Assembly (NCBI GenBank): GCA_025350245.1
Contig: JANXYG010000009.1
Coordinates: forward strand, 1 to 64,000
DNA from: Betaproteobacteria bacterium
Lineage (GTDB): Bacteria; Pseudomonadota; Gammaproteobacteria; Burkholderiales; Ga0077523
Direction: 5' to 3'
DNA length: 64,000 nt
The translations under genes and the position numbers were made by a program. A model generated the notes under the pieces. It was given only the letters and a program-made list of their open reading frames with translations. It had not been told where the DNA came from and did not search any database. This document shows positions 1 to 64,000 of the stretch, piece by piece (position 1 is the stretch's first letter; each line of letters opens with the position of its first letter).

Positions 1-768
1 GGAACTGCCATGTGTGAAGGTTTCCGGCGATACCTGTCCCTGCGCCTGCTGCTGCAACCGGTCATCGCCGATCGCCGCCGCCGCTGCCAGACCTTCCTCG
101 ATATCGCCGGCCTGAAGGACCCGCCGCGAACGATTGGCAAAGTGTCCCCAGATGCCCGCCAGGCAATCGGCCTGGAGTTCCTGGCGAACCGACAGCTGAT
201 TGGCACGCCCAGGTGAGCGCTGACTAGCGGCCTGCACCTTCTCGGATATGCCGAGGAGGTTCTGTACGTGATGGCCGACCTCATGGGCGATGACATAGGC
301 CTGGGCGAAATCGCCCGGTGCCCCGAAGCGGTCGGCGAGCAAATGATAGAAATCCAGATCGATGTAGACCCGACGGTCGCCGGGGCAATAGAACGGTCCG
401 ACAGCCGACTGGGCCGTGCCGCAAGCCGACTGCACTGCCCCGGTGAAGAGCACGAGTTTCGGCTGCTCGTAGTGGCTGCCACTCTTGGCGAACAACTCGC
501 CCCAGGTGTCTTCGGTGTCGGCCAGCACGACCGACACGAAATCCTTGAGTTTGTCCTGCGCCGGGTTCGGGGGAGCGGCCGGTTGCTGGACTCCGCCGCC
601 GACCTGCCCGGCGCCTTGGAGAATGAGGCGCGGGTCGACTCCGAAGAACATCGCGACCAGGGCGATGACCACCACCCCGATGCCGCCGCCACCGGCCAGA
701 CCGCCAGGAATGCGCATGCCGCGACGATCTTCGAGGTTGCCGCTGCGCCTGCCGTCTTCCCAATCCAT
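1..768 (-). CDS. ypfJ: YpfJ-type neutral zinc metallopeptidase (3' end outside the window)
   Basis: This is the first 256 codons of a gene that runs off the left edge, starting at ATG 768. The N-terminus (MDWEDGRRSGNLEDRRG) has the charged start typical of the YpfJ/KPN_02809 family. A glycine-rich hydrophobic segment at about residues 22-45 is probably a membrane anchor. The zinc site HEVGHH is seen at residues 162-167, with H162, E163 and H166 forming HExxH. Family knowledge: members are predicted neutral zinc metallopeptidases of unknown substrate, probably envelope-facing. It follows the malonyl-CoA ligase gene on the same strand after about 120 bp. The family is well supported; the biological role is unknown. 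Confidence 0.85.
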   Translation of the reverse strand, partial: MDWEDGRRSGNLEDRRGMRIPGGLAGGGGIGVVVIALVAMFFGVDPRLILQGAGQVGGGVQQPAAPPNPAQDKLKDFVSVVLADTEDTWGELFAKSGSHYEQPKLVLFTGAVQSACGTAQSAVGPFYCPGDRRVYIDLDFYHLLADRFGAPGDFAQAYVIAHEVGHHVQNLLGISEKVQAASQRSPGRANQLSVRQELQADCLAGIWGHFANRSRRVLQAGDIEEGLAAAAAIGDDRLQQQAQGQVSPETFTHGSS

Positions 769-889
769 GATGATTCTCCGGATGTCGAGAGCATGCTATC
801 ACCCGCGCCGGTGATTGGCGCGCCACACGCTAATCGAACGAATCGCGCCCGCATCGCTGCGAGCCATCGCGACCGGGACAGGTTCCGCG

Positions 890-2407
890 TCAGCGCTTGG
901 CTCTGGTCGCGAACTGCTCCCGCAAACGCGCCTTCTGCACTTTTCCCATGGCAGTTCGCGGCAGATCGTCGACCACGTGCACGCGCTTGGGCACCTTGTA
1001 GTTGGCCAGTCGCGTCTTGAGATGCGCTAACAGAAGAGCCTCGTCCAGCGTCGCACCGGGCCGGGCCACGACGACAGCGGTGACCGCTTCGCCGAAATCC
1101 GGATGCGGAACGCCGATCACGGCGGACTCGAGGACACCCTCGGCATCATCGAGGACCAGTTCGATCTCCTTCGGGTAGACGTTGTAGCCGCCGGTGATGA
1201 TGAGGTCCTTGGCGCGGCCGACGATCGAGAGATAGCCCGTGGCGTCGAAGACGCCGACATCGCCGGTACGGAACCAGCCATCGGCGGTGAATTCCTCGGC
1301 GGTCTTCTGCGGCAGGTTCCAGTAGCCGGCAAACACGTTGGGGCCGCGTATCTGTATGGCGCCGATCCCGTCTTGCGCGAGCGCGCGGTCTTCGCTGTCG
1401 GCAATCCGCACGTCCACGCCGGTGAGGGCCGGTCCGACGGTGCCGCCCTTGCGTTCTCCCGCGAGCGGATTCGAGGTGATCATGCCCGACTCGCTCATGC
1501 CGTAGCGCTCGAGGATGCGTTGGCCGATGCGTGCCTCGAAGTTGCTGAACGTATCGACCAGCAGCGGTGCCGATCCGGACACGAACAGCCGCACCTTGGC
1601 GGCAACGGCGCGAGTGAACCGGGGCTCGGACAAGAGCCTCGTGTAGAAAGTGGGCACGCCCATCAGAACCGTGGTGCGAGGCAGATCGCGCATCACCAGC
1701 GAGATCTCGAACCGGCGGTGGAACAGCATCCGGGCACCCGCCAGCAGCACGCAATGCGTTGCCACGAACAGGCCGTGGACGTGGAACAGCGGCAGCGCGT
1801 GGATCAGCACATCGGCGCCGGTGAAGCCCCACGCCCGGACCAGCGTTTCGCCGTTCGACAACAGGTTGCCATGGGTAAGCATCGCGCCCTTGGAACGACC
1901 GGTGGTGCCCGAGGTGTAGATGATCACGGCAAGATCGCCAGCAGCGGCATCGACCGGATCGAATCGAGCGACGTGCTGCCGCGCTTCGGTCATCAGGCTG
2001 CCACCGCCGTCGGCGTCGAGCGTCAGGACCGCCCTGACGCCAGCGGCCGCAGCGATGTCACCGAGGACGTTCTCGTCGCCGGCACGGCAGACGAACAGGG
2101 CCGGTGAGGCGTCCTGAAGGAAGTAAGTGACTTCGGCGGGCGTGTAAGCCGTGTTCAGAGGCAGATACACCAGGCCGGCTCGCAGGCAGGCGAGATACAG
2201 CGCCAACGCCTCCGCCGACTTGTCCACCTGAACGGCGATGCGATCGCCACGACGCGCCCCGGCGCCCACCAGTGCCTGCGCGAAACGGGCCGACAGATCG
2301 GCGAGACCGCCGTTGGTCCAGATATCGCCGATGTCGGTTTCCAGCAGGGGGCGATCACGATCATGCAGGCTGCGCACGAGGAAATGCGCGAACAGGTTTG
2401 CGTTCAT
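890..2407 (-). CDS. matB: Malonyl-CoA synthetase, ANL superfamily (MatB-like)
   Basis: A 505-residue adenylate-forming acyl-CoA ligase. The P-loop-like core IIYTSGTTGRSKGAMLTHGN lies near residue 165. The motif GYWNLPQKTAEEF, the hinge-region GWFRTGDVG and the C-terminal catalytic-lysine region (PRTAMGKVQK) are all present. The N-terminus (FAHFLVRSLHDRDRP) and overall length match MatB-type malonyl-CoA ligases, which make malonyl-CoA from malonate, CoA and ATP. It begins 9 bp after the stop of a malonate-decarboxylase-like carboxyltransferase gene, so co-transcription and a role in malonate handling are likely. A related short or medium-chain acyl-CoA ligase cannot be excluded. Malonate specificity is inferred from overall similarity and context, not from a tested residue. 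Confidence 0.78.
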   Translation of the reverse strand: MNANLFAHFLVRSLHDRDRPLLETDIGDIWTNGGLADLSARFAQALVGAGARRGDRIAVQVDKSAEALALYLACLRAGLVYLPLNTAYTPAEVTYFLQDASPALFVCRAGDENVLGDIAAAAGVRAVLTLDADGGGSLMTEARQHVARFDPVDAAAGDLAVIIYTSGTTGRSKGAMLTHGNLLSNGETLVRAWGFTGADVLIHALPLFHVHGLFVATHCVLLAGARMLFHRRFEISLVMRDLPRTTVLMGVPTFYTRLLSEPRFTRAVAAKVRLFVSGSAPLLVDTFSNFEARIGQRILERYGMSESGMITSNPLAGERKGGTVGPALTGVDVRIADSEDRALAQDGIGAIQIRGPNVFAGYWNLPQKTAEEFTADGWFRTGDVGVFDATGYLSIVGRAKDLIITGGYNVYPKEIELVLDDAEGVLESAVIGVPHPDFGEAVTAVVVARPGATLDEALLLAHLKTRLANYKVPKRVHVVDDLPRTAMGKVQKARLREQFATRAKR

Positions 2408-2416
2408 GGGTGCCTT

Positions 2417-3658
2417 TCAGGCCGACGCCAGGCGGCCTGCCCGCCTGTCGATCACGCCTGCGGCGACGAGGTCGGGGTGCGCCGCGACGTCGCGCCCGCC
2501 CAGTACGCCGACAATCGCCGCCCGCGGCAAGGTGCCGATGCTCGCACCGGGCCATGCGACAACGGTGTCGGCCGCGCCAGCGAGCGCAACATAGACCGCT
2601 CCGCCCGCTTGCCCCGTGATCCACAGTTGCACACGGCGCCCACTGGCACGCAGGCGAAAGAGCATGGCTCCCAATTGTGCGAGCAGCATCGAGAACGGTT
2701 CTGCCTCATCGCTCGACGCCGCGGATTGCCCCGGCGAATCGAGCAACAGGATCACGGGCACGACACCCGGTTCGAGTGCTATGGCGGCGAGCAACGACGT
2801 CATCCGTTTGCAGGCCGCCGGGGTGACAGGCACGCCATCGACCAGCCCGGCGACACGATGCATCGTGTCGGTGACCGGCGCCGTGCCTTCCACTAGGTGC
2901 CCGGACGCGCGCAACTCGCCCCCTTTCGGGAACCACCTGGCGAATGTGCAGGCGTCGACTCGCTCGCCCTGCAGGTCGAACCTGGCCGCATCGACCGCTT
3001 TCGGTGGATATTTCGGAACCGGTTGGTCGAGGCAACGGGCGAGCGCCGTGCGGACGGTGCCGGCGTCATCCACCGACAGCGTGCCGGACCTGTCGGTGAG
3101 CACCCGACGCTCGTTGGCGTACAGCGCCAACAGGTCTGTTGGCCTGGCTGCGGGATCCAGTGCGAGGACAGCCTTGGGACCGGACAACCCAAACTGGCCA
3201 CCGGCGATGTAGAGGCGGGCGAGCGCGCCGAACGCAACCAGGCTGGCGCCGCCGAAACAGTGACGGCCAAGCACGGCGAGCACCCGGACTCCCGCGTCCT
3301 CGGTTTCGAGCATGACGCGCTGCAGACGACGGAAGGCACCGAGTACTGCAACACCGTCCGTGAGCCTCGCACCAGCGGAGTCGAGCAAGAGCACGAGCGT
3401 CGAGCGCTGGGTCTTGGCACGCGCCAGTGCGGAGATGAGCCTGAAGGCATCGGCCGAACCGATCGACCCTGCCGCATGGCTTGGGTCGGTGGCGGCAATG
3501 ATGACGGGTCGCCGGTCGAGCATCCCGCTGGCTACGATTACCGACGTGTCGTCTGCCTGGTCACACCATCGAACAGTGTCCGGATCGAGCAGGAAGCCGA
3601 TTCGGGCCGATACCGGGAGATCGAGAAAATTTGGCACAGCCCGGGTCAGGCTTTGCAC
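2417..3658 (-). CDS. Fused beta/gamma malonate-decarboxylase-like carboxyltransferase
   Basis: About 413 residues with two crotonase-like carboxyltransferase halves. Residues 1 to about 200 resemble the beta subunit (MdcD) of biotin-independent malonate decarboxylase, with LLLDSAGARLTDG and a glycine-rich CFGGAS segment. Residues from about 235 to the end resemble the gamma subunit (MdcE), with LLLDSPGQSAAS and GQAGGAVYVALAGAADTVVA. In known systems MdcD and MdcE are separate and act on malonyl-S-ACP made by MdcA and MdcC; neither is nearby here. The open frame extends upstream, but that part overlaps the preceding hydrolase gene. I place the start at GTG 3658 (TTG 3661 is possible), overlapping the hydrolase stop. 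It is followed 9 bp later by matB. The fold is well supported; the substrate is inferred. Confidence 0.68.
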   Translation of the reverse strand: MQSLTRAVPNFLDLPVSARIGFLLDPDTVRWCDQADDTSVIVASGMLDRRPVIIAATDPSHAAGSIGSADAFRLISALARAKTQRSTLVLLLDSAGARLTDGVAVLGAFRRLQRVMLETEDAGVRVLAVLGRHCFGGASLVAFGALARLYIAGGQFGLSGPKAVLALDPAARPTDLLALYANERRVLTDRSGTLSVDDAGTVRTALARCLDQPVPKYPPKAVDAARFDLQGERVDACTFARWFPKGGELRASGHLVEGTAPVTDTMHRVAGLVDGVPVTPAACKRMTSLLAAIALEPGVVPVILLLDSPGQSAASSDEAEPFSMLLAQLGAMLFRLRASGRRVQLWITGQAGGAVYVALAGAADTVVAWPGASIGTLPRAAIVGVLGGRDVAAHPDLVAAGVIDRRAGRLASA

Positions 3659-4776
3659 CAATGCCGCATGATCTCGATGAACGCGTCGGTCGATTGAACG
3701 ACTCGCTCGAGCTCGCAGTATTCGTCGGTCTGATGCGCCATCTGCGGTTCGCCGGGCCCGAGGATCAGAGTAGGCGGGTTGCCGTAAGCCGGCTTGAGCG
3801 CAGCCGCATCGGTGAAGTAGGTCGCGGTCCGGGCTTCCGGACGGGTACCAAGATAGGGTTGCATGACATCGAAGACGCTCTGCACCCATTCGTCATCGGG
3901 GTCGGAGTAGACCGATTCGACGTCGAGCAGCGTCTCGAGGTGCACGTCCGGACCAAGCACCGCGCAAAGTTCATCGCGGATGTGGGCATGTTTCTGCGTT
4001 GGCACGGTACGGATATCGATACCGATCCGCGCCTGATCGGGCACCGAGTTGATGTTGAGCCCGCCATGGAACGTGCCGACATTGAGCGTGCCCTGACCCA
4101 TCATCGCGTGGGGTGGCGTCGAGAACCGGAACTGTTCCAGCCTGGTCACGGCGTGGGCGCCCTGGTAGACGGCGTTGATTCCCCGCTCTGGCATCGAGCC
4201 GTGGGCGGTGACACCGGTGGTCGTGGCGTTGAGCCAATAGGCGCCGCGATGCCCGACATACGGGTAGTTTGCCGTGGGTTCAGCAACGACGATGGCGCCG
4301 GCACGGCCGATGGCACCGGGGGTCTTGAGCAGTTCGAACGCGCCCATGCACCCGGTCTCTTCACCCGCGGTGATGACCAGCGAGACCCCAGCGGTACGTT
4401 CGAGGTGCGGCGCGAGCGCGATCGCCGCCGTCACAAACGCGCCGACACCACTTTTCATGTCGCTGGATCCGCGGCCGTAGAGGCGGCCTTGGTCGGTCTC
4501 GCCGGCGAAGGGATCCTTTGACCACGCGGCGACGCCGAGCGGAACGATGTCGATGTGTCCGGTGAAACAGATCGGCGCCCGTTCGTGCTGGCCACCGATG
4601 GTGGCGATCAGGTTGGCCCGGCCTTCGCCGCACGGGTGATAGCGCACCCGATAACCCGCCGCTTCGAGCAACGTACCGATATGCCGCGCACAGGCTTCTT
4701 CCTGCCCGGGAGGATTGATGGTGTCGAACCGCAGCAGGCGCTGCGTCAGGGCGATGACTTCGGCGGCTTCAGGCAT
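3646..4776 (-). CDS. argE: M20 family deacylase, ArgE/acetylornithine deacetylase-like
   Basis: A 376-residue M20 metallopeptidase-fold amidohydrolase. Di-metal site motifs are visible: GHIDIVP (H74, D76), GRGSSDMK (bridging D106), the catalytic pair EE 139-140, AEPT (E166) and H348 near the C-terminus. Length and motif order fit ArgE/DapE enzymes that remove acyl groups from N-acyl amino acids, and N2-acetylornithine is the best guess. Its 3' end overlaps the start of the carboxyltransferase gene and it heads a unit with that gene and matB, so another N-acyl substrate linked to malonate metabolism is possible. No convincing ribosome binding site precedes ATG 4776. Confidence 0.75.
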   Translation of the reverse strand: MPEAAEVIALTQRLLRFDTINPPGQEEACARHIGTLLEAAGYRVRYHPCGEGRANLIATIGGQHERAPICFTGHIDIVPLGVAAWSKDPFAGETDQGRLYGRGSSDMKSGVGAFVTAAIALAPHLERTAGVSLVITAGEETGCMGAFELLKTPGAIGRAGAIVVAEPTANYPYVGHRGAYWLNATTTGVTAHGSMPERGINAVYQGAHAVTRLEQFRFSTPPHAMMGQGTLNVGTFHGGLNINSVPDQARIGIDIRTVPTQKHAHIRDELCAVLGPDVHLETLLDVESVYSDPDDEWVQSVFDVMQPYLGTRPEARTATYFTDAAALKPAYGNPPTLILGPGEPQMAHQTDEYCELERVVQSTDAFIEIMRHWCKA

Positions 4777-4917
4777 GGTGGCGGGCGGCGCACGTTTAAT
4801 GTTGCCGAGAGTGTCGCATCAATCATGGCGCAGAACATCAATCGGGCAGCCACCTGCCGCCCCATCCAGGTGCGAAACGCCGAGGATTATCTCAGAGCCG
4901 GCGTAAAGGGAAATCGG

Positions 4918-5006
4918 AAACGAAGGGGCAGCGCCCACAGGGCCCCCCGAGTACGCTGCGCCCCCTGGAGGGGGAAGGCGAAGCGAAGCGCAGCCTGGGG
5001 GGGGAC
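4918..5006. repeat. GC-rich dispersed repeat, copy 1
   Basis: This stretch holds GGGCCCCCCGAG, then CCCCCTGGAGGGGGAAGGCG and AAGCGCAGCCTGGGGG. Near-identical units occur at 37.74-38.02 kb (three units, opposite orientation) and at 59.54-59.71 kb (two units), with a degenerate one at about 51.75 kb. The core is an imperfect inverted repeat able to form a G/C stem. It starts 10 bp beyond the atpC stop codon, so it could end or protect the ATP synthase transcript. The rest of the roughly 240-bp gap between argE and atpC shows nothing else. Confidence 0.75.
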
Positions 5007-5015
5007 GTCAACTCC

Positions 5016-5435
5016 TCAGCGCTTGCGCAGCCTGCGAATAGCGGCGAGTTGTGCCGCCAGTGACGACAGTTCTGCTTCGACCGTTGCGATCTCGGCGTGG
5101 TCCTTGGCGGAACGCAACGCCTCTTCCGCGAGGCGTTTGGCTTCCAGCGCCCTGGTTTCATCGAGATCGGCGCCGCGGATGGCGGTGTCGGCGAGTACCG
5201 TGACCACCTTCGGCTGCACCTCGAGATAACCCCCGGAAACGAAGATCAGCTCTTCGTCGCCGCCGCCAGCTGGCTTGATCCGTACGGCGCCAGGCCGGAT
5301 GCGGGTGATCAGCGGCGTGTGCTGAGGATAGATGCCGAGTTCGCCGGCCTCCCCTGGCAGCACGACGAACTCGGCCGCACCCGAATAGATCGCCCGTTCG
5401 GCGCTGACAACTTCTACCTGGAGAGTATTTGCCAT
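5016..5435 (-). CDS. atpC: F1 ATP synthase subunit epsilon
   Basis: 139 residues from ATG 5435, chosen because AAGGA lies just upstream and the product starts [11 protein letters not shown] as in the family; an upstream in-frame ATG would add a stretch unlike the family. The N-terminal beta-sandwich has the typical [16 protein letters not shown]. The C-terminal helical hairpin ([15 protein letters not shown] and after) is the part that can inhibit ATP hydrolysis. Epsilon belongs to the central stalk with gamma. It is the last gene of the ATP synthase operon and is followed directly by a GC-rich repeat. Confidence 0.95.
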
Positions 5436-5484
5436 TTGAGTCCTTGCCAGCGCGGCAGCTGGAATGGCCGCCACGCGATATGCA

Positions 5485-7813
<2,329 letters not shown>

Positions 7814-7887
7814 GGGTCGGTTCCTGGCTGGATATCGTGCCGAAGAGATCGGCCGTCATCGACGATGGCGGCCGGTCGAACGTCGGG

Positions 7888-9432
<1,545 letters not shown>

Positions 9433-9478
9433 GACGATTCCGATTCGAGTGGTGTTGGGTGGGTACGGAGTAGCGCGC

Positions 9479-10015
9479 CTACGCTGAAGCGAGGCGGGTG
9501 GCCATCGCGGCGAGTTGCCCGCGCACCGAACTGTCGATGACCTGATCACCAACGGCGATCCTGACACCGCCGATGAGGTCGGTGGCGATGGTCACTGTGG
9601 GCCTGATGCGGCGGCTGAACTTGCGCTCCAGGTTGGCAACCAGGTCAGCGAGTTCGGCGCCCGCGAGCGGGAAGGCCGATTCGATGTCGGCGTCCACGGT
9701 ACCTTCGCGCTCCTGCTTGAGGAGATCGAACTGATCGCGGACCGACTCCAGCGCGGCAAGACGATCGTTGTCGACCAGCATAGCGAGAAAATTACGGATC
9801 TCCGCCGAGGCATCGCCCGAGGCTGCCGCGAAGATCTCCACCAGGTCGGCATTGGACACCAGTGGATTGCCAACCAGTTCGCGGACTTCGGGACGATCGG
9901 CCGTGGTTGCCAGATTACCCAGCATCACGGACCAGCGGGACAAATCGCCCGACTTCTCCGCGACCGCAAATGCAGCTTCGGCATAGGGGCGGGCGATGGT
10001 GCTGATCTCGGCCAT
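9479..10015 (-). CDS. atpH: ATP synthase subunit delta (F1-Fo connector)
   Basis: 178 residues, the standard length. The N-terminus [20 protein letters not shown] matches the delta/OSCP signature. The six-helix N-terminal domain binds alpha. The C-terminal part, with [20 protein letters not shown], contacts subunit b. It starts 3 bp after the atpF stop, so translation is likely coupled. Function: part of the peripheral stalk holding F1 still against the turning rotor. Confidence 0.96.
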
Positions 10016-10018
10016 GCG

Positions 10019-10489
10019 TTACATGTCCTTCTTGAGCTGGGCCAGCAATTCCGCGTGCGCCGCGGGGTTGATCTCACGTCGCAGAATCTTTTCCGCGCCC
10101 GCCACGGCGAGGGCAGCCACCTGATCGCGGAGAGCCTCCCGTGCCCGGGAGACCTCCTGCTCGATCTCGGCGTTAGCCGCGGCTTTTTCGCGACCGCTCT
10201 CCTCGCGTGCGGCAGTCTTCGCCTCATCGATCATCTGTGCGCCACGCTTCTCGGCCTGAGCGATGATCTCCTGGGCGCGGTGGCGCGCCTCGGCGACGGT
10301 CTGTTCGGCCTGCTTCGCCGAGGTCCGAAGCGACTGACGTCCCTCTTCAGCCGCGGCGAGACCACCGGCGATCTGGGCCTGGCGCTGTTCGATGGCCTTG
10401 ACCAGCGGTGGCCAGACGAACTTCACCGTGAACCAGATGAAGATCGCGAACGATACGGCTTGCGCGATCAAGGTGAGGTTGATGTTCAT
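10019..10489 (-). CDS. atpF: Fo ATP synthase subunit b (peripheral stalk)
   Basis: 156 residues. A single N-terminal membrane helix at about residues 4-27 is followed by a long charged alpha-helical region rich in Ala, Glu, Arg and Gln that would form the right-handed coiled coil of the b dimer. [17 protein letters not shown] near the C-terminus is the delta-binding end. Only one b gene is present, as in non-photosynthetic proteobacteria. It lies between atpE and atpH. Confidence 0.96.
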
Positions 10490-10528
10490 GCCAGTTTCCT
10501 ACCGATTGGTGTGCGACAGGACGCCGAA

Positions 10529-11654
<1,126 letters not shown>

Positions 11655-11673
11655 CGGTCAGTCACGTAGTGCG

Positions 11674-12075
11674 TCATGCCTCTCGCACGAAGATTGCCAG
11701 GGAAAAAATCAGGATCGCCAGGGAAAATGCCCCGATGAACGCTATTGCAACCACATCCTTGTAGATCGCGAACACCAGCCAGAGCAGCAGTACGCTCGCG
11801 CCGACTTTCACGCTTTCAGCACGTAAAGCCACCCTGAGCGTTGCACCGGCATTGGTTGCACTGTTCGAGGTCTGTGCCACCAGCACGAACCCGAGACCAG
11901 CAACGAGTCCGACCAGACCACCGAGCAATACCGAAACGGCAGCAGATCCACTGAGCAGAACCCAGAACCCGGTGGCGGAAAGCACGGTTGCGACGAGCTG
12001 CCAGCCCATGACGTTTCGATACGCCCGGCTTCGAACTCGCAATAACAACCAAGGTTGCTGCACTGCAACCCTCAC
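11674..12075 (-). CDS. atpI: ATP synthase subunit I (assembly factor)
   Basis: 133 residues from GTG 12075, or about 111 from ATG 12009 (MGWQLVATVL). It is a small protein with four hydrophobic segments (about residues 24-45, 47-68, 89-108 and 112-130). Family knowledge: AtpI assists c-ring assembly and is not part of the finished enzyme. It is the first gene of the operon. A sigma70-like promoter ends only 2 bp before the GTG, so the transcript would start inside the reading frame and the ATG may be the real start. Neither start has a clear ribosome binding site. Confidence 0.85.
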   Translation of the reverse strand: MRVAVQQPWLLLRVRSRAYRNVMGWQLVATVLSATGFWVLLSGSAAVSVLLGGLVGLVAGLGFVLVAQTSNSATNAGATLRVALRAESVKVGASVLLLWLVFAIYKDVVAIAFIGAFSLAILIFSLAIFVREA

Positions 12076-12076
12076 G

Positions 12077-12106
12077 AGTGTACTGATCTCAAGGCCTCAG
12101 CGTCAA
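12077..12106 (-). promoter_or_regulatory. Candidate sigma70 promoter of the atp operon
   Basis: On the minus strand TTGACG (12106-12101) is followed after 18 bp by TACACT (12082-12077). That gives 5 of 6 matches at -35 and 4 of 6 at -10. It lies in the roughly 110-bp gap between the parB stop and atpI, just where an operon promoter is expected. Transcription would start near 12070, downstream of the GTG that opens the longest atpI frame. This is a match by eye only. Confidence 0.42.
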
Positions 12107-12183
12107 CGGTCGCCGTACCAGAAAGCCCCTGAATCGCCTGAATTCGAGACCGTGCCGACACGGACGCGCGAGCGGGACCGGAG

Positions 12184-13041
12184 TCATTGGGGTCGGCCAC
12201 GCAACTTTTCGATCAAGGTGTCGAGATGGTCGAGAGAATGATAGGCGACCACCACGCGGCCATGACCCTTTCGTCCGGGCTCCAGACGAACGCCGGTACC
12301 CAATGCTTCAGACAGCGATTCTTCGAGTGCGCGCAAGTCACGATCCGCCTGGGATTGTCTTCGTGCCGGGGTGGTTCGGCCTGCGGTAAGCGCCGCCAGA
12401 CGTTCGGTTTCGCGCACCGAGAGGCCCCGGGCGCCGATCGTTTCAGCGAGTTCGAGTTGCCGCGTGGGCGGCAGTCCGAGCAGCGCGCGGCCATGACCCA
12501 TCTCGAGTTGGCCCCCCAGCATCATCTGCTGCACGCTGCGCGGCAGTTGAAGCAGGCGCAGCAGGTTGCTGACCGCGGCACGGGAACGCCCGACCGCCTC
12601 ACCGGCAGCGTGATGGGTCATGCCAAATTCATCGATGAGGCGTTGCAGCCCTGCCGCCTCTTCGATGGCATTCAGGTCTTCGCGCTGGATATTCTCGATG
12701 AGCGCCATGGACAAGGCTGCTTCGTCGGGCACCTCACGCACCAGCACCGGAACTTGCTGCAGTCCCGCTTGCTGCGCGGCCCGCCACCGGCGTTCTCCGG
12801 CAATGATCTCGTACTGCCGGTCGCCAACCGGACGCGCGAGAATCGGCTGGATCATTCCCTGGGCCTTGATCGAAGCGGCCAGTTCGGTGATTGCCTCTGC
12901 GTTCATCTGCGTGCGCGGTTGGTAGCGTCCGGGCCGCAGCGCGGATGGCGGCAGCTCGATGAGCGCATCGCCGATGGTGGTTGGGCCTTCGCCGGAAAGC
13001 AATGCATCCAGTCCGCGCCCCAGCCCCTTGTTCCGGGCCAT
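12184..13041 (-). CDS. parB: Chromosome partition protein ParB (CTPase clamp)
   Basis: 285 residues. The N-terminal arginine-rich start (MARNKGLGRGLDALL) recruits ParA. The ParB/Srx CTP-binding domain includes GERRWRAA (residues 82-89) and ENIQREDLN (116-124). A helix-turn-helix region around residues 140-180 (HHAAGEAVGRSRAAVSNLLR) reads parS. The C-terminal dimer domain ends the protein. ParB loads at parS and slides on DNA to build the partition complex. parB starts 2 bp after parA, and two parS sites lie about 3.4 kb upstream. Confidence 0.96.
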   Translation of the reverse strand: MARNKGLGRGLDALLSGEGPTTIGDALIELPPSALRPGRYQPRTQMNAEAITELAASIKAQGMIQPILARPVGDRQYEIIAGERRWRAAQQAGLQQVPVLVREVPDEAALSMALIENIQREDLNAIEEAAGLQRLIDEFGMTHHAAGEAVGRSRAAVSNLLRLLQLPRSVQQMMLGGQLEMGHGRALLGLPPTRQLELAETIGARGLSVRETERLAALTAGRTTPARRQSQADRDLRALEESLSEALGTGVRLEPGRKGHGRVVVAYHSLDHLDTLIEKLRGRPQ

Positions 13042-13043
13042 GA

Positions 13044-13811
13044 TCAGGCGACCTGCTTGCCGAGAATTTCGCCGGCGAGGGCCAGGTAGGCGAGCGCCCC
13101 TTTCGATTGCCGATCATGGCTGAGCGCCGGCATCCCGAAACTGGGGGCTTCCGCAAGGCGGATGTTCCGGGGAATCACCGTACGATAGACCTTGTCACCG
13201 AAATGCTGCTGAAGCTGATCCGACACTTGTTGGCCCAGCGTATTGCGAGGGTCATACATGGTTCTGAGCAACCCTTCTATTTCCAGCTTGGGATTCAAGT
13301 TAGTGCGTACTCGCTTTATTGTATTCACAAGATCGGAGAGCCCCTCTAGGGCGTAGTACTCGCACTGCATGGGAATCATCACGGCGTCGGCAGCCACCAG
13401 CGCATTGACTGTCAGCAGGTTCAATGCGGGTGGGCAATCGATCAGAGTGAAGTCGTAGTCTGCGGCCAGCTCCGAAAGCGCGCCTTGCAAGCGGGTTTCG
13501 CGTCGGTCCAGATCGACCATTTCGATTTCGGCACCCGCCAATTCCCGGTTGGCGGGCAGGATGTCGAAATTTCCGGTTGGCGACCGGTGAAGCACGTCTC
13601 GCGGTGCCATTTTGCCGAGCAGCACCTGGTAGACCGTTGCGGCCAGCAACCGCTTGTCGATGCCGCTTCCCATGGTGGCATTGCCCTGAGGATCGAGATC
13701 GACGAGCAGCACCCGCCTCCCGGCCAAAGCGAGGCTCGCCGCGAGATTCACCGTCGTGGTGGTCTTGCCGACGCCGCCTTTCTGGTTGGTGACAGCGAGC
13801 GTCTTCACCAT
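13044..13811 (-). CDS. parA: Chromosome partition ATPase ParA (Soj)
   Basis: 255 residues. The deviant Walker A KGGVGKTT is at residues 11-18, with the signature lysine K11. The switch motifs VDLDPQGNAT and LIDCPPALNLL are present. It has no extra N-terminal DNA-binding domain, so it is the short chromosomal type, not the type-Ia plasmid form. ParA dimers on the nucleoid pull ParB-parS complexes apart after replication. It lies between rsmG and parB, the usual place beside the origin. Confidence 0.97.
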   Translation of the reverse strand: MVKTLAVTNQKGGVGKTTTTVNLAASLALAGRRVLLVDLDPQGNATMGSGIDKRLLAATVYQVLLGKMAPRDVLHRSPTGNFDILPANRELAGAEIEMVDLDRRETRLQGALSELAADYDFTLIDCPPALNLLTVNALVAADAVMIPMQCEYYALEGLSDLVNTIKRVRTNLNPKLEIEGLLRTMYDPRNTLGQQVSDQLQQHFGDKVYRTVIPRNIRLAEAPSFGMPALSHDRQSKGALAYLALAGEILGKQVA

Positions 13812-13817
13812 GTGTGC

Positions 13818-14462
13818 TTACGCATCAGGCTGGACCGGCGATCTTTCCATGACCACCAGGTGTCGCTCACCCTCGACGCCCGGCACGTTAAGCCGGATCA
13901 CATCGAGAACACGAAATGCCGGTGGTATCTGCGTGATCTCTTCGAACGGCTCCAGCCCTTTCATTGCCACCAGCTTCCCTCCCGGCGCCGCCAGATGGCC
14001 GGCCAGCCTCACAAAATCCTGCAGCTCCGCGAAGGCCCGTGAAATCACGATATCGAAGCCGGCTGCGGGGTGCCATGCCTCCACACGATCCCGCTGAATC
14101 GTGGCGTTCTCGACCTTCAGTTCTCCGATCACCTGTGTCACGAACGCGAGCTTCTTGTGGTTGGAGTCAGCCAGGGTGACAGACCATTGCTGGTTGGCCA
14201 ACGCCAACGGAATCCCCGGCAGACCAGCCCCGGTCCCGACGTCGACGACGCGCTGCGCCCGAAGGTGCGGGAGCGCGGCCAGGCTATCGAGCAGATGATG
14301 ACTGACCATGCGTGAACTCTCCCGGATTGCGGTGAGGTTGTAGACCCGATTCCATTTCTGCAGCAAGACCAGATAGGCAAGCAGACGGCCGACGGTGTCG
14401 TCGCTCAGATCCAGTCCGAGCTGGCAGGCCCCGTCGGCCAGGGCATTCGCCATGGACTTCAT
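13818..14462 (-). CDS. rsmG: 16S rRNA (guanine-527-N7)-methyltransferase RsmG
   Basis: 214 residues from ATG 14462, or 211 from ATG 14453 (MANALADG). A Rossmann-fold methyltransferase with the SAM-binding motif [17 protein letters not shown], then SNHKKLAFV and the [11 protein letters not shown] region typical of GidB. It methylates G527 of 16S rRNA, and its loss causes low-level streptomycin resistance in many bacteria. Its start overlaps the mnmG stop by 4 bp, suggesting translational coupling. Confidence 0.95.
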
Positions 14463-16402
14463 GATGTACTGGCCACGACCGGGTTCGAAGCAATGTCCGA
14501 ATCAGCCGCATGGCGGCCTGCCGTCAGGCGCCGCAAATGAACCAGAAGCAGCGATATCGCTGCCGGTGTTATCCCGGATATCCTGGATGCTTGCCCCAGC
14601 GTCTCGGGACGATGTTCGGTCAATCGCTGGCGGACTTCATTCGACAGACCCCGGACCGTGCCATAGTCGAGCGCTGCTGGCAACAACTGGTGTTCCACAC
14701 GGGCCAATTTTGTGATCTCGACCTGCTGGCGTTCGATGTAGCCCTGGTACTTGACCTGGGTTTCGACCTGGTCCGCGGCAGCAGGGTCGTTGATCAGCAA
14801 CTCGGCGCCGGGCAAACGACCAAGCGTCCGGTAGCCGATCTCGGGGCGACGCAACAATTCTTCGAGGGTGCAATCGCGCTCCGTGCCCTCGCCAAAAATT
14901 TCGCGGGACACGGCAGCGTCCAGCAGTCTCGGGTTCAACCATGTCGTCCTGAGCCTCTGGCGCTCGGTCGCAATCAACTCTCGTTTCCGCTCGAAATGCG
15001 CCCACCGGACGTCGTCGACGAGACCGAGGCAGCGACCCGGTTCCGTCAGGCGGAGATCCGCGTTGTCTTCGCGAAGGCTCAGTCGGTACTCGGCACGGCT
15101 GGTGAACATGCGGTACGGCTCGGTCACGCCCCGAGTGACAAGATCATCGACCATGACACCAAGATATGCATCGCCCCGACCCGGGCACCACGGTGCCAGA
15201 CCCCGCGCGTGGAGCCCCGCATTGGCACCGGCCAACAATCCCTGGGCGGCTGCCTCTTCGTATCCTGTGGTGCCATTGATCTGACCCGCGAGGAACAAGC
15301 CATGGATGGCTTTGGATTCAAGAGAGGCCTTGAGCGCCCGGGGATCGAAGTAGTCGTATTCGATCGCGTAGCCGGGACGCAGGATGTGCGCGCGCTCGAG
15401 GCCTCGGATCGATCGAACCAGCGCCAGTTGCACGTCGAAAGGCAGACTCGTGGAGATACCGTTCGGGTAGATCTCATGGGTATCGAGGCCCTCGGGTTCG
15501 AGGAAGACCTGGTGCGAGCCCCGATCGGGAAAGCGCACAACCTTGTCCTCGACCGACGGGCAATATCGCGGACCGACACCTTCGATGATGCCAGTGAAAA
15601 GCGGCGAGCGATCGAGGCCACCACGGATCAGATCGTGAGTGCGTTCGTTGGTATGTGTGATCCAGCACGGAAGCTGCGCCGGATGCTGCGTGGTGGTTCC
15701 GAGAAAGGAAAACACCGGCACCGGGGAATCACCAGGCTGCTCGGTCATCACCGAAAAGTCCACGGACCGGCCGTCGATGCGGGGAGGAGTTCCGGTTTTC
15801 AGTCGCCCTGCCGGCAGCGCGAGTTCGCGCAGCCGGTGCGCCAAGGTCGTTGACGGCGGATCACCAGCCCGTCCAGCGGGATGATGTGACAGGCCCACAT
15901 GAGTCAGACCAGCGAGAAACGTACCCGTTGTCAATACGACGGTGTTCGCCTCGAACCGCAAACCCATCTGGGTTTGCACGCCAGAGACCTTGTCGCCATC
16001 GAGCAGCAGATCGTCGACCGGCTGCTGGAAAAGTGTCAGGTTCGGTTGATTCTCGAGCCGACGACGGATTGCCCGCCGATACAAGACCCGGTCGGCTTGG
16101 GCACGGGTGGCACGGACGGCAGGACCCTTGCTGGCATTGAGGATTCGAAACTGGATACCGGCCTCGTCGGTCGCTGCGGCCATCGCTCCGCCAAGCGCGT
16201 CGATCTCCTTGACCAGATGACCTTTTCCGATCCCGCCGATGGACGGATTGCATGACATCTGACCGAGGGTCTCGAGGCTATGGGTAAGCAACAACGTTTC
16301 GCAGCCCATGCGTGCTGCCGCCAGGGCAGCCTCGGTACCAGCATGCCCTCCTCCGATAACGACGACTTCAAATCGTTTTGGAAAAAACATGATGTATTCC
16401 AA
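14459..16402 (-). CDS. mnmG: tRNA U34 carboxymethylaminomethyl synthase, FAD subunit MnmG
   Basis: 647 residues from ATG 16402; ATG 16390 ([18 protein letters not shown]) would give 643 and fits the family N-terminus better. The FAD dinucleotide fold is [18 protein letters not shown]. The signatures [20 protein letters not shown] and [20 protein letters not shown] are present, and the C-terminal helical domain binds MnmE. With MnmE it modifies the wobble uridine of several tRNAs. parS sites lie in the 130 bp upstream, between it and mnmE. Confidence 0.96.
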
Positions 16403-16459
16403 GATTCAAGGCGGTGAATGATACCGGAGATGGCTGATCCGGCGATTGCGGCAAGGGAT

Positions 16460-16475
16460 GGTTTCACGTGAAACT
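16460..16475. promoter_or_regulatory. parS: parS site 1
   Basis: The 14-bp palindrome GTTTCACGTGAAAC is at 16461-16474. It matches the core of the universal parS consensus (TGTTTCACGTGAAACA) exactly; only the two outer bases differ. It lies between mnmG and mnmE, about 3.4 kb from parB and 4 kb from dnaA. ParB should load here. An exact 14-bp palindrome of this kind next to parAB is very unlikely by chance. Confidence 0.92.
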
Positions 16476-16489
16476 CGATATTCGGGCTT

Positions 16490-16505
16490 GGTTTCACGTG
16501 GAACC
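16490..16505. promoter_or_regulatory. parS: parS site 2 (one mismatch in the core)
   Basis: GTTTCACGTGGAAC is at 16491-16504, which is 13 of 14 core bases of parS. Its centre is 30 bp from that of site 1, about three helical turns, so two ParB dimers could load on the same face of the DNA. Both sites are inside the mnmG-mnmE gap. It is weaker than site 1 but well supported by the pairing. Confidence 0.82.
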
Positions 16506-16532
16506 AAGCCCGGATAAACTCGATATGCGTCT

Positions 16533-17876
16533 CTATTTGCCGATACAGAATCGCGCGAAAATCTCGCCGAGCAAATCATCGGGAAGCGTCCGCCCCAGGA
16601 TTTCTCCCAAAGCGTCATGAGCTTGGCGCAACTCATCCGCCACCAGCTCGGGCGAGCCTGGGTCGGCGTCAGCCCCCGCCACAAGACACATCAATGCACG
16701 CTCGAGACTGACGACATGCCTTGCCTGGGCGGCAAACACCACATCACCTCCATCGCCGAGACGCCAGCCGGCCGCCTCGAGCAACCGTACTCGCAGGTTA
16801 GCGATTCCGTAGCCGGTGAGCGCTGAAACCGCCACCTCGTCTCCATCGCAAACGAATTCAGCTTGGCGAAGGTCGCTCTTGTTGCGCACTCGCACGATGG
16901 CCGCATTCATAGTGTTCCATGCCAGATCGTACCGTTCGGAATCTTCTGCTCCGCACTCATTGTCACTAACCAGCACCACGACATCGGCGCTGCAAGCCGC
17001 CGCTCGAGCACGCTGAATCCCGATCTGTTCCACGCGATCAGAGGACTCCCGCACGCCTGCCGTATCGAGCAGCCGGAACAGAACCCCTTCAATACAGAAC
17101 TCCGCCCGCAAGATATCGCGGGTGGTGCCAGGGGTGTCCGTGACAATAGCGATCTCGCCTCCGGTCAGGCAATTGAACAAGCTCGATTTGCCCACGTTAA
17201 CCGATCCCAAGAGAACCACCGACACGCCATCGCGCAGCAACCTCCCCCGTTGCGCCCCTCCCAATACGCGTCGGACTTCGACTGTCAGATCGACTATGTC
17301 ACGCCGCAGCCGCTCACCGACCGCGACATCAGGATAGTCATCGGGAAAATCCAGTGCCGTTTCCAGCAAAGCGCGGAGATCCAGCAGCCTTCGATCAATG
17401 TGCTTCACCTGGAGATTCAACTCCCCACGTAATGCGCGTACTGCCGCTCTGGCCGCCTCCATCGAAGAAGCTTCGATGATGTCGGCAACCGCTTCGGCCG
17501 CGGATAGCGCCAGCTTGCCATTGAGAAAGGCGCGTTTGGTGAACTCCCCAGGTTCGGCGAGGCGAGCGCCGAGCTGAACACAGCGATCGAGCATGGATGC
17601 CAAGATCACCGGACTACCATGACCCTGGAACTCGACCATATCGTCTCCGGTATAGGAGCGAGGTCCGGGAAAATAGAGCACGAGACCATCGTCGAGACAG
17701 CCTCCGACAGCGTCGGCGAAGACCGCGCGAGTCGCTACCCGAGCAACTGGAAGGCTGCCCAGAACCGCGACGGCAATGGCAACGGCTGCAGGCCCGCTGA
17801 CACGGACGATGCCGACGGCGCCACGGCCCGTTGCCGTCGCGACCGCCGCGATCGTGTCACCGCTTCCCTGCTCCAA
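16533..17876 (-). CDS. mnmE: tRNA modification GTPase MnmE
   Basis: About 447 residues. The domain order is an N-terminal tetrahydrofolate-binding domain ([20 protein letters not shown]), helical domain, G domain and C-terminal tail. G motifs seen: GSVNVGKSSLFN, DTPGTT, DTAG and NKSD. The C-terminal FCIGK gives the required CxGK cysteine. It works with MnmG on tRNA U34. Start choice: TTG 17876 puts four residues before the conserved DTIAA. An ATG at 17933 is also in frame but would lie deep inside yidC. Either way the gene overlaps the yidC 3' end. Confidence 0.93.
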   Translation of the reverse strand: MEQGSGDTIAAVATATGRGAVGIVRVSGPAAVAIAVAVLGSLPVARVATRAVFADAVGGCLDDGLVLYFPGPRSYTGDDMVEFQGHGSPVILASMLDRCVQLGARLAEPGEFTKRAFLNGKLALSAAEAVADIIEASSMEAARAAVRALRGELNLQVKHIDRRLLDLRALLETALDFPDDYPDVAVGERLRRDIVDLTVEVRRVLGGAQRGRLLRDGVSVVLLGSVNVGKSSLFNCLTGGEIAIVTDTPGTTRDILRAEFCIEGVLFRLLDTAGVRESSDRVEQIGIQRARAAACSADVVVLVSDNECGAEDSERYDLAWNTMNAAIVRVRNKSDLRQAEFVCDGDEVAVSALTGYGIANLRVRLLEAAGWRLGDGGDVVFAAQARHVVSLERALMCLVAGADADPGSPELVADELRQAHDALGEILGRTLPDDLLGEIFARFCIGK

Positions 17877-19545
17877 GCCCCACCCGTTCCAACTGACGTG
17901 TAATCGTCCACTGCTGGGCAATCGACAGCACATTATTGATTACCCAATACAGCACCAGACCTGCCGGGAAAAAGAAGAAAAACACGCTGAAGGCGATCGG
18001 CATGATCTTCATGACCTTGGCCTGGATGGGATCCGGCGGTTCCGGATTTAGCCGCGACTGGATGATCATGCTCAAGCCCATGAGAATGGGGAGTACGTAG
18101 AAGGGGTCGGGACGGGAAAGGTCCTGAACCCAGAGCATGAAAGGCGCATGGCGCATCTCGACAGTACCGAGCAAGACCCAGTAAAGCGAGATGAAAACCG
18201 GGATCTGAACAACGATAGGGAGACATCCACCGAGAGGATTGATCTTCTCTGTCTTGTAGAGATCCATCATTGCCTGATGCAGCTTGGGCTTGTTGTCCCC
18301 GTGAAGCTCCTTGAGCTTCTGCAGCTTCGGTGCCATCAGCCGCATCTTGGCCATCGATTTGTAGGACGCCGCGGAAAGGGGAAAGAACAAGAGCTTTATC
18401 AGGACCGTGACGATGATGATTGCGACGCCCCAGTTGCCCACGACGCCATGAATCGCCGACAAGACCCAGAACAACGGCGCCGCAATGATCGTCAGCCAAC
18501 CGTAATCGACCGTGAGATCCAGTCCGGGCGCAAGACTGGCGAGCTTCTTCTGTTCCTGCGGCCCGGCATATAACGGCACCGACCAGGTTGCGCTCCTGCC
18601 CGGCTCGACGCGCCCGACCGGCACAATGACACCTGCGGCGAACAAACCACCACCCAACGCCCGAACAAAAAACTCCTTAGGAGCTCCGGGGAGGGGCAAC
18701 CATGCGGACACAAAGTAGTGCTGCACCATCCCGATCCATCCATCCTGGCTGTTCTTGACCGCTACAGCCTTGCCTTTTCCAATGTCACCAAAGGCCAACT
18801 TCTTATATTTGTCCTGTTCGGTGAACTGCGCCACACCGTTGAACGTCGGTACCCACCGGGAATCTCCCGCAGGCGCCTTGTCGTCGCGTACGAGCTGGAA
18901 ATACGCAAACGGTGTCAGGGCGCTGGCGCCGGTGTTCTCGATGGTCTGCGACACATCGATGCGGTACTGACCCCGGGCGAAAGTGTAAATCTTGGTCAGG
19001 CGCGGCTTGTCGGCGTCGGTCGAGGTGAGCGCCAGCTTCACCTCATTCTCATCATCTTTCATCACTACCTGTGAAACGGAGGCGGCGAACACCGACTTGT
19101 GATTCGGCAAGGAAGGCCCGATTAATCCCGTCTGCGCGACCAGGGTGTGCTCAGCGGACGAATCCATCAACAAAAAATTGCGTTCGGCGTTGATGGTGTC
19201 ACGATGCTGCAGGAGTTCAATTCGGCGAAGATCACCACCGATAGCTGAAATTTCAACTTTGATGACATCGGTTTGCACAACGAATACTGCACTTGGGGCC
19301 GGGGCAACTGGATCGGCCACATCGCTCGACGTCCGCGGCTGAACGGTGGCGGGCACGTTCGTGCTCGCAGATTCCGGTATTGGTGACGGATCGCCGATCA
19401 AGCCGCCGGATTTGCCCGCAACGGCCGTCGATTCTTGCTTGGGCCAGTACTGCTTGTACCAATTTTCCCCGAGCATGAACAAAGACACGGCGAAGATCAT
19501 CAGCAAAATCAGGCGTGGCGCTTCGGAAAATTTCATTTGAGTCAA
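17857..19545 (-). CDS. yidC: Membrane protein insertase YidC
   Basis: 562 residues, proteobacterial long form. An N-terminal membrane helix (about 9-29) is followed by a large periplasmic beta-sandwich domain (about 50-350) and then the conserved five-helix core from about residue 365. The core contains [20 protein letters not shown] and a phenylalanine-rich stretch ([16 protein letters not shown]) before the last helix. YidC inserts small membrane proteins, including subunit c of the ATP synthase encoded nearby, alone or with Sec. yidD, rnpA and rpmH lie just upstream in the usual order. Confidence 0.97.
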
Positions 19546-19847
19546 GGAACCGGATCATGGCCACCCGCATTCCACGGGTGGCAACGGCAAATACGCTGAA
19601 GAGCCAACCGCGAGCCTTTTGCGGCGCCGTGCCGCTGGATCGCATCGATAGCGTAGGTTGAACACGACGGGCTGAATCGGCACGACGGCGCCAACCAAGG
19701 GCTCACGAGTAGCTGATATCCGCGAACCGTACCGATGAGCGCCCGCGCGACGAATTGTTCGACTAGAACAGGCGCGCCAGGTCGGTCCTTGCCGCATTCA
19801 CCGCCGCCTCTGGAACCCCTCGTCGTGCCCGGATTATCCAGTCCCAT
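19542..19847 (-). CDS. yidD: Membrane protein insertion efficiency factor YidD
   Basis: The family core is clear: [20 protein letters not shown], then [18 protein letters not shown] and [14 protein letters not shown] at the C-terminus. Three conserved cysteines are seen. YidD is a small peripheral membrane protein that aids YidC. The start is the problem. No ATG, GTG, TTG or CTG lies between the rnpA stop and the conserved core, so the nearest good start is ATG 19847. AGGGGA precedes it by 9 bp. This gives 101 residues and overlaps rnpA by about 85 bp. A non-standard start nearer 19750 is the alternative. The stop overlaps the yidC start. Confidence 0.82.
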
Positions 19848-20110
19848 CCCGCCAAGTCCCCTTGTCGCAATCGGAAAGACTCTCGGATCAAGCGCTTGAT
19901 CCGGTTCCTGGAAACACTGGATCCGGCCGTCCGCACGGAGACGACCATGCCAAGTCTCGGACGAGACAAGCCGTTGGCTACACGATGCATCGAGAAATAC
20001 TCGCCGCTTCTGCGAACCCCAGCTTCGAAAGCCCGCTTGAAATCGGCCCCCACCACAATCCGGAGTTCTCGACCGAACGCCTGGGCACCGCTGCCAGTCC
20101 GTGAGGTCAG
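19763..20110 (-). CDS. rnpA: Ribonuclease P protein component
   Basis: About 115 residues. The conserved RNA-binding signature is [16 protein letters not shown], followed by [12 protein letters not shown]. RnpA binds the catalytic RNA and helps it trim the 5' leader of pre-tRNA. Length and the region [17 protein letters not shown] need a start before about 20080. The only candidate there is CTG 20110, which overlaps the rpmH stop as CTGA; the frame is open further upstream only across rpmH. A CTG start coupled to rpmH is therefore my best model. The gene identity is certain and the start is not. Confidence 0.88.
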
Positions 20111-20241
20111 ACCGCCAACCTGGCGCGACCCTTTGCTCGACGCGCATTGATCACAGCGCGACCACTCTTGCTTTTCATCCTGACCCTGAACCCATGGGTA
20201 CGTTTGCGGCGTGTTACCGACGGCTGATAAGTTCGTTTCAT
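20107..20241 (-). CDS. rpmH: 50S ribosomal protein L34
   Basis: 44 residues starting [18 protein letters not shown] and ending [11 protein letters not shown], a textbook L34. The frame is open upstream, but ATG 20241 is the family start. It leads the rpmH-rnpA-yidD-yidC-mnmE-mnmG series on the minus strand. A strong promoter match lies 34-63 bp upstream. It is divergent from dnaA, with a gap of about 200 bp between their start codons. Confidence 0.97.
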
Positions 20242-20274
20242 CACATTCTCCGCATATCTTGTGCAAAGTCGCGC

Positions 20275-20304
20275 ATTACACACGCGGTCGCCAGGGATTG
20301 TCAA
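20275..20304 (-). promoter_or_regulatory. Sigma70 promoter of rpmH
   Basis: On the minus strand a perfect -35 TTGACA (20304-20299) is followed after 18 bp by TGTAAT (20280-20275), 5 of 6 matches to the -10 consensus. The start would be near 20268, leaving a 5' leader of about 27 nt before rpmH. It is the best promoter match I found in the window. Confidence 0.65.
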
Positions 20305-20330
20305 TTCCGGATGGCATTGGCCGGTCAGCC

Positions 20331-20339
20331 TGTGGATAA
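20331..20339 (-). promoter_or_regulatory. Consensus DnaA box upstream of dnaA
   Basis: TGTGGATAA on the plus strand is an exact TTATCCACA on the minus strand. It lies 107 bp before the dnaA start and just upstream of the rpmH promoter, so it could serve autoregulation of dnaA, origin function, or both. It is the only exact box seen in this 200-bp gap. The rest of the gap (20242-20445) shows the rpmH promoter and no clear dnaA promoter. Confidence 0.7.
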
Positions 20340-20445
20340 CCTGGGGCGGGTCCTGCTAACATCACGAACCCTGAATGACGAACAACATGCCCCTTCACCC
20401 ACCTCGCGCCTGCCCACTTCATTCGTGACCACAGCACCCGAATTC

Positions 20446-21792
20446 ATGCCAGACCTGTGGGCACGTTGTCAGGCCGAACTCCGCGACTCCTTGTCGGAAC
20501 AGCAGTTCAAAACCTGGATCAAGCCACTCGAAGCGATTCGCCGTGACCGCTTGTTGCTGCTGTCCGCACCCAACCGCTTCGTGCTCGAATGGGTACGAGA
20601 ACGATTTTTGAGGGTAATCGAACAACTCACTGCAACCCTGTCCGGTGGCGAAGTCCTAGTTGAACTACAGTTGTCCGCCGATACGGAACGAAATCGTGCC
20701 ACACCTTCACTGACTTCGGTGCCCCCACCGACAGCCCCTGCCGTATTCCCGGACACTCAAACGCCGCGAGAACGCGGCAGACTGAATCCCGGTTTTACTT
20801 TCGACGGATTTGTTGCGGGCAAGGCCAACCAACTGGCCCGGGCAGCTGCAATACAGATCGCGGAGCATCCCGGTACCGCGTACAACCCCCTTTTCATCTA
20901 CGGCGGGGTCGGGCTCGGCAAGACCCATCTGGTCCAAGCTATCGGTAATCTCGTCCATGCCAAGAATCCGCAAGCGCGAATCCGGTACATCCATGCCGAG
21001 CAATACGTGTCGGATGTCGTTCGTGCCTACCAGCACAAGTCTTTCGACAGTTTCAAGAAATCCTATCACTCGCTCGATTTGCTGCTGATCGACGACATCC
21101 AGTTTTTCAGTGGCAAGAACAGGACCCAGGAAGAATTCTTCTACGCCTTCAACGCCCTGGTCGATGCCCACAAGCAGGTCATCATCACCTGCGACACCTA
21201 CCCAAAAGAGATCTCCGGCATGGAAGACAGGCTGATCTCGCGATTCGGGTGGGGTCTGACCGTGGCGATCGAACCCCCCGAACTCGAAATGCGTGTAGCC
21301 ATCCTCCTCAAGAAGGCAGAGGCGGAACGGGTCTCGGTATCGGAGGATGTGGCGTTTTTCATCGCAACCCATATTCAATCCAATGTCCGCGAACTCGAAG
21401 GCGCGCTGAAGAGAATCGTCGCCTACACCCGTTTCGCCGACCTCGCGATCACTGTCGATTCGACCCGAGCGGCATTGAAGGACCTCCTCGCCATACAAAC
21501 GCGCCAGATTTCCTTGGAAAACATCCAGAAAACGGTGGCCGAATACTACAAAATCAAGGTTTCGGAGATGTATTCCAAGAAGAAATCCCGGGTGGTCGCA
21601 CGACCCCGTCAGGTTGCGATGGCGCTGGCAAAGGAATTGACGCAACTCAGTCTTCCGGACATCGGCGACGCCTTCGGTGGCAGAGACCACACCACCGTTC
21701 TCCATGCGTGTCGACGAATCGCGGCACTGCGCTCCACCATGCCTGACATCCAGCGTGACTACGATGCTCTCATCATGGTCCTGCGGGGCTGA
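20446..21792 (+). CDS. dnaA: Chromosomal replication initiator DnaA
   Basis: 448 residues from ATG 20446 ([20 protein letters not shown]). The frame is open to 20101, but that part is not DnaA-like; GTG 20425 is a less likely start. Domain I covers about residues 1-75, a short linker follows, then the AAA+ domain with Walker A GGVGLGKT (153-160) and Walker [10 protein letters not shown] (D216, D217). The C-terminal DNA-binding domain contains [15 protein letters not shown]. It binds the origin and opens it when loaded with ATP. dnaN and gyrB follow on the same strand. Confidence 0.97.
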
Positions 21793-21995
21793 GCCATGCG
21801 GGATAACTCCTGTGTGCTTTGTGAACACTCGTGGACCGATCGAGGAACCGGAAATTCATCCAGAATCGATCCACAACCCATACACAACTTCTACCGCACT
21901 TCCCGCTCCCTCGACCACCGCGCCGATCCTGCATCTCCGACGTTCTTCCACAATCGCGGGCATTCCTTATCAATTACTATTAGTTAAAAAATGAA
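21793..21995. other. Probable origin segment between dnaA and dnaN
   Basis: A 203-bp gene-free stretch. DnaA-box-like 9-mers on the plus strand are CGATCCACA (21867-21875, 7 of 9), CCATACACA (21878-21886, 6 of 9) and TCTTCCACA (21944-21952, 7 of 9). It ends in an AT-rich run at about 21961-22000 (TTATCAATTACTATTAGTT and then a row of A), which could be the unwinding element. Genes to the left run leftward and genes to the right run rightward. The location fits a betaproteobacterial origin; no single box here is perfect. Confidence 0.6.
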
Positions 21996-25531
<3,536 letters not shown>

Positions 25532-25534
25532 AGC

Positions 25535-25575
25535 GCTGGCCCACCCAGCAGTCAGAATGAATGAGGCGGGTCAGC
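25535..25575. terminator. Possible bidirectional terminator between gyrB and topB
   Basis: GCTGGCCCACC (25535-25545) can pair with GGCGGGTCAGC (25565-25575) with one mismatch and one wobble, leaving a 19-base loop. It lies between two convergent genes and overlaps the topB stop. No T-run follows, so intrinsic termination is uncertain. Confidence 0.28.
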
Positions 25576-28258
25576 CGCTCCCGGCACTGCGTTTTTTCGG
25601 TTTTGCCGTCGGCGGTGAAGCGGGCGGTGCAGTGGCTGGCTTTGCGGCTGCCTTGGCTGGACGCTTTCCCGCCTTCGCCTCGCGCGGTGCAAACTCGAAG
25701 CCAACCTTCCCGTCTTCGCCGCGCACCAGGAACGCCGCGAACGGACGCCCTTTTTTGGATACGAATTTCGGCAGTAGGTCAGTACGGCCGGTGGCGAGGA
25801 GTTTGCGCATCTGCTCGGGTTCTATCGGTCGCTGCAGGATGATCCTGCCGCTGCGGAAATCACAGGTGCGCTCGCTCCCGACGGCCTTCTCGCATACGTA
25901 GGACAACCCATGTTCGTATACGTTGGAGCCACACTTCGGGCATGGCCCGAGGCACTCCTGCGCGCTGAAATCCACCGGCGTGGCGTCACCATTCCCGTCC
26001 CCGGTGGGATTGCCGAAGTCGAATTCAGGTGTGAAGTCGTCCTTGAGGCGGATGATGGCGGCGAATGGCCTGCCCATCCGGCTGCGAAAGCCCTGCAACG
26101 GACCGATGGTGCGGCTGGTCAGCAGGGTCTCGATCTCGTTCGCCTCCATCCGCCGTCCGGCAACCACTTTCCAGAGCGAGAAGTCGCAATTGGTGCAAAC
26201 GAATTTGCGGTAATTCTCCACCACCGTGTGCTCACATTTCGGGCATGGCACCGCGAGCGTCGCAATCGGTTCGTCGCTCAGCGTTCCCTGCTTGATGCGG
26301 TCGACAAGTTCCTGGGTCGTGTCGGTGATGTGCCGCATGAACTCCGGTCTTCCGAGGAGCCCCTGTTCCATCTGCTTGAGCTTGAACTCCCAGGTGCCGG
26401 TCAGTTCAGGGGAGCGGAGTTCGTCGATGCCAAACTTGTCGAGTGCATAAAAAAGATCGAAGGCCTTGGCAGTCGGTAACAGATCACGGCCTTCGCGGAT
26501 CAGATATTCCTCGAAGATCAGACCCTCGATGACCGCCGCGCGCGTCGCGGGTGTTCCCAATCCCTTCGCGCTCATCGCGGCACGCAGGTCTTCGTCTTCT
26601 ACGAGTTTTCCGGCACCCTCCATCGCCGACAGCAGCGTAGCTTCGTTGAAGCGAACCGGAGGCCTGGTCGCGAGCGGCTGTGCTATCACGGACAGCGTAT
26701 CGACCTCGCCACCGGTGACCGCAGCAAGGGTGGCATCGGCATCCTGCGCTTCCTTGCCGTAGACCTCAAGCCAACCGGCGTTGACCATCACCTTGCCTTC
26801 GGTGCGGAACGGATCATCGCCGATGCGCGTGATGCGGGTGGTGATCAGGTACTCCGCCGACGGAAAGAACACCGACAGGAAACGGCGAACGACGAAGTCG
26901 TAGAGCTTTAGTTCGACCTCGGAAAGACTCCTGGGCGCCTCCAGTGTCGGAATGATGGCGAAGTGATCTGATATCTTCTCGTTGTTGAAGATACGCTTGT
27001 TCGGCTTGACCCAGTTCTCGCGCAGGACACGATCGGCCAAGCCCCCATAACCAAGCACCGCAGGCGCGTCGGCGCGCAACATTTCGAGCGTCTGGCGCAC
27101 CGTCGGCAGATAGTCTTCCGGCAGTGCCCGAGCGTCGGTACGTGGATAGGTCAGAACCTTGTGCTTTTCGTACAGCGCTTGAGCGATCGACAACGTGGTC
27201 TTGGCGGAGAACCCGAAGCGCCCGTTGGCCTCGCGTTGCAAACTGGTGAGATCGAATAGCAGCGGTGGCGCCTGGGTGCTCGGCTTGGCCTCTTCGGTGA
27301 CGACACCACGTTTTCCCTCGCAACGCCCGGCAAGCGCCACGGCACGAGCCTCGTCCCAGATGCGTTCGGGGCGGATATCGGCGTCGTCCGCCTTCTTCGA
27401 TTTGTCGAACGCTTCATCGAACCAGCGGCCGGCATAGTCACCGGCATCGGCGCCGAACGTCGCGTGCACTTCCCAGTAGTTGCGCGACACGAACGCCTTG
27501 ATCCGCCGTTCGCGTTCAACCAGAACCGCCAGAGTGGGAGTCTGAACCCGACCCACGGTAGTCTTGTAGAAGCCGCCATCCTTGGAATTGAATGCCGTCA
27601 TCGCACGGGTGCCATTGATGCCCACGAGCCAGTCCGACTCGCTCCGGCACATCGCCGCATCGGCGAGTGGTTGCATCGATTCGCCGCTGCGCAATTGCGA
27701 GAAGCCGTCCCGGATGGCACTGGGCGTCATCGATTGCAGCCAAAGCCTCTCGACTGGCTTGCCCGAGCCTGCATGTTGCACGATGTAACGGAATATCAGT
27801 TCGCCTTCGCGCCCCGCGTCGCAGGCGTTGATGACACCGACGACGTCCTTGCGTTTGAGCAGACGGGTGAGGAGCTTGAGCCGCTCGGCTGTCTTCTCGA
27901 TCGGCCTGAGGTCGAAGTGCGGCGGGATCACCGGCAGGTTCGCAAACGACCATTTGCCACGCTTGACCTCGTACTCCTCGGGCGCCGCAATTTCGAGCAG
28001 ATGCCCGATCGCCGACGACAGCACGAATTCGTCGCTCTCGAAGTAGTCGCCCTGCTTGGTGAAGCCACCCAGCGCACGCGAGATGTCGGTGGCCACCGAG
28101 GGCTTCTCGGCGACGATGAGCTTCTTGCCGCCGCCCGAGGGAATCTTGGGCACCTCGGTCTTGCGTGCGGGCTTCGGCGCAGGGTCACGCGACGAAGTTA
28201 CCGCTGCGGTGGTGGTTCGCTTGCGGGCGGTGGGCATGGGTAAGGGAAAGGCCTTCAT
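25571..28258 (-). CDS. topB: DNA topoisomerase III, type IA (TopB), with extended C-terminus
   Basis: 895 residues from ATG 28258; ATG 28237 is an alternative, and further upstream codons overlap dprA. A low-complexity N-terminal lead precedes the TOPRIM domain (KKLIVAEKPS, Glu about 51; NACDAGREGEL at about 145-154). The active-site tyrosine is Y371 in LTYPRTDARALP. After the core come two zinc-ribbon-like cysteine sets (CPKCEHTV...CTNC and CPKCGSNV...C), repeats of a topoisomerase C-terminal type (GRPFAAIIRL, GRPFAAFLVR) and a basic Ala/Pro/Lys tail. It cuts one strand to relax or decatenate DNA. It is convergent with gyrB and follows dprA. Confidence 0.9.
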   Translation of the reverse strand: MKAFPLPMPTARKRTTTAAVTSSRDPAPKPARKTEVPKIPSGGGKKLIVAEKPSVATDISRALGGFTKQGDYFESDEFVLSSAIGHLLEIAAPEEYEVKRGKWSFANLPVIPPHFDLRPIEKTAERLKLLTRLLKRKDVVGVINACDAGREGELIFRYIVQHAGSGKPVERLWLQSMTPSAIRDGFSQLRSGESMQPLADAAMCRSESDWLVGINGTRAMTAFNSKDGGFYKTTVGRVQTPTLAVLVERERRIKAFVSRNYWEVHATFGADAGDYAGRWFDEAFDKSKKADDADIRPERIWDEARAVALAGRCEGKRGVVTEEAKPSTQAPPLLFDLTSLQREANGRFGFSAKTTLSIAQALYEKHKVLTYPRTDARALPEDYLPTVRQTLEMLRADAPAVLGYGGLADRVLRENWVKPNKRIFNNEKISDHFAIIPTLEAPRSLSEVELKLYDFVVRRFLSVFFPSAEYLITTRITRIGDDPFRTEGKVMVNAGWLEVYGKEAQDADATLAAVTGGEVDTLSVIAQPLATRPPVRFNEATLLSAMEGAGKLVEDEDLRAAMSAKGLGTPATRAAVIEGLIFEEYLIREGRDLLPTAKAFDLFYALDKFGIDELRSPELTGTWEFKLKQMEQGLLGRPEFMRHITDTTQELVDRIKQGTLSDEPIATLAVPCPKCEHTVVENYRKFVCTNCDFSLWKVVAGRRMEANEIETLLTSRTIGPLQGFRSRMGRPFAAIIRLKDDFTPEFDFGNPTGDGNGDATPVDFSAQECLGPCPKCGSNVYEHGLSYVCEKAVGSERTCDFRSGRIILQRPIEPEQMRKLLATGRTDLLPKFVSKKGRPFAAFLVRGEDGKVGFEFAPREAKAGKRPAKAAAKPATAPPASPPTAKPKKRSAGSG

Positions 28259-28352
28259 GAGCCCGGCCGGGCTCGGGGATGTCCGGCAAAGGCGCCGAAT
28301 GATAAGCGCACAAAATCGGCAGGTGCAAGCCGGGATCGTCGCGCCGGTGGTT

Positions 28353-29432
28353 TCAGGGCATTCGCTGCACGCGATTTCCAGGCAGCGTCGCGACGGCACC
28401 AGCCAGCTCAAGCTCGAGCAGTCTTGCGCTAAGCACGTCGGCAGCCATCCCGGTCCGACGCGCCAGTTCGTCGAGGGTACACGGATCGTGCCCGAGTTGG
28501 TGCAGGATCGGGTCATCGGCGGCCGACTCGTCCACCGGCACAGGCATCACCGGGGTCCATTGCATCCGTAATTCTTCAAGCACGTCTTCGGCGCTCTCGA
28601 CCAGTTTCGCTCCTTGCCTGATGAGGGCGTGGCATCCTCGCGATACCGGCGAGTGGATCGATCCGGGGATCGCGAACACTTCCCGCCCCTGTTCGGCGGC
28701 GAACCGGGCGGTTGTCAGCGAGCCACTTCGCACCGCCGCCTCGACCACCAATACGCCCCGTGCGAGTCCGCTGATCAGCCGGTTCCGGCGCGGGAAGTTC
28801 CAGGCTGCGACGCCAGTACCGAGCGGGAATTCGGACAGCAGCAAGCCGTCCGCGGCGATCCGATGGGCAAGCTCGCGGTTGCGGGACGGGTAGACGGTAT
28901 CGAGCCCGGTACCGGTCACGGCAATGGTCGAGCTGCGTGACAGCAGCCCACCTTCATGTGCGGCCGTATCGATACCGAGCGCCAGGCCGCTCACGATCGT
29001 CAGGCCGGCGTCACCCAGGGACCGGGAGAAGTTGCGGGCCGTCGCCATCCCTTGAGGGGTGGCGTTACGGCTGCCCACCACAGCCAGGGCGTTGTTATCG
29101 AGCAATTCGAGGCGGCCCTTTGCATACAGCAGCACCGGCGGGTCCGCTGTCTCCAGGAGCGGTCGTGGGTAGGCGGTATCTCCCAGGGTAAGGATGTGGT
29201 TGCCCGGCGCATCGGCCCAGCGGCAAGCGATCTCGACCACATCTTTCGGCGGCCCGGCCACGACGGCATCGGCGACCTTGCGAGCAACACGTTGTCGCAG
29301 GAGAGGGGCACCCGCATTCAGGACTGCGTCCGGTGAGCCGAAAGCGGCAAGCAGCGCACGCGCCGCCGCAGGACCGACTCCCGGGGTGAGAGTCAGGCGC
29401 AACCAATCGAGCAGCTCGGCACTAATGGTCAT
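28353..29432 (-). CDS. dprA: DNA processing protein DprA
   Basis: 359 residues. A helical N-terminal part (LLDWLRLTLTPGVGPAAARA) is followed by the Rossmann-like core with AVVGSRNATPQGMATARNFS, then SGLALGIDTAAHEGGL and FPRRNRLISGLARGVLVVEA. A winged-helix DML1-like domain lies at the C-terminus. DprA binds incoming single-stranded DNA and loads RecA during transformation; many non-competent species also carry it. Here it precedes topB on the minus strand and follows the LysM gene by 37 bp. Confidence 0.95.
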   Translation of the reverse strand: MTISAELLDWLRLTLTPGVGPAAARALLAAFGSPDAVLNAGAPLLRQRVARKVADAVVAGPPKDVVEIACRWADAPGNHILTLGDTAYPRPLLETADPPVLLYAKGRLELLDNNALAVVGSRNATPQGMATARNFSRSLGDAGLTIVSGLALGIDTAAHEGGLLSRSSTIAVTGTGLDTVYPSRNRELAHRIAADGLLLSEFPLGTGVAAWNFPRRNRLISGLARGVLVVEAAVRSGSLTTARFAAEQGREVFAIPGSIHSPVSRGCHALIRQGAKLVESAEDVLEELRMQWTPVMPVPVDESAADDPILHQLGHDPCTLDELARRTGMAADVLSARLLELELAGAVATLPGNRVQRMP

Positions 29433-29469
29433 GCCCGCCGCGCCGCTCGCGGCCGCATCCCGAAAGCGG

Positions 29470-30627
29470 TCAGGGCGCCCGAACGATGTCCAGCAGGTTC
29501 ACCGGTCGGGACGTGTTCATGATGAGCGCGTAGGAGACTTTCTCGAATACCCGAAACACGAACACTAGGCCGTATCGCTGGTCGGGAAGCACCACCGGAC
29601 CGGCGTTGTCGGTTTTCTTGTTTTCGCTGTAGACCGAACTGACCGACTCGCGCGCCTCGTCGTTCGTCATGCTGCGGGGCAGGCTGCGCGGCACCACCGC
29701 GCGGCCGGTGCGATAGAGCGCAAACACGTTTCCGACCTCGATCCCTTCGCGGGCCCCGCGGTTGATCACGACCACCTGCTGTTGCCCGATTTCGGAGATC
29801 ACGTTGTCGGCGGTGGACATCACGATGCCGTTCGTCCCCGGCTTGGCCGGTCGCGGCATGTAAGACCGGACATCGGACGCCGGGGCCTGCACCAGCCTGT
29901 CGCCGGTCCCGATCTCCTGTCGTGCCGACACCACGCTCACCGAGGAAATTTCGCCGAACTCGCGCACCCGGACGTCACCGAGGTAGATCACCTCATTACC
30001 AAGTAATTCGCCCGAGATCGGGTCGCGCAGCGGTTTCCCCGGCCGGTAGACCTGCCAGATCAACGCGCTGTCGGCCGGCAGGCCTTTGACGAATGCGGAA
30101 TCGCCGATGCCCAAAACGACCCGGTTTTCCTGAGTCGCGACGATTCGAGGGGCTTTCTCGAACTGATCCTGCGCGACGATCAAGGGCCGGTTCAGGAACG
30201 GTCCGATGATGCTCGACGAGATGCTCGGCACCGGCGTGGCGGAGAGCAGGTCGGAGCGAATCTTCGGTGACAGTTTGACGGTACTGCCGACGGCACCGCC
30301 CTGATTGCCGCCAGCGACGCCGTCACCTTCCAGTCGGAGGCGCGGGATACCCCCGCTGGTATCGAGGATCAGAACATTGCCCGGATAGATCAGGTGCGGA
30401 TTACGGATTTCGTCCTTGTTCATGCCCCACAGATCCGGCCAGCGCCACGGACTCTTGAGGAAGCGCTTGGAGATACCCCACAGCGTATCGCCCTTGACGA
30501 CCACATAGCGACCCGGCGGGTTATCCACCATATCGAGTGGTTGCTCTTCAGCCAGGACGCTCGCCACCGAAGCGAGAACCAACGAGAATCCCACGACTGC
30601 CGATATGATTGAACGGTGCATGTGCAT
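29470..30627 (-). CDS. Secreted LysM-domain protein
   Basis: 385 residues from ATG 30627, chosen because AGAGG lies 6 bp upstream; an upstream in-frame ATG lacks this. A signal peptide spans about residues 1-26 (IISAVVGFSLVLASVASVLA). One LysM domain (RYVVVKGDTLWGISKRFLKS to about IYPGNVLIL) should bind peptidoglycan. About 300 residues without a domain I recognise follow. LysM proteins of this length beside dprA are common in Betaproteobacteria; their precise envelope role is unknown to me. It is divergent from def across 107 bp. Confidence 0.85.
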   Translation of the reverse strand: MHMHRSIISAVVGFSLVLASVASVLAEEQPLDMVDNPPGRYVVVKGDTLWGISKRFLKSPWRWPDLWGMNKDEIRNPHLIYPGNVLILDTSGGIPRLRLEGDGVAGGNQGGAVGSTVKLSPKIRSDLLSATPVPSISSSIIGPFLNRPLIVAQDQFEKAPRIVATQENRVVLGIGDSAFVKGLPADSALIWQVYRPGKPLRDPISGELLGNEVIYLGDVRVREFGEISSVSVVSARQEIGTGDRLVQAPASDVRSYMPRPAKPGTNGIVMSTADNVISEIGQQQVVVINRGAREGIEVGNVFALYRTGRAVVPRSLPRSMTNDEARESVSSVYSENKKTDNAGPVVLPDQRYGLVFVFRVFEKVSYALIMNTSRPVNLLDIVRAP

Positions 30628-30734
30628 CCCCACCTCTGGGCCACGGAAGTTGATGCGACAATCTCCGAGTTTGCGCATCTTTACTATATTCTGCATTAGA
30701 TTTTGGTCGTAATCGACTCACTTAGCAAGCTTTT
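30628..30734. promoter_or_regulatory. Divergent promoter region, LysM gene and def
   Basis: A 107-bp gap, clearly more AT-rich than its surroundings around 30675-30725. For the LysM gene (minus strand) TTACGA followed after 18 bp by TATAGT is a fair sigma70 match. For def I see AT-rich -10-like sequence (TATATT) but no good -35. Promoters in both directions are required by gene order; the exact boxes are tentative. Confidence 0.35.
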
Positions 30735-31238
30735 ATGCCTGTCCTGCCGATCCTGAAGTACCCTGATTCCAGACTTCATACCATCGCCCGTGCCGTTACC
30801 CGCTTCGATGGGGAACTCAACTCGCTGGTCCGCGACCTCGCCCGAACCATGTACCACGCGTCGGGCATCGGCCTCGCGGCGACCCAGGTCGACGTGCACC
30901 GACGCGTTCTGGTGGTGGATGTTTCCGAGTCCCGCGACCAGCTCATGGTGATCGTGAACCCTGTCCTGGTCGAGGGCGTTGGTGAATCCGAACTCGATGA
31001 AGGGTGCCTTTCCGTGCCCGGAATCTACGAACGGGTGAGTCGATTCGATCAGGTGGTGATCCGTGCGCAGGACGCAAACGGTGACAGCCGGGATATCGCC
31101 GCCGGTGGCCTCCTGTCGGTTTGCCTCCAGCACGAGATGGACCATTTGGAAGGACGGGTGTTCGTGGAGTACTTGTCGCGACTCAAGCAAACGCGCATCG
31201 CCGCCAAACTTGGCAAACAGTCGCGGCGACCCCGGTAG
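30735..31238 (+). CDS. def: Peptide deformylase
   Basis: 167 residues with all three family motifs: GIGLAATQV (45-52), EGCLSVP (metal ligand C91) and QHEMDHLEG (H133 and H137 as ligands, E134 catalytic). It removes the formyl group from the first methionine of new proteins, using Fe2+ or another divalent metal. It is followed 9 bp later by fmt, whose product adds that formyl group, a widespread pairing. Confidence 0.97.
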   Translation: MPVLPILKYPDSRLHTIARAVTRFDGELNSLVRDLARTMYHASGIGLAATQVDVHRRVLVVDVSESRDQLMVIVNPVLVEGVGESELDEGCLSVPGIYERVSRFDQVVIRAQDANGDSRDIAAGGLLSVCLQHEMDHLEGRVFVEYLSRLKQTRIAAKLGKQSRRPR

Positions 31239-31247
31239 CGATCGGTC

Positions 31248-32195
31248 TTGCGCCTCGTTTTCGCAGGGACTCCACGGTTTGCCGCCGTGTCACTGGATGG
31301 CCTGCTAAGGGCAGGCCACGAGGTGGCGTTGGTGTTGACGCAACCCGACCGCGCGGCAGGGCGCGGTCTGAAGCCTTTGGCCAGCGAAGTGAAACAGATC
31401 GCCGCGCGTCGAGGGCTCGAGGTCGCTCAGCCCATAACCCTCAAATCGCCCGATATCCTCGAAGCGCTCAGGTCCACCGAGGCGATGGTCATGGTCGTGG
31501 TGGCCTACGGGCTGCTGCTGCCGCAAGCGGTGCTCGACCTTTTCCCGCTCGGTTGCTTGAACGTCCATGCGTCGCTGCTGCCGCGATGGCGGGGCGCGGC
31601 ACCGATACAGCGGGCGCTACTGGCCGGCGATGCGGAGTCCGGTGTCTGCATCATGCGCATGGAGGCGGGACTGGATACCGGTCCGGTTTTTCGTCGCGAA
31701 GCGATTCCGATCGCTGCTCGTGAAACCGCGGGCACGCTCCACGACCGCCTTGCCCAGGTCGGTGCCGTCGCGCTGGTGACGGTGCTGGAGAACCTGGCTG
31801 CCGGGTCGATGCAGGCCATCGCGCAGGACACCATCGCCGTCTCGTATGCTGCCAAGGTGCGTAGCGAAGACGCGATAGTGCGCTGGGCCGAGCCGGCAAT
31901 TCATCTCGACCGGGTGATCCGGGCATTTGATCCGGTACCTGGCGCCCACACGCAACTGGGTGACGGGAGGGTGAAGGTATGGCGGGCAGTGATGGAGCCG
32001 GAGATCACCGACGAAACCACCGATCCTGGCCGGATTGTCCGGATCAGCGATGCCGGTTTGCATGTGGCCTGCGGGCAGGGTTCGGTGCTGATCATCCAGG
32101 AACTTCAACGCGAGGGCGGGCGGCGGCTCCCGGTTTCCGAATTCCTGCGCGGGCACCCGCTGATGGCAGGCGACCGGTTCGGCGACGGCAGGTGA
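31248..32195 (+). CDS. fmt: Methionyl-tRNA formyltransferase
   Basis: 315 residues from TTG 31248 (TTG CGC CTC), giving MRLVFAGTPRFAAVSLDGLL; no ATG fits near. The catalytic loop LNVHASLLPRWRGAAPIQRA is complete, as are MRMEAGLDTGPVF and the C-terminal tRNA-binding domain. It formylates the initiator methionyl-tRNA with 10-formyltetrahydrofolate. It lies between def and rsmB, and the TTG start may keep its level low. Confidence 0.96.
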   Translation: MRLVFAGTPRFAAVSLDGLLRAGHEVALVLTQPDRAAGRGLKPLASEVKQIAARRGLEVAQPITLKSPDILEALRSTEAMVMVVVAYGLLLPQAVLDLFPLGCLNVHASLLPRWRGAAPIQRALLAGDAESGVCIMRMEAGLDTGPVFRREAIPIAARETAGTLHDRLAQVGAVALVTVLENLAAGSMQAIAQDTIAVSYAAKVRSEDAIVRWAEPAIHLDRVIRAFDPVPGAHTQLGDGRVKVWRAVMEPEITDETTDPGRIVRISDAGLHVACGQGSVLIIQELQREGGRRLPVSEFLRGHPLMAGDRFGDGR

Positions 32196-32210
32196 AATGA
32201 GCCGGCTGCC

Positions 32211-33482
32211 GTGATCGAGGTCCAGCGTGCCGCCGCGATCAATGTCGCCACCGTGCTTGGCGGTCACAGTCTGGCGCATATTCCGGGCGGGATCGACCTG
32301 CACTCGTTCACTCCCTCCCAGCAAGGCGCGCTACGCGATTTGACCCAGGGCACGCTGCGTCACCTCGGCCCCCTGCGCATTATCCTGGGGCTGCTGGCTG
32401 AGCGCGGGGTGAGTGATCGTGCTGTCGAATCCCTGATTCTGGTTGCGCTGTATCAGTTGATTCATACCCGGGCAGCACCGCACGCGATCGTGAATCATGC
32501 CGTCGCGGCGGTACGAGCGGGTGGCGCGCGCCAGGCTGCGGGTTTCGTCAACGCCACGTTGCGTCGCTTTCAGCGCGAGCGACCGGACTTGCTAATCGCG
32601 GCCGCGCGTTCCCCGATGGGTCGCTGGTCGCACCCGGACTGGTGGATCGAGCGGCTGCGACGACAATATCCGATCGAGGCCGACGAGATTCTCGGACAAG
32701 GACTGGGCCGGCCACCGATGAGCCTGCGGGTGAATCGCCGTCGTATCGATTCCATGGCCTACCAACAGCGGCTCGCGGAGGCGGGCATGGAAGCGCGTAT
32801 TCAGCCGCATGGCGCGATCACGCTCCTGAAACCGGTTCCAGCCGCGGCATTGCCGGGGTTCGCGACCGGACTGGTATCGATTCAGGACGCCGGCGCGCAA
32901 TATGCCGCGCAACTGCTGGATCTGCGGGATGGCCAGAAAGTGCTGGACGCCTGCGCGGCGCCCGGTGGCAAGACAGCCCACATGCTGGAGCTGGCGGACG
33001 TTTCGCTGTTGGCGCTGGATCGGGACGGTGCTCGTCTGGGTGATGCCCGCCGCAATCTCGAGCGTCTGGGCCTGGCGGCGGCTACCGCCGTGGCCGACGC
33101 TTCCGACCCGTCGATTTGGTGGGATGGCGTCGCTTTCGATCGGGTACTACTGGATGCACCCTGTACGGCTTCGGGCATCGTCCGCCGCCACCCGGACGCC
33201 AAGTGGTTGCGCCGTGAATCCGACATCGCTTCGTTCGCGCAGACGCAGCGACAACTACTGGCTGCGTTGTGGCAGGTGCTGGTGCCGGGTGGTAAATTGC
33301 TTTATGCCACCTGCTCGGTATTCGCGGAGGAAAACCGGGACACGCTCGCCGCGTTTGTGGCTGCGCATGCCGACGCCGTTGCGATCGCCATGCCGGGGCT
33401 CGTTTCCCCGTCCGGCCAACTGCTGCCGAGCCTCGATCACGATGGTTTCTATTACGCGCTGCTGCAGAAGACTCCGCGCTAG
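32211..33482 (+). CDS. rsmB: 16S rRNA (cytosine-967-C5)-methyltransferase RsmB
   Basis: 423 residues from GTG 32211. An N-terminal NusB-like RNA-binding domain (about 1-130) precedes the methyltransferase domain. The SAM loop is VLDACAAPGGKTAHMLEL. Two catalytic cysteines are seen, C318 in LLDAPCTASG and C368 in YATCSVF, at the same spacing as in E. coli. It methylates C967 of 16S rRNA. It follows fmt after 15 bp and its end overlaps the next gene in another frame. Confidence 0.95.
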   Translation: MIEVQRAAAINVATVLGGHSLAHIPGGIDLHSFTPSQQGALRDLTQGTLRHLGPLRIILGLLAERGVSDRAVESLILVALYQLIHTRAAPHAIVNHAVAAVRAGGARQAAGFVNATLRRFQRERPDLLIAAARSPMGRWSHPDWWIERLRRQYPIEADEILGQGLGRPPMSLRVNRRRIDSMAYQQRLAEAGMEARIQPHGAITLLKPVPAAALPGFATGLVSIQDAGAQYAAQLLDLRDGQKVLDACAAPGGKTAHMLELADVSLLALDRDGARLGDARRNLERLGLAAATAVADASDPSIWWDGVAFDRVLLDAPCTASGIVRRHPDAKWLRRESDIASFAQTQRQLLAALWQVLVPGGKLLYATCSVFAEENRDTLAAFVAAHADAVAIAMPGLVSPSGQLLPSLDHDGFYYALLQKTPR

Positions 33483-34041
33483 CCTGCTGCTGTTGCTGCT
33501 GTCGCTTTGCGTGGGCGCTCCGCCGGGGTTCGCCTTCGGTGCCGCCGACCCGTCGATCGACGTGCGCTCCGCCGAGATCGCGCTCGGGAGCGACGGCTAC
33601 GACCTCGACGCCGTATTCCAGATCGAACTCGGGCACACCCTCGAGGATGCCCTGGCGAAAGGCGTGGCGCTCAATTTCGTCACCGAATTCGAGATGGTCT
33701 ACGAACGCTGGTACTTGCTCAACCTGTGGAATCGGACCGTGTCGGGGTTCGATCAGCGTTTTCGTCTCACCTACAACGCCCTCACCCGTCAGTATCGGGT
33801 CGCTGCCGGTGCCCTCGCCCAGAACGTGGACACCCTGCAAGAGGCGCTGGCGGTGATGGGTCACGTACGCGGCCGCTTCGTCGCCGCCCGTGATGATCTC
33901 GAAGCCGGCACCGCCTACAGTGCGCAGATCCGGATGCGGCTGGACACCTCCCAGTTGCCGAAGCCCTTCCAGATCAATGCCATCGGTTCCCGTGGCTGGA
34001 ACCTCGCCTCCGACTGGTATCGCTGGACGGTGAAGCCGTGA
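33442..34041 (+). CDS. DUF4390 secreted protein
   Basis: 199 residues from ATG 33442, which overlaps the rsmB 3' end by 41 bp. The N-terminus is a basic stretch plus a leucine-rich core (RASLLLLLLSLCVG) with an Ala-rich end, so a signal peptide is likely, with cleavage near AFGA. The mature part (IDVRSAEIALGSDGYDLDAV) matches DUF4390 proteins, which in Betaproteobacteria sit between rsmB and ntrY. Their function is unknown; the steady link with NtrYX suggests an envelope role tied to that sensor, but this is inference from position only. Confidence 0.82.
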   Translation: MVSITRCCRRLRASLLLLLLSLCVGAPPGFAFGAADPSIDVRSAEIALGSDGYDLDAVFQIELGHTLEDALAKGVALNFVTEFEMVYERWYLLNLWNRTVSGFDQRFRLTYNALTRQYRVAAGALAQNVDTLQEALAVMGHVRGRFVAARDDLEAGTAYSAQIRMRLDTSQLPKPFQINAIGSRGWNLASDWYRWTVKP

Positions 34042-34153
34042 GACACGTGACGCGGGGCCCCGCGCGCAGCGAGGGGATCGGCACTCGGTCGAGCGGCATC
34101 GGCGGCCGACACGAGGCTGCATGCGCTCGGGCAGTGGCTCGGAGGCTGAAGCC

Positions 34154-36469
34154 GTGACCTCGCGCCTGCGCCGGATGCGGGTCGCGATGGCTTCGCGGGG
34201 AGGCAAGGTACTGGCGGTACTGGTAATCACGCTCGGCGTTGCTCTCCTGTTCCTGCTGTCCACTGCGAGCAGCAACACGCGGATGTTCGCCTCATCCCTG
34301 CCACAACTGCTGCTGGGTGGTGTGGGTGCAGTCCTGATATTGCTGGTGTTCACCGGGTACCAGTTGCTGATCCTGAGGCGGCGCCTCAAGCAGCGGGTGT
34401 TCGGCTCGAAGCTCACGATGCGGCTGGTGTTGCTGTTCTCGCTGGTTGCGGTGCTGCCGGGTGCGCTGGTCTACGCGGTATCGGTGCAGTTCCTGGTGCG
34501 TTCGATCGACGGCTGGTTCGATGTGAGGGTCGAGAAGGCCCTGGAAGGTGGCCTTTCACTCGGTCGCAATGTGCTCGACAGCATGCTCAGGGATCTGCGC
34601 GGCAAGGCGGTGACCATGGCCGTTTCGCTGTCGGACCGCGCGCCACGCGACCGCATCAATGCTCTCAACGCGCTGCGCGAGCAGGCCGCAGTCCAGGAGG
34701 CGGCGGTCATCAGCGGGTCGGGCCAGGTGCTGGCGTTCTCGGGTGACGAGACCACCGGCCTGGTGCCGGAGATGCCATCGCCGGCCGCCATGCGCGACAT
34801 CCGCATGCAGAAGTCGTACAGCGCCATCATCGCCCGACCCGAAGGTGGCTTGCTCCTGCGGGTCGTTGTCCCGCTCAACACCCCCGAAGGTGAGGTATTG
34901 GCACTGGCGCTGGTCCAGCGCGTGACCGACCAGGTGGCGAGCAATGCCGAGGCGGTGCGGTCTGCCTCCGCCGAGTACCAGGAACTGTCGTTGTCCCGTC
35001 TCGGCCTGAAGCGGCTGTTTGGCCTTACGCTCACCCTGGCCCTGTTGCTCGCCCTGCTGTCTGCGCTCCTGCTGGCAATCTTCTTCAGTCAAAGGCTGTC
35101 GGCGCCACTCGGGATTCTGGCGGAGGGGACTCGCGCCGTCGCCCAGGGTGACTTCAGCCAGCGCACGGCGGTTCGCAGCTACGACGAACTCGGGCTGTTG
35201 ACGCAATCGTTCAACGCCATGATGCGTGACCTTGCCGTCTCGCAGGGACAGACCGAGCGCTACCAGGCCCAACTCGAGGAAGCCAAGACCGCATTGGAAA
35301 GCATTCTCGGAAACCTGTCGGCGGGCGTGATTTCACTGGATGCGGATCGACGGCTGAGATCCGCGAACCCGAGCGCGAGTCGGATCCTGGGCGTGGATCT
35401 CGAGCGCCTGGTCGGGCACGGCGTCGCGGAATGGCGGCTCGCCGATGAGCGCCTTGCAGCGGTTGCCGAACCGCTCATTGCGGCGTTGCCGGCCCTGAAC
35501 GAGCGCGACTGGCAGGGCCAGATCGCCTACCCTGCGGCGCAGGGCCAACTCACGTTGTTGACCCGCGCATCACAGATTGCTCAGACCGGACCCGGTGTGT
35601 ACGTTGTCGTGTTCGACGACATAACCCGCCTGCTGCGTGCTCAGCGCCAGGCAGCGTGGGGCGAAGTGGCACGTCGTCTGGCGCACGAGATCAAGAATCC
35701 GCTCACGCCGATCCAGTTGTCGGCGGAACGCCTGCAACACCGGTTGCATGGCAAGCTCGACGCCACCGACGGCGACATGCTCTCCCGTCTTACCCAGACG
35801 ATCGTCAATCAGGTCTCCGCGCTGAACAGCATGGTGGACGCGTTCAGCCAATATGCCCGCTCGCCAGAAGCGGAACTCAGTCCGGTCGATCTCGGTACCT
35901 TGACCCGGGAGGTGCTGGGACTTTACGAATCGATGGGTTGGGTGATGGCGTTGTCGGTCGAACCCCGATTGCCCCAGGTGCTCGGCGACGCGACCAAGCT
36001 GCGGCAGGTGTTGCACAACCTGCTCCGTAACGCCGAGGACGCGGTCGGCGCCAGCTCATTGCCGCGGATCTCGGTCCACCTCGGGCGATTCGAGGGCGGT
36101 GTCGCATTGAGCGTGACCGACAATGGCAACGGCTTTCCGCCGGCGCTGATGGGGTCGGCGTTCGAACCGTATGTCACCACCAAGCCGAAGGGCACCGGGC
36201 TTGGGCTCGCGATCGTTCACAAGATCGTCGAGGAGCACCACGGCACCATCCTCCTCGAGAACATCGAACCGCACGGCGCGAAGGTGACCGTGGTGCTGCC
36301 GGCGACCACGGCGACGGCGCGCATCGGCGCCAACACTGGTTTACCGTCCATGGATGACGATGCTGCATTCACTCGTGGAGGTCGGTCGGAAGGTCATGCC
36401 TCGCGCCGGTGTACCCCGGTATTCTTTCCCGAGGCTGAAACGCGAAACGGATCGGGAGTGGTGTCGTGA
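34154..36469 (+). CDS. ntrY: Sensor histidine kinase NtrY
   Basis: 771 residues from GTG 34154, chosen because GGAGG stands 8 bp before it; an ATG at 34121 is in frame but has no such site. Membrane helices lie at about 17-38, 50-73 and 88-115, a periplasmic region of about 170 residues follows, and another helix lies at about 288-318. HAMP (QRLSAPLGILAEGTRAVAQG) and PAS regions come next. The kinase core has phospho-acceptor H511 in RRLAHEIKNPLTP, then LRNAEDAV, VTDNGNGFP and KPKGTGLGLAIVHKI. It pairs with NtrX, which starts inside its last codons. Family knowledge links NtrYX to nitrogen, redox and envelope signals. Confidence 0.93.
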   Translation: MTSRLRRMRVAMASRGGKVLAVLVITLGVALLFLLSTASSNTRMFASSLPQLLLGGVGAVLILLVFTGYQLLILRRRLKQRVFGSKLTMRLVLLFSLVAVLPGALVYAVSVQFLVRSIDGWFDVRVEKALEGGLSLGRNVLDSMLRDLRGKAVTMAVSLSDRAPRDRINALNALREQAAVQEAAVISGSGQVLAFSGDETTGLVPEMPSPAAMRDIRMQKSYSAIIARPEGGLLLRVVVPLNTPEGEVLALALVQRVTDQVASNAEAVRSASAEYQELSLSRLGLKRLFGLTLTLALLLALLSALLLAIFFSQRLSAPLGILAEGTRAVAQGDFSQRTAVRSYDELGLLTQSFNAMMRDLAVSQGQTERYQAQLEEAKTALESILGNLSAGVISLDADRRLRSANPSASRILGVDLERLVGHGVAEWRLADERLAAVAEPLIAALPALNERDWQGQIAYPAAQGQLTLLTRASQIAQTGPGVYVVVFDDITRLLRAQRQAAWGEVARRLAHEIKNPLTPIQLSAERLQHRLHGKLDATDGDMLSRLTQTIVNQVSALNSMVDAFSQYARSPEAELSPVDLGTLTREVLGLYESMGWVMALSVEPRLPQVLGDATKLRQVLHNLLRNAEDAVGASSLPRISVHLGRFEGGVALSVTDNGNGFPPALMGSAFEPYVTTKPKGTGLGLAIVHKIVEEHHGTILLENIEPHGAKVTVVLPATTATARIGANTGLPSMDDDAAFTRGGRSEGHASRRCTPVFFPEAETRNGSGVVS

Positions 36470-37731
36470 GCCAGATCCTGGTGGTCGACGACGAGATCGG
36501 CATTCGTGAATTGCTATCCGAAATCCTGTCCGATGAAGGCCATCAGGTACGACTCGCGCAGAATGCAGCGGAGGCACGACAGGTTCGCAGCCGCACCCGG
36601 CCCGATCTGGTGCTGCTCGACATCTGGATGCCGGACACCGACGGCATCACACTGTTGCGCGAATGGGCCTCGACCGGCCAGCTCACGATGCCGGTGGTGA
36701 TGATGTCAGGCCACGGAACGATCGAGACCGCGGTGGAGGCAACGCGCATCGGCGCCTATGCCTTTCTCGAGAAACCGGTGGCGATGCAGAAGCTGCTGGT
36801 CACGGTTGGCAAGGCGTTGGCACAGCAGGCGACGGTAGCGGCTGCGCAACCGGCGCATTCGCTCGCGTTTCTGGGGCGGGCGCCGATCGTGTCGGACCTG
36901 CGCGAACGTCTCGAGCGCGTGCGCGATCTGCGCAATGCGGTACTGCTCACCGGCGATCCGGGTTGTGGCAAGGGGTTGTGCGCACGCTACCTGCATCGCG
37001 CGAACACAGCGTGGATTGCGCCCACGGACGCGGGCTTCCTGAACGATCCCGAGCGCCGGGAACTCGCCGCCGCCGCGGATGGCACCTTGTTCCTCCGCCG
37101 GGTGGATCGACTGGCGCCGGCCGACCAGGAAGCCCTGACCCGGGTATTGCCCGCGCTGGCCCAGGCTAATACCCGCGTCGTGTCCACTGCACCGCCGGAT
37201 CTGCCGGAACGCGTTGCCGAAGGCAACTTCGACTCGCGGTTGTACGCCACGTTGGCCGCCATCAGCCTGCGTGTGCCGGCACTGGCGGAACATCCCGAGG
37301 ATGTGCCGGAGATCGCCAAGCTGGTCCTCGAGCGGCTGTCGGAATCCCGTGCGGTGCCCGCCCGCAGTTTCGGAACCGCTGCGCTCAATCAGCTGCGACT
37401 CTATCGCTGGCCCGGCAATCTCACCCAGCTCGAGTCGGTGGTGAGGTCGGCGGCACTGGTGACCGATGGCGCCGAAATCGGACCCGCCGATGTCTCGGTC
37501 ACGCTCAACCGCATGCCTGATGCCCCGACCGCATCGCTGGGCGGTCTGGCTCTCGACACCAAGTTGCGTACTGCCCGCGACGCATTCGAGCGCGCCTATT
37601 TCGCCCATCATATTGCGATCGAGGGCGGCAACATGAGCCGGGTTGCCGACCGCGTCGGACTTGAGCGCACGCATCTCTATCGAAAACTCAAGCAGCTCGG
37701 CATCACCCTGCCACGCAAACCGGAGGGCTGA
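36466..37731 (+). CDS. ntrX: NtrX-type response regulator with degenerate AAA+ domain
   Basis: 421 residues from GTG 36466, overlapping ntrY by 4 bp. The receiver domain is intact: D8, D9, phospho-acceptor D52 (LLDIWMPDTDG), S81, K103. The central AAA+ domain is odd. Walker A is GDPGCGKG (163-170). Only about 35 residues separate it from the Walker B position, where DGTLFLRRV (205-213) has Arg-Arg in place of the usual Asp-Glu. The GAFTGA loop that contacts sigma54 is missing altogether. The C-terminal Fis-type helix-turn-helix (NMSRVADRVGLERTHLYRKL) is intact. It can probably be phosphorylated and bind DNA but is unlikely to activate sigma54. Confidence 0.9.
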   Translation: MSQILVVDDEIGIRELLSEILSDEGHQVRLAQNAAEARQVRSRTRPDLVLLDIWMPDTDGITLLREWASTGQLTMPVVMMSGHGTIETAVEATRIGAYAFLEKPVAMQKLLVTVGKALAQQATVAAAQPAHSLAFLGRAPIVSDLRERLERVRDLRNAVLLTGDPGCGKGLCARYLHRANTAWIAPTDAGFLNDPERRELAAAADGTLFLRRVDRLAPADQEALTRVLPALAQANTRVVSTAPPDLPERVAEGNFDSRLYATLAAISLRVPALAEHPEDVPEIAKLVLERLSESRAVPARSFGTAALNQLRLYRWPGNLTQLESVVRSAALVTDGAEIGPADVSVTLNRMPDAPTASLGGLALDTKLRTARDAFERAYFAHHIAIEGGNMSRVADRVGLERTHLYRKLKQLGITLPRKPEG

Positions 37732-37740
37732 GAGTTGAGG

Positions 37741-38024
37741 CCCCCCCCAGTCTGCGCTGCGCTGCGCCTTCCCCCCGAGGGGGCGCAGCGTCCTCGGGAG
37801 ACCCTGTGGGCGCTGCCCCTTCGCTTCGGGGTGTCCCTACGTTCGAAATCCCACGGCTGCGCTGCGCTGCGCCTTCCCTCCGAGGGGGCGCCGTTCGCTT
37901 GGCTGGTCTGTGCCGGCCGTTGGACGGCGGACGCCGGCCACTGGCGGCCCGGCGCGAACTGCGCCTGCGCGCCGCGCTCCGCCTTCCCCCCGAGGGGGCA
38001 CCGCGCGCTTTGGAGCGGCCTGGC
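37741..38024. repeat. GC-rich dispersed repeat, three units in a row
   Basis: Three diverged units at about 37741-37800, 37850-37900 and 37960-38015, in the opposite orientation to the copies near 5.0 and 59.6 kb. Unit 1 shows the fold best: CGCTGCG (37760-37766) and CCCCC pair with GGGGG and CGCAGCG (37784-37790). The stretch begins 10 bp after the ntrX stop and ends just before glk, filling the 305-bp gap. Reading frames across it are by-products of the repeat. The glk promoter must lie inside or at its edge; I cannot point to it. Confidence 0.78.
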
Positions 38025-38036
38025 GGACAATCTACG

Positions 38037-38993
38037 ATGACTGTCACCGCTTATCGACTGGTTGCCGACATCGGTGGCACCAATGCGCGTTTTGCCGTGG
38101 TCCCCGTGGATGGCCACGAGCCAAGCCATGAACTCACCCTCCCGTGTGCCGCGTTCGAAGACCTGTCCGCCGCCATCCACCGATACCTTGCCGACGTCCA
38201 GGTCGGTCCGGTCGCGCAGGCAGTGATTGCCGTCGCTACGCCGCTGACTGGTGACCAGGTCAGCTTTACCAACAATCACTGGTCATTCTCGATCGAACAG
38301 ACGCGTCGGGACCGGGGGTTCGAGGTGCTGCGGCTGATCAACGATTTCACCGCACTGGCGCTGGCGCTGCCGCACCTCGACGCCGCCGAGACCCGCCAGG
38401 TCGGCGGCGGGGTTGCGATCGCAGATGCGCCGATGGCGCTGCTCGGTGCCGGCACCGGGCTGGGGGTATCCGGCCTGCTGCCGTCCGCCAGCGGTTGGAT
38501 TCCGATCCAGGGCGAAGGCGGACATGTGGCGCTGGCACCGATGAACCCGCGAGAATCGGAGGTGTTGCGCGTCCTGTGGCACCACTATGACCATGTGTCG
38601 GCGGAGCGTCTGGTCAGCGGCCCCGGCATCGTGTTGTTGCATCGGACGCTGGCGACGATAGACGGTGAAGATCAAGGTCCCGACACCGCCGAACAAATCG
38701 CTGCTGCCGCGCTCAGCGGCGACGGCCGCTGCGCCGCGACCCTCGACCAGTTTTGCGAGTTGCTCGGCACTGTCGCCGCAAACCTGTGCGTGACGCTCGG
38801 TGCCCGCGGCGGTGTCTTCATCGGTGGTGGTATCGTGCCGGCGCTGGGCAAATGGTTCGATCGTTCCGGGTTTCGCGCCCGGTTCGAGCACAAGGGGCGT
38901 TTCCGCGATTACGTGCGTGCGGTACCCACCCGTGTGATCACCGCGCGCAACCCGGCTCTGCGTGGCGCAGCCCGAGCATTCCCCCGGCCCTGA
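38037..38993 (+). CDS. glk: Glucokinase
   Basis: 318 residues from ATG 38037 (MTVTAYRLVADIGGTNARFA). A longer in-frame start at 37806 would translate the repeat and is rejected. Family motifs: DIGGTNARF for phosphate binding, LINDFTALALALP with the catalytic Asp, LLGAGTGLGVSGLL, and GEGGHVALAP. It phosphorylates glucose with ATP at the head of glycolysis. It stands alone after the repeats, 55 bp before gap on the same strand, and may be transcribed into the glycolytic block. Confidence 0.92.
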   Translation: MTVTAYRLVADIGGTNARFAVVPVDGHEPSHELTLPCAAFEDLSAAIHRYLADVQVGPVAQAVIAVATPLTGDQVSFTNNHWSFSIEQTRRDRGFEVLRLINDFTALALALPHLDAAETRQVGGGVAIADAPMALLGAGTGLGVSGLLPSASGWIPIQGEGGHVALAPMNPRESEVLRVLWHHYDHVSAERLVSGPGIVLLHRTLATIDGEDQGPDTAEQIAAAALSGDGRCAATLDQFCELLGTVAANLCVTLGARGGVFIGGGIVPALGKWFDRSGFRARFEHKGRFRDYVRAVPTRVITARNPALRGAARAFPRP

Positions 38994-39048
38994 CTGACCC
39001 CCCCCGCGACCGAGGTAAGATGCCGTCTTCTGCTGACAGGAGCCTCGA

Positions 39049-40059
39049 ATGCCCATCCGCGTAGCCATCAACGGCTTCGGCCGTATCGGCCGAAATATCC
39101 TCCGCGCGCTCTACGAATCGGGCCGCAACGGCGAGATCCAGATCGTTGCCATCAACGACCTGGGCAGCCCGGAAACCAATGCACACCTCACGCGCTACGA
39201 CACGGCGCACGGCCGATTCAAGGGCACGGTCGCGGTCGATGGCGACTCGATGGTGGTCAATGGCGACCGCATCCGGGTGTTCGCGGAACGCGATCCGGCG
39301 AAGCTGCCCTGGGGTTCGCTCGACATCGACGTGGTGATGGAATCGACCGGCATCTTCACCTCCAAGGACAAGGCGGCCCTGCATCTGGCGGGCGGCGCGA
39401 AGAAGGTCATCATCTCGGCCCCCGGCAACAACGTCGACGCGACCATCGTCTACGGCGTCAATCATCACACGCTCAAGTCGACCCATACGGTCATCTCCAA
39501 TGCGTCGTGCACCACCAACTGCCTGGCGCCGATGGTCAAGCCGTTACACGAGAAGATCGGCCTGGTCGCCGGACTCATGACCACCATCCACGCCTATACC
39601 AATGACCAGGTGCTGACCGACGTGTATCACGAAGATCTGCGGCGCGCCCGCTCGGCCACCATGTCGATGATCCCGACCAGGACCGGCGCTGCGGCGGCGG
39701 TCGGACTGGTCCTGCCCGAACTCGACGGCAAGCTCGATGGCTTTGCGATGCGCGTGCCGACCATCAACGTGTCGCTCGTCGACCTCTCTTTCACTGCCAG
39801 GCGCCCCACTACGGTCGCCGAAGTCAACGGCATCATCGAGGCGGCGTCGCTGGGCGAGCTCAAGGGGATTCTCGGCTACACCACCGAACCGCTGGTCTCG
39901 ATCGATTACAACCACGATCCGCGCTCGTCGATCTTCGACGGCACTCTCACCAAGGTGTCCGAGGGCACGCTGGTCAAGGTGTGTTCGTGGTATGACAACG
40001 AGTGGGGATTCAGCAACCGCATGCTCGACACCGCGGTTGCTTTCATGAATGCCAAGTAG
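39049..40059 (+). CDS. gap: Glyceraldehyde-3-phosphate dehydrogenase, type I
   Basis: 336 residues with AGGAG 6 bp before the ATG. NAD-binding [13 protein letters not shown] lies at the N-terminus. Asp 37 (AINDLGS) favours NAD over NADP. The catalytic cysteine is C154 in [11 protein letters not shown]. The C-terminal [16 protein letters not shown] is typical. It oxidises glyceraldehyde-3-phosphate to 1,3-bisphosphoglycerate. pgk follows after about 120 bp (40060-40182), in which I see no clear element. Confidence 0.97.
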
Positions 40060-40182
40060 CGACCGCGTGGCACGCACGACCACAACCGGCAGATTTGCGC
40101 TGGCGGCCATCGACCGGTGTACCGCGCGTCGTCCGTGGGGCCCCATGAGCCTGGTCGTTGCTCGGCTGCCGATATTTTTGAT

Positions 40183-41361
40183 ATGACCGTACGCAAGCTC
40201 TTCGATGTCCCGATTGCCGGCCAGCGGTTGCTGATCCGGGTCGACCTCAATGTACCGTTGCATGAAGGCGCGATCGGCGACGACACCCGCATTCGCGCCG
40301 TGCTGCCGGGCATTCGTTACGCGCTCGGGCATGGCGCCGCCGTCCTGCTGGTGTCGCACCTCGGGCGTCCGACCGAAGGCAGGTTCGATCCGGTGGCGTC
40401 GCTGGCACCGGTCGCGGCACGGCTCTCGGCGTTGCTGGCGCAGCCGGTCCCGTTGGTACGCGACTGGCTCGATGGCGTCGACGTCGCCCCGGGTAGCGTG
40501 GTGCTGCTGGAAAACTGTCGTTTCAACATCGGTGAGAAAAAGAACGACGAGGCGCTCGCGCGTCGCATTGCGTCGTTGTGCGATGTGTACGTCAACGACG
40601 CCTTCGCGACCGCCCATCGTGCCGAGGCAACGACCCACGGCGTCGCCAGATTCGCGCCGGTGGCTTGCGCCGGGCCGCTGATGGCCGCCGAGATCGATGC
40701 GCTGACCCGTGCGCTGAGCCGGCCCGCGCGGCCGATGATCGCGATCGTCGGCGGGTCCAAGGTGTCGACCAAGCTCACCATACTCGGCGCCCTGGCCGAG
40801 AAAGTGGACCAGTTGATCGTCGGTGGCGGGATCGCCAACACGTTCATGCTCGCGGCCGGACTGCCGATCGGAAAATCGCTGGCAGAGGCCGAGCTGGTAC
40901 CGGAAGCTGCTCGTATCATGGCGGCGGCAACGGCGCGCGGTGCCGCCGTTGCCGTGCCGACGGATGTCGTTGTCGCCAAGGCCTTCTCCGCAACCGCCGA
41001 AGCGACGGTGAAGGCGGTGGCCGACGTTGCCGGGGACGACCTCATTCTCGACATAGGCCCCGAGACCGCCGTGCGATTCAGCGCCATGCTCGCCGCCGCC
41101 GGCACGATCGTGTGGAACGGGCCGGTCGGCGTGTTCGAGTTCGACGCTTTCGCCGGCGGTACCCGTGCGCTTGCCCATGCGATCGCCGGTTCACACGGGT
41201 TCTCGCTGGCCGGTGGTGGCGATACCATCGCAGCGATCGCCAAGTTCGGTATCGCCGATCGCGTCTCCTACATATCGACTGCCGGCGGGGCCTTTCTCGA
41301 ATTCCTCGAAGGGCGCAAGCTGCCGGCGATCGAGATTCTCGAAGCGCGCGCTGGCGGCTGA
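40183..41361 (+). CDS. pgk: Phosphoglycerate kinase
   Basis: 392 residues from ATG 40183 ([14 protein letters not shown]); an earlier in-frame start at 40117 adds residues unlike the family. The substrate motif [29 protein letters not shown] and the C-terminal nucleotide loop GGGDTIAAI are all present, with PVGVFEF at the hinge. It makes ATP from 1,3-bisphosphoglycerate and sits between gap and pyk, so three successive ATP-yielding steps are encoded together. Confidence 0.96.
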
Positions 41362-41412
41362 TGCCGACGCCCGATGCCTTTTCCCTTTCATTCGCCTCCG
41401 GTCCTTCCCAAA

Positions 41413-42843
41413 ATGCAACGCAGCACCAAGATCGTTGCCACCCTCGGCCCCGCCTGTTCCGAGCGCGAGGTACTGCGCAAGATGGTTCTGGCTGGCGTCA
41501 ATGTCGTGCGCATGAACTTCTCCCATGGCACGGCGGAGGACCACCTCGCCCGGGCCGAACTGGTGCGGGAAGTGGCGCGCGAAGCTGAACTCACCGTCGG
41601 CATCATGTGCGACCTGCAAGGGCCCAAGATTCGCGTCGGCAAGTTCGCGGAGGGCAGGATCACCCTGGCCACGGGCGACCGGTTCGTTCTCGATGCCACC
41701 TGCACGCTGGGCAACCAAGAGCGGGTCGGGCTCGATTACCCGGATCTCCCTCAGGACGTCCGCGCCGGCGACATCCTGTTGCTCGATGACGGCCGTATCA
41801 AGATCGCGGTCGAGCGCGTGATCGGAACCGAAATCCATACCGTGGTGCGCGACGGCGGCGTGCTGTCGAACAACAAGGGTATCAATCGCGAGGGTGGCGG
41901 GCTGACGGCGCCGGCGCTCACCGCCAAGGATATGGAAGACATCCGCACCGCCGCGCGCATGAAGGCCGATTTTCTCGCGGTGTCCTTTCCCAAGAGCGGC
42001 GCCGACATGTACATGGCGCGCGAACTCATGCGGGCATCGGGTGGGCGCTCGTTGCTGATCGCGAAGATCGAGCGGGCCGAGGCCATCGGCGCGCTCGAGG
42101 GGATTCTCGACGCTTCCGACGGCATCATGGTGGCGCGCGGCGACCTCGCCGTGGAAGTCGGCGATGCCACCGTGCCGGCGCTACAGAAGCGGATGATCCG
42201 GCTCGCGCGCGAGAAGAACAAGCTGACCATCACCGCCACGCAGATGATGGAATCGATGATCGAGAGTCCGGTCCCGACGCGGGCCGAAGTCTCGGATGTC
42301 GCCAACGCGGTGCTGGACGGCACCGACGCCGTGATGCTGTCCGCCGAGACGGCGGCGGGAAAGTATCCGGTGCAGACGGTAGAGGCGATGAGTCGCGTGT
42401 GCATCGAGGCCGAGAAATCCGCCGACCTCACGCTCGACCGTGAATTCCTCAACCGCGTGTTCACCCGGGTCGACCAGTCGATCGCCATGGGGGCGCTGTT
42501 CACCACCTTCCACCTCAAGGTGAAGTGCATCGCCGCCCTCACCCAGTCGGGTTCGACGGCGCTCTGGATCTCGCGCCTGAATTGCGGCGTCCCGATCTAC
42601 GCACTGACGCCCGAGGTCGGGACCCGCTATCGGCTGTCATTGTTTCGCGATGTCTATCCGCTGATGATCCAGTACCAAGGCACCGACCGCGAGGCGCTAC
42701 TGCTCGAAGCCGAGGATCGGCTCAAGAGCCATGGTGCGGTGGTGGACGGAGACATCATCGTACTGACGTACGGCGAGCCGATCGGAAAATCCGGCGGTAC
42801 CAACACCCTGAAGATCGTCAAGGTCGGTGAAAGCAGGGTCTGA
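41413..42843 (+). CDS. pyk: Pyruvate kinase
   Basis: 476 residues from ATG 41413 ([16 protein letters not shown]); ATG 41374 is in frame but adds 13 residues not usual in the family. Neither has a good ribosome binding site. Motifs: [15 protein letters not shown], the catalytic-lysine region [12 protein letters not shown], the magnesium site [13 protein letters not shown] and [11 protein letters not shown]. It converts phosphoenolpyruvate to pyruvate with ATP formation. Its stop overlaps the purE start by one base (TGATG), joining glycolysis to the purine genes. Confidence 0.96.
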
Positions 42844-43349
42844 TGCCGGTGACCGACGCAACGCCGAGAGTCGGCATCATCATGGGTTCGAACAGCGATT
42901 GGGATGTCATGCGCAATGCGGCCCAGACTCTCGAGCGCCTGGGCGTCGTGTGGGAAGCGAAGGTGGTGTCCGCACATCGGACGCCCGACGCCATGTTCGA
43001 GTACGCCGCAACTGCTGCCGCTCGCGGGCTGCGCTGCATCATCGCCGGTGCCGGGGGAGCAGCTCATCTGCCGGGCATGACCGCCGCGAAAACCACGCTG
43101 CCGGTGCTCGGGGTGCCGGTGCCCGGCAAGGCGCTTCAGGGGCTCGATTCCCTGCTGTCGATCGTACAGATGCCTAGAGGGGTCCCGGTTGCGACCTTCG
43201 CCATCGGCGAACCCGGGGCGGTCAATGCGGCGTTGTTCGCCGCGCAGGTGCTCGCCCTGTCCGATCCCGCGCTGTCGCTTCGCCTCACTGGCCTGCGCCG
43301 CGAGCAGGAAGCCGCCGTGACCGCGGTCGAACTGCCGCCACTTCCATGA
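42843..43349 (+). CDS. purE: N5-carboxyaminoimidazole ribonucleotide mutase
   Basis: 168 residues. The signature [14 protein letters not shown] and the SAHRTPD loop with the catalytic histidine are intact, as is [16 protein letters not shown]. It is a class I PurE, working with PurK to move CO2 onto aminoimidazole ribonucleotide. Start and stop overlap pyk and purK by 1 and 4 bp, so translation is probably coupled. Confidence 0.96.
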
Positions 43350-44521
43350 AACCCGTCGCACCCGGGGCCTGGCTGGGCCTGCTCGGCGGGGGGCAGCTCG
43401 GCCGGATGTTCGCCATGGCGGCGCAGAGCATGGGGTACCGCGTGATCGTGGTCGACCCCGGCGAGCACAGTCCGGCCGGATCGGTCGCCGACCACCATGT
43501 TCGTTCCGACTACTTCGACACCTCGGCGCTCGACCAATTGGCGCATCGCTGCGCGGCGGTCACCACCGAGTTCGAGAACGTACCCGCCGAAGCTTTGCGA
43601 CGGCTCGCCAGCCATTGCGTGGTGAGCCCATCCGCCGACAGCGTCGGCGTTGCCCAGGATCGTGCCCGTGAGAAGCGTTTTCTGGCCGGTATCGGCCTCG
43701 ACACCGCGCCGTTCGCCGTCATCGCCTCGGAAACCGATCTCGAGCGGGTCGAGCCCTCGTTGTTTCCCGGCATCCTGAAGCGGGCGCGATTCGGCTACGA
43801 CGGCAAGGGTCAGGCACGGGTTGCAACGGTTGCGGAGGCGAAGGTCGCCTTGCGCGCGATGGATGGCGCCCTGTGCGTGCTGGAGCGGCATCTGCAACTG
43901 GAGCTCGAGCTTTCGGTCGTGGTGGCGCGTGGCTTCGACGGCGAGGTCCGCACCTACCCGGTGGCCGAGAATCGGCACGTGGATGGTGTGCTCGATGTCA
44001 GTGTGGTGCCCGCGCGCATCCCGCCGCCGCTGGCGCAGGCGGCACGCGATGCCACCGTGCGCGTGGCGGAGGCGCTCGACTATCGCGGCGTGCTCTGTGT
44101 CGAATACTTTGTTGTTGGCGGCAAACTGCTGGCGAACGAGATCGCACCGCGGCCCCACAACAGCGGCCACTATTCCATCGATGCGTGTTTCACGTCGCAG
44201 TTCGAGCAGCAGGTGCGCGTCATGTGTGGCCTGCCTCTCGGCGAAACAGCGCTGCACTGCCCGGCGGTCATGGTGAATCTGCTCGGGGATCTGTGGTCGG
44301 GCGGCGAACCGGCATGGCGCCACGTGCTGGCACATCCTCGCGCCAAGCTGCATCTGTACGGCAAGAGTGAAGCCCGGCCAGGCCGCAAGATGGGCCACTA
44401 CACGCTGCTCGATGCGGAGGTCGCGGGCGCATTGCAGGCCGCCGCGCAGATCCGGTCCGCGCTCGAGGAAAACGCCCGGCTGTCGGCACCGGCCGCCCTC
44501 GCCGCGGCCGCAACACGATGA
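43346..44521 (+). CDS. purK: 5-(carboxyamino)imidazole ribonucleotide synthase
   Basis: 391 residues. N-terminal [20 protein letters not shown], then an ATP-grasp domain with [13 protein letters not shown] and the metal site [20 protein letters not shown] followed by [10 protein letters not shown]. It uses ATP and bicarbonate to make the substrate of PurE. It overlaps purE and purC by 4 bp each, a compact purE-purK-purC unit. Confidence 0.96.
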
Positions 44522-45402
44522 GCGATCAGCCGCTGCTCGAATCACATCTGCGCTCGCTGCCGCTGGTGCATCGAGGCAAGGTTCGCGATCTCTACGACGC
44601 GGGCGCCGACCGGTTGCTGGTGGTCCAGACCGACCGCCTGTCCGCCTTCGACGTGATCCTGCCCACGCCCGTGCCGGGCAAGGGCCGGGTGCTCACCGAG
44701 CTGTCGAACTTCTGGTTCGCCCGGCTCGGGCATGTCATCCCCAATCATCTCACCGGCATCGACCCCGAGACCGTGGTGGCGCCGGACGAGCGCGACCAGG
44801 TTGCCGGCCGCGCTTTCGTCGTGCGCAAGCTGCAACCCTTGCCGATCGAGGCCATCGTCCGCGGTTACGTCGCCGGCTCGGGGTGGAAAGACTACCGTCG
44901 CACCGGCGCCATCTGCGGCATCGCCCTGCCGCCCGGTCTGGATGAAGCAGCGCGCTTGCCCTCGCCGATCTTCACGCCGTCGACCAAGGCGCCCAAGGGT
45001 TCGCACGACGAGAACATCGGTTTCCCGGAAACCGAAGCGCTGCTCGGCGCCGATCGTGCAGCGCAGGTGCAAGGCGTCGCGATCCGCCTTTACACCGAAG
45101 CCGCCGCGTTCGCCGCGACCCGCGGCATCATCATCGCCGATACCAAGTTCGAGTTCGGTACCGACGCTGCCGGCCAGTTGTTCCTGATCGACGAGGTCCT
45201 CACGCCGGATTCCTCGCGTTTCTGGCCGGCCGATCGCTACCGCACCGGCATCAGCCCGCCATCGTTCGACAAGCAGTTCGTGCGCGACTGGCTGGAGACG
45301 CAGCACTGGAACAAGCAACCACCGGCGCCCGCTCTGCCGGACGCCGTGGTAGCCCGGACCGCGGCGAAGTATGAGGAAGCCTTGCGCATGCTTACCCGGT
45401 GA
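44518..45402 (+). CDS. purC: SAICAR synthetase
   Basis: 294 residues. Motifs: [12 protein letters not shown] for ATP binding, [20 protein letters not shown], then [13 protein letters not shown] and [17 protein letters not shown]. At about 295 residues it is the longer PurC form found in Betaproteobacteria and yeast rather than the roughly 240-residue E. coli form. It joins aspartate to CAIR, the next step after PurE/PurK. An 84-bp gap separates it from the Sua5-type gene. Confidence 0.96.
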
Positions 45403-45486
45403 GCGCCCGCGCCCGATGAACCGGCGATGGGAGCCCGCACCAGGCTGCGAGCGGCTGGCAACGCCATCGGCCTCGCGGCAATTCCG

Positions 45487-46443
45487 ATGACGACGATGGC
45501 ATCCGACGCGGCGATTCGCCGGGCGGTCGCGGCATTGCGTGCCGGCGAGCTGGTCGCATTTCCGACCGAAACCGTTTACGGGCTGGGTGCCGACGCCATG
45601 AATCCCGATGCCGTGCGCCGGATCTTCGCCGCCAAGGGTCGCCCGGCGGATCATCCGGTGATCGTGCATTTGCTCGATGCGGCGCAGCTGGCGTACTGGG
45701 CGCGGACCGTATCGCCGGTTGCCGCAGCGCTCGCGCGGCATTTCTGGCCCGGCCCCCTCACCCTCATCCTGCCGCGGGCAGCGTCGGTTCCTGATGCCGT
45801 GACCGGCGGGCAGGACACCGTGGGTCTGCGAGTTCCTTCTCATCCGGTCGCTCGCGCCCTGCTCGCCGCTTTCGGGGGCGGCCTCGCGGGACCGTCGGCC
45901 AACCGCTTCGGTCGCCTTTCGCCCACCAGCGCTGCCGATGTGCGTGCTGAATTGGGCGCCGAGGTGGCGCTGGTTCTCGACGGTGGCGCGAGCGAGATCG
46001 GGATCGAATCGGCCATTGTCGATTGCTCTGGCGAGGAACCGGCACTGCTGCGCCCGGGCATGATCGGCGCGGACGCGATCGCCGCCGCACTTGGCCGCCC
46101 GCTGGCGTCGGCGACCCGGTCGTCGCCACGTGTGCCGGGCATGCTGCGATCGCACTACGCGCCGCAGACACCCGTTTCGATCGTGAATGCCGACGAACTG
46201 CGGCGACGGGTGCGCGATGAGGCAGCCGATATCGGCGTGCTCGCCTTGCGCCCGGCGCCGCCGGCCTTCGATCCGGCGCGTTGGGTCGAAGCGGCCGCCG
46301 AGCCGGCTGCCTATGCCCGCGAGCTGTATGCGCAGCTGCGCCGACTCGATGCCCTGGGTTGCAGGCAGTTGCTGGTCGAAGCCGTGCCCGATACCGCATC
46401 GTGGACCGCCATCCGCGATCGGCTTGCGCGCTCGGCTGCCTGA
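45487..46443 (+). CDS. L-threonylcarbamoyladenylate synthase, Sua5 type
   Basis: 318 residues from ATG 45487 (MTTMASDAAIRRAVAALRAG); an earlier in-frame ATG at 45427 adds unrelated residues. The YrdC domain (about 5-200) has FPTETVYGLGADAMN, AKGRPADHPVIVHL and AGPSANRFGRLSPT. A Sua5 C-terminal domain follows a linker (SPRVPGMLRSHYAPQTP). It makes threonylcarbamoyl-AMP for the t6A37 modification of ANN-decoding tRNAs. The two-domain architecture separates it from the shorter TsaC. It follows purC, as in many Betaproteobacteria. Confidence 0.92.
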   Translation: MTTMASDAAIRRAVAALRAGELVAFPTETVYGLGADAMNPDAVRRIFAAKGRPADHPVIVHLLDAAQLAYWARTVSPVAAALARHFWPGPLTLILPRAASVPDAVTGGQDTVGLRVPSHPVARALLAAFGGGLAGPSANRFGRLSPTSAADVRAELGAEVALVLDGGASEIGIESAIVDCSGEEPALLRPGMIGADAIAAALGRPLASATRSSPRVPGMLRSHYAPQTPVSIVNADELRRRVRDEAADIGVLALRPAPPAFDPARWVEAAAEPAAYARELYAQLRRLDALGCRQLLVEAVPDTASWTAIRDRLARSAA

Positions 46444-46476
46444 ACGCGCACCGGATCAGGCCACCTTCCCGACGCC

Positions 46477-46821
46477 ATGGATCTCTGCGGTCTCGACGAG
46501 GTGGCCGATGGTGCCGGGCGCGCCTTTCGCCTCGGCGATGAAGCAGCGGTGCCGGACCTCATCGTGGTTCGGCGCGGCGATCACGTCTGGGCCTACGCCA
46601 ACAACTGTCCGCACAACCACATCCCGCTCGACTTGCTACACCCGCGTTTCGTGACCCACGATGGCGAATGGATCGTGTGCTCCACGCACGAGGCGGTGTT
46701 CCGGTTCGAAGACGGGCATTGCGAAGACGGGCCCTGCAAGGGGCGCAGCCTCGAGCCGGTAGCGATCACGGTGATCGCTGGCCGTGTTCATGTGGACCCG
46801 GTACCCGACCCCGATGCATGA
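46477..46821 (+). CDS. Rieske [2Fe-2S] protein, ferredoxin-like
   Basis: 114 residues. The Rieske ligands are complete: C44 and H46 in NNCPHNHIPLD, and C68 and H71 in IVCSTHEAVF. There is no signal peptide or membrane helix, so this is a soluble ferredoxin-like Rieske protein, not a cytochrome bc subunit. The C-terminal half has CEDGPCKGRSLEPVAI as in small NirD-like ferredoxins. No oxygenase lies nearby; the next gene is a large FAD/Fe-S dehydrogenase, which is a possible but unproven partner. Confidence 0.85.
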   Translation: MDLCGLDEVADGAGRAFRLGDEAAVPDLIVVRRGDHVWAYANNCPHNHIPLDLLHPRFVTHDGEWIVCSTHEAVFRFEDGHCEDGPCKGRSLEPVAITVIAGRVHVDPVPDPDA

Positions 46822-46883
46822 TTCGGGCTGCAAGCGATCACCATTGGGCCGATGACTATGCTGAACCAACCCGCCAATTCAGG

Positions 46884-49829
46884 ATGAATGCCCCATTGCG
46901 AGCAGTGGCCCGCGCGACCGCGGACGCCGCGTCCATCGCGCAGCGATTGCGGCGCGAAATCGAAGGCGACGTCCTGTTTGACGCGGCCAGCCGGGGCCGC
47001 TATGCGACCGACGCCTCGATCTACCAGATCGATCCGGTCGGCGTGGTGGTGCCGAAAACCGAACACGATGTGCAGGTGACGTTGCAGGTCGCTCGCGAGT
47101 CCGGGATTCCGGTTCTGCCCCGCGGCGGCGGCACCTCGCAGTGCGGCCAGACTGTCGGCGCCGCGCTGGTGATCGATACGTCCAAGCACCTTCGCGGTGT
47201 GGTCGAGATCGACGCGCAGGCGCGGCTGGCCCTGGTCGAACCGGGGCTGGTCCTTGACCACCTCAACGCCCTGCTCCGGCCTCACGGGTTGTGGTTTCCC
47301 GTCGACGTATCGACCGCCGCGCAGGCAACGCTCGGTGGCATGGCCGGCAACAACTCCTGCGGTGCGCGTTCGATCCGTTACGGCAACATGGTGCACAACG
47401 TCGAGGCCATCGACGCCTGGCTGGCCGATGGCGCGGCCTACCGCTTCGGTCCGGTGGGCGACGTGGCCGGCGCGCCGGCTGGCTATCGCGCTCTGGTGCA
47501 ACGCATCCACGCCATCGCGGGTCGCGAAGCGGCCGAAATCGAGGCCCGCTGGCCGCAGGTGCTGCGGCGGGTCCAGGGCTACAACCTCGACATGGTCCAG
47601 CCACACCGTGAGCACAATCTGGCGCACCTGCTGGTCGGCTCGGAAGGAACCCTCGCCTGGTCGCGGCGGCTGTTGTTGAGGCTGGCACCCGTGCCTACGC
47701 ACAAGGTGCTTGGCATCGTGCACTTTCCCACGTTCTACCGGGCCATGGAACTGACCCGGCACATCGTCACCCTCGACCCCGACGCGGTCGAACTCGTGGA
47801 TCGCACGATGATCGGCCTGGCTCGTGACAGCGCCCGCTTCCGGCCGGTGGTGGACCAGTTCTTCATGGGTCACCCGGAGGCGATATTGCTGGTGGAGTTC
47901 GCGGGCGAGACGCGCGACGACCTGCTGCGGCGCCTCGATCGCCTGGAACAGATGATGGCGGACTTCGGCCTCGCCGACGCCGTCGTGAAGATCGTCGACG
48001 GCGCGCAACAGCGCGCGATCTGGGAAGTGCGCAAGGCTGGTCTGAACATCATGATGTCGATGAAGGGCGACGGTAAACCGGTGTCGTTCATCGAGGATTG
48101 CGCGGTGCCGCTGGAGCACCTCGCCGAATACACGCGGCGTCTCGACGAGGTGTTCACCCGGCACGGCACGCGCGGTACGTGGTATGCCCATGCGTCCGTC
48201 GGCACCTTGCACGTTCGGCCGGTGCTCGACATGCGACGCGACGGGGCGGCCAAGATGCGCGCCATTGCCGAGGAGGCGTGTGCGCTGGTGCGAGAGTACA
48301 AGGGCGCCTTTTCCGGCGAACATGGCGACGGCCTGGTCCGCTCGGAGTGGATCGAGCCGATGCTTGGCGCTCGTCTCACCGCGGCCCTGGGCGAGATCAA
48401 GGCACTGTTCGATCCGGACAACCTGTTCAACCCCGGCAAGATCGTGCGCCCGTCGCGCATGGACGACCGGAGCCTGTTCCGGTTCAAGCCCGGCTACGCC
48501 GTGGCTGCGATCGACACCGCGCTCGACTGGTCGGACTGGGGCGGCTTCGGTGGCGCGGTCGAGATGTGCAACAACAACGGCCACTGCCGCAAGTTCGACG
48601 CCGACACCATGTGTCCGTCCTACCGTGTCACTCGCGACGAGCAGCATGTCGTGCGCGGACGCGCAAACACCTTGCGCATGGCGTTGTCGAATCAGCTCGG
48701 TCCGGACGCACTCGCCTCCGATGCGATGCGCGATGCAATGGCGCTATGCGTCGGTTGCAAGGGGTGCAAGCGCGAATGCCCGACCGGTGTCGACATGGCG
48801 CGCATGAAGATCGAATGGTTGCACCAGTATCACCGGGTACGGCGTTACCGGGTGCGCGAACGGATGGTGGCTTCGTTGCCGCGCCTCGCACCGGTTGCCG
48901 CGAAGCTGGCGCCCCTGTTGAACCTGCGCGACCGCTTCGGTGCCCTCGCCAAGCTGAGCGAGCGGTGGCTCGGGCTGTCGGCGCGCAGATCGTTGCCGCG
49001 CTTTCGCAACGACTGGTTCCGCGACCACGAGGTCGGTCCGTCTGCAGTCGCCGGCCGAGCGGTCGTCTTGTTTGCCGATACCTTCAACCGTCACTTCGAA
49101 CCCGAGAACCTGCGCGCGGCCGTCCGCGTGCTGGATGCTGCCGGGTATCGCGTCTCGATCGCGCAGCCCGTGGACGGCGGTCGGTCGCTATGCTGCGGCC
49201 GCACCCTGCTCAGTGTGGGCATGGTGGATCGGGCGCGTGTCGAAGCCCGGCGCGTGCTCATCGCATTGCGCCCGTTCGTGACCGCCGGGGTTCCGGTGAT
49301 CGGTCTCGAACCGTCCTGCCTGTTCACCCTGTCCGATGAGTTCCTGGCGATGCTGCCGGGTCCGGACGCCGCCGCACTGGCACGCGTCGCGACCACGTTC
49401 GAAGGATTTCTCGCTCGCGAACATGCCGCCGGGACCTTGAATCTGTCGCTGCATGCACTGCCGCAGGCAAACGCCCTGCTCCATGGTCATTGCCATCAGA
49501 AGGCGTTCGGTGACGTAGTGGCCAGCGAGAACGTGCTGCGTCTGATTCCTGGTCTCGCCGTCGAAACCATTACCTCGAGCTGCTGCGGCATGGCCGGTGC
49601 GTTCGGCTACGAGGCCGAGCACTACGACGTGTCGATGGCGATGGCGGAGGTTGCACTGCTGCCGGCGGTTCGTGGCGCGGGCGCCGATACCCTGATCGTG
49701 GCCGACGGCACCAGCTGCAGGCACCAGATCCGGGACGGCGTCGGGACCAATGCCGTTCATGTCGCGCGAGTGCTTGAGCGAGCGCTCGCCAACCGGCAAG
49801 AGCACCAGGAGAGGCATCGTGCCGAATGA
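46884..49829 (+). CDS. FAD-linked oxidase fused to Fe-S/CCG-domain protein (D-lactate dehydrogenase-like)
   Basis: 981 residues from ATG 46884. Residues 1 to about 510 are a GlcD-type flavoprotein: the FAD-binding PRGGGTSQCGQTVG and TLGGMAGNNSCGARS, then an FAD-oxidase C-terminal domain (FSGEHGDGLVRSEWIEPM). A bis-cluster ferredoxin segment follows, with C562, C568 and C577, and then C622-x2-C625-x2-C628-x3-C632-P. Two CCG cysteine-rich domains (SLCCGRTLLS; TSSCCGMAGAFGYE) end the protein. Such GlcD-GlcF fusions oxidise D-2-hydroxyacids, commonly D-lactate, and pass electrons to the respiratory chain. The exact substrate is unknown. The cupin gene starts inside its last codons. Confidence 0.86.
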   Translation: MNAPLRAVARATADAASIAQRLRREIEGDVLFDAASRGRYATDASIYQIDPVGVVVPKTEHDVQVTLQVARESGIPVLPRGGGTSQCGQTVGAALVIDTSKHLRGVVEIDAQARLALVEPGLVLDHLNALLRPHGLWFPVDVSTAAQATLGGMAGNNSCGARSIRYGNMVHNVEAIDAWLADGAAYRFGPVGDVAGAPAGYRALVQRIHAIAGREAAEIEARWPQVLRRVQGYNLDMVQPHREHNLAHLLVGSEGTLAWSRRLLLRLAPVPTHKVLGIVHFPTFYRAMELTRHIVTLDPDAVELVDRTMIGLARDSARFRPVVDQFFMGHPEAILLVEFAGETRDDLLRRLDRLEQMMADFGLADAVVKIVDGAQQRAIWEVRKAGLNIMMSMKGDGKPVSFIEDCAVPLEHLAEYTRRLDEVFTRHGTRGTWYAHASVGTLHVRPVLDMRRDGAAKMRAIAEEACALVREYKGAFSGEHGDGLVRSEWIEPMLGARLTAALGEIKALFDPDNLFNPGKIVRPSRMDDRSLFRFKPGYAVAAIDTALDWSDWGGFGGAVEMCNNNGHCRKFDADTMCPSYRVTRDEQHVVRGRANTLRMALSNQLGPDALASDAMRDAMALCVGCKGCKRECPTGVDMARMKIEWLHQYHRVRRYRVRERMVASLPRLAPVAAKLAPLLNLRDRFGALAKLSERWLGLSARRSLPRFRNDWFRDHEVGPSAVAGRAVVLFADTFNRHFEPENLRAAVRVLDAAGYRVSIAQPVDGGRSLCCGRTLLSVGMVDRARVEARRVLIALRPFVTAGVPVIGLEPSCLFTLSDEFLAMLPGPDAAALARVATTFEGFLAREHAAGTLNLSLHALPQANALLHGHCHQKAFGDVVASENVLRLIPGLAVETITSSCCGMAGAFGYEAEHYDVSMAMAEVALLPAVRGAGADTLIVADGTSCRHQIRDGVGTNAVHVARVLERALANRQEHQERHRAE

Positions 49830-50295
49830 GTCCCCATGGAAGTACCGCGGCGTCCGGGTGGTCAGGAGCGGTGAACTCGACGGCAACACCGCGCAGACCG
49901 CCGGGATGAATCGCGCGGCGGCGATCACGCAAGCCCGCTGCGGCGCCGAGAAACTCTGGGCCGGGACGGTGGTGATTCACCCGCGCGCGAAGACCGGCGC
50001 CCACCATCACGGGCCGGTGGAGAGTGTCATCTACGTCGTCAGCGGCCGGGCGCGCATGCGCTGGGGCGACCGGCTTGAGTTCACTGCCGAAGCCGGGCCC
50101 GGCGACTTCATCCACGTGCCGCCGTTCGTGCCGCACCAGGAGATCAATGCCTCCGACGACGAGCCGCTGTCGTGCGTGCTTTGTCGTAGCGGGCAGGAGC
50201 CGGTGGTGGTCAATCTCGATATCGCGGCGGCCGAGCCGCCGGAGACGGTGCATTGGGTCGACGACATCCATCGGGCTCCAGGGGAGAGACCATGA
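49819..50295 (+). CDS. Cupin-domain protein
   Basis: 158 residues from GTG 49819, with AGGAG 9 bp upstream; it overlaps the dehydrogenase stop by 11 bp. A single cupin barrel is seen, with the first metal motif HHHGPVESVIYVVSGRA and the second GDFIHVPPFVPHQEIN, so three or four histidines could bind a metal. The family covers enzymes and sugar-binding proteins, so no reaction can be assigned. Tight coupling to the dehydrogenase upstream and the amidase downstream (ATGA overlap) suggests one operon for a small-molecule pathway. Confidence 0.8.
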   Translation: MPNESPWKYRGVRVVRSGELDGNTAQTAGMNRAAAITQARCGAEKLWAGTVVIHPRAKTGAHHHGPVESVIYVVSGRARMRWGDRLEFTAEAGPGDFIHVPPFVPHQEINASDDEPLSCVLCRSGQEPVVVNLDIAAAEPPETVHWVDDIHRAPGERP

Positions 50296-51695
50296 CCAGA
50301 GACCTGAACAGCCTGACCGCCAGTAATGCCGCCGCCCTGATTCGTGGCCGCGAGATATCCAGCACGGCGCTGGTCGTGGCCGCGCTGCAACGAGCCGATC
50401 AGACCGCCGACCTCAACGCGTTCATCACGCTCGACCGCGATGGCGCCACGGCGGCTGCGGCGCGGGCCGATGCCGAAGGCGGGTCAGGCGCCTTGCACGG
50501 GGTGCCGATCGTCATCAAGGACAACATGCATGTCGCCGGGCTACCGTGCACGGCTGGTACCCCGGCGCTGCGCGGCTTCGTCCCGACAGCGCACGCGCCG
50601 GTGGTCCAGCGGCTGGTCGATGCCGGGGCCATCGTCATCGGCAAGACCAACATGCATGAACTGGCTTTTGGCGTGAGTGGCTACAACGAGGGCTTTCACG
50701 GCGCGCGGATCGGGGTGCGCAATCCGATCGATCCCGCTCGCATCTGCGGCGGCAGTTCCAGTGGCACCGCGGCCGCCATTGCCGCCGGGGTGGTCGCGGC
50801 CGGGTTGGGCACGGACACCGGCGCTTCGGTCCGGCTGCCTGCGGCGTACACCAACGGCGCCGCCCTGCGGCCGACCGTGCACCGCTACAGTCAGGTGGGC
50901 GTGTGCCCGATATCCCACACCCGGGATACCCCCGGACCCATGGCGCGCACGGTTGGGGATGTCGCCTTGCTCCACAGCGTGATCGGGGGTCGGCCGGTGG
51001 CGAAAGCCTGTGCACCGAAAGGCGTGCGCCTCGGCGTCCATCGCCGCTGGTTCTTCGCCGGCCTGGATACCGACACGGCGGCGGTCACCGCGGCGGCGCT
51101 GGATCGGCTGCGCGCGGCCGACATGGAGATCATCGAGGTCGACATGCCCGACCTCGGGGCGCTGGAAGCACAGGTGAGTTTCCCGGTCGCAGTGGTCGAA
51201 GCTCACGACGATCTCGTGCGCTATCTGCGCGAGTGGTCCACCGGCGTCAGCATCGAACAGGTCGTGGCGCAGATTGCCAGCGCGGACGTGAGAGCGATCT
51301 ACGAGACCATGGTGCTTCCCGTGCAATTGCTTGGCGCCGCGGGGATGCAGGATGCGCGACCCGCCTACCGGCACGCGCTCGCCGTGGCGCGACCGGCGCT
51401 GCGCAAGCTCTATGCGGACACCTTTGCCGGCAACCGCATCGATGCGTTGATCTTTCCGACGGCGCCGGTGGTGGCGATCATGCAGGGGCCGGCCGCGAGT
51501 TCCGCCGCGGCCATGGGACGCATGATCCAGAACACCGGCCCTGGCAGCAACGCCGGTATCCCGGGTTTGTCGGTGCCTGCCGGCTTCGGCCGTTCCGGGT
51601 TGCCGGTCGGTCTGGAGATCGACGGGCCCGATGACAGCGACGAGCGCCTGCTGGCGATCGGTCTGGCGATGGAGCAGATTCTGGCGCAGCGGTGA
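50292..51695 (+). CDS. Amidase signature family hydrolase
   Basis: 467 residues from ATG 50292, coupled to the cupin stop. The Ser-cisSer-Lys triad is readable: K76 (IVIKDNMHVAG), S155 in CGGSSSGTAAA, and nucleophile S179 in GTDTGASVRLPA. Overall pattern (LPCTAGTPALRGF, TNMHELAFGVSG) resembles indoleacetamide or mandelamide hydrolases more than GatA. It should hydrolyse a small amide to an acid and ammonia. As the last gene of the Rieske/dehydrogenase/cupin set it may feed an acid to the FAD enzyme, but this is inference. Confidence 0.83.
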   Translation: MTRDLNSLTASNAAALIRGREISSTALVVAALQRADQTADLNAFITLDRDGATAAAARADAEGGSGALHGVPIVIKDNMHVAGLPCTAGTPALRGFVPTAHAPVVQRLVDAGAIVIGKTNMHELAFGVSGYNEGFHGARIGVRNPIDPARICGGSSSGTAAAIAAGVVAAGLGTDTGASVRLPAAYTNGAALRPTVHRYSQVGVCPISHTRDTPGPMARTVGDVALLHSVIGGRPVAKACAPKGVRLGVHRRWFFAGLDTDTAAVTAAALDRLRAADMEIIEVDMPDLGALEAQVSFPVAVVEAHDDLVRYLREWSTGVSIEQVVAQIASADVRAIYETMVLPVQLLGAAGMQDARPAYRHALAVARPALRKLYADTFAGNRIDALIFPTAPVVAIMQGPAASSAAAMGRMIQNTGPGSNAGIPGLSVPAGFGRSGLPVGLEIDGPDDSDERLLAIGLAMEQILAQR

Positions 51696-51710
51696 CTTGG
51701 CCGAAGAAAG

Positions 51711-51790
51711 GGCGGATTCCGCCGGGTTCCCCGAGGAATCTGCGCCGCTCCCGAGGGAGAAGCCGAAGCGCAGCGCAGGCTGGTGGTGGG
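51711..51790. repeat. Degenerate copy of the dispersed repeat with an imperfect stem
   Basis: GGCGGATTCC (51711-51720) can pair imperfectly with GGAATCTGCGCC (51735-51746). Then CCGAGGGAGAAGCC and GAAGCGCAGCGCAGGCTGG (about 51751-51783) recall the repeat found at 5.0, 37.8 and 59.6 kb, with several changes. It lies between the convergent amidase and dehydratase genes, so it could end transcription from either side. No T-run is present. Confidence 0.45.
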
Positions 51791-51799
51791 CGCCGCTCT

Positions 51800-53527
51800 T
51801 CAGTGGATCTCGGGCTCCGGCGTCGGCGCGGTACCTTCCAGGAAATCGAAGTCGCAACCCCGGTTCGCCTGCTGGATATGGCGCGAGAAGATCGCGCCGT
51901 AGCCGCGCTGGAACTTCGGCGGCGGGGCGATCCAGGCGGCGCGGCGCTGCGCCATCTCGGCTTCGCTCACCTCCAGGTCGAGTCGCCGTGCGGCGACGTC
52001 GAGGGTGATGCGGTCGCCGGTGCGCACCAGCGCGAGCGGTCCGCCGACGAACGATTCGGGCGCGACGTGCAGAATGCAGGTGCCGTAACTGGTGCCGCTC
52101 ATGCGCGCGTCGGAGATGCGGACCATGTCGCGAACACCCTGCAGCAGCAGTTTCCTGGGGATCGGCAGCATGCCCCATTCCGGCATGCCCGGTCCGCCGA
52201 GCGGGCCCGCATTGCGCAGCACCAGCACCGAGTCGGCATCGACATCGAGCGCCGGGTTGTCGATGCGAGCCGCCATGTCGTTGTAGTCGTCGAAGACCAT
52301 CGCACGGCCGGTGTGCCGAAGCAGGCGAGGATCCGCGGCGGTCGACTTGATCACCGCGCCATCCGGCGCAAGATTGCCGCGCAGGACGATCAAGCCACCT
52401 TCGGGCTGCATCGGATCCGCGGGCGTGCGGATCACGTCCGGCTGGTGGATGCGGCTGCCGGCCACGTTGTCACCCAGGGTTCTGCCGGTGCAGGTCATGG
52501 CGTCGGTATCGAGCAGGTCACGCATGCCTTCGAGCAGTGCCGACAGGCCACCGGCATACCAGAAGTCTTCCATCAGATACTTGCCCGACGGCCGCATGTT
52601 CACCAGATAGGGGGTGCGCTTGCCGATCTCCTCGAAGCGTTCGAGTGCCACGTTGATGCCGGCACGCCCGGCCAGCGCGATCACGTGAATGAGGCCGTTG
52701 GTCGAGCCGCCGAGTGCCATGAGCACGCGGATCGCGTTGTCCACCGCCGCGGGCGTCAGGATGTCGCGCGGTTTGAGATCTTCCCAGACCATATCGACGA
52801 TACGCCGGCCGGAAAGAGAGGCCATGCGTGCGTGATTCGAGTCCGGCGCCGGGATCGATGACGCGTTCGGCAGGCTGAAGCCGAGCGTCTCGATGATGCT
52901 GGTCATGGTCGATGCGGTGCCCATGGTCATGCAGGTACCGGGCGAGCGCGAGATGCCCTCCTCAATCTGGGCCCAGTCGCGTTCGGTGATGTTGCCGGCG
53001 CGCAGTTCGTCCCAGTATTTCCACGCGTCCGAGCCGGAGCCGAGCGTGCGCCCCTGCCAGTTGCCGCGTAGCATCGCGCCCGCCGGCACGAAGATCGATG
53101 GAATGTTCATGCTCAGGGCGCCCATCAGCAGGCCCGGACCAGTCTTGTCGCAGCCGCCCATCAGCACGCAACCGTCGATCGGGTAGGAGCGCAGCAGTTC
53201 TTCGGTCTCCATGGCGAGCAGATTGCGGTACATCATCGTGCTCGGTTTCTGGAACACCTCGGCCAGCGAGATAGCGGGTATCTCGAGCGGGAACCCGCCC
53301 GCCTGCCAGACGCCGCGTTTGACTTCCTGGGCACGCTCGCGCAGGTGCGAATGGCAATGGTTGATGTCGCTCCAGGTGTTGAGGATGCCGATGACGGGTT
53401 TGCCTGCGTAGTCTTCGCGGGCATAGCCCAGTTGCAGCACGCGCGAGCGATGACCGAAGCCGCGCAGGTCCTGGGTGTCGAACCAGCGTCGGCTGCGTAG
53501 CTGTTCGGGAGTCTTGCGCTGAGTCAT
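51800..53527 (-). CDS. IlvD/Edd family dehydratase, sugar-acid (arabinonate/xylonate) type
   Basis: 575 residues from ATG 53527 (MTQRKTPEQLRSRRWFDTQD). Iron-sulfur ligands are C58 (INHCHSH), C126 (GGCDKTGPG, with D127 and K128 for magnesium) and C199 (SPGTCMTMGTAS). The N-terminus (RWFDTQDLRGFGHRSRVLQ) and length fit pentonate dehydratases of the L-arabinonate/D-xylonate group better than biosynthetic IlvD. They convert an aldonate to a 2-keto-3-deoxy acid using a [2Fe-2S] cluster. No other gene of such a pathway is next to it, so the substrate is open. Confidence 0.82.
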   Translation of the reverse strand: MTQRKTPEQLRSRRWFDTQDLRGFGHRSRVLQLGYAREDYAGKPVIGILNTWSDINHCHSHLRERAQEVKRGVWQAGGFPLEIPAISLAEVFQKPSTMMYRNLLAMETEELLRSYPIDGCVLMGGCDKTGPGLLMGALSMNIPSIFVPAGAMLRGNWQGRTLGSGSDAWKYWDELRAGNITERDWAQIEEGISRSPGTCMTMGTASTMTSIIETLGFSLPNASSIPAPDSNHARMASLSGRRIVDMVWEDLKPRDILTPAAVDNAIRVLMALGGSTNGLIHVIALAGRAGINVALERFEEIGKRTPYLVNMRPSGKYLMEDFWYAGGLSALLEGMRDLLDTDAMTCTGRTLGDNVAGSRIHQPDVIRTPADPMQPEGGLIVLRGNLAPDGAVIKSTAADPRLLRHTGRAMVFDDYNDMAARIDNPALDVDADSVLVLRNAGPLGGPGMPEWGMLPIPRKLLLQGVRDMVRISDARMSGTSYGTCILHVAPESFVGGPLALVRTGDRITLDVAARRLDLEVSEAEMAQRRAAWIAPPPKFQRGYGAIFSRHIQQANRGCDFDFLEGTAPTPEPEIH

Positions 53528-53613
53528 GTCGGGTTCCGATCCGGGTGTTCTGAGGCCGTGACTATAGCGAAAGCGTGCGGCCGCATTCTCGAACAACCGG
53601 ACCGGCGTCGGTG

Positions 53614-53645
53614 GAAACGCCGAGGGCGGCTCGTGGCCGCCCTCG
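53614..53645 (-). terminator. Candidate terminator downstream of the hibernation-factor gene
   Basis: CGAGGGCGGC (53621-53630) and GCCGCCCTCG (53636-53645) form a perfect 10-bp stem with a 5-base loop. On the minus strand it comes 35 bp after the stop of the hibernation factor and is followed by GCGTTTCC, a short T-run. Stem strength is high; the T-run is poor. Nothing else is seen in the gap 53528-53679. Confidence 0.45.
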
Positions 53646-53679
53646 CTGTCGTGGTCCGCGCCGCGATCGCGGCGGCGGC

Positions 53680-54060
53680 TCACTCCGCCGGGACGCCTCC
53701 GGGTTCGACCGCGGACGGTGCCTGGCGCCAGTCGTCGTGGTGTTTGACGTCGCCACGAACGCGATGGGCATGGTCTTCCAGTTGGCGTTTGGCTGCCGAA
53801 AAGGCATCGCGCAGGGCGACGTAGGCGTCTTCGTGTTGATGGTGATTTACCACCAGTTCCGCCCCGGGGACACGGAGATCGATGCGCACGCAGAACGGTT
53901 TGCCTTGCTGTTTGTGACGGTGTGGTTGTTCGACGGTCACGTGGCACGCCATGATGTGGGAGAACACGGCCTCGAGTTTATCGGCCTTTTCCCGGATATG
54001 GGCATCGAGCGCATCCGAGTGGGGCATATCGCGAAAGGTGATCTGCAACTGTGTCTGCAT
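53680..54060 (-). CDS. hpf: Ribosome hibernation promoting factor (HPF/RaiA family)
   Basis: 126 residues from ATG 54060, with AGGAGGT directly upstream; the frame is open to 54105 but this site fixes the start. The fold begins MQTQLQITFRDMPHSDALDA with a following helix (IREKADKLEAVF). PFCVRIDLRVPGAELVV and DAYVALRDAFSAAKRQLE match the family. It lacks the C-terminal dimer domain of long HPF, so it is the short form that binds the 30S decoding centre in slow growth. The C-terminal tail is Pro/Glu-rich. It lies downstream of glycogen genes, which fits a stationary-phase theme. Confidence 0.9.
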   Translation of the reverse strand: MQTQLQITFRDMPHSDALDAHIREKADKLEAVFSHIMACHVTVEQPHRHKQQGKPFCVRIDLRVPGAELVVNHHQHEDAYVALRDAFSAAKRQLEDHAHRVRGDVKHHDDWRQAPSAVEPGGVPAE

Positions 54061-54380
54061 GCTACCTCCTGTTGTCGTGCCGCCATGCGGCACCGTCAGG
54101 GTCACGGGGCTGCACCGACCCCGAAGTGGCTACTGCCCGTTGCGGCGGGCGGGAGCGGGCTCCTTTTCGTCGTTGGTTCATCATCGATGAAACAAAGCAA
54201 TGGATGCTCCAGGTAAGGCGTCCGAGGCCGGTTATCTGTCATTGCCGAGCTTCAGAGCCATCGCCACTACCGGCCACTACGTACCGATCATAGTCTTTAG
54301 ATCGGGCGTCGCGTACCCACGACTCGCACGACATGTGACAAACGGTAATGAGTCATCCGCCGCGGGCGCCGCCGATGCTG
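54061..54380. other. 320-bp non-coding gap upstream of hpf
   Basis: The gap lies between the GH57 glucanotransferase stop and the hibernation-factor start, both on the minus strand. Apart from the AGGAGGT ribosome binding site I see no convincing element. TATGAT at about 54290 on the minus strand is a fair -10 but has no -35 at the right distance, and I found no sigma54 -24/-12 pair. The length suggests that hpf has its own promoter. No open frame here resembles a protein I know. Confidence 0.5.
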
Positions 54381-56390
54381 CTACCGAAGCGCCTGGACGA
54401 TGACCGAAATTTCGAGGCCATCCGATCCGGAAGGCAGGGTCACCGCCGCGGTCAGGGTCACCGCCTGCATGATCTTCTCGAAACCGGCCTCCGACTGCGA
54501 AACCGTCATCAAGGGTCGTATCGTCAGCGCGCACGGCGGCGAGAAGCGCAATGTCACTGCGCCGCCCAGCACCCGGTCTTCCAGCACGATGTCGGTGACC
54601 TGCTGCAGATCGATGGAGGCAGCGAGTCCACCCAGCACCTGATCCCGATGCACGATGCGGCCGAGGAAGCCGTCGCAACTGGGCATCGCGAGATTGATGC
54701 CGACGCGAAAGATGCCGGCACCCACGTTGTCGAACGACCAAAGAGCGTCGATGCCGTCCCCGCGCAGCCGATAGCGTTTGGTGACCGCGCCGCCGCTCAC
54801 CGTGCCGACGAAGCTCGCCTGCTCCGAGCCGTGTCGCTGATAGTTCGGCATCTGCTCGATGCCGTCGGGCGCGATCCAGGTGTCGATGAACAGCCCGCGA
54901 GGCCGGGTGTCGGCCTGCAGATCCGCGGCAACGATGTCGTGCTTGAACGTCACCCGGTCGTGCGCCGAGGCGATGCCCTCGGTCGGCGTTTGTTCTTGGG
55001 CGTTGGCGGCGACGTTGCGGTAATAGTGCTCGCGGCGCCGTTGCAGGGTGTCGGCGAAGTTATGCGCCAGCGCCATTGCATCGAACTCGGTGAGCGCCGC
55101 CTCGCCGTCGTCACGCACGAAGGCGAGGATCGTGGGATTGGCGAGCACGATCTCGTCGTTGCCGTCGAGATCGAGGTCGTCGCACGCGAAGCTCGGTCGC
55201 GGGTCGGGCGCGGCCAGGCTCGCTTCGAGCGCGACCATCGCGTTCCACACGGCACGACGCAGGTGCGGCAGATAGATGCCGCCGAACAGGCCATGCCAGT
55301 ACGCGTCGTTAGCCTGCGCGCGATGCAGCAGGTCGCGCTGTTCGGCGCTGCACCGTTCGGGTGGCAGTCGGTCGAGGCGGGCCGACAGCCCGAGCATGCG
55401 CTTGTGCATCCAGTTGGCTTCGGCATACCGGCTCATGAAGTTGCGCCAGATCCCGCCACGGATGAACGGGCGATGGCGATCCGCAGTGCCTTCGCGTTTC
55501 GCGCGCTCGATCAGCTCGGCATAAATGTCGGCGCGCGGCGCGTTGAGTGTCCATTCACCCATCTCGGCATAGGAGGTGGTGGGCAGATAGACGACGCCGC
55601 GGGTGCGCTCTTCGCGATGAAAGTCGCCGAAGTGGCGCGGCCGGATGAGCGGCGAGGCGAGCACGCCCTCGATGAATTGCTCGAGCCATTTCTTTTCGTA
55701 GACCCACTCGTAGGTCTCGGGCCAGATACCGAACTTCTCGATGTCGTCGAAGTAGATCGCGGCCGTGGCGGGACCATCGGCGGCGAGTGACTCGATGTAG
55801 CGCACCGCCTCGTCGGCCGGGGCGAAGGGCAGGCGGTAGCGCAGTTGCTCGGAAATCGGAAACAGGTCGAGGCGCCGGCCGTCGTCCTCGGTGCTGAAAT
55901 AGCCGGTCAGTTCACCGGGCTCGCGGCCGGCACACAGGAAGTGGTAGTCGTCCACCGTCACGTAGTCGAGCTTCGCATCGGCCAGCGAAGCGACCACCGT
56001 CGCTTCCCAGACACGCTCCGTCAACCAGGCGCCGCGCGGGCGCTGGCCGAAAGCCTGGTCCAGTCGCTCGCTCAGGGCCTCGAGCTGCCGCCGCCGATCG
56101 CGTGCCGGGATCGCCGCGAGCACCGGTTCCATGTCGCCCCCGCCGAAAACCTCGGCCTGCCGCCGCACCACCATTTCCGCCAGCAGCGCCATGTCGTCCG
56201 GGAACCGTTCGAGCAGCCGCGCCAGCAGCCAGCCGCTGAAATGGACCGCGAAGCGGAACTCCGGATAGTGGTAGACCGTGCGGATGAAAGGGCCGTACGA
56301 ACGCGCGTGCGCGTCATCGACCACCTCGATGAAGTTGCCGGCGGGCTGGTGCGCGTGCACGCCGAACAGCAGGGAAACGGTGCGGGTCAT
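54381..56390 (-). CDS. GH57 4-alpha-glucanotransferase / alpha-amylase-like
   Basis: 669 residues. GH57 catalytic domain: HAHQP at residues 12-16, GGGDMEPV at 83-90, the nucleophile E125 in AWLTERVWE, and acid/base D215 or D216 in YFDDIEKFG. The remaining part (about 300 to the end) matches the DUF1925 and DUF1926 regions of the Thermococcus-type 4-alpha-glucanotransferase, so transfer of maltodextrin chains is more likely than plain hydrolysis. It follows a second GH57 gene and glgC on the same strand, so it should act in glycogen or maltodextrin turnover in the cytoplasm. There is no signal peptide. Confidence 0.86.
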   Translation of the reverse strand: MTRTVSLLFGVHAHQPAGNFIEVVDDAHARSYGPFIRTVYHYPEFRFAVHFSGWLLARLLERFPDDMALLAEMVVRRQAEVFGGGDMEPVLAAIPARDRRRQLEALSERLDQAFGQRPRGAWLTERVWEATVVASLADAKLDYVTVDDYHFLCAGREPGELTGYFSTEDDGRRLDLFPISEQLRYRLPFAPADEAVRYIESLAADGPATAAIYFDDIEKFGIWPETYEWVYEKKWLEQFIEGVLASPLIRPRHFGDFHREERTRGVVYLPTTSYAEMGEWTLNAPRADIYAELIERAKREGTADRHRPFIRGGIWRNFMSRYAEANWMHKRMLGLSARLDRLPPERCSAEQRDLLHRAQANDAYWHGLFGGIYLPHLRRAVWNAMVALEASLAAPDPRPSFACDDLDLDGNDEIVLANPTILAFVRDDGEAALTEFDAMALAHNFADTLQRRREHYYRNVAANAQEQTPTEGIASAHDRVTFKHDIVAADLQADTRPRGLFIDTWIAPDGIEQMPNYQRHGSEQASFVGTVSGGAVTKRYRLRGDGIDALWSFDNVGAGIFRVGINLAMPSCDGFLGRIVHRDQVLGGLAASIDLQQVTDIVLEDRVLGGAVTLRFSPPCALTIRPLMTVSQSEAGFEKIMQAVTLTAAVTLPSGSDGLEISVIVQALR

Positions 56391-56433
56391 GGCGATATCG
56401 GGTGGCGGCGAAGCGCGGGTGGATCGGGTGCGG

Positions 56434-58128
56434 TTACGATGCGCGGCGCATGGCGCCAGTCGATTCGCCGACGGTCCCGCCGCGGCTGACCGGGGTGTCG
56501 AGTGACGATGGCGGCTCCAGCTCGAGCAGGCGGTAAAGGTGCGACAGGTTGGCGCGGTAGACCTGGTCCATGGCCATCACCGATGCCGGCGGGTTGTAGT
56601 CGCCGAACCACCAGGTCCAGTCGGACCCTTCGCAGACCGCCAGCTGGCGCGTCGCCAGTTCAAGTTCGGCGGCGTCGAGTTGTCCGCTGCGGGTGACCAG
56701 ATCGAAGCAGCGTTTGGCTTCGCACAACAGATCCCAGGCGGCATTCTTGTCGTGATCGCCGATCCACGTCGAGAGGTTGCCGTAGACCCAGCTGCCGGCA
56801 ACCACGTGGTCGAGATTCTCGTGCGCCGCCGGGGAGACCGCCGCCAGGTGCTCGCTGTAGGTCATGGTCCTGATCGCGGGATGTGCCGCGAGCGCCGAGT
56901 ACAGGCCGTCGAGAAAGTAGAAGCCGTTGTACGGGTAATACTCCCAGGCATTCTCGCCGTCGAGGATGACGCTCACCAATGGCGTGGTGGATTCGGGTGC
57001 CGCTGCCGCGATCCTTTCCAGCTCGCCGACGAAGGCCGCGGCAGCAGCGTCACCGGTCCATCGCGAATACTCGAAACCGATCAGGTCGGACAGGTGATCG
57101 TCGCGGAAGAAGCCGACCAGATCGCTGCCCGACAGGCGGTAGCCGCGATAAAGCCACTCGTTCGCCGGCGGCAGGGGGGCCGATGCTGCCAAGCTGTTGG
57201 CCAGCACCGCCGCGCCGGTGGCGGTCCAGCGAATGCCATGCGCCGGCAGCAGGCGCAGAAAGGCGTCGGATACCGCGCCTTCGGCCGGCCACAGGCCCGC
57301 GGGTTCGACGCCGAACCGGCGCCGATGCGAGTCGATCGCCGAATGAAGATGATCGGCGAGTCGTTCCGCGCCACCGGGATAGTGGGCGGCGCGCGGCAGG
57401 GGCGCATCGGGCTGCGCTTCGCGCGCGGCGCTGAAATCGAGTAGCAAGGGCGCCAGCGGATGGTAGTGGGGCGTGGACGACAGCTCGATCTGTCCGCGTT
57501 GCGCCAGCCGTCGCCAGCGCGGTAGCACGTCGCGCACGGTATCGCCGATCACCGCCAGCAGCAGGCGTCGGTCATCCAGGGAAAAGCCCTGGCCTTTCGA
57601 CATCAATTGCACCACTTCCGGGCGCGACCGGCGGATGGTCTCGCCGGTCCACGCGAGGTGATACCAGGTGAGTAGGTCGGCGTAGTACTGCGACGACAGG
57701 TAATCGAGGCTGTCGCCGCCCAGTTCGTCCACAAAGCGAAACAGGTCGAGCAGGCGGCGGTAGGCCGGAAACGGGTCGACCATCTTCTCGTGATGCGCCC
57801 GGAAGCAGCGGTCGAGAATCAGCGCCCGTTCCTCAGGCGAGGTCGTGCCGGGCTGATCGCCGGCAAGCGCGCGTAACAGCGGGTCGCGCAGCCGGCCGCT
57901 GGCGAACTGGTCGCTGTAGTCCTCGATCTGATCGAGCAGGATGGGCACGAAGTTGACGACGGCGCGTACGGTCGGATGCCGTTCGAGATGCGCCGCCATG
58001 TCGGTGTAATCCTTGAGCGCGTGCAGATATACCCAGGGTAGCCGGTAGTCGCCGGTCGCGGCGTCGCGGAAATCCGGCTGATGCATGTGCCAGAGCAGAA
58101 CGAGGTGCAGCGGCTTGCCTGTGGTCAT
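56434..58128 (-). CDS. GH57 glycoside hydrolase, amylase-type
   Basis: 564 residues. HMHQP at 14-18 is GH57 region 1. The nucleophile is probably E283 in LWPAEGAVSD and the acid/base D390 in LDGENAWEYYPYNG. A helical C-terminal part follows (WTWWFGDYNPPASVMAMDQV). It is a different subfamily from the neighbouring 669-residue enzyme. The short-form architecture resembles bacterial alpha-amylase or amylopullulanase-like GH57 proteins found next to glgC. Its reaction is not certain; an alpha-1,4-glucan substrate is inferred from the glycogen cluster. It starts 38 bp after glgC stops, so they are probably co-transcribed. Confidence 0.84.
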   Translation of the reverse strand: MTTGKPLHLVLLWHMHQPDFRDAATGDYRLPWVYLHALKDYTDMAAHLERHPTVRAVVNFVPILLDQIEDYSDQFASGRLRDPLLRALAGDQPGTTSPEERALILDRCFRAHHEKMVDPFPAYRRLLDLFRFVDELGGDSLDYLSSQYYADLLTWYHLAWTGETIRRSRPEVVQLMSKGQGFSLDDRRLLLAVIGDTVRDVLPRWRRLAQRGQIELSSTPHYHPLAPLLLDFSAAREAQPDAPLPRAAHYPGGAERLADHLHSAIDSHRRRFGVEPAGLWPAEGAVSDAFLRLLPAHGIRWTATGAAVLANSLAASAPLPPANEWLYRGYRLSGSDLVGFFRDDHLSDLIGFEYSRWTGDAAAAAFVGELERIAAAAPESTTPLVSVILDGENAWEYYPYNGFYFLDGLYSALAAHPAIRTMTYSEHLAAVSPAAHENLDHVVAGSWVYGNLSTWIGDHDKNAAWDLLCEAKRCFDLVTRSGQLDAAELELATRQLAVCEGSDWTWWFGDYNPPASVMAMDQVYRANLSHLYRLLELEPPSSLDTPVSRGGTVGESTGAMRRAS

Positions 58129-58166
58129 CGTGGAGCGGGACAGTGGTGCGCGGGGCGGGATTGCGA

Positions 58167-59447
58167 TCAGCGTTGGCGGTAGACCTCCTGCCCGAGCATT
58201 TCGGGGGTGATCAGGGTCACGCCCTGTTCGGTGACATGAAACCGCCGACGATCCTCATCCGGGTCGTAGCCGACCGTCAGACCTTCCGGCAGTGTGCAGC
58301 TCTTGTCGACGACGCAGCGGCGCAGGCGTACCGAGCGCTCCACCGACACCGACGGCAGCAGCACGGAGTCCTCGACGTTGGCGAAGCTGTTCACGCGGAC
58401 ATTCGAGAACAGCACCGAGCGCGCCACCCGTCCGCCGCTGATGATGCAGCCGCCGGACACCAGGGAATCCACGGCGAAGCCGCGCCGGTTCTCGTCGTCG
58501 AACACGAACTTGGCCGGCGGCAATTGCTGCTGGTGGGTCCAGATCGGCCAGTCTTCGTCATACATGTTGAGCTCGGGCTCGATGGTGGCCAGGTCGAGGT
58601 TCGCCTCCCAATAGGCGTCGACCGTTCCGACATCGCGCCAGTAGGGCTCGTCGCCGGGGGCGCCGCCGACGCAGCTATCGGCGAAGCGATGGGCGAACAC
58701 CCGGCAGCGGGGAACCAGGTAGGGGATCACGTCCTTGCCGAAATCATGGCTGGAACTGGGCGTGAGCGTGTCGCGTTCGAGCTGTTCGTAGAGGAAACTG
58801 GCGTTGAACACGTAGATGCCCATGCTCGCCAGCGCCAGCCCAGGCTTGCCCGGGATCTGCACCGGCTGTTCAGGCTTCTCGTCGAACTGGTTCACGCGCC
58901 ACTGGTCGTCGATCCCCATGACACCGAAGGCGGTGGCATCGGCGACCGGCACCTCGAGGCAGGCGACGGTCAGGTCGGCGTCCCGGGCCACGTGATCGGC
59001 GATCAGGCGTCCGTAGTCCATCTTGTAGATATGATCGCCGCCCAGGATCAGCACGTGGGTCGGGTTGTTGGCGCGCAGGATGTCGAGATTCTGGTAAACG
59101 GCGTCGGCGGTGCCGGCGTACCAGCCTTCGTCCAGCCGCTGTGACGCCGGCAGCACATCGATGAACTCCTCGAAGCGCCCGTCGAGGAAGCTCCAGCCGC
59201 GCTGGATGTGACGGATCAGGCTGTGAGCCTTGTATTGCGTCGCAATGCCGATGCGTCGCACGTCGGAATTGACACAGTTGGAGAGGACGAAATCGACGAT
59301 GCGGAACTTGCCACCGAACGGCACGGCGGGTTTGGCGCGCCAGTCGGTCAGGTTCTTGAGGCGGCTGCCCTTGCCCCCCGCCAGCACCAGCGCATAGGTG
59401 CCCTTGGTGAGCCTTGAAATAACGCGAGTCGAAGGTGCGGTGGCCAT
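58167..59447 (-). CDS. glgC: Glucose-1-phosphate adenylyltransferase (ADP-glucose synthase)
   Basis: 426 residues. N-terminal ALVLAGGKGSRLKNLTDWRA and KPAVPFGGKFRIVDFVLSNC are the nucleotidyltransferase signature, followed by GTADAVYQNLD, GGDHIYKMDY and the FDEKP motif. A left-handed beta-helix domain ends the protein. It makes ADP-glucose, the committed step of bacterial glycogen synthesis, and is normally controlled by glycolytic intermediates. It is divergent from glgB, with two repeats and a strong hairpin in the 376-bp gap, and leads the two GH57 genes. Confidence 0.96.
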   Translation of the reverse strand: MATAPSTRVISRLTKGTYALVLAGGKGSRLKNLTDWRAKPAVPFGGKFRIVDFVLSNCVNSDVRRIGIATQYKAHSLIRHIQRGWSFLDGRFEEFIDVLPASQRLDEGWYAGTADAVYQNLDILRANNPTHVLILGGDHIYKMDYGRLIADHVARDADLTVACLEVPVADATAFGVMGIDDQWRVNQFDEKPEQPVQIPGKPGLALASMGIYVFNASFLYEQLERDTLTPSSSHDFGKDVIPYLVPRCRVFAHRFADSCVGGAPGDEPYWRDVGTVDAYWEANLDLATIEPELNMYDEDWPIWTHQQQLPPAKFVFDDENRRGFAVDSLVSGGCIISGGRVARSVLFSNVRVNSFANVEDSVLLPSVSVERSVRLRRCVVDKSCTLPEGLTVGYDPDEDRRRFHVTEQGVTLITPEMLGQEVYRQR

Positions 59448-59499
59448 GTCAGTGCGCGCCGGGTCGGCCAGCGGCCAGAGTCCGCTGGCGTTCGGCAGG

Positions 59500-59527
59500 C
59501 ACGGACAGTCCGCAGGGACTGTCCGTG
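59500..59527. repeat. Perfect inverted repeat between glgC and glgB
   Basis: CACGGACAGTCC (59500-59511) and GGACTGTCCGTG (59516-59527) are perfect 12-bp arms around the 4-base loop GCAG. It lies 53 bp upstream of the glgC start codon, before the repeat units. It could be an operator, an RNA hairpin in the glgC leader, or a terminator remnant; no T-run follows on either side. Confidence 0.7.
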
Positions 59528-59537
59528 TCCGGACTCA

Positions 59538-59707
59538 CTCCGCAAGCGCACTGGCCCCCTGGCGGGGGAAGGCGCAGCGCAGCGCAGCCTGGGGGTGGAG
59601 AACGAAGGGGACATCTGAAGCGGAGGGGCCCCGCCCACAGGGCCCCCCGAGGACGGGGCGCCCCCTTTTGAGGGGGAAGGCGCAGCGCAGCGCAGCCTGG
59701 GGGTGGG
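59538..59707. repeat. GC-rich dispersed repeat, two units in tandem
   Basis: Unit A (about 59551-59599) reads CCCCCTGGCGGGGGAAGGCG, then CAGCGCAGCGCAGCCTGGGG. Unit B (about 59635-59707) has GGGCCCCCCGAGGACGGGGC, then AGGGGGAAGGCGCAGCGCAG and CAGCCTGGGGG. Both run in the same orientation as copy 1 at 4.9 kb. They fill most of the gap between divergent glgC and glgB. With the hairpin just beside them, nearly the whole intergenic region is structured DNA. Confidence 0.78.
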
Positions 59708-59776
59708 AGTTTCATCTCGGCGCGGTCCCCTTGGGTCCTGACGCGATTGAGCGGCGCGGATGCGTCCGCTGTTTCC

Positions 59777-59782
59777 TATAAT
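59777..59782 (+). promoter_or_regulatory. Candidate -10 element for glgB
   Basis: TATAAT, a perfect -10 hexamer, is at 59777-59782, 41 bp before the glgB start codon. No good -35 stands 16-18 bp upstream; TTGAGC at 59747-59752 is 24 bp away, which is too far. The promoter could need an activator, or the match could be chance. It is the only perfect -10 hexamer I noticed in a promoter position. Confidence 0.4.
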
Positions 59783-59823
59783 AGCGCCCCACAGACCGAT
59801 GGCGAGGCGCCGCTGCGGCGACC

Positions 59824-61992
59824 TTGATTTCCGTGACCGATTCCCGAGTCGACGCCTTGCTCGACGCCCGCCTGCATGAACCGCATGCCTTGCTCGGCGT
59901 GCATGCCGAGACCGCTGGCTTCGTCGCCCGCCATTTCGATCCGCATGCCACCCGCGTGTCGCTGCGGACGACGGCGGCCGTCGAGCCGATGATCCCGGTG
60001 GCGAACGGCTTGTTCGAATGGCGCGGTCCGGTTCGACCGCCGGCGCCGCTGACCTTGCGGGTGGAATACGGCGCCAGCACCGTCGTCGAATTACGCAGTC
60101 CGTATGCATTCGCGCCCGAGATTTCGGCGGACGATCTGTACCTGTTCAACGAAGGGCATCAGTTGCAGGCCTGGCGTATGCTCGGCGCTCAACCGAAGAC
60201 ACGCGAAGGCTGCGACGGCACGCGCTTCGCGTGCTGGGCGCCGAACGCCGAGCGCGTCAGCGTCGTCGGCGATTTCAATCGCTGGGATGGTCGCTGCCAT
60301 CCGATGCATGCGCACGGCGCCAGCGGGGTCTGGGAGCTGTTCGTGCCGGGCGTTGTCGCCGGCGCGTTGTACAAGTTCGAGATTCGCAACCGGGCCGGCG
60401 CCATACTGGTCAAGGCCGACCCCTATGCGCAGCAGTTCGAGCTGCGGCCCAGTACTGCCGCCCGGGTTGTGGCGCCATCGGCGCACCGATGGGATGATGC
60501 TGGCTGGCTTGATGCCCGCGCCGCACACGACTGGTTGCATGCGCCGCTCAATGCCTATGAGGTCCACGCGGGTTCATGGCGCCGCCATCCCGACGGGCGT
60601 ACCTACAGCTACCGGGAGCTGGCCGATGCCCTGGTGCCGTATCTGGTCGAAATGGGCTACACCCACGTCGAACTCATGCCCTTGTCGGAGCATCCGCTCG
60701 ACGAGTCCTGGGGATACCAGGCGACCGGCTATTTCGCGCCGACCAGCCGCTTCGGCAAACCGGACGAATTGCGTGTTTTCGTCGATGCCTGCCATGGCGC
60801 CGGCATCGGCGTGATCCTCGACTGGGTACCGGGACATTTTCCACAGGATGCCTGGGCGCTTGCGCGCTACGACGGCACGGCGCTGTATGAACACGAAGAC
60901 CCGCGGCTCGGTGTGCACCAGGACTGGGGCACGCACATCTTCAACTACGGTCGCAGCGAGGTGAAGAGTTTCCTGCTGTCGTCGGCGGCGTACTGGTTGT
61001 CCGAGTTCCACATCGACGGGCTGCGGGTCGATGCCGTTGCCTCGATGCTCTACCTCGACTATTCCCGCGCTGCCGGTGAATGGCTCCCGAATCGCTTCGG
61101 TGGCCGCGAGAACCTCGATGCGATCGAGTTCCTGCGCGAGCTGAACACCATGGTGCATCGCGATTTCCCGGGCGCGCTGACTTTCGCCGAAGAGTCCACC
61201 GCCTGGCCGATGGTATCGCGGCCGATCTATGTCGGCGGCCTGGGTTTCTCGATGAAGTGGAACATGGGCTGGATGAACGACACGCTCGCCTATCTCCAGC
61301 ACGATCCGGTATTCCGCCGTTTCCATCACGACCAGCTCACCTTCGGGCAGTTGTATGCCTACAGCGAGAACTTTCTGTTGCCGCTGTCGCACGATGAAGT
61401 GGTCCACGGCAAGCGCTCGCTGCTCGACAAGATGCCCGGGGATGCCTGGCAGAAGTTCGCCAACCTGCGCCTGCTGCTGGCGCAGCAAGCCACGGCGCCG
61501 GGCCGCAAGCTGATGTTCATGGGAGGCGAATTCGGCCAGTGGCGCGAATGGCGTGTCGGCGCTGAACTCGACTGGTTCCTGCTGGAGCGCGACGCCCACG
61601 GCGGTATCCAGCGTTGCGCGCGCGACCTCAATCACCTGTACCGGAACACGCCTGCGCTGCACGATCTCGACTTCGAGGGCAGCGGTTTCGACTGGATCGA
61701 CTGCCACGATGCGGATCAGTCGGTGGTGAGCTATCTGCGGCGCGCGCGCGATGGCCGATTCGTGATCGTGGTGTTCAATTTCACGCCCGTTCCCCGTACC
61801 GGCTACCGCATCGGCGTACCGCAAGGCGGAACCTACCGCGAGGCTTTCAACAGCGATTCGCGCCACTACGGCGGCAGCGATCTCGGCAACGGCGAGGGCC
61901 TGGACGCGGCGGCCCGGCCGTGGATGGGGCTGGCGTACTCGCTGGTCATGACACTGCCGCCGCTGGCGGCCGTCATCGTCGAACCCGCATGA
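59824..61992 (+). CDS. glgB: 1,4-alpha-glucan branching enzyme
   Basis: 722 residues from TTG 59824; GTG 59833 is an alternative. An N-terminal beta-sandwich region and a CBM48 domain ([20 protein letters not shown]) precede the GH13 barrel. Catalytic residues: nucleophile D403 in LRVDAVASM and acid/base E456 in FAEESTAWP, with [10 protein letters not shown] supplying the stabilising Asp. It adds alpha-1,6 branches to glycogen. glgA starts within its stop codon (ATGA), so the two are translationally coupled. Confidence 0.96.
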
Positions 61993-63440
61993 AGGTGCTG
62001 TTTGCAACCTCCGAGGCCGTGCCCCTGGTCAAGACCGGTGGCCTGGCGGACGTGAGCGGTGCCCTGACTACGGCCCTGCGTGCCGCGGGCGTCGATCTGC
62101 GCCTGCTCATGCCCGGTTATGGCCCGGTGATCGAATGGATCGAGGGCCGCGCCGAGACCATCGCCGAATTCGGGTTCTCCCCGTTTCCGCGGGCACGATT
62201 GCTGTCCGCTGCGATGCCCTCCGGTACCCCGTTGCTGGTGATCGATTGTCCTGAACTCTATGCCCGGGCCGGCGGCCCCTACCATCAGCCCGGCGGCGAC
62301 GACTGGCCGGACAACGATGTCCGGTTCGGGTTGTTGTCGCGGGTTGCCGCCGCACTCGCACGCGCGGATTCACCGCTCGACTGGCGCCCGGACGTGCTCC
62401 ACTGCAACGACTGGCAGACCGGTCTCGCGCCGGCCTATCTGGCGCATCAGCCAGGCGCCCATGCACCGGTGCTGCTCACGATCCACAATCTTGCCTACCA
62501 AGGCATCTTCCTGCCCGGATCGCTGACGCGGGTCGGGCTGCCTTGGGCGGCGTTCCGGGTCGACGGTGTCGAGTTCTACGGCAAGGTGTCATTCCTGAAA
62601 GCGGGTCTGCACTATGCCGATCGCCTGTCGACGGTCAGCCCCACTTATGCCCGCGAGATCCAGCACGAACCGCTCGGTTTCGGCCTGCAGGGGCTGCTGT
62701 CGTGGCGGTCGAAACAGCTCACCGGAATTCTCAACGGCATCGACACCGGGATCTGGAACCCCGCCACCGACGAGATGATCCCGCGCCGCTACAAGGCGGC
62801 GACCCTGGCGCGCAAAAACGACAACAAGCGTGCCTTGCAGGAGCGCTTCGGTCTGGAGCCCTCGGTATCCACCCCGCTGCTGGGTATGGTCAGCCGCTTC
62901 ACCTATCAGAAGGGCCAGGACCTCCTGCTCGCGATCGCCGAGCGTGTGCTCGAGCTGCCGGTCCAGTTGGCGTTGCTCGGTGCCGGCGATCCGCAACTGG
63001 AGAACGCGTTTCGCGATCTCGCCTTGCGGCATCCCGGTCGTGTCGGCGTGCAGGTCGGATTCGATGAATCGCTGTCGCACCTGATCGAGGCGGGCGCCGA
63101 TGCGTTTCTCATGCCGTCCCGCTATGAACCTTCGGGGCTGAACCAGATGTACAGCATGCGCTACGGCACGCCGGTGATCGCCCATGCGACCGGTGGACTG
63201 GTCGACACCATCACCGATCACTCGCCAGCGGCAGTGGCGTCGGGCACGGCGTCCGGCTTCCTGTTCCACGAACCGGCCGCGGAGGCTTTCTATGGCGCGA
63301 TCGGTCGCGCCGTCGAGGTTTTCCACAACCGGCGCGTCTGGCGTCAGATGCAGCGCCGCGGGATGGATAGTGATTTCAGCTGGGATGCGGCGGCGGCCGA
63401 CTATCTGGCGCTGTACCGCGACATGGCGCCGCCCGCCTGA
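61989..63440 (+). CDS. glgA: Glycogen synthase (ADP-glucose)
   Basis: 483 residues from ATG 61989; the frame is open upstream inside glgB but [20 protein letters not shown] is the family start. The ADP-glucose site KTGGL is at residues 15-19. [11 protein letters not shown], the acceptor region [12 protein letters not shown], and the C-terminal [20 protein letters not shown] are intact, so this is a GT5 glycogen synthase. It extends alpha-1,4 chains using the GlgC product. It is coupled to glgB by a 4-bp overlap. Confidence 0.97.
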
Positions 63441-63486
63441 GCGTGGCAAAATTCGGCACTCGGGTGCCGCTACGGAGGAGACGAAG

Positions 63487-64000
<514 letters not shown>

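Follow-up and report, generated by a model that had tools for sequence, protein, structure and literature searches.

The window, by which we mean the whole 64,000-nucleotide stretch of DNA that was analyzed, contains an ntrYX gene pair in a conserved neighborhood. The gene order starts with rsmB, which encodes a 16S rRNA methyltransferase (positions 32211 to 33482, plus strand; Pfam PF01189, 179 bits; NusB, 53.5 bits) and is the first gene of this neighborhood in the window. It is followed by a plrP-like gene for a DUF4390 protein with a signal-peptide-like start (33442 to 34041, plus strand; PF14334, 164 bits; start codon uncertain), by the sensor kinase gene ntrY (34121 to 36469, plus strand; NtrY_N, HAMP, PAS, HisKA, and HATPase_c), and by ntrX (36466 to 37731, plus strand). 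The ntrX gene starts with GTG, overlaps the ntrY stop by 4 bases, and encodes a protein of 421 aa with a receiver, a pseudo-AAA+ domain, and a Fis-type HTH. On its 3' side lie a glucokinase gene (glk; Pfam, 355 bits) and, as read from the translations, gap, pgk, and pyk. The regulator combines a receiver carrying a phospho-acceptor Asp with a Fis-type HTH and sits directly 3' of an NtrY-type kinase, as is characteristic of NtrX, and the presence of rsmB and a DUF4390 gene 5' of ntrYX places it among the beta- and gammaproteobacterial NtrYX systems with PlrP. NCBIfam NF051870 (NtrX) was the top family for the protein, yet its score of 279 bits was below the curated cutoff of 600 bits; the NtrX name is therefore based on gene order and relatives.

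The NtrY of the window has 92 residues between its GTGLGLA box and the stop, versus 42 to 58 in 25 other loci with the box (40 loci were compared, and the box was not found in 14). At the site of this tail (about 36356 to 36469), genus mates L014 to L016 have a spacer of 93 to 146 bases, and the tail looks like spacer that turned coding.

Both ends of NtrX appear complete. The receiver (residues 3 to 119; 36472 to 36822, plus strand; PF00072, 95 bits) has D8, D9, the phospho-acceptor D52 (36619 to 36621, plus strand), S81, and K103, and the Fis-type end, ERTHLYRKLKQL, is recognized as an HTH at residues 374 to 411 (37585 to 37698, plus strand; PF02954, 27.7 bits). An earlier note on this DNA, made from the letters alone, had described these two parts as intact, and they are also conserved: D8, D9, D52, and S81 were found in 109/109 sequences and K103 in 55/55, and the HTH core from E400 to R406 was kept in 109/109. 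Between the two ends lie a Walker A relic, GDPGCGKG (residues 163 to 170; 36952 to 36975, plus strand), and a Walker B relic, DGTLFLRRV (residues 205 to 213; 37078 to 37104, plus strand), which the note had placed correctly and which are 34 residues apart, and then an AAA+ lid remnant (residues 275 to 350; 37288 to 37515, plus strand; PF25601, 48 bits) whose W315 is present in 114/114 sequences of the same form. PF14532 (Sigma54_activ_2, a short profile) matched over its whole length with 103 bits, but this match is not diagnostic, because a canonical activator also matches it whole-length (88.7 bits). PF00158 scored only 42 bits on the window NtrX, versus 237 bits for a canonical activator from the same genome.

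To describe what the middle domain has lost, we used as canonical references nine activators with GAFTGA, four from the same genome (L001 to L004) and five from relatives (L142 and L144 to L147). All 9/9 canonical activators have 64 residues from the Walker A Lys to the Walker B Asp, and the window NtrX has 41, so 23 residues are missing and not about 30, as had been estimated in the earlier note. The junction of this deletion, which took loop L1 with GAFTGA, lies approximately at residues 194/195 (37045 to 37050, plus strand) and depends on the alignment. A second deletion, which the note did not mention, shortened the stretch from Walker B to sensor I by 10 residues, from 40 in 9/9 canonical activators to 30 in the window, with an approximate junction at residues 232/233 (37159 to 37164, plus strand); we take this gap to be L2, the pre-sensor I insertion in the anatomy of bacterial enhancer-binding proteins (bEBPs). 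Where Walker B has DE the window NtrX has RR, leaving no pair of Asp and acid, and two further changes that had escaped attention are R to D at the first arginine finger and R to T at sensor II. Of the scored features of sigma54 activation, only the letters of Walker A (GxxGxGK, here GDPGCGKG) are left. The note had been right that GAFTGA and the Walker B Asp-Glu are missing, and its conclusion that the protein would no longer act as an ATP-driven sigma54 activator, still a prediction, is strengthened by the finding that the arginine finger and the sensor II Arg are gone as well. In PspF, L1 and L2 face sigma54 region I and the DNA (PMC7057263, as excerpted).

We scored the same features in three aligned sets: the 9 canonical activators, 77 DUF4390-linked NtrX proteins from the class outside the order, and 114 NtrX proteins of the window's form from the order, here called eroded. 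Judging from named relatives, the order and class are probably Burkholderiales and Gammaproteobacteria as GTDB defines them. It is important to note that the 114 were picked by similarity to the window protein, that they are thus a nonrandom sample of NtrX, and that some may share a species. Likewise, the regions around DUF4390 genes (80 in total, 79 from the class outside the order and 1 from the order) were hand-picked among 181 positive genomes, are mostly high scoring, and are nonrandom. Left out of the counts were L008 and L009, both records of the L011 gene, and L110, truncated at a contig end, and L141 was set apart; L219 and L222 (contig end) yielded no NtrX, and L197 is a second copy of the L129 locus. 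At L219 (genome G475), a DUF4390 gene is followed by a 692-aa ORF and then by an ABC transporter gene at the place expected for ntrX.

The median span from the Walker A Lys to the Walker B Asp was 64 residues in the canonical set, 59 in the class NtrX, and 41 in the eroded form. Both shortenings, the first of which the note had proposed looking for in relatives, were present in 114/114 eroded orthologues (first span, 39 to 42 residues; second span, 30 residues). The second of these spans measured 40 residues in 9/9 canonical activators and 66/77 class NtrX. GAFTGA was present in 9/9 canonical activators, 0/77 class NtrX, and 0/114 eroded NtrX. The other counts, from canonical to class to eroded, were as follows: GxxGxGK in 9/9, 57/77, and 4/114 (the window counted), Walker B D[DE] in 9/9, 32/77, and 1/114, the first arginine finger in 9/9, 63/77, and 0/114, and the sensor II Arg in 9/9, 58/77, and 0/114. 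Five further eroded rows outside the 114 (L286 to L290) had neither a GAFTGA-like motif (0/5) nor GxxGxGK (0/5). The arginine of the second finger was R in 34/114 eroded rows. The losses described in the earlier note stand, but they are no lesion of a single protein: the window NtrX, which the note was right to find odd, is an unremarkable orthologue belonging to a widespread regulator family. The class sequences suggest that ATPase residues may have decayed in many lineages. As a separate observation on the class NtrX outside the order (L178 to L257), Walker A and Walker B were both kept in 27/77, with patchy loss. On a poorly supported tree, this pattern takes about 20 changes, and only 2 of them are forced by starred branches.

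The retained Walker A raises the possibility that the protein is switched by binding ATP without hydrolyzing it, as reported for the NtrC of Rhodobacter capsulatus (PMC10274813, as excerpted). In favor of this are GDPGCGKG in the window and the frequency of GxxGxGK in the class NtrX given above, and the window Walker A could indeed still hold nucleotide, which counts against the pseudo-ATPase reading given below. Against it, the lysine occurs in only 4 of the 114 eroded rows, the window sharing it with L019, L020, and L021 alone, and its genus mates have R or E. We consider ATP-binding control improbable, and we rejected the idea that kept ATP binding in the eroded lineage can be read from the Walker A of the window. 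A part of the old site is nevertheless conserved for some reason, as the second Walker B position is D or E in 99/114 eroded rows, the window not among them.

An assembly error, or a pseudogene in decay, could also leave two in-frame gaps relative to the canonical activators, and the earlier note had named such an error, together with close relatives carrying a full GAFTGA loop, as what would overturn its reading. We ruled this out, and put its chance at practically nil, since the same gaps are found in all 114 relatives with no full GAFTGA among them, the frame is open, third-position GC is even along ntrX (0.78 in the receiver, 0.79 in the AAA part, and 0.71 in the HTH), and dN/dS is low. 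The last was estimated by NG86 as dN per domain over dS of the whole gene in 27 disjoint eroded pairs (median dS, 0.85), and the medians were 0.03 for the receiver, 0.11 for the AAA part, 0.10 for the lid, and 0.02 for the HTH, with a top AAA value of 0.28. The AAA remnant is under purifying selection.

We compared NtrX with NtrC in 28 genomes that have both (378 pairs, which share genomes and are not independent). The median identities for NtrX were 0.46 (AAA), 0.57 (lid), 0.85 (receiver), and 0.83 (HTH), and those for NtrC were 0.90, 0.71, 0.80, and 0.81, respectively. The AAA part was less similar than the receiver in 378/378 NtrX pairs and more similar than the receiver in 378/378 NtrC pairs. 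Ranked by median identity, the motor comes first among the parts of NtrC and last among those of NtrX, and the AAA part of NtrX is diverging far faster than the NtrC motor in the same genomes.

An AlphaFold2 model built from 55 sequences (mean pLDDT, 90; pTM, 0.64) predicts an AAA+ core fold with its lid intact. Residues 132 to 349 of the model matched FlrC (6luf_A) over 214 residues of the 247-residue chain (rmsd, 2.1; Z, 23.1), and the best full-length match was Brucella NtrX (5m7p_B; Z, 26.3; 396 residues), at an rmsd of 16.4, which indicates agreement of the individual domains but not of the way they are arranged. A common fold is no proof of function. VpsR (7v2b; Z, 22.3; 330 residues; rmsd, 20.1) was also among the structural matches, and the title of that entry names c-di-GMP binding. 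The remnant may have been repurposed as a module that binds a partner or a ligand, such as the nucleotide second messengers of VpsR and FleQ, and the purifying selection on remnant and lid, with 25 positions of the AAA span conserved in at least 90% of the 114 rows, would suit such a role. The places of the Walker A lysine, the first Walker B acid, and the arginine finger vary or are replaced, however, and more than one lineage kept the gene after losing the domain (see below), so that we regard this alternative as unlikely, if the most credible of those we considered.

We searched 300 genomes of the order with the window NtrX, and 293 matched at an E value of ≤1e-30. A hand count divided these matches into 207 at 1e-70 or better and 86 weaker ones, with E values from 8e-35 to 1.4e-55. 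We opened 37 (18 plus 19) of the weaker group, and of the 207 strong matches only those made into loci were read. In 35 of the 37 opened matches, receiver and HTH are joined by a linker of just 24 to 83 residues (median, 54), giving an NtrX of 193 to 302 aa across the 35 loci. Ala plus Pro make up at least 25% of the linker in 13/35, a Pfam search for an AAA family in 8 of the 35 found none, and a kinase with an HE[IVL]KNP box lies just 5' of the gene in 35/35. The other two opened matches were L142, a canonical activator, and L141, the middle domain of which was unrecognized by motifs. L141 (G282) is a 414-aa NtrX in a genome of 1.4 Mb and possibly represents the last step before excision.

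The linker form arose more than once. When the columns of NtrY kinase, receiver, and HTH were combined in one tree, after thinning of near-copies from 155 to 93 rows, it takes four changes, of which at least three are forced by starred branches, and in a later run without six long-branched or odd rows (L141, L306, L125, L143, L309, and L307) it takes three changes, all forced. With the six rows left out, a single linker clade was rejected by the AU test (P = 0.01), a value that assumes a group fixed before the trees, while ours was named after three earlier trees had been inspected. The earlier trees of receiver and HTH are weak: linker forms are scattered on them and their starred branches allow one clade, with the eroded rows taking four changes and not forming one clade on the first tree, and eroded and linker rows jointly taking one change on the second. 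Within genus g34, L286 is eroded and L139, L291, L292, L299, and L302 have a linker, and the four of these linker rows that are on the tree have L286 as their starred sister. We favor repeated loss, since reacquiring a domain that carries identical deletions seems far less likely, and judging from the sequences, true absence of the domain would be a later, repeated step than the eroded form.

A match to rpoN was found in 279 of the 300 genomes of the order and not in the other 21. The form of NtrX was read in 13 of these 21 and is eroded in six (G157, G040, G085, G089, G244, and G246) and a linker form in seven (G031, G101, G127, G176, G194, G165, and G229); G041, G086, and G259 had no NtrX match in the order search. 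As G157 is 91% and G246 is 86% complete, the absence of rpoN is unsure in those two. The occurrence of this regulator in genomes that gave no match to rpoN supports, indirectly, an action at sigma70 promoters. The genome of the window has rpoN and four canonical activators, and that sigma54 is on hand there counts against independence from it. It would also permit the regulator to serve sigma54 passively, by joining a canonical activator in mixed rings such as those described for HrpR/HrpS (PMC7057263, as excerpted). We think this very improbable given that the sigma54 loops are shortened and the first arginine finger is gone in all 114 eroded rows, and that eroded NtrX is also found where no rpoN was matched.

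Several known systems bear on the interpretation. The NtrX of Neisseria gonorrhoeae, for which a mutant was reportedly studied experimentally by Atack in 2013, is by its sequence of the window's eroded form: it (NZ_CP119142) shares 42% identity over 99% of the window query, matches all five Pfam families of the window protein (157 bits for PF14532), and lacks GAFTGA. Its Walker A and Walker B read GEAGSPFE and GGVLYVGD, and it thus lacks the Walker A lysine, unlike the window. The source record (L310, NZ_CP119142.1; 2.17 Mb) is labeled a plasmid and by its size is more likely a chromosome. The closest solved relative by sequence (1.1e-62) and by fold is Brucella NtrX (5m7n, 5m7o, and 5m7p), which was solved with ATP and with ADP according to the titles of the structure entries. 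As aligned, 5m7n lacks GAFTGA like the window, but it differs in having retained the ATPase residues, with GPSGAGKE, LYLDEV, FREDLFHRL, and WPGNLRQL. Excerpts of two papers (PMC3162934 and PMC10274813) list EBP-derived regulators that have abandoned sigma54 (TyrR, DhaR, HupR, VpsR, and the NtrC of Rhodobacter and Caulobacter), with GAFTGA deleted or changed and with action at sigma70 reported or proposed. The losses named in these excerpts lie in or around GAFTGA, whereas the window NtrX has also lost the L2 stretch, the arginine finger, sensor II, and Walker B.

The excerpted text of PMC13001219 describes the order rsmB-plrP-plrS-plrR in beta- and gammaproteobacteria, and Bordetella PlrR, a beta-type NtrX, shares with the window the order rsmB, DUF4390 gene, kinase, and regulator. 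The same text, citing Bonato 2016, states that betaproteobacterial NtrX lacks the AAA+ domain of alphaproteobacterial NtrX and describes beta-type NtrX/PlrR as a receiver plus a DNA-binding domain, whereas the window keeps a remnant that, by prediction, still folds. In the window form, the AAA+ domain looks to be present and dead, which refines the published statement. Beta-type NtrX without the domain is thus already published, and what we add is the decay series and the repeated excision; in the open-access literature searched, we found no account of an intermediate, eroded stage or of the domain being excised repeatedly. According to excerpts, Bordetella depends in vitro on phosphorylated PlrR as an essential factor (PMC13001219), ntrX is putatively essential in Azoarcus olearius (PMC9769520), and ntrX is a candidate essential gene in Herbaspirillum (PMC5086560), so that NtrX or its orthologue is reported as essential, or a candidate for it, in several bacteria.

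The eroded form has lost both sigma54-contact loops and the catalytic residues, and in relatives a short stretch has repeatedly replaced the domain. The reading we hold to be probable is that of a beta-type NtrX with a pseudo-ATPase AAA+ domain, switched by phosphorylation and independent of sigma54, with the middle domain acting as spacer or scaffold. NtrY, which PlrP, the DUF4390 protein, probably tunes, would set the phosphorylation of D52, which in turn would alter receiver pairing and thereby the seating of the Fis-type HTHs on DNA. The excerpted part of PMC7240162 gives a predicted binding motif of GCAn9TGC, with six fixed bases, too few to tell true sites from chance matches. NtrX would then act at ordinary, most likely sigma70, promoters without hydrolyzing ATP or touching sigma54, and the middle domain would be retained as a folded spacer or dimer scaffold and not as a motor. 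We infer the lack of ATPase activity and of sigma54 contact, the action at sigma70 promoters, the scaffold role, and the part played by PlrP here. The suggestion in the earlier note of a repressor or sigma70 regulator is a plausible hypothesis.

We further lean, with less assurance, toward a broader view in which one regulator lineage has placed different middles, in succession, between an unchanging receiver and HTH: a motor that looks functional, a dead one, and plain linkers acquired independently several times. The AAA+ ring would have become optional packing, and NtrX as a whole would have left sigma54 long ago and be misfiled as a sigma54 activator. A 2025 comparative paper, in the part excerpted, places NtrX/NtrY of Acidithiobacillia among sigma54 systems (PMC12194929). 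If this view is true, NtrX output needs only the phosphorylation-dependent pairing of two HTHs. The decay series is a natural experiment in which an AAA+ motor was disconnected, decayed, and removed while the response regulator stayed in use, and it offers ready-made domain swaps for examining roles of the middle domain of the NtrC family beyond ATP hydrolysis.

Lastly, the gap between ntrX and glk (37754 to 38015) holds three copies, spaced 105 and 110 bases apart, of a G+C-rich, REP-like element of 47 bases. Its core, CGCCTTCCCYCCGAGGGGGCG, is found in two of the copies and nearly so in the third. A reversed control of the core gave 0 occurrences, and a search of 310 fetched loci for a 15-base core of the element found it in just 3, each of them a locus of this gene itself. 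The core occurs 20 times in the genome of the window, ten of these in five pairs 79 to 106 bases apart.
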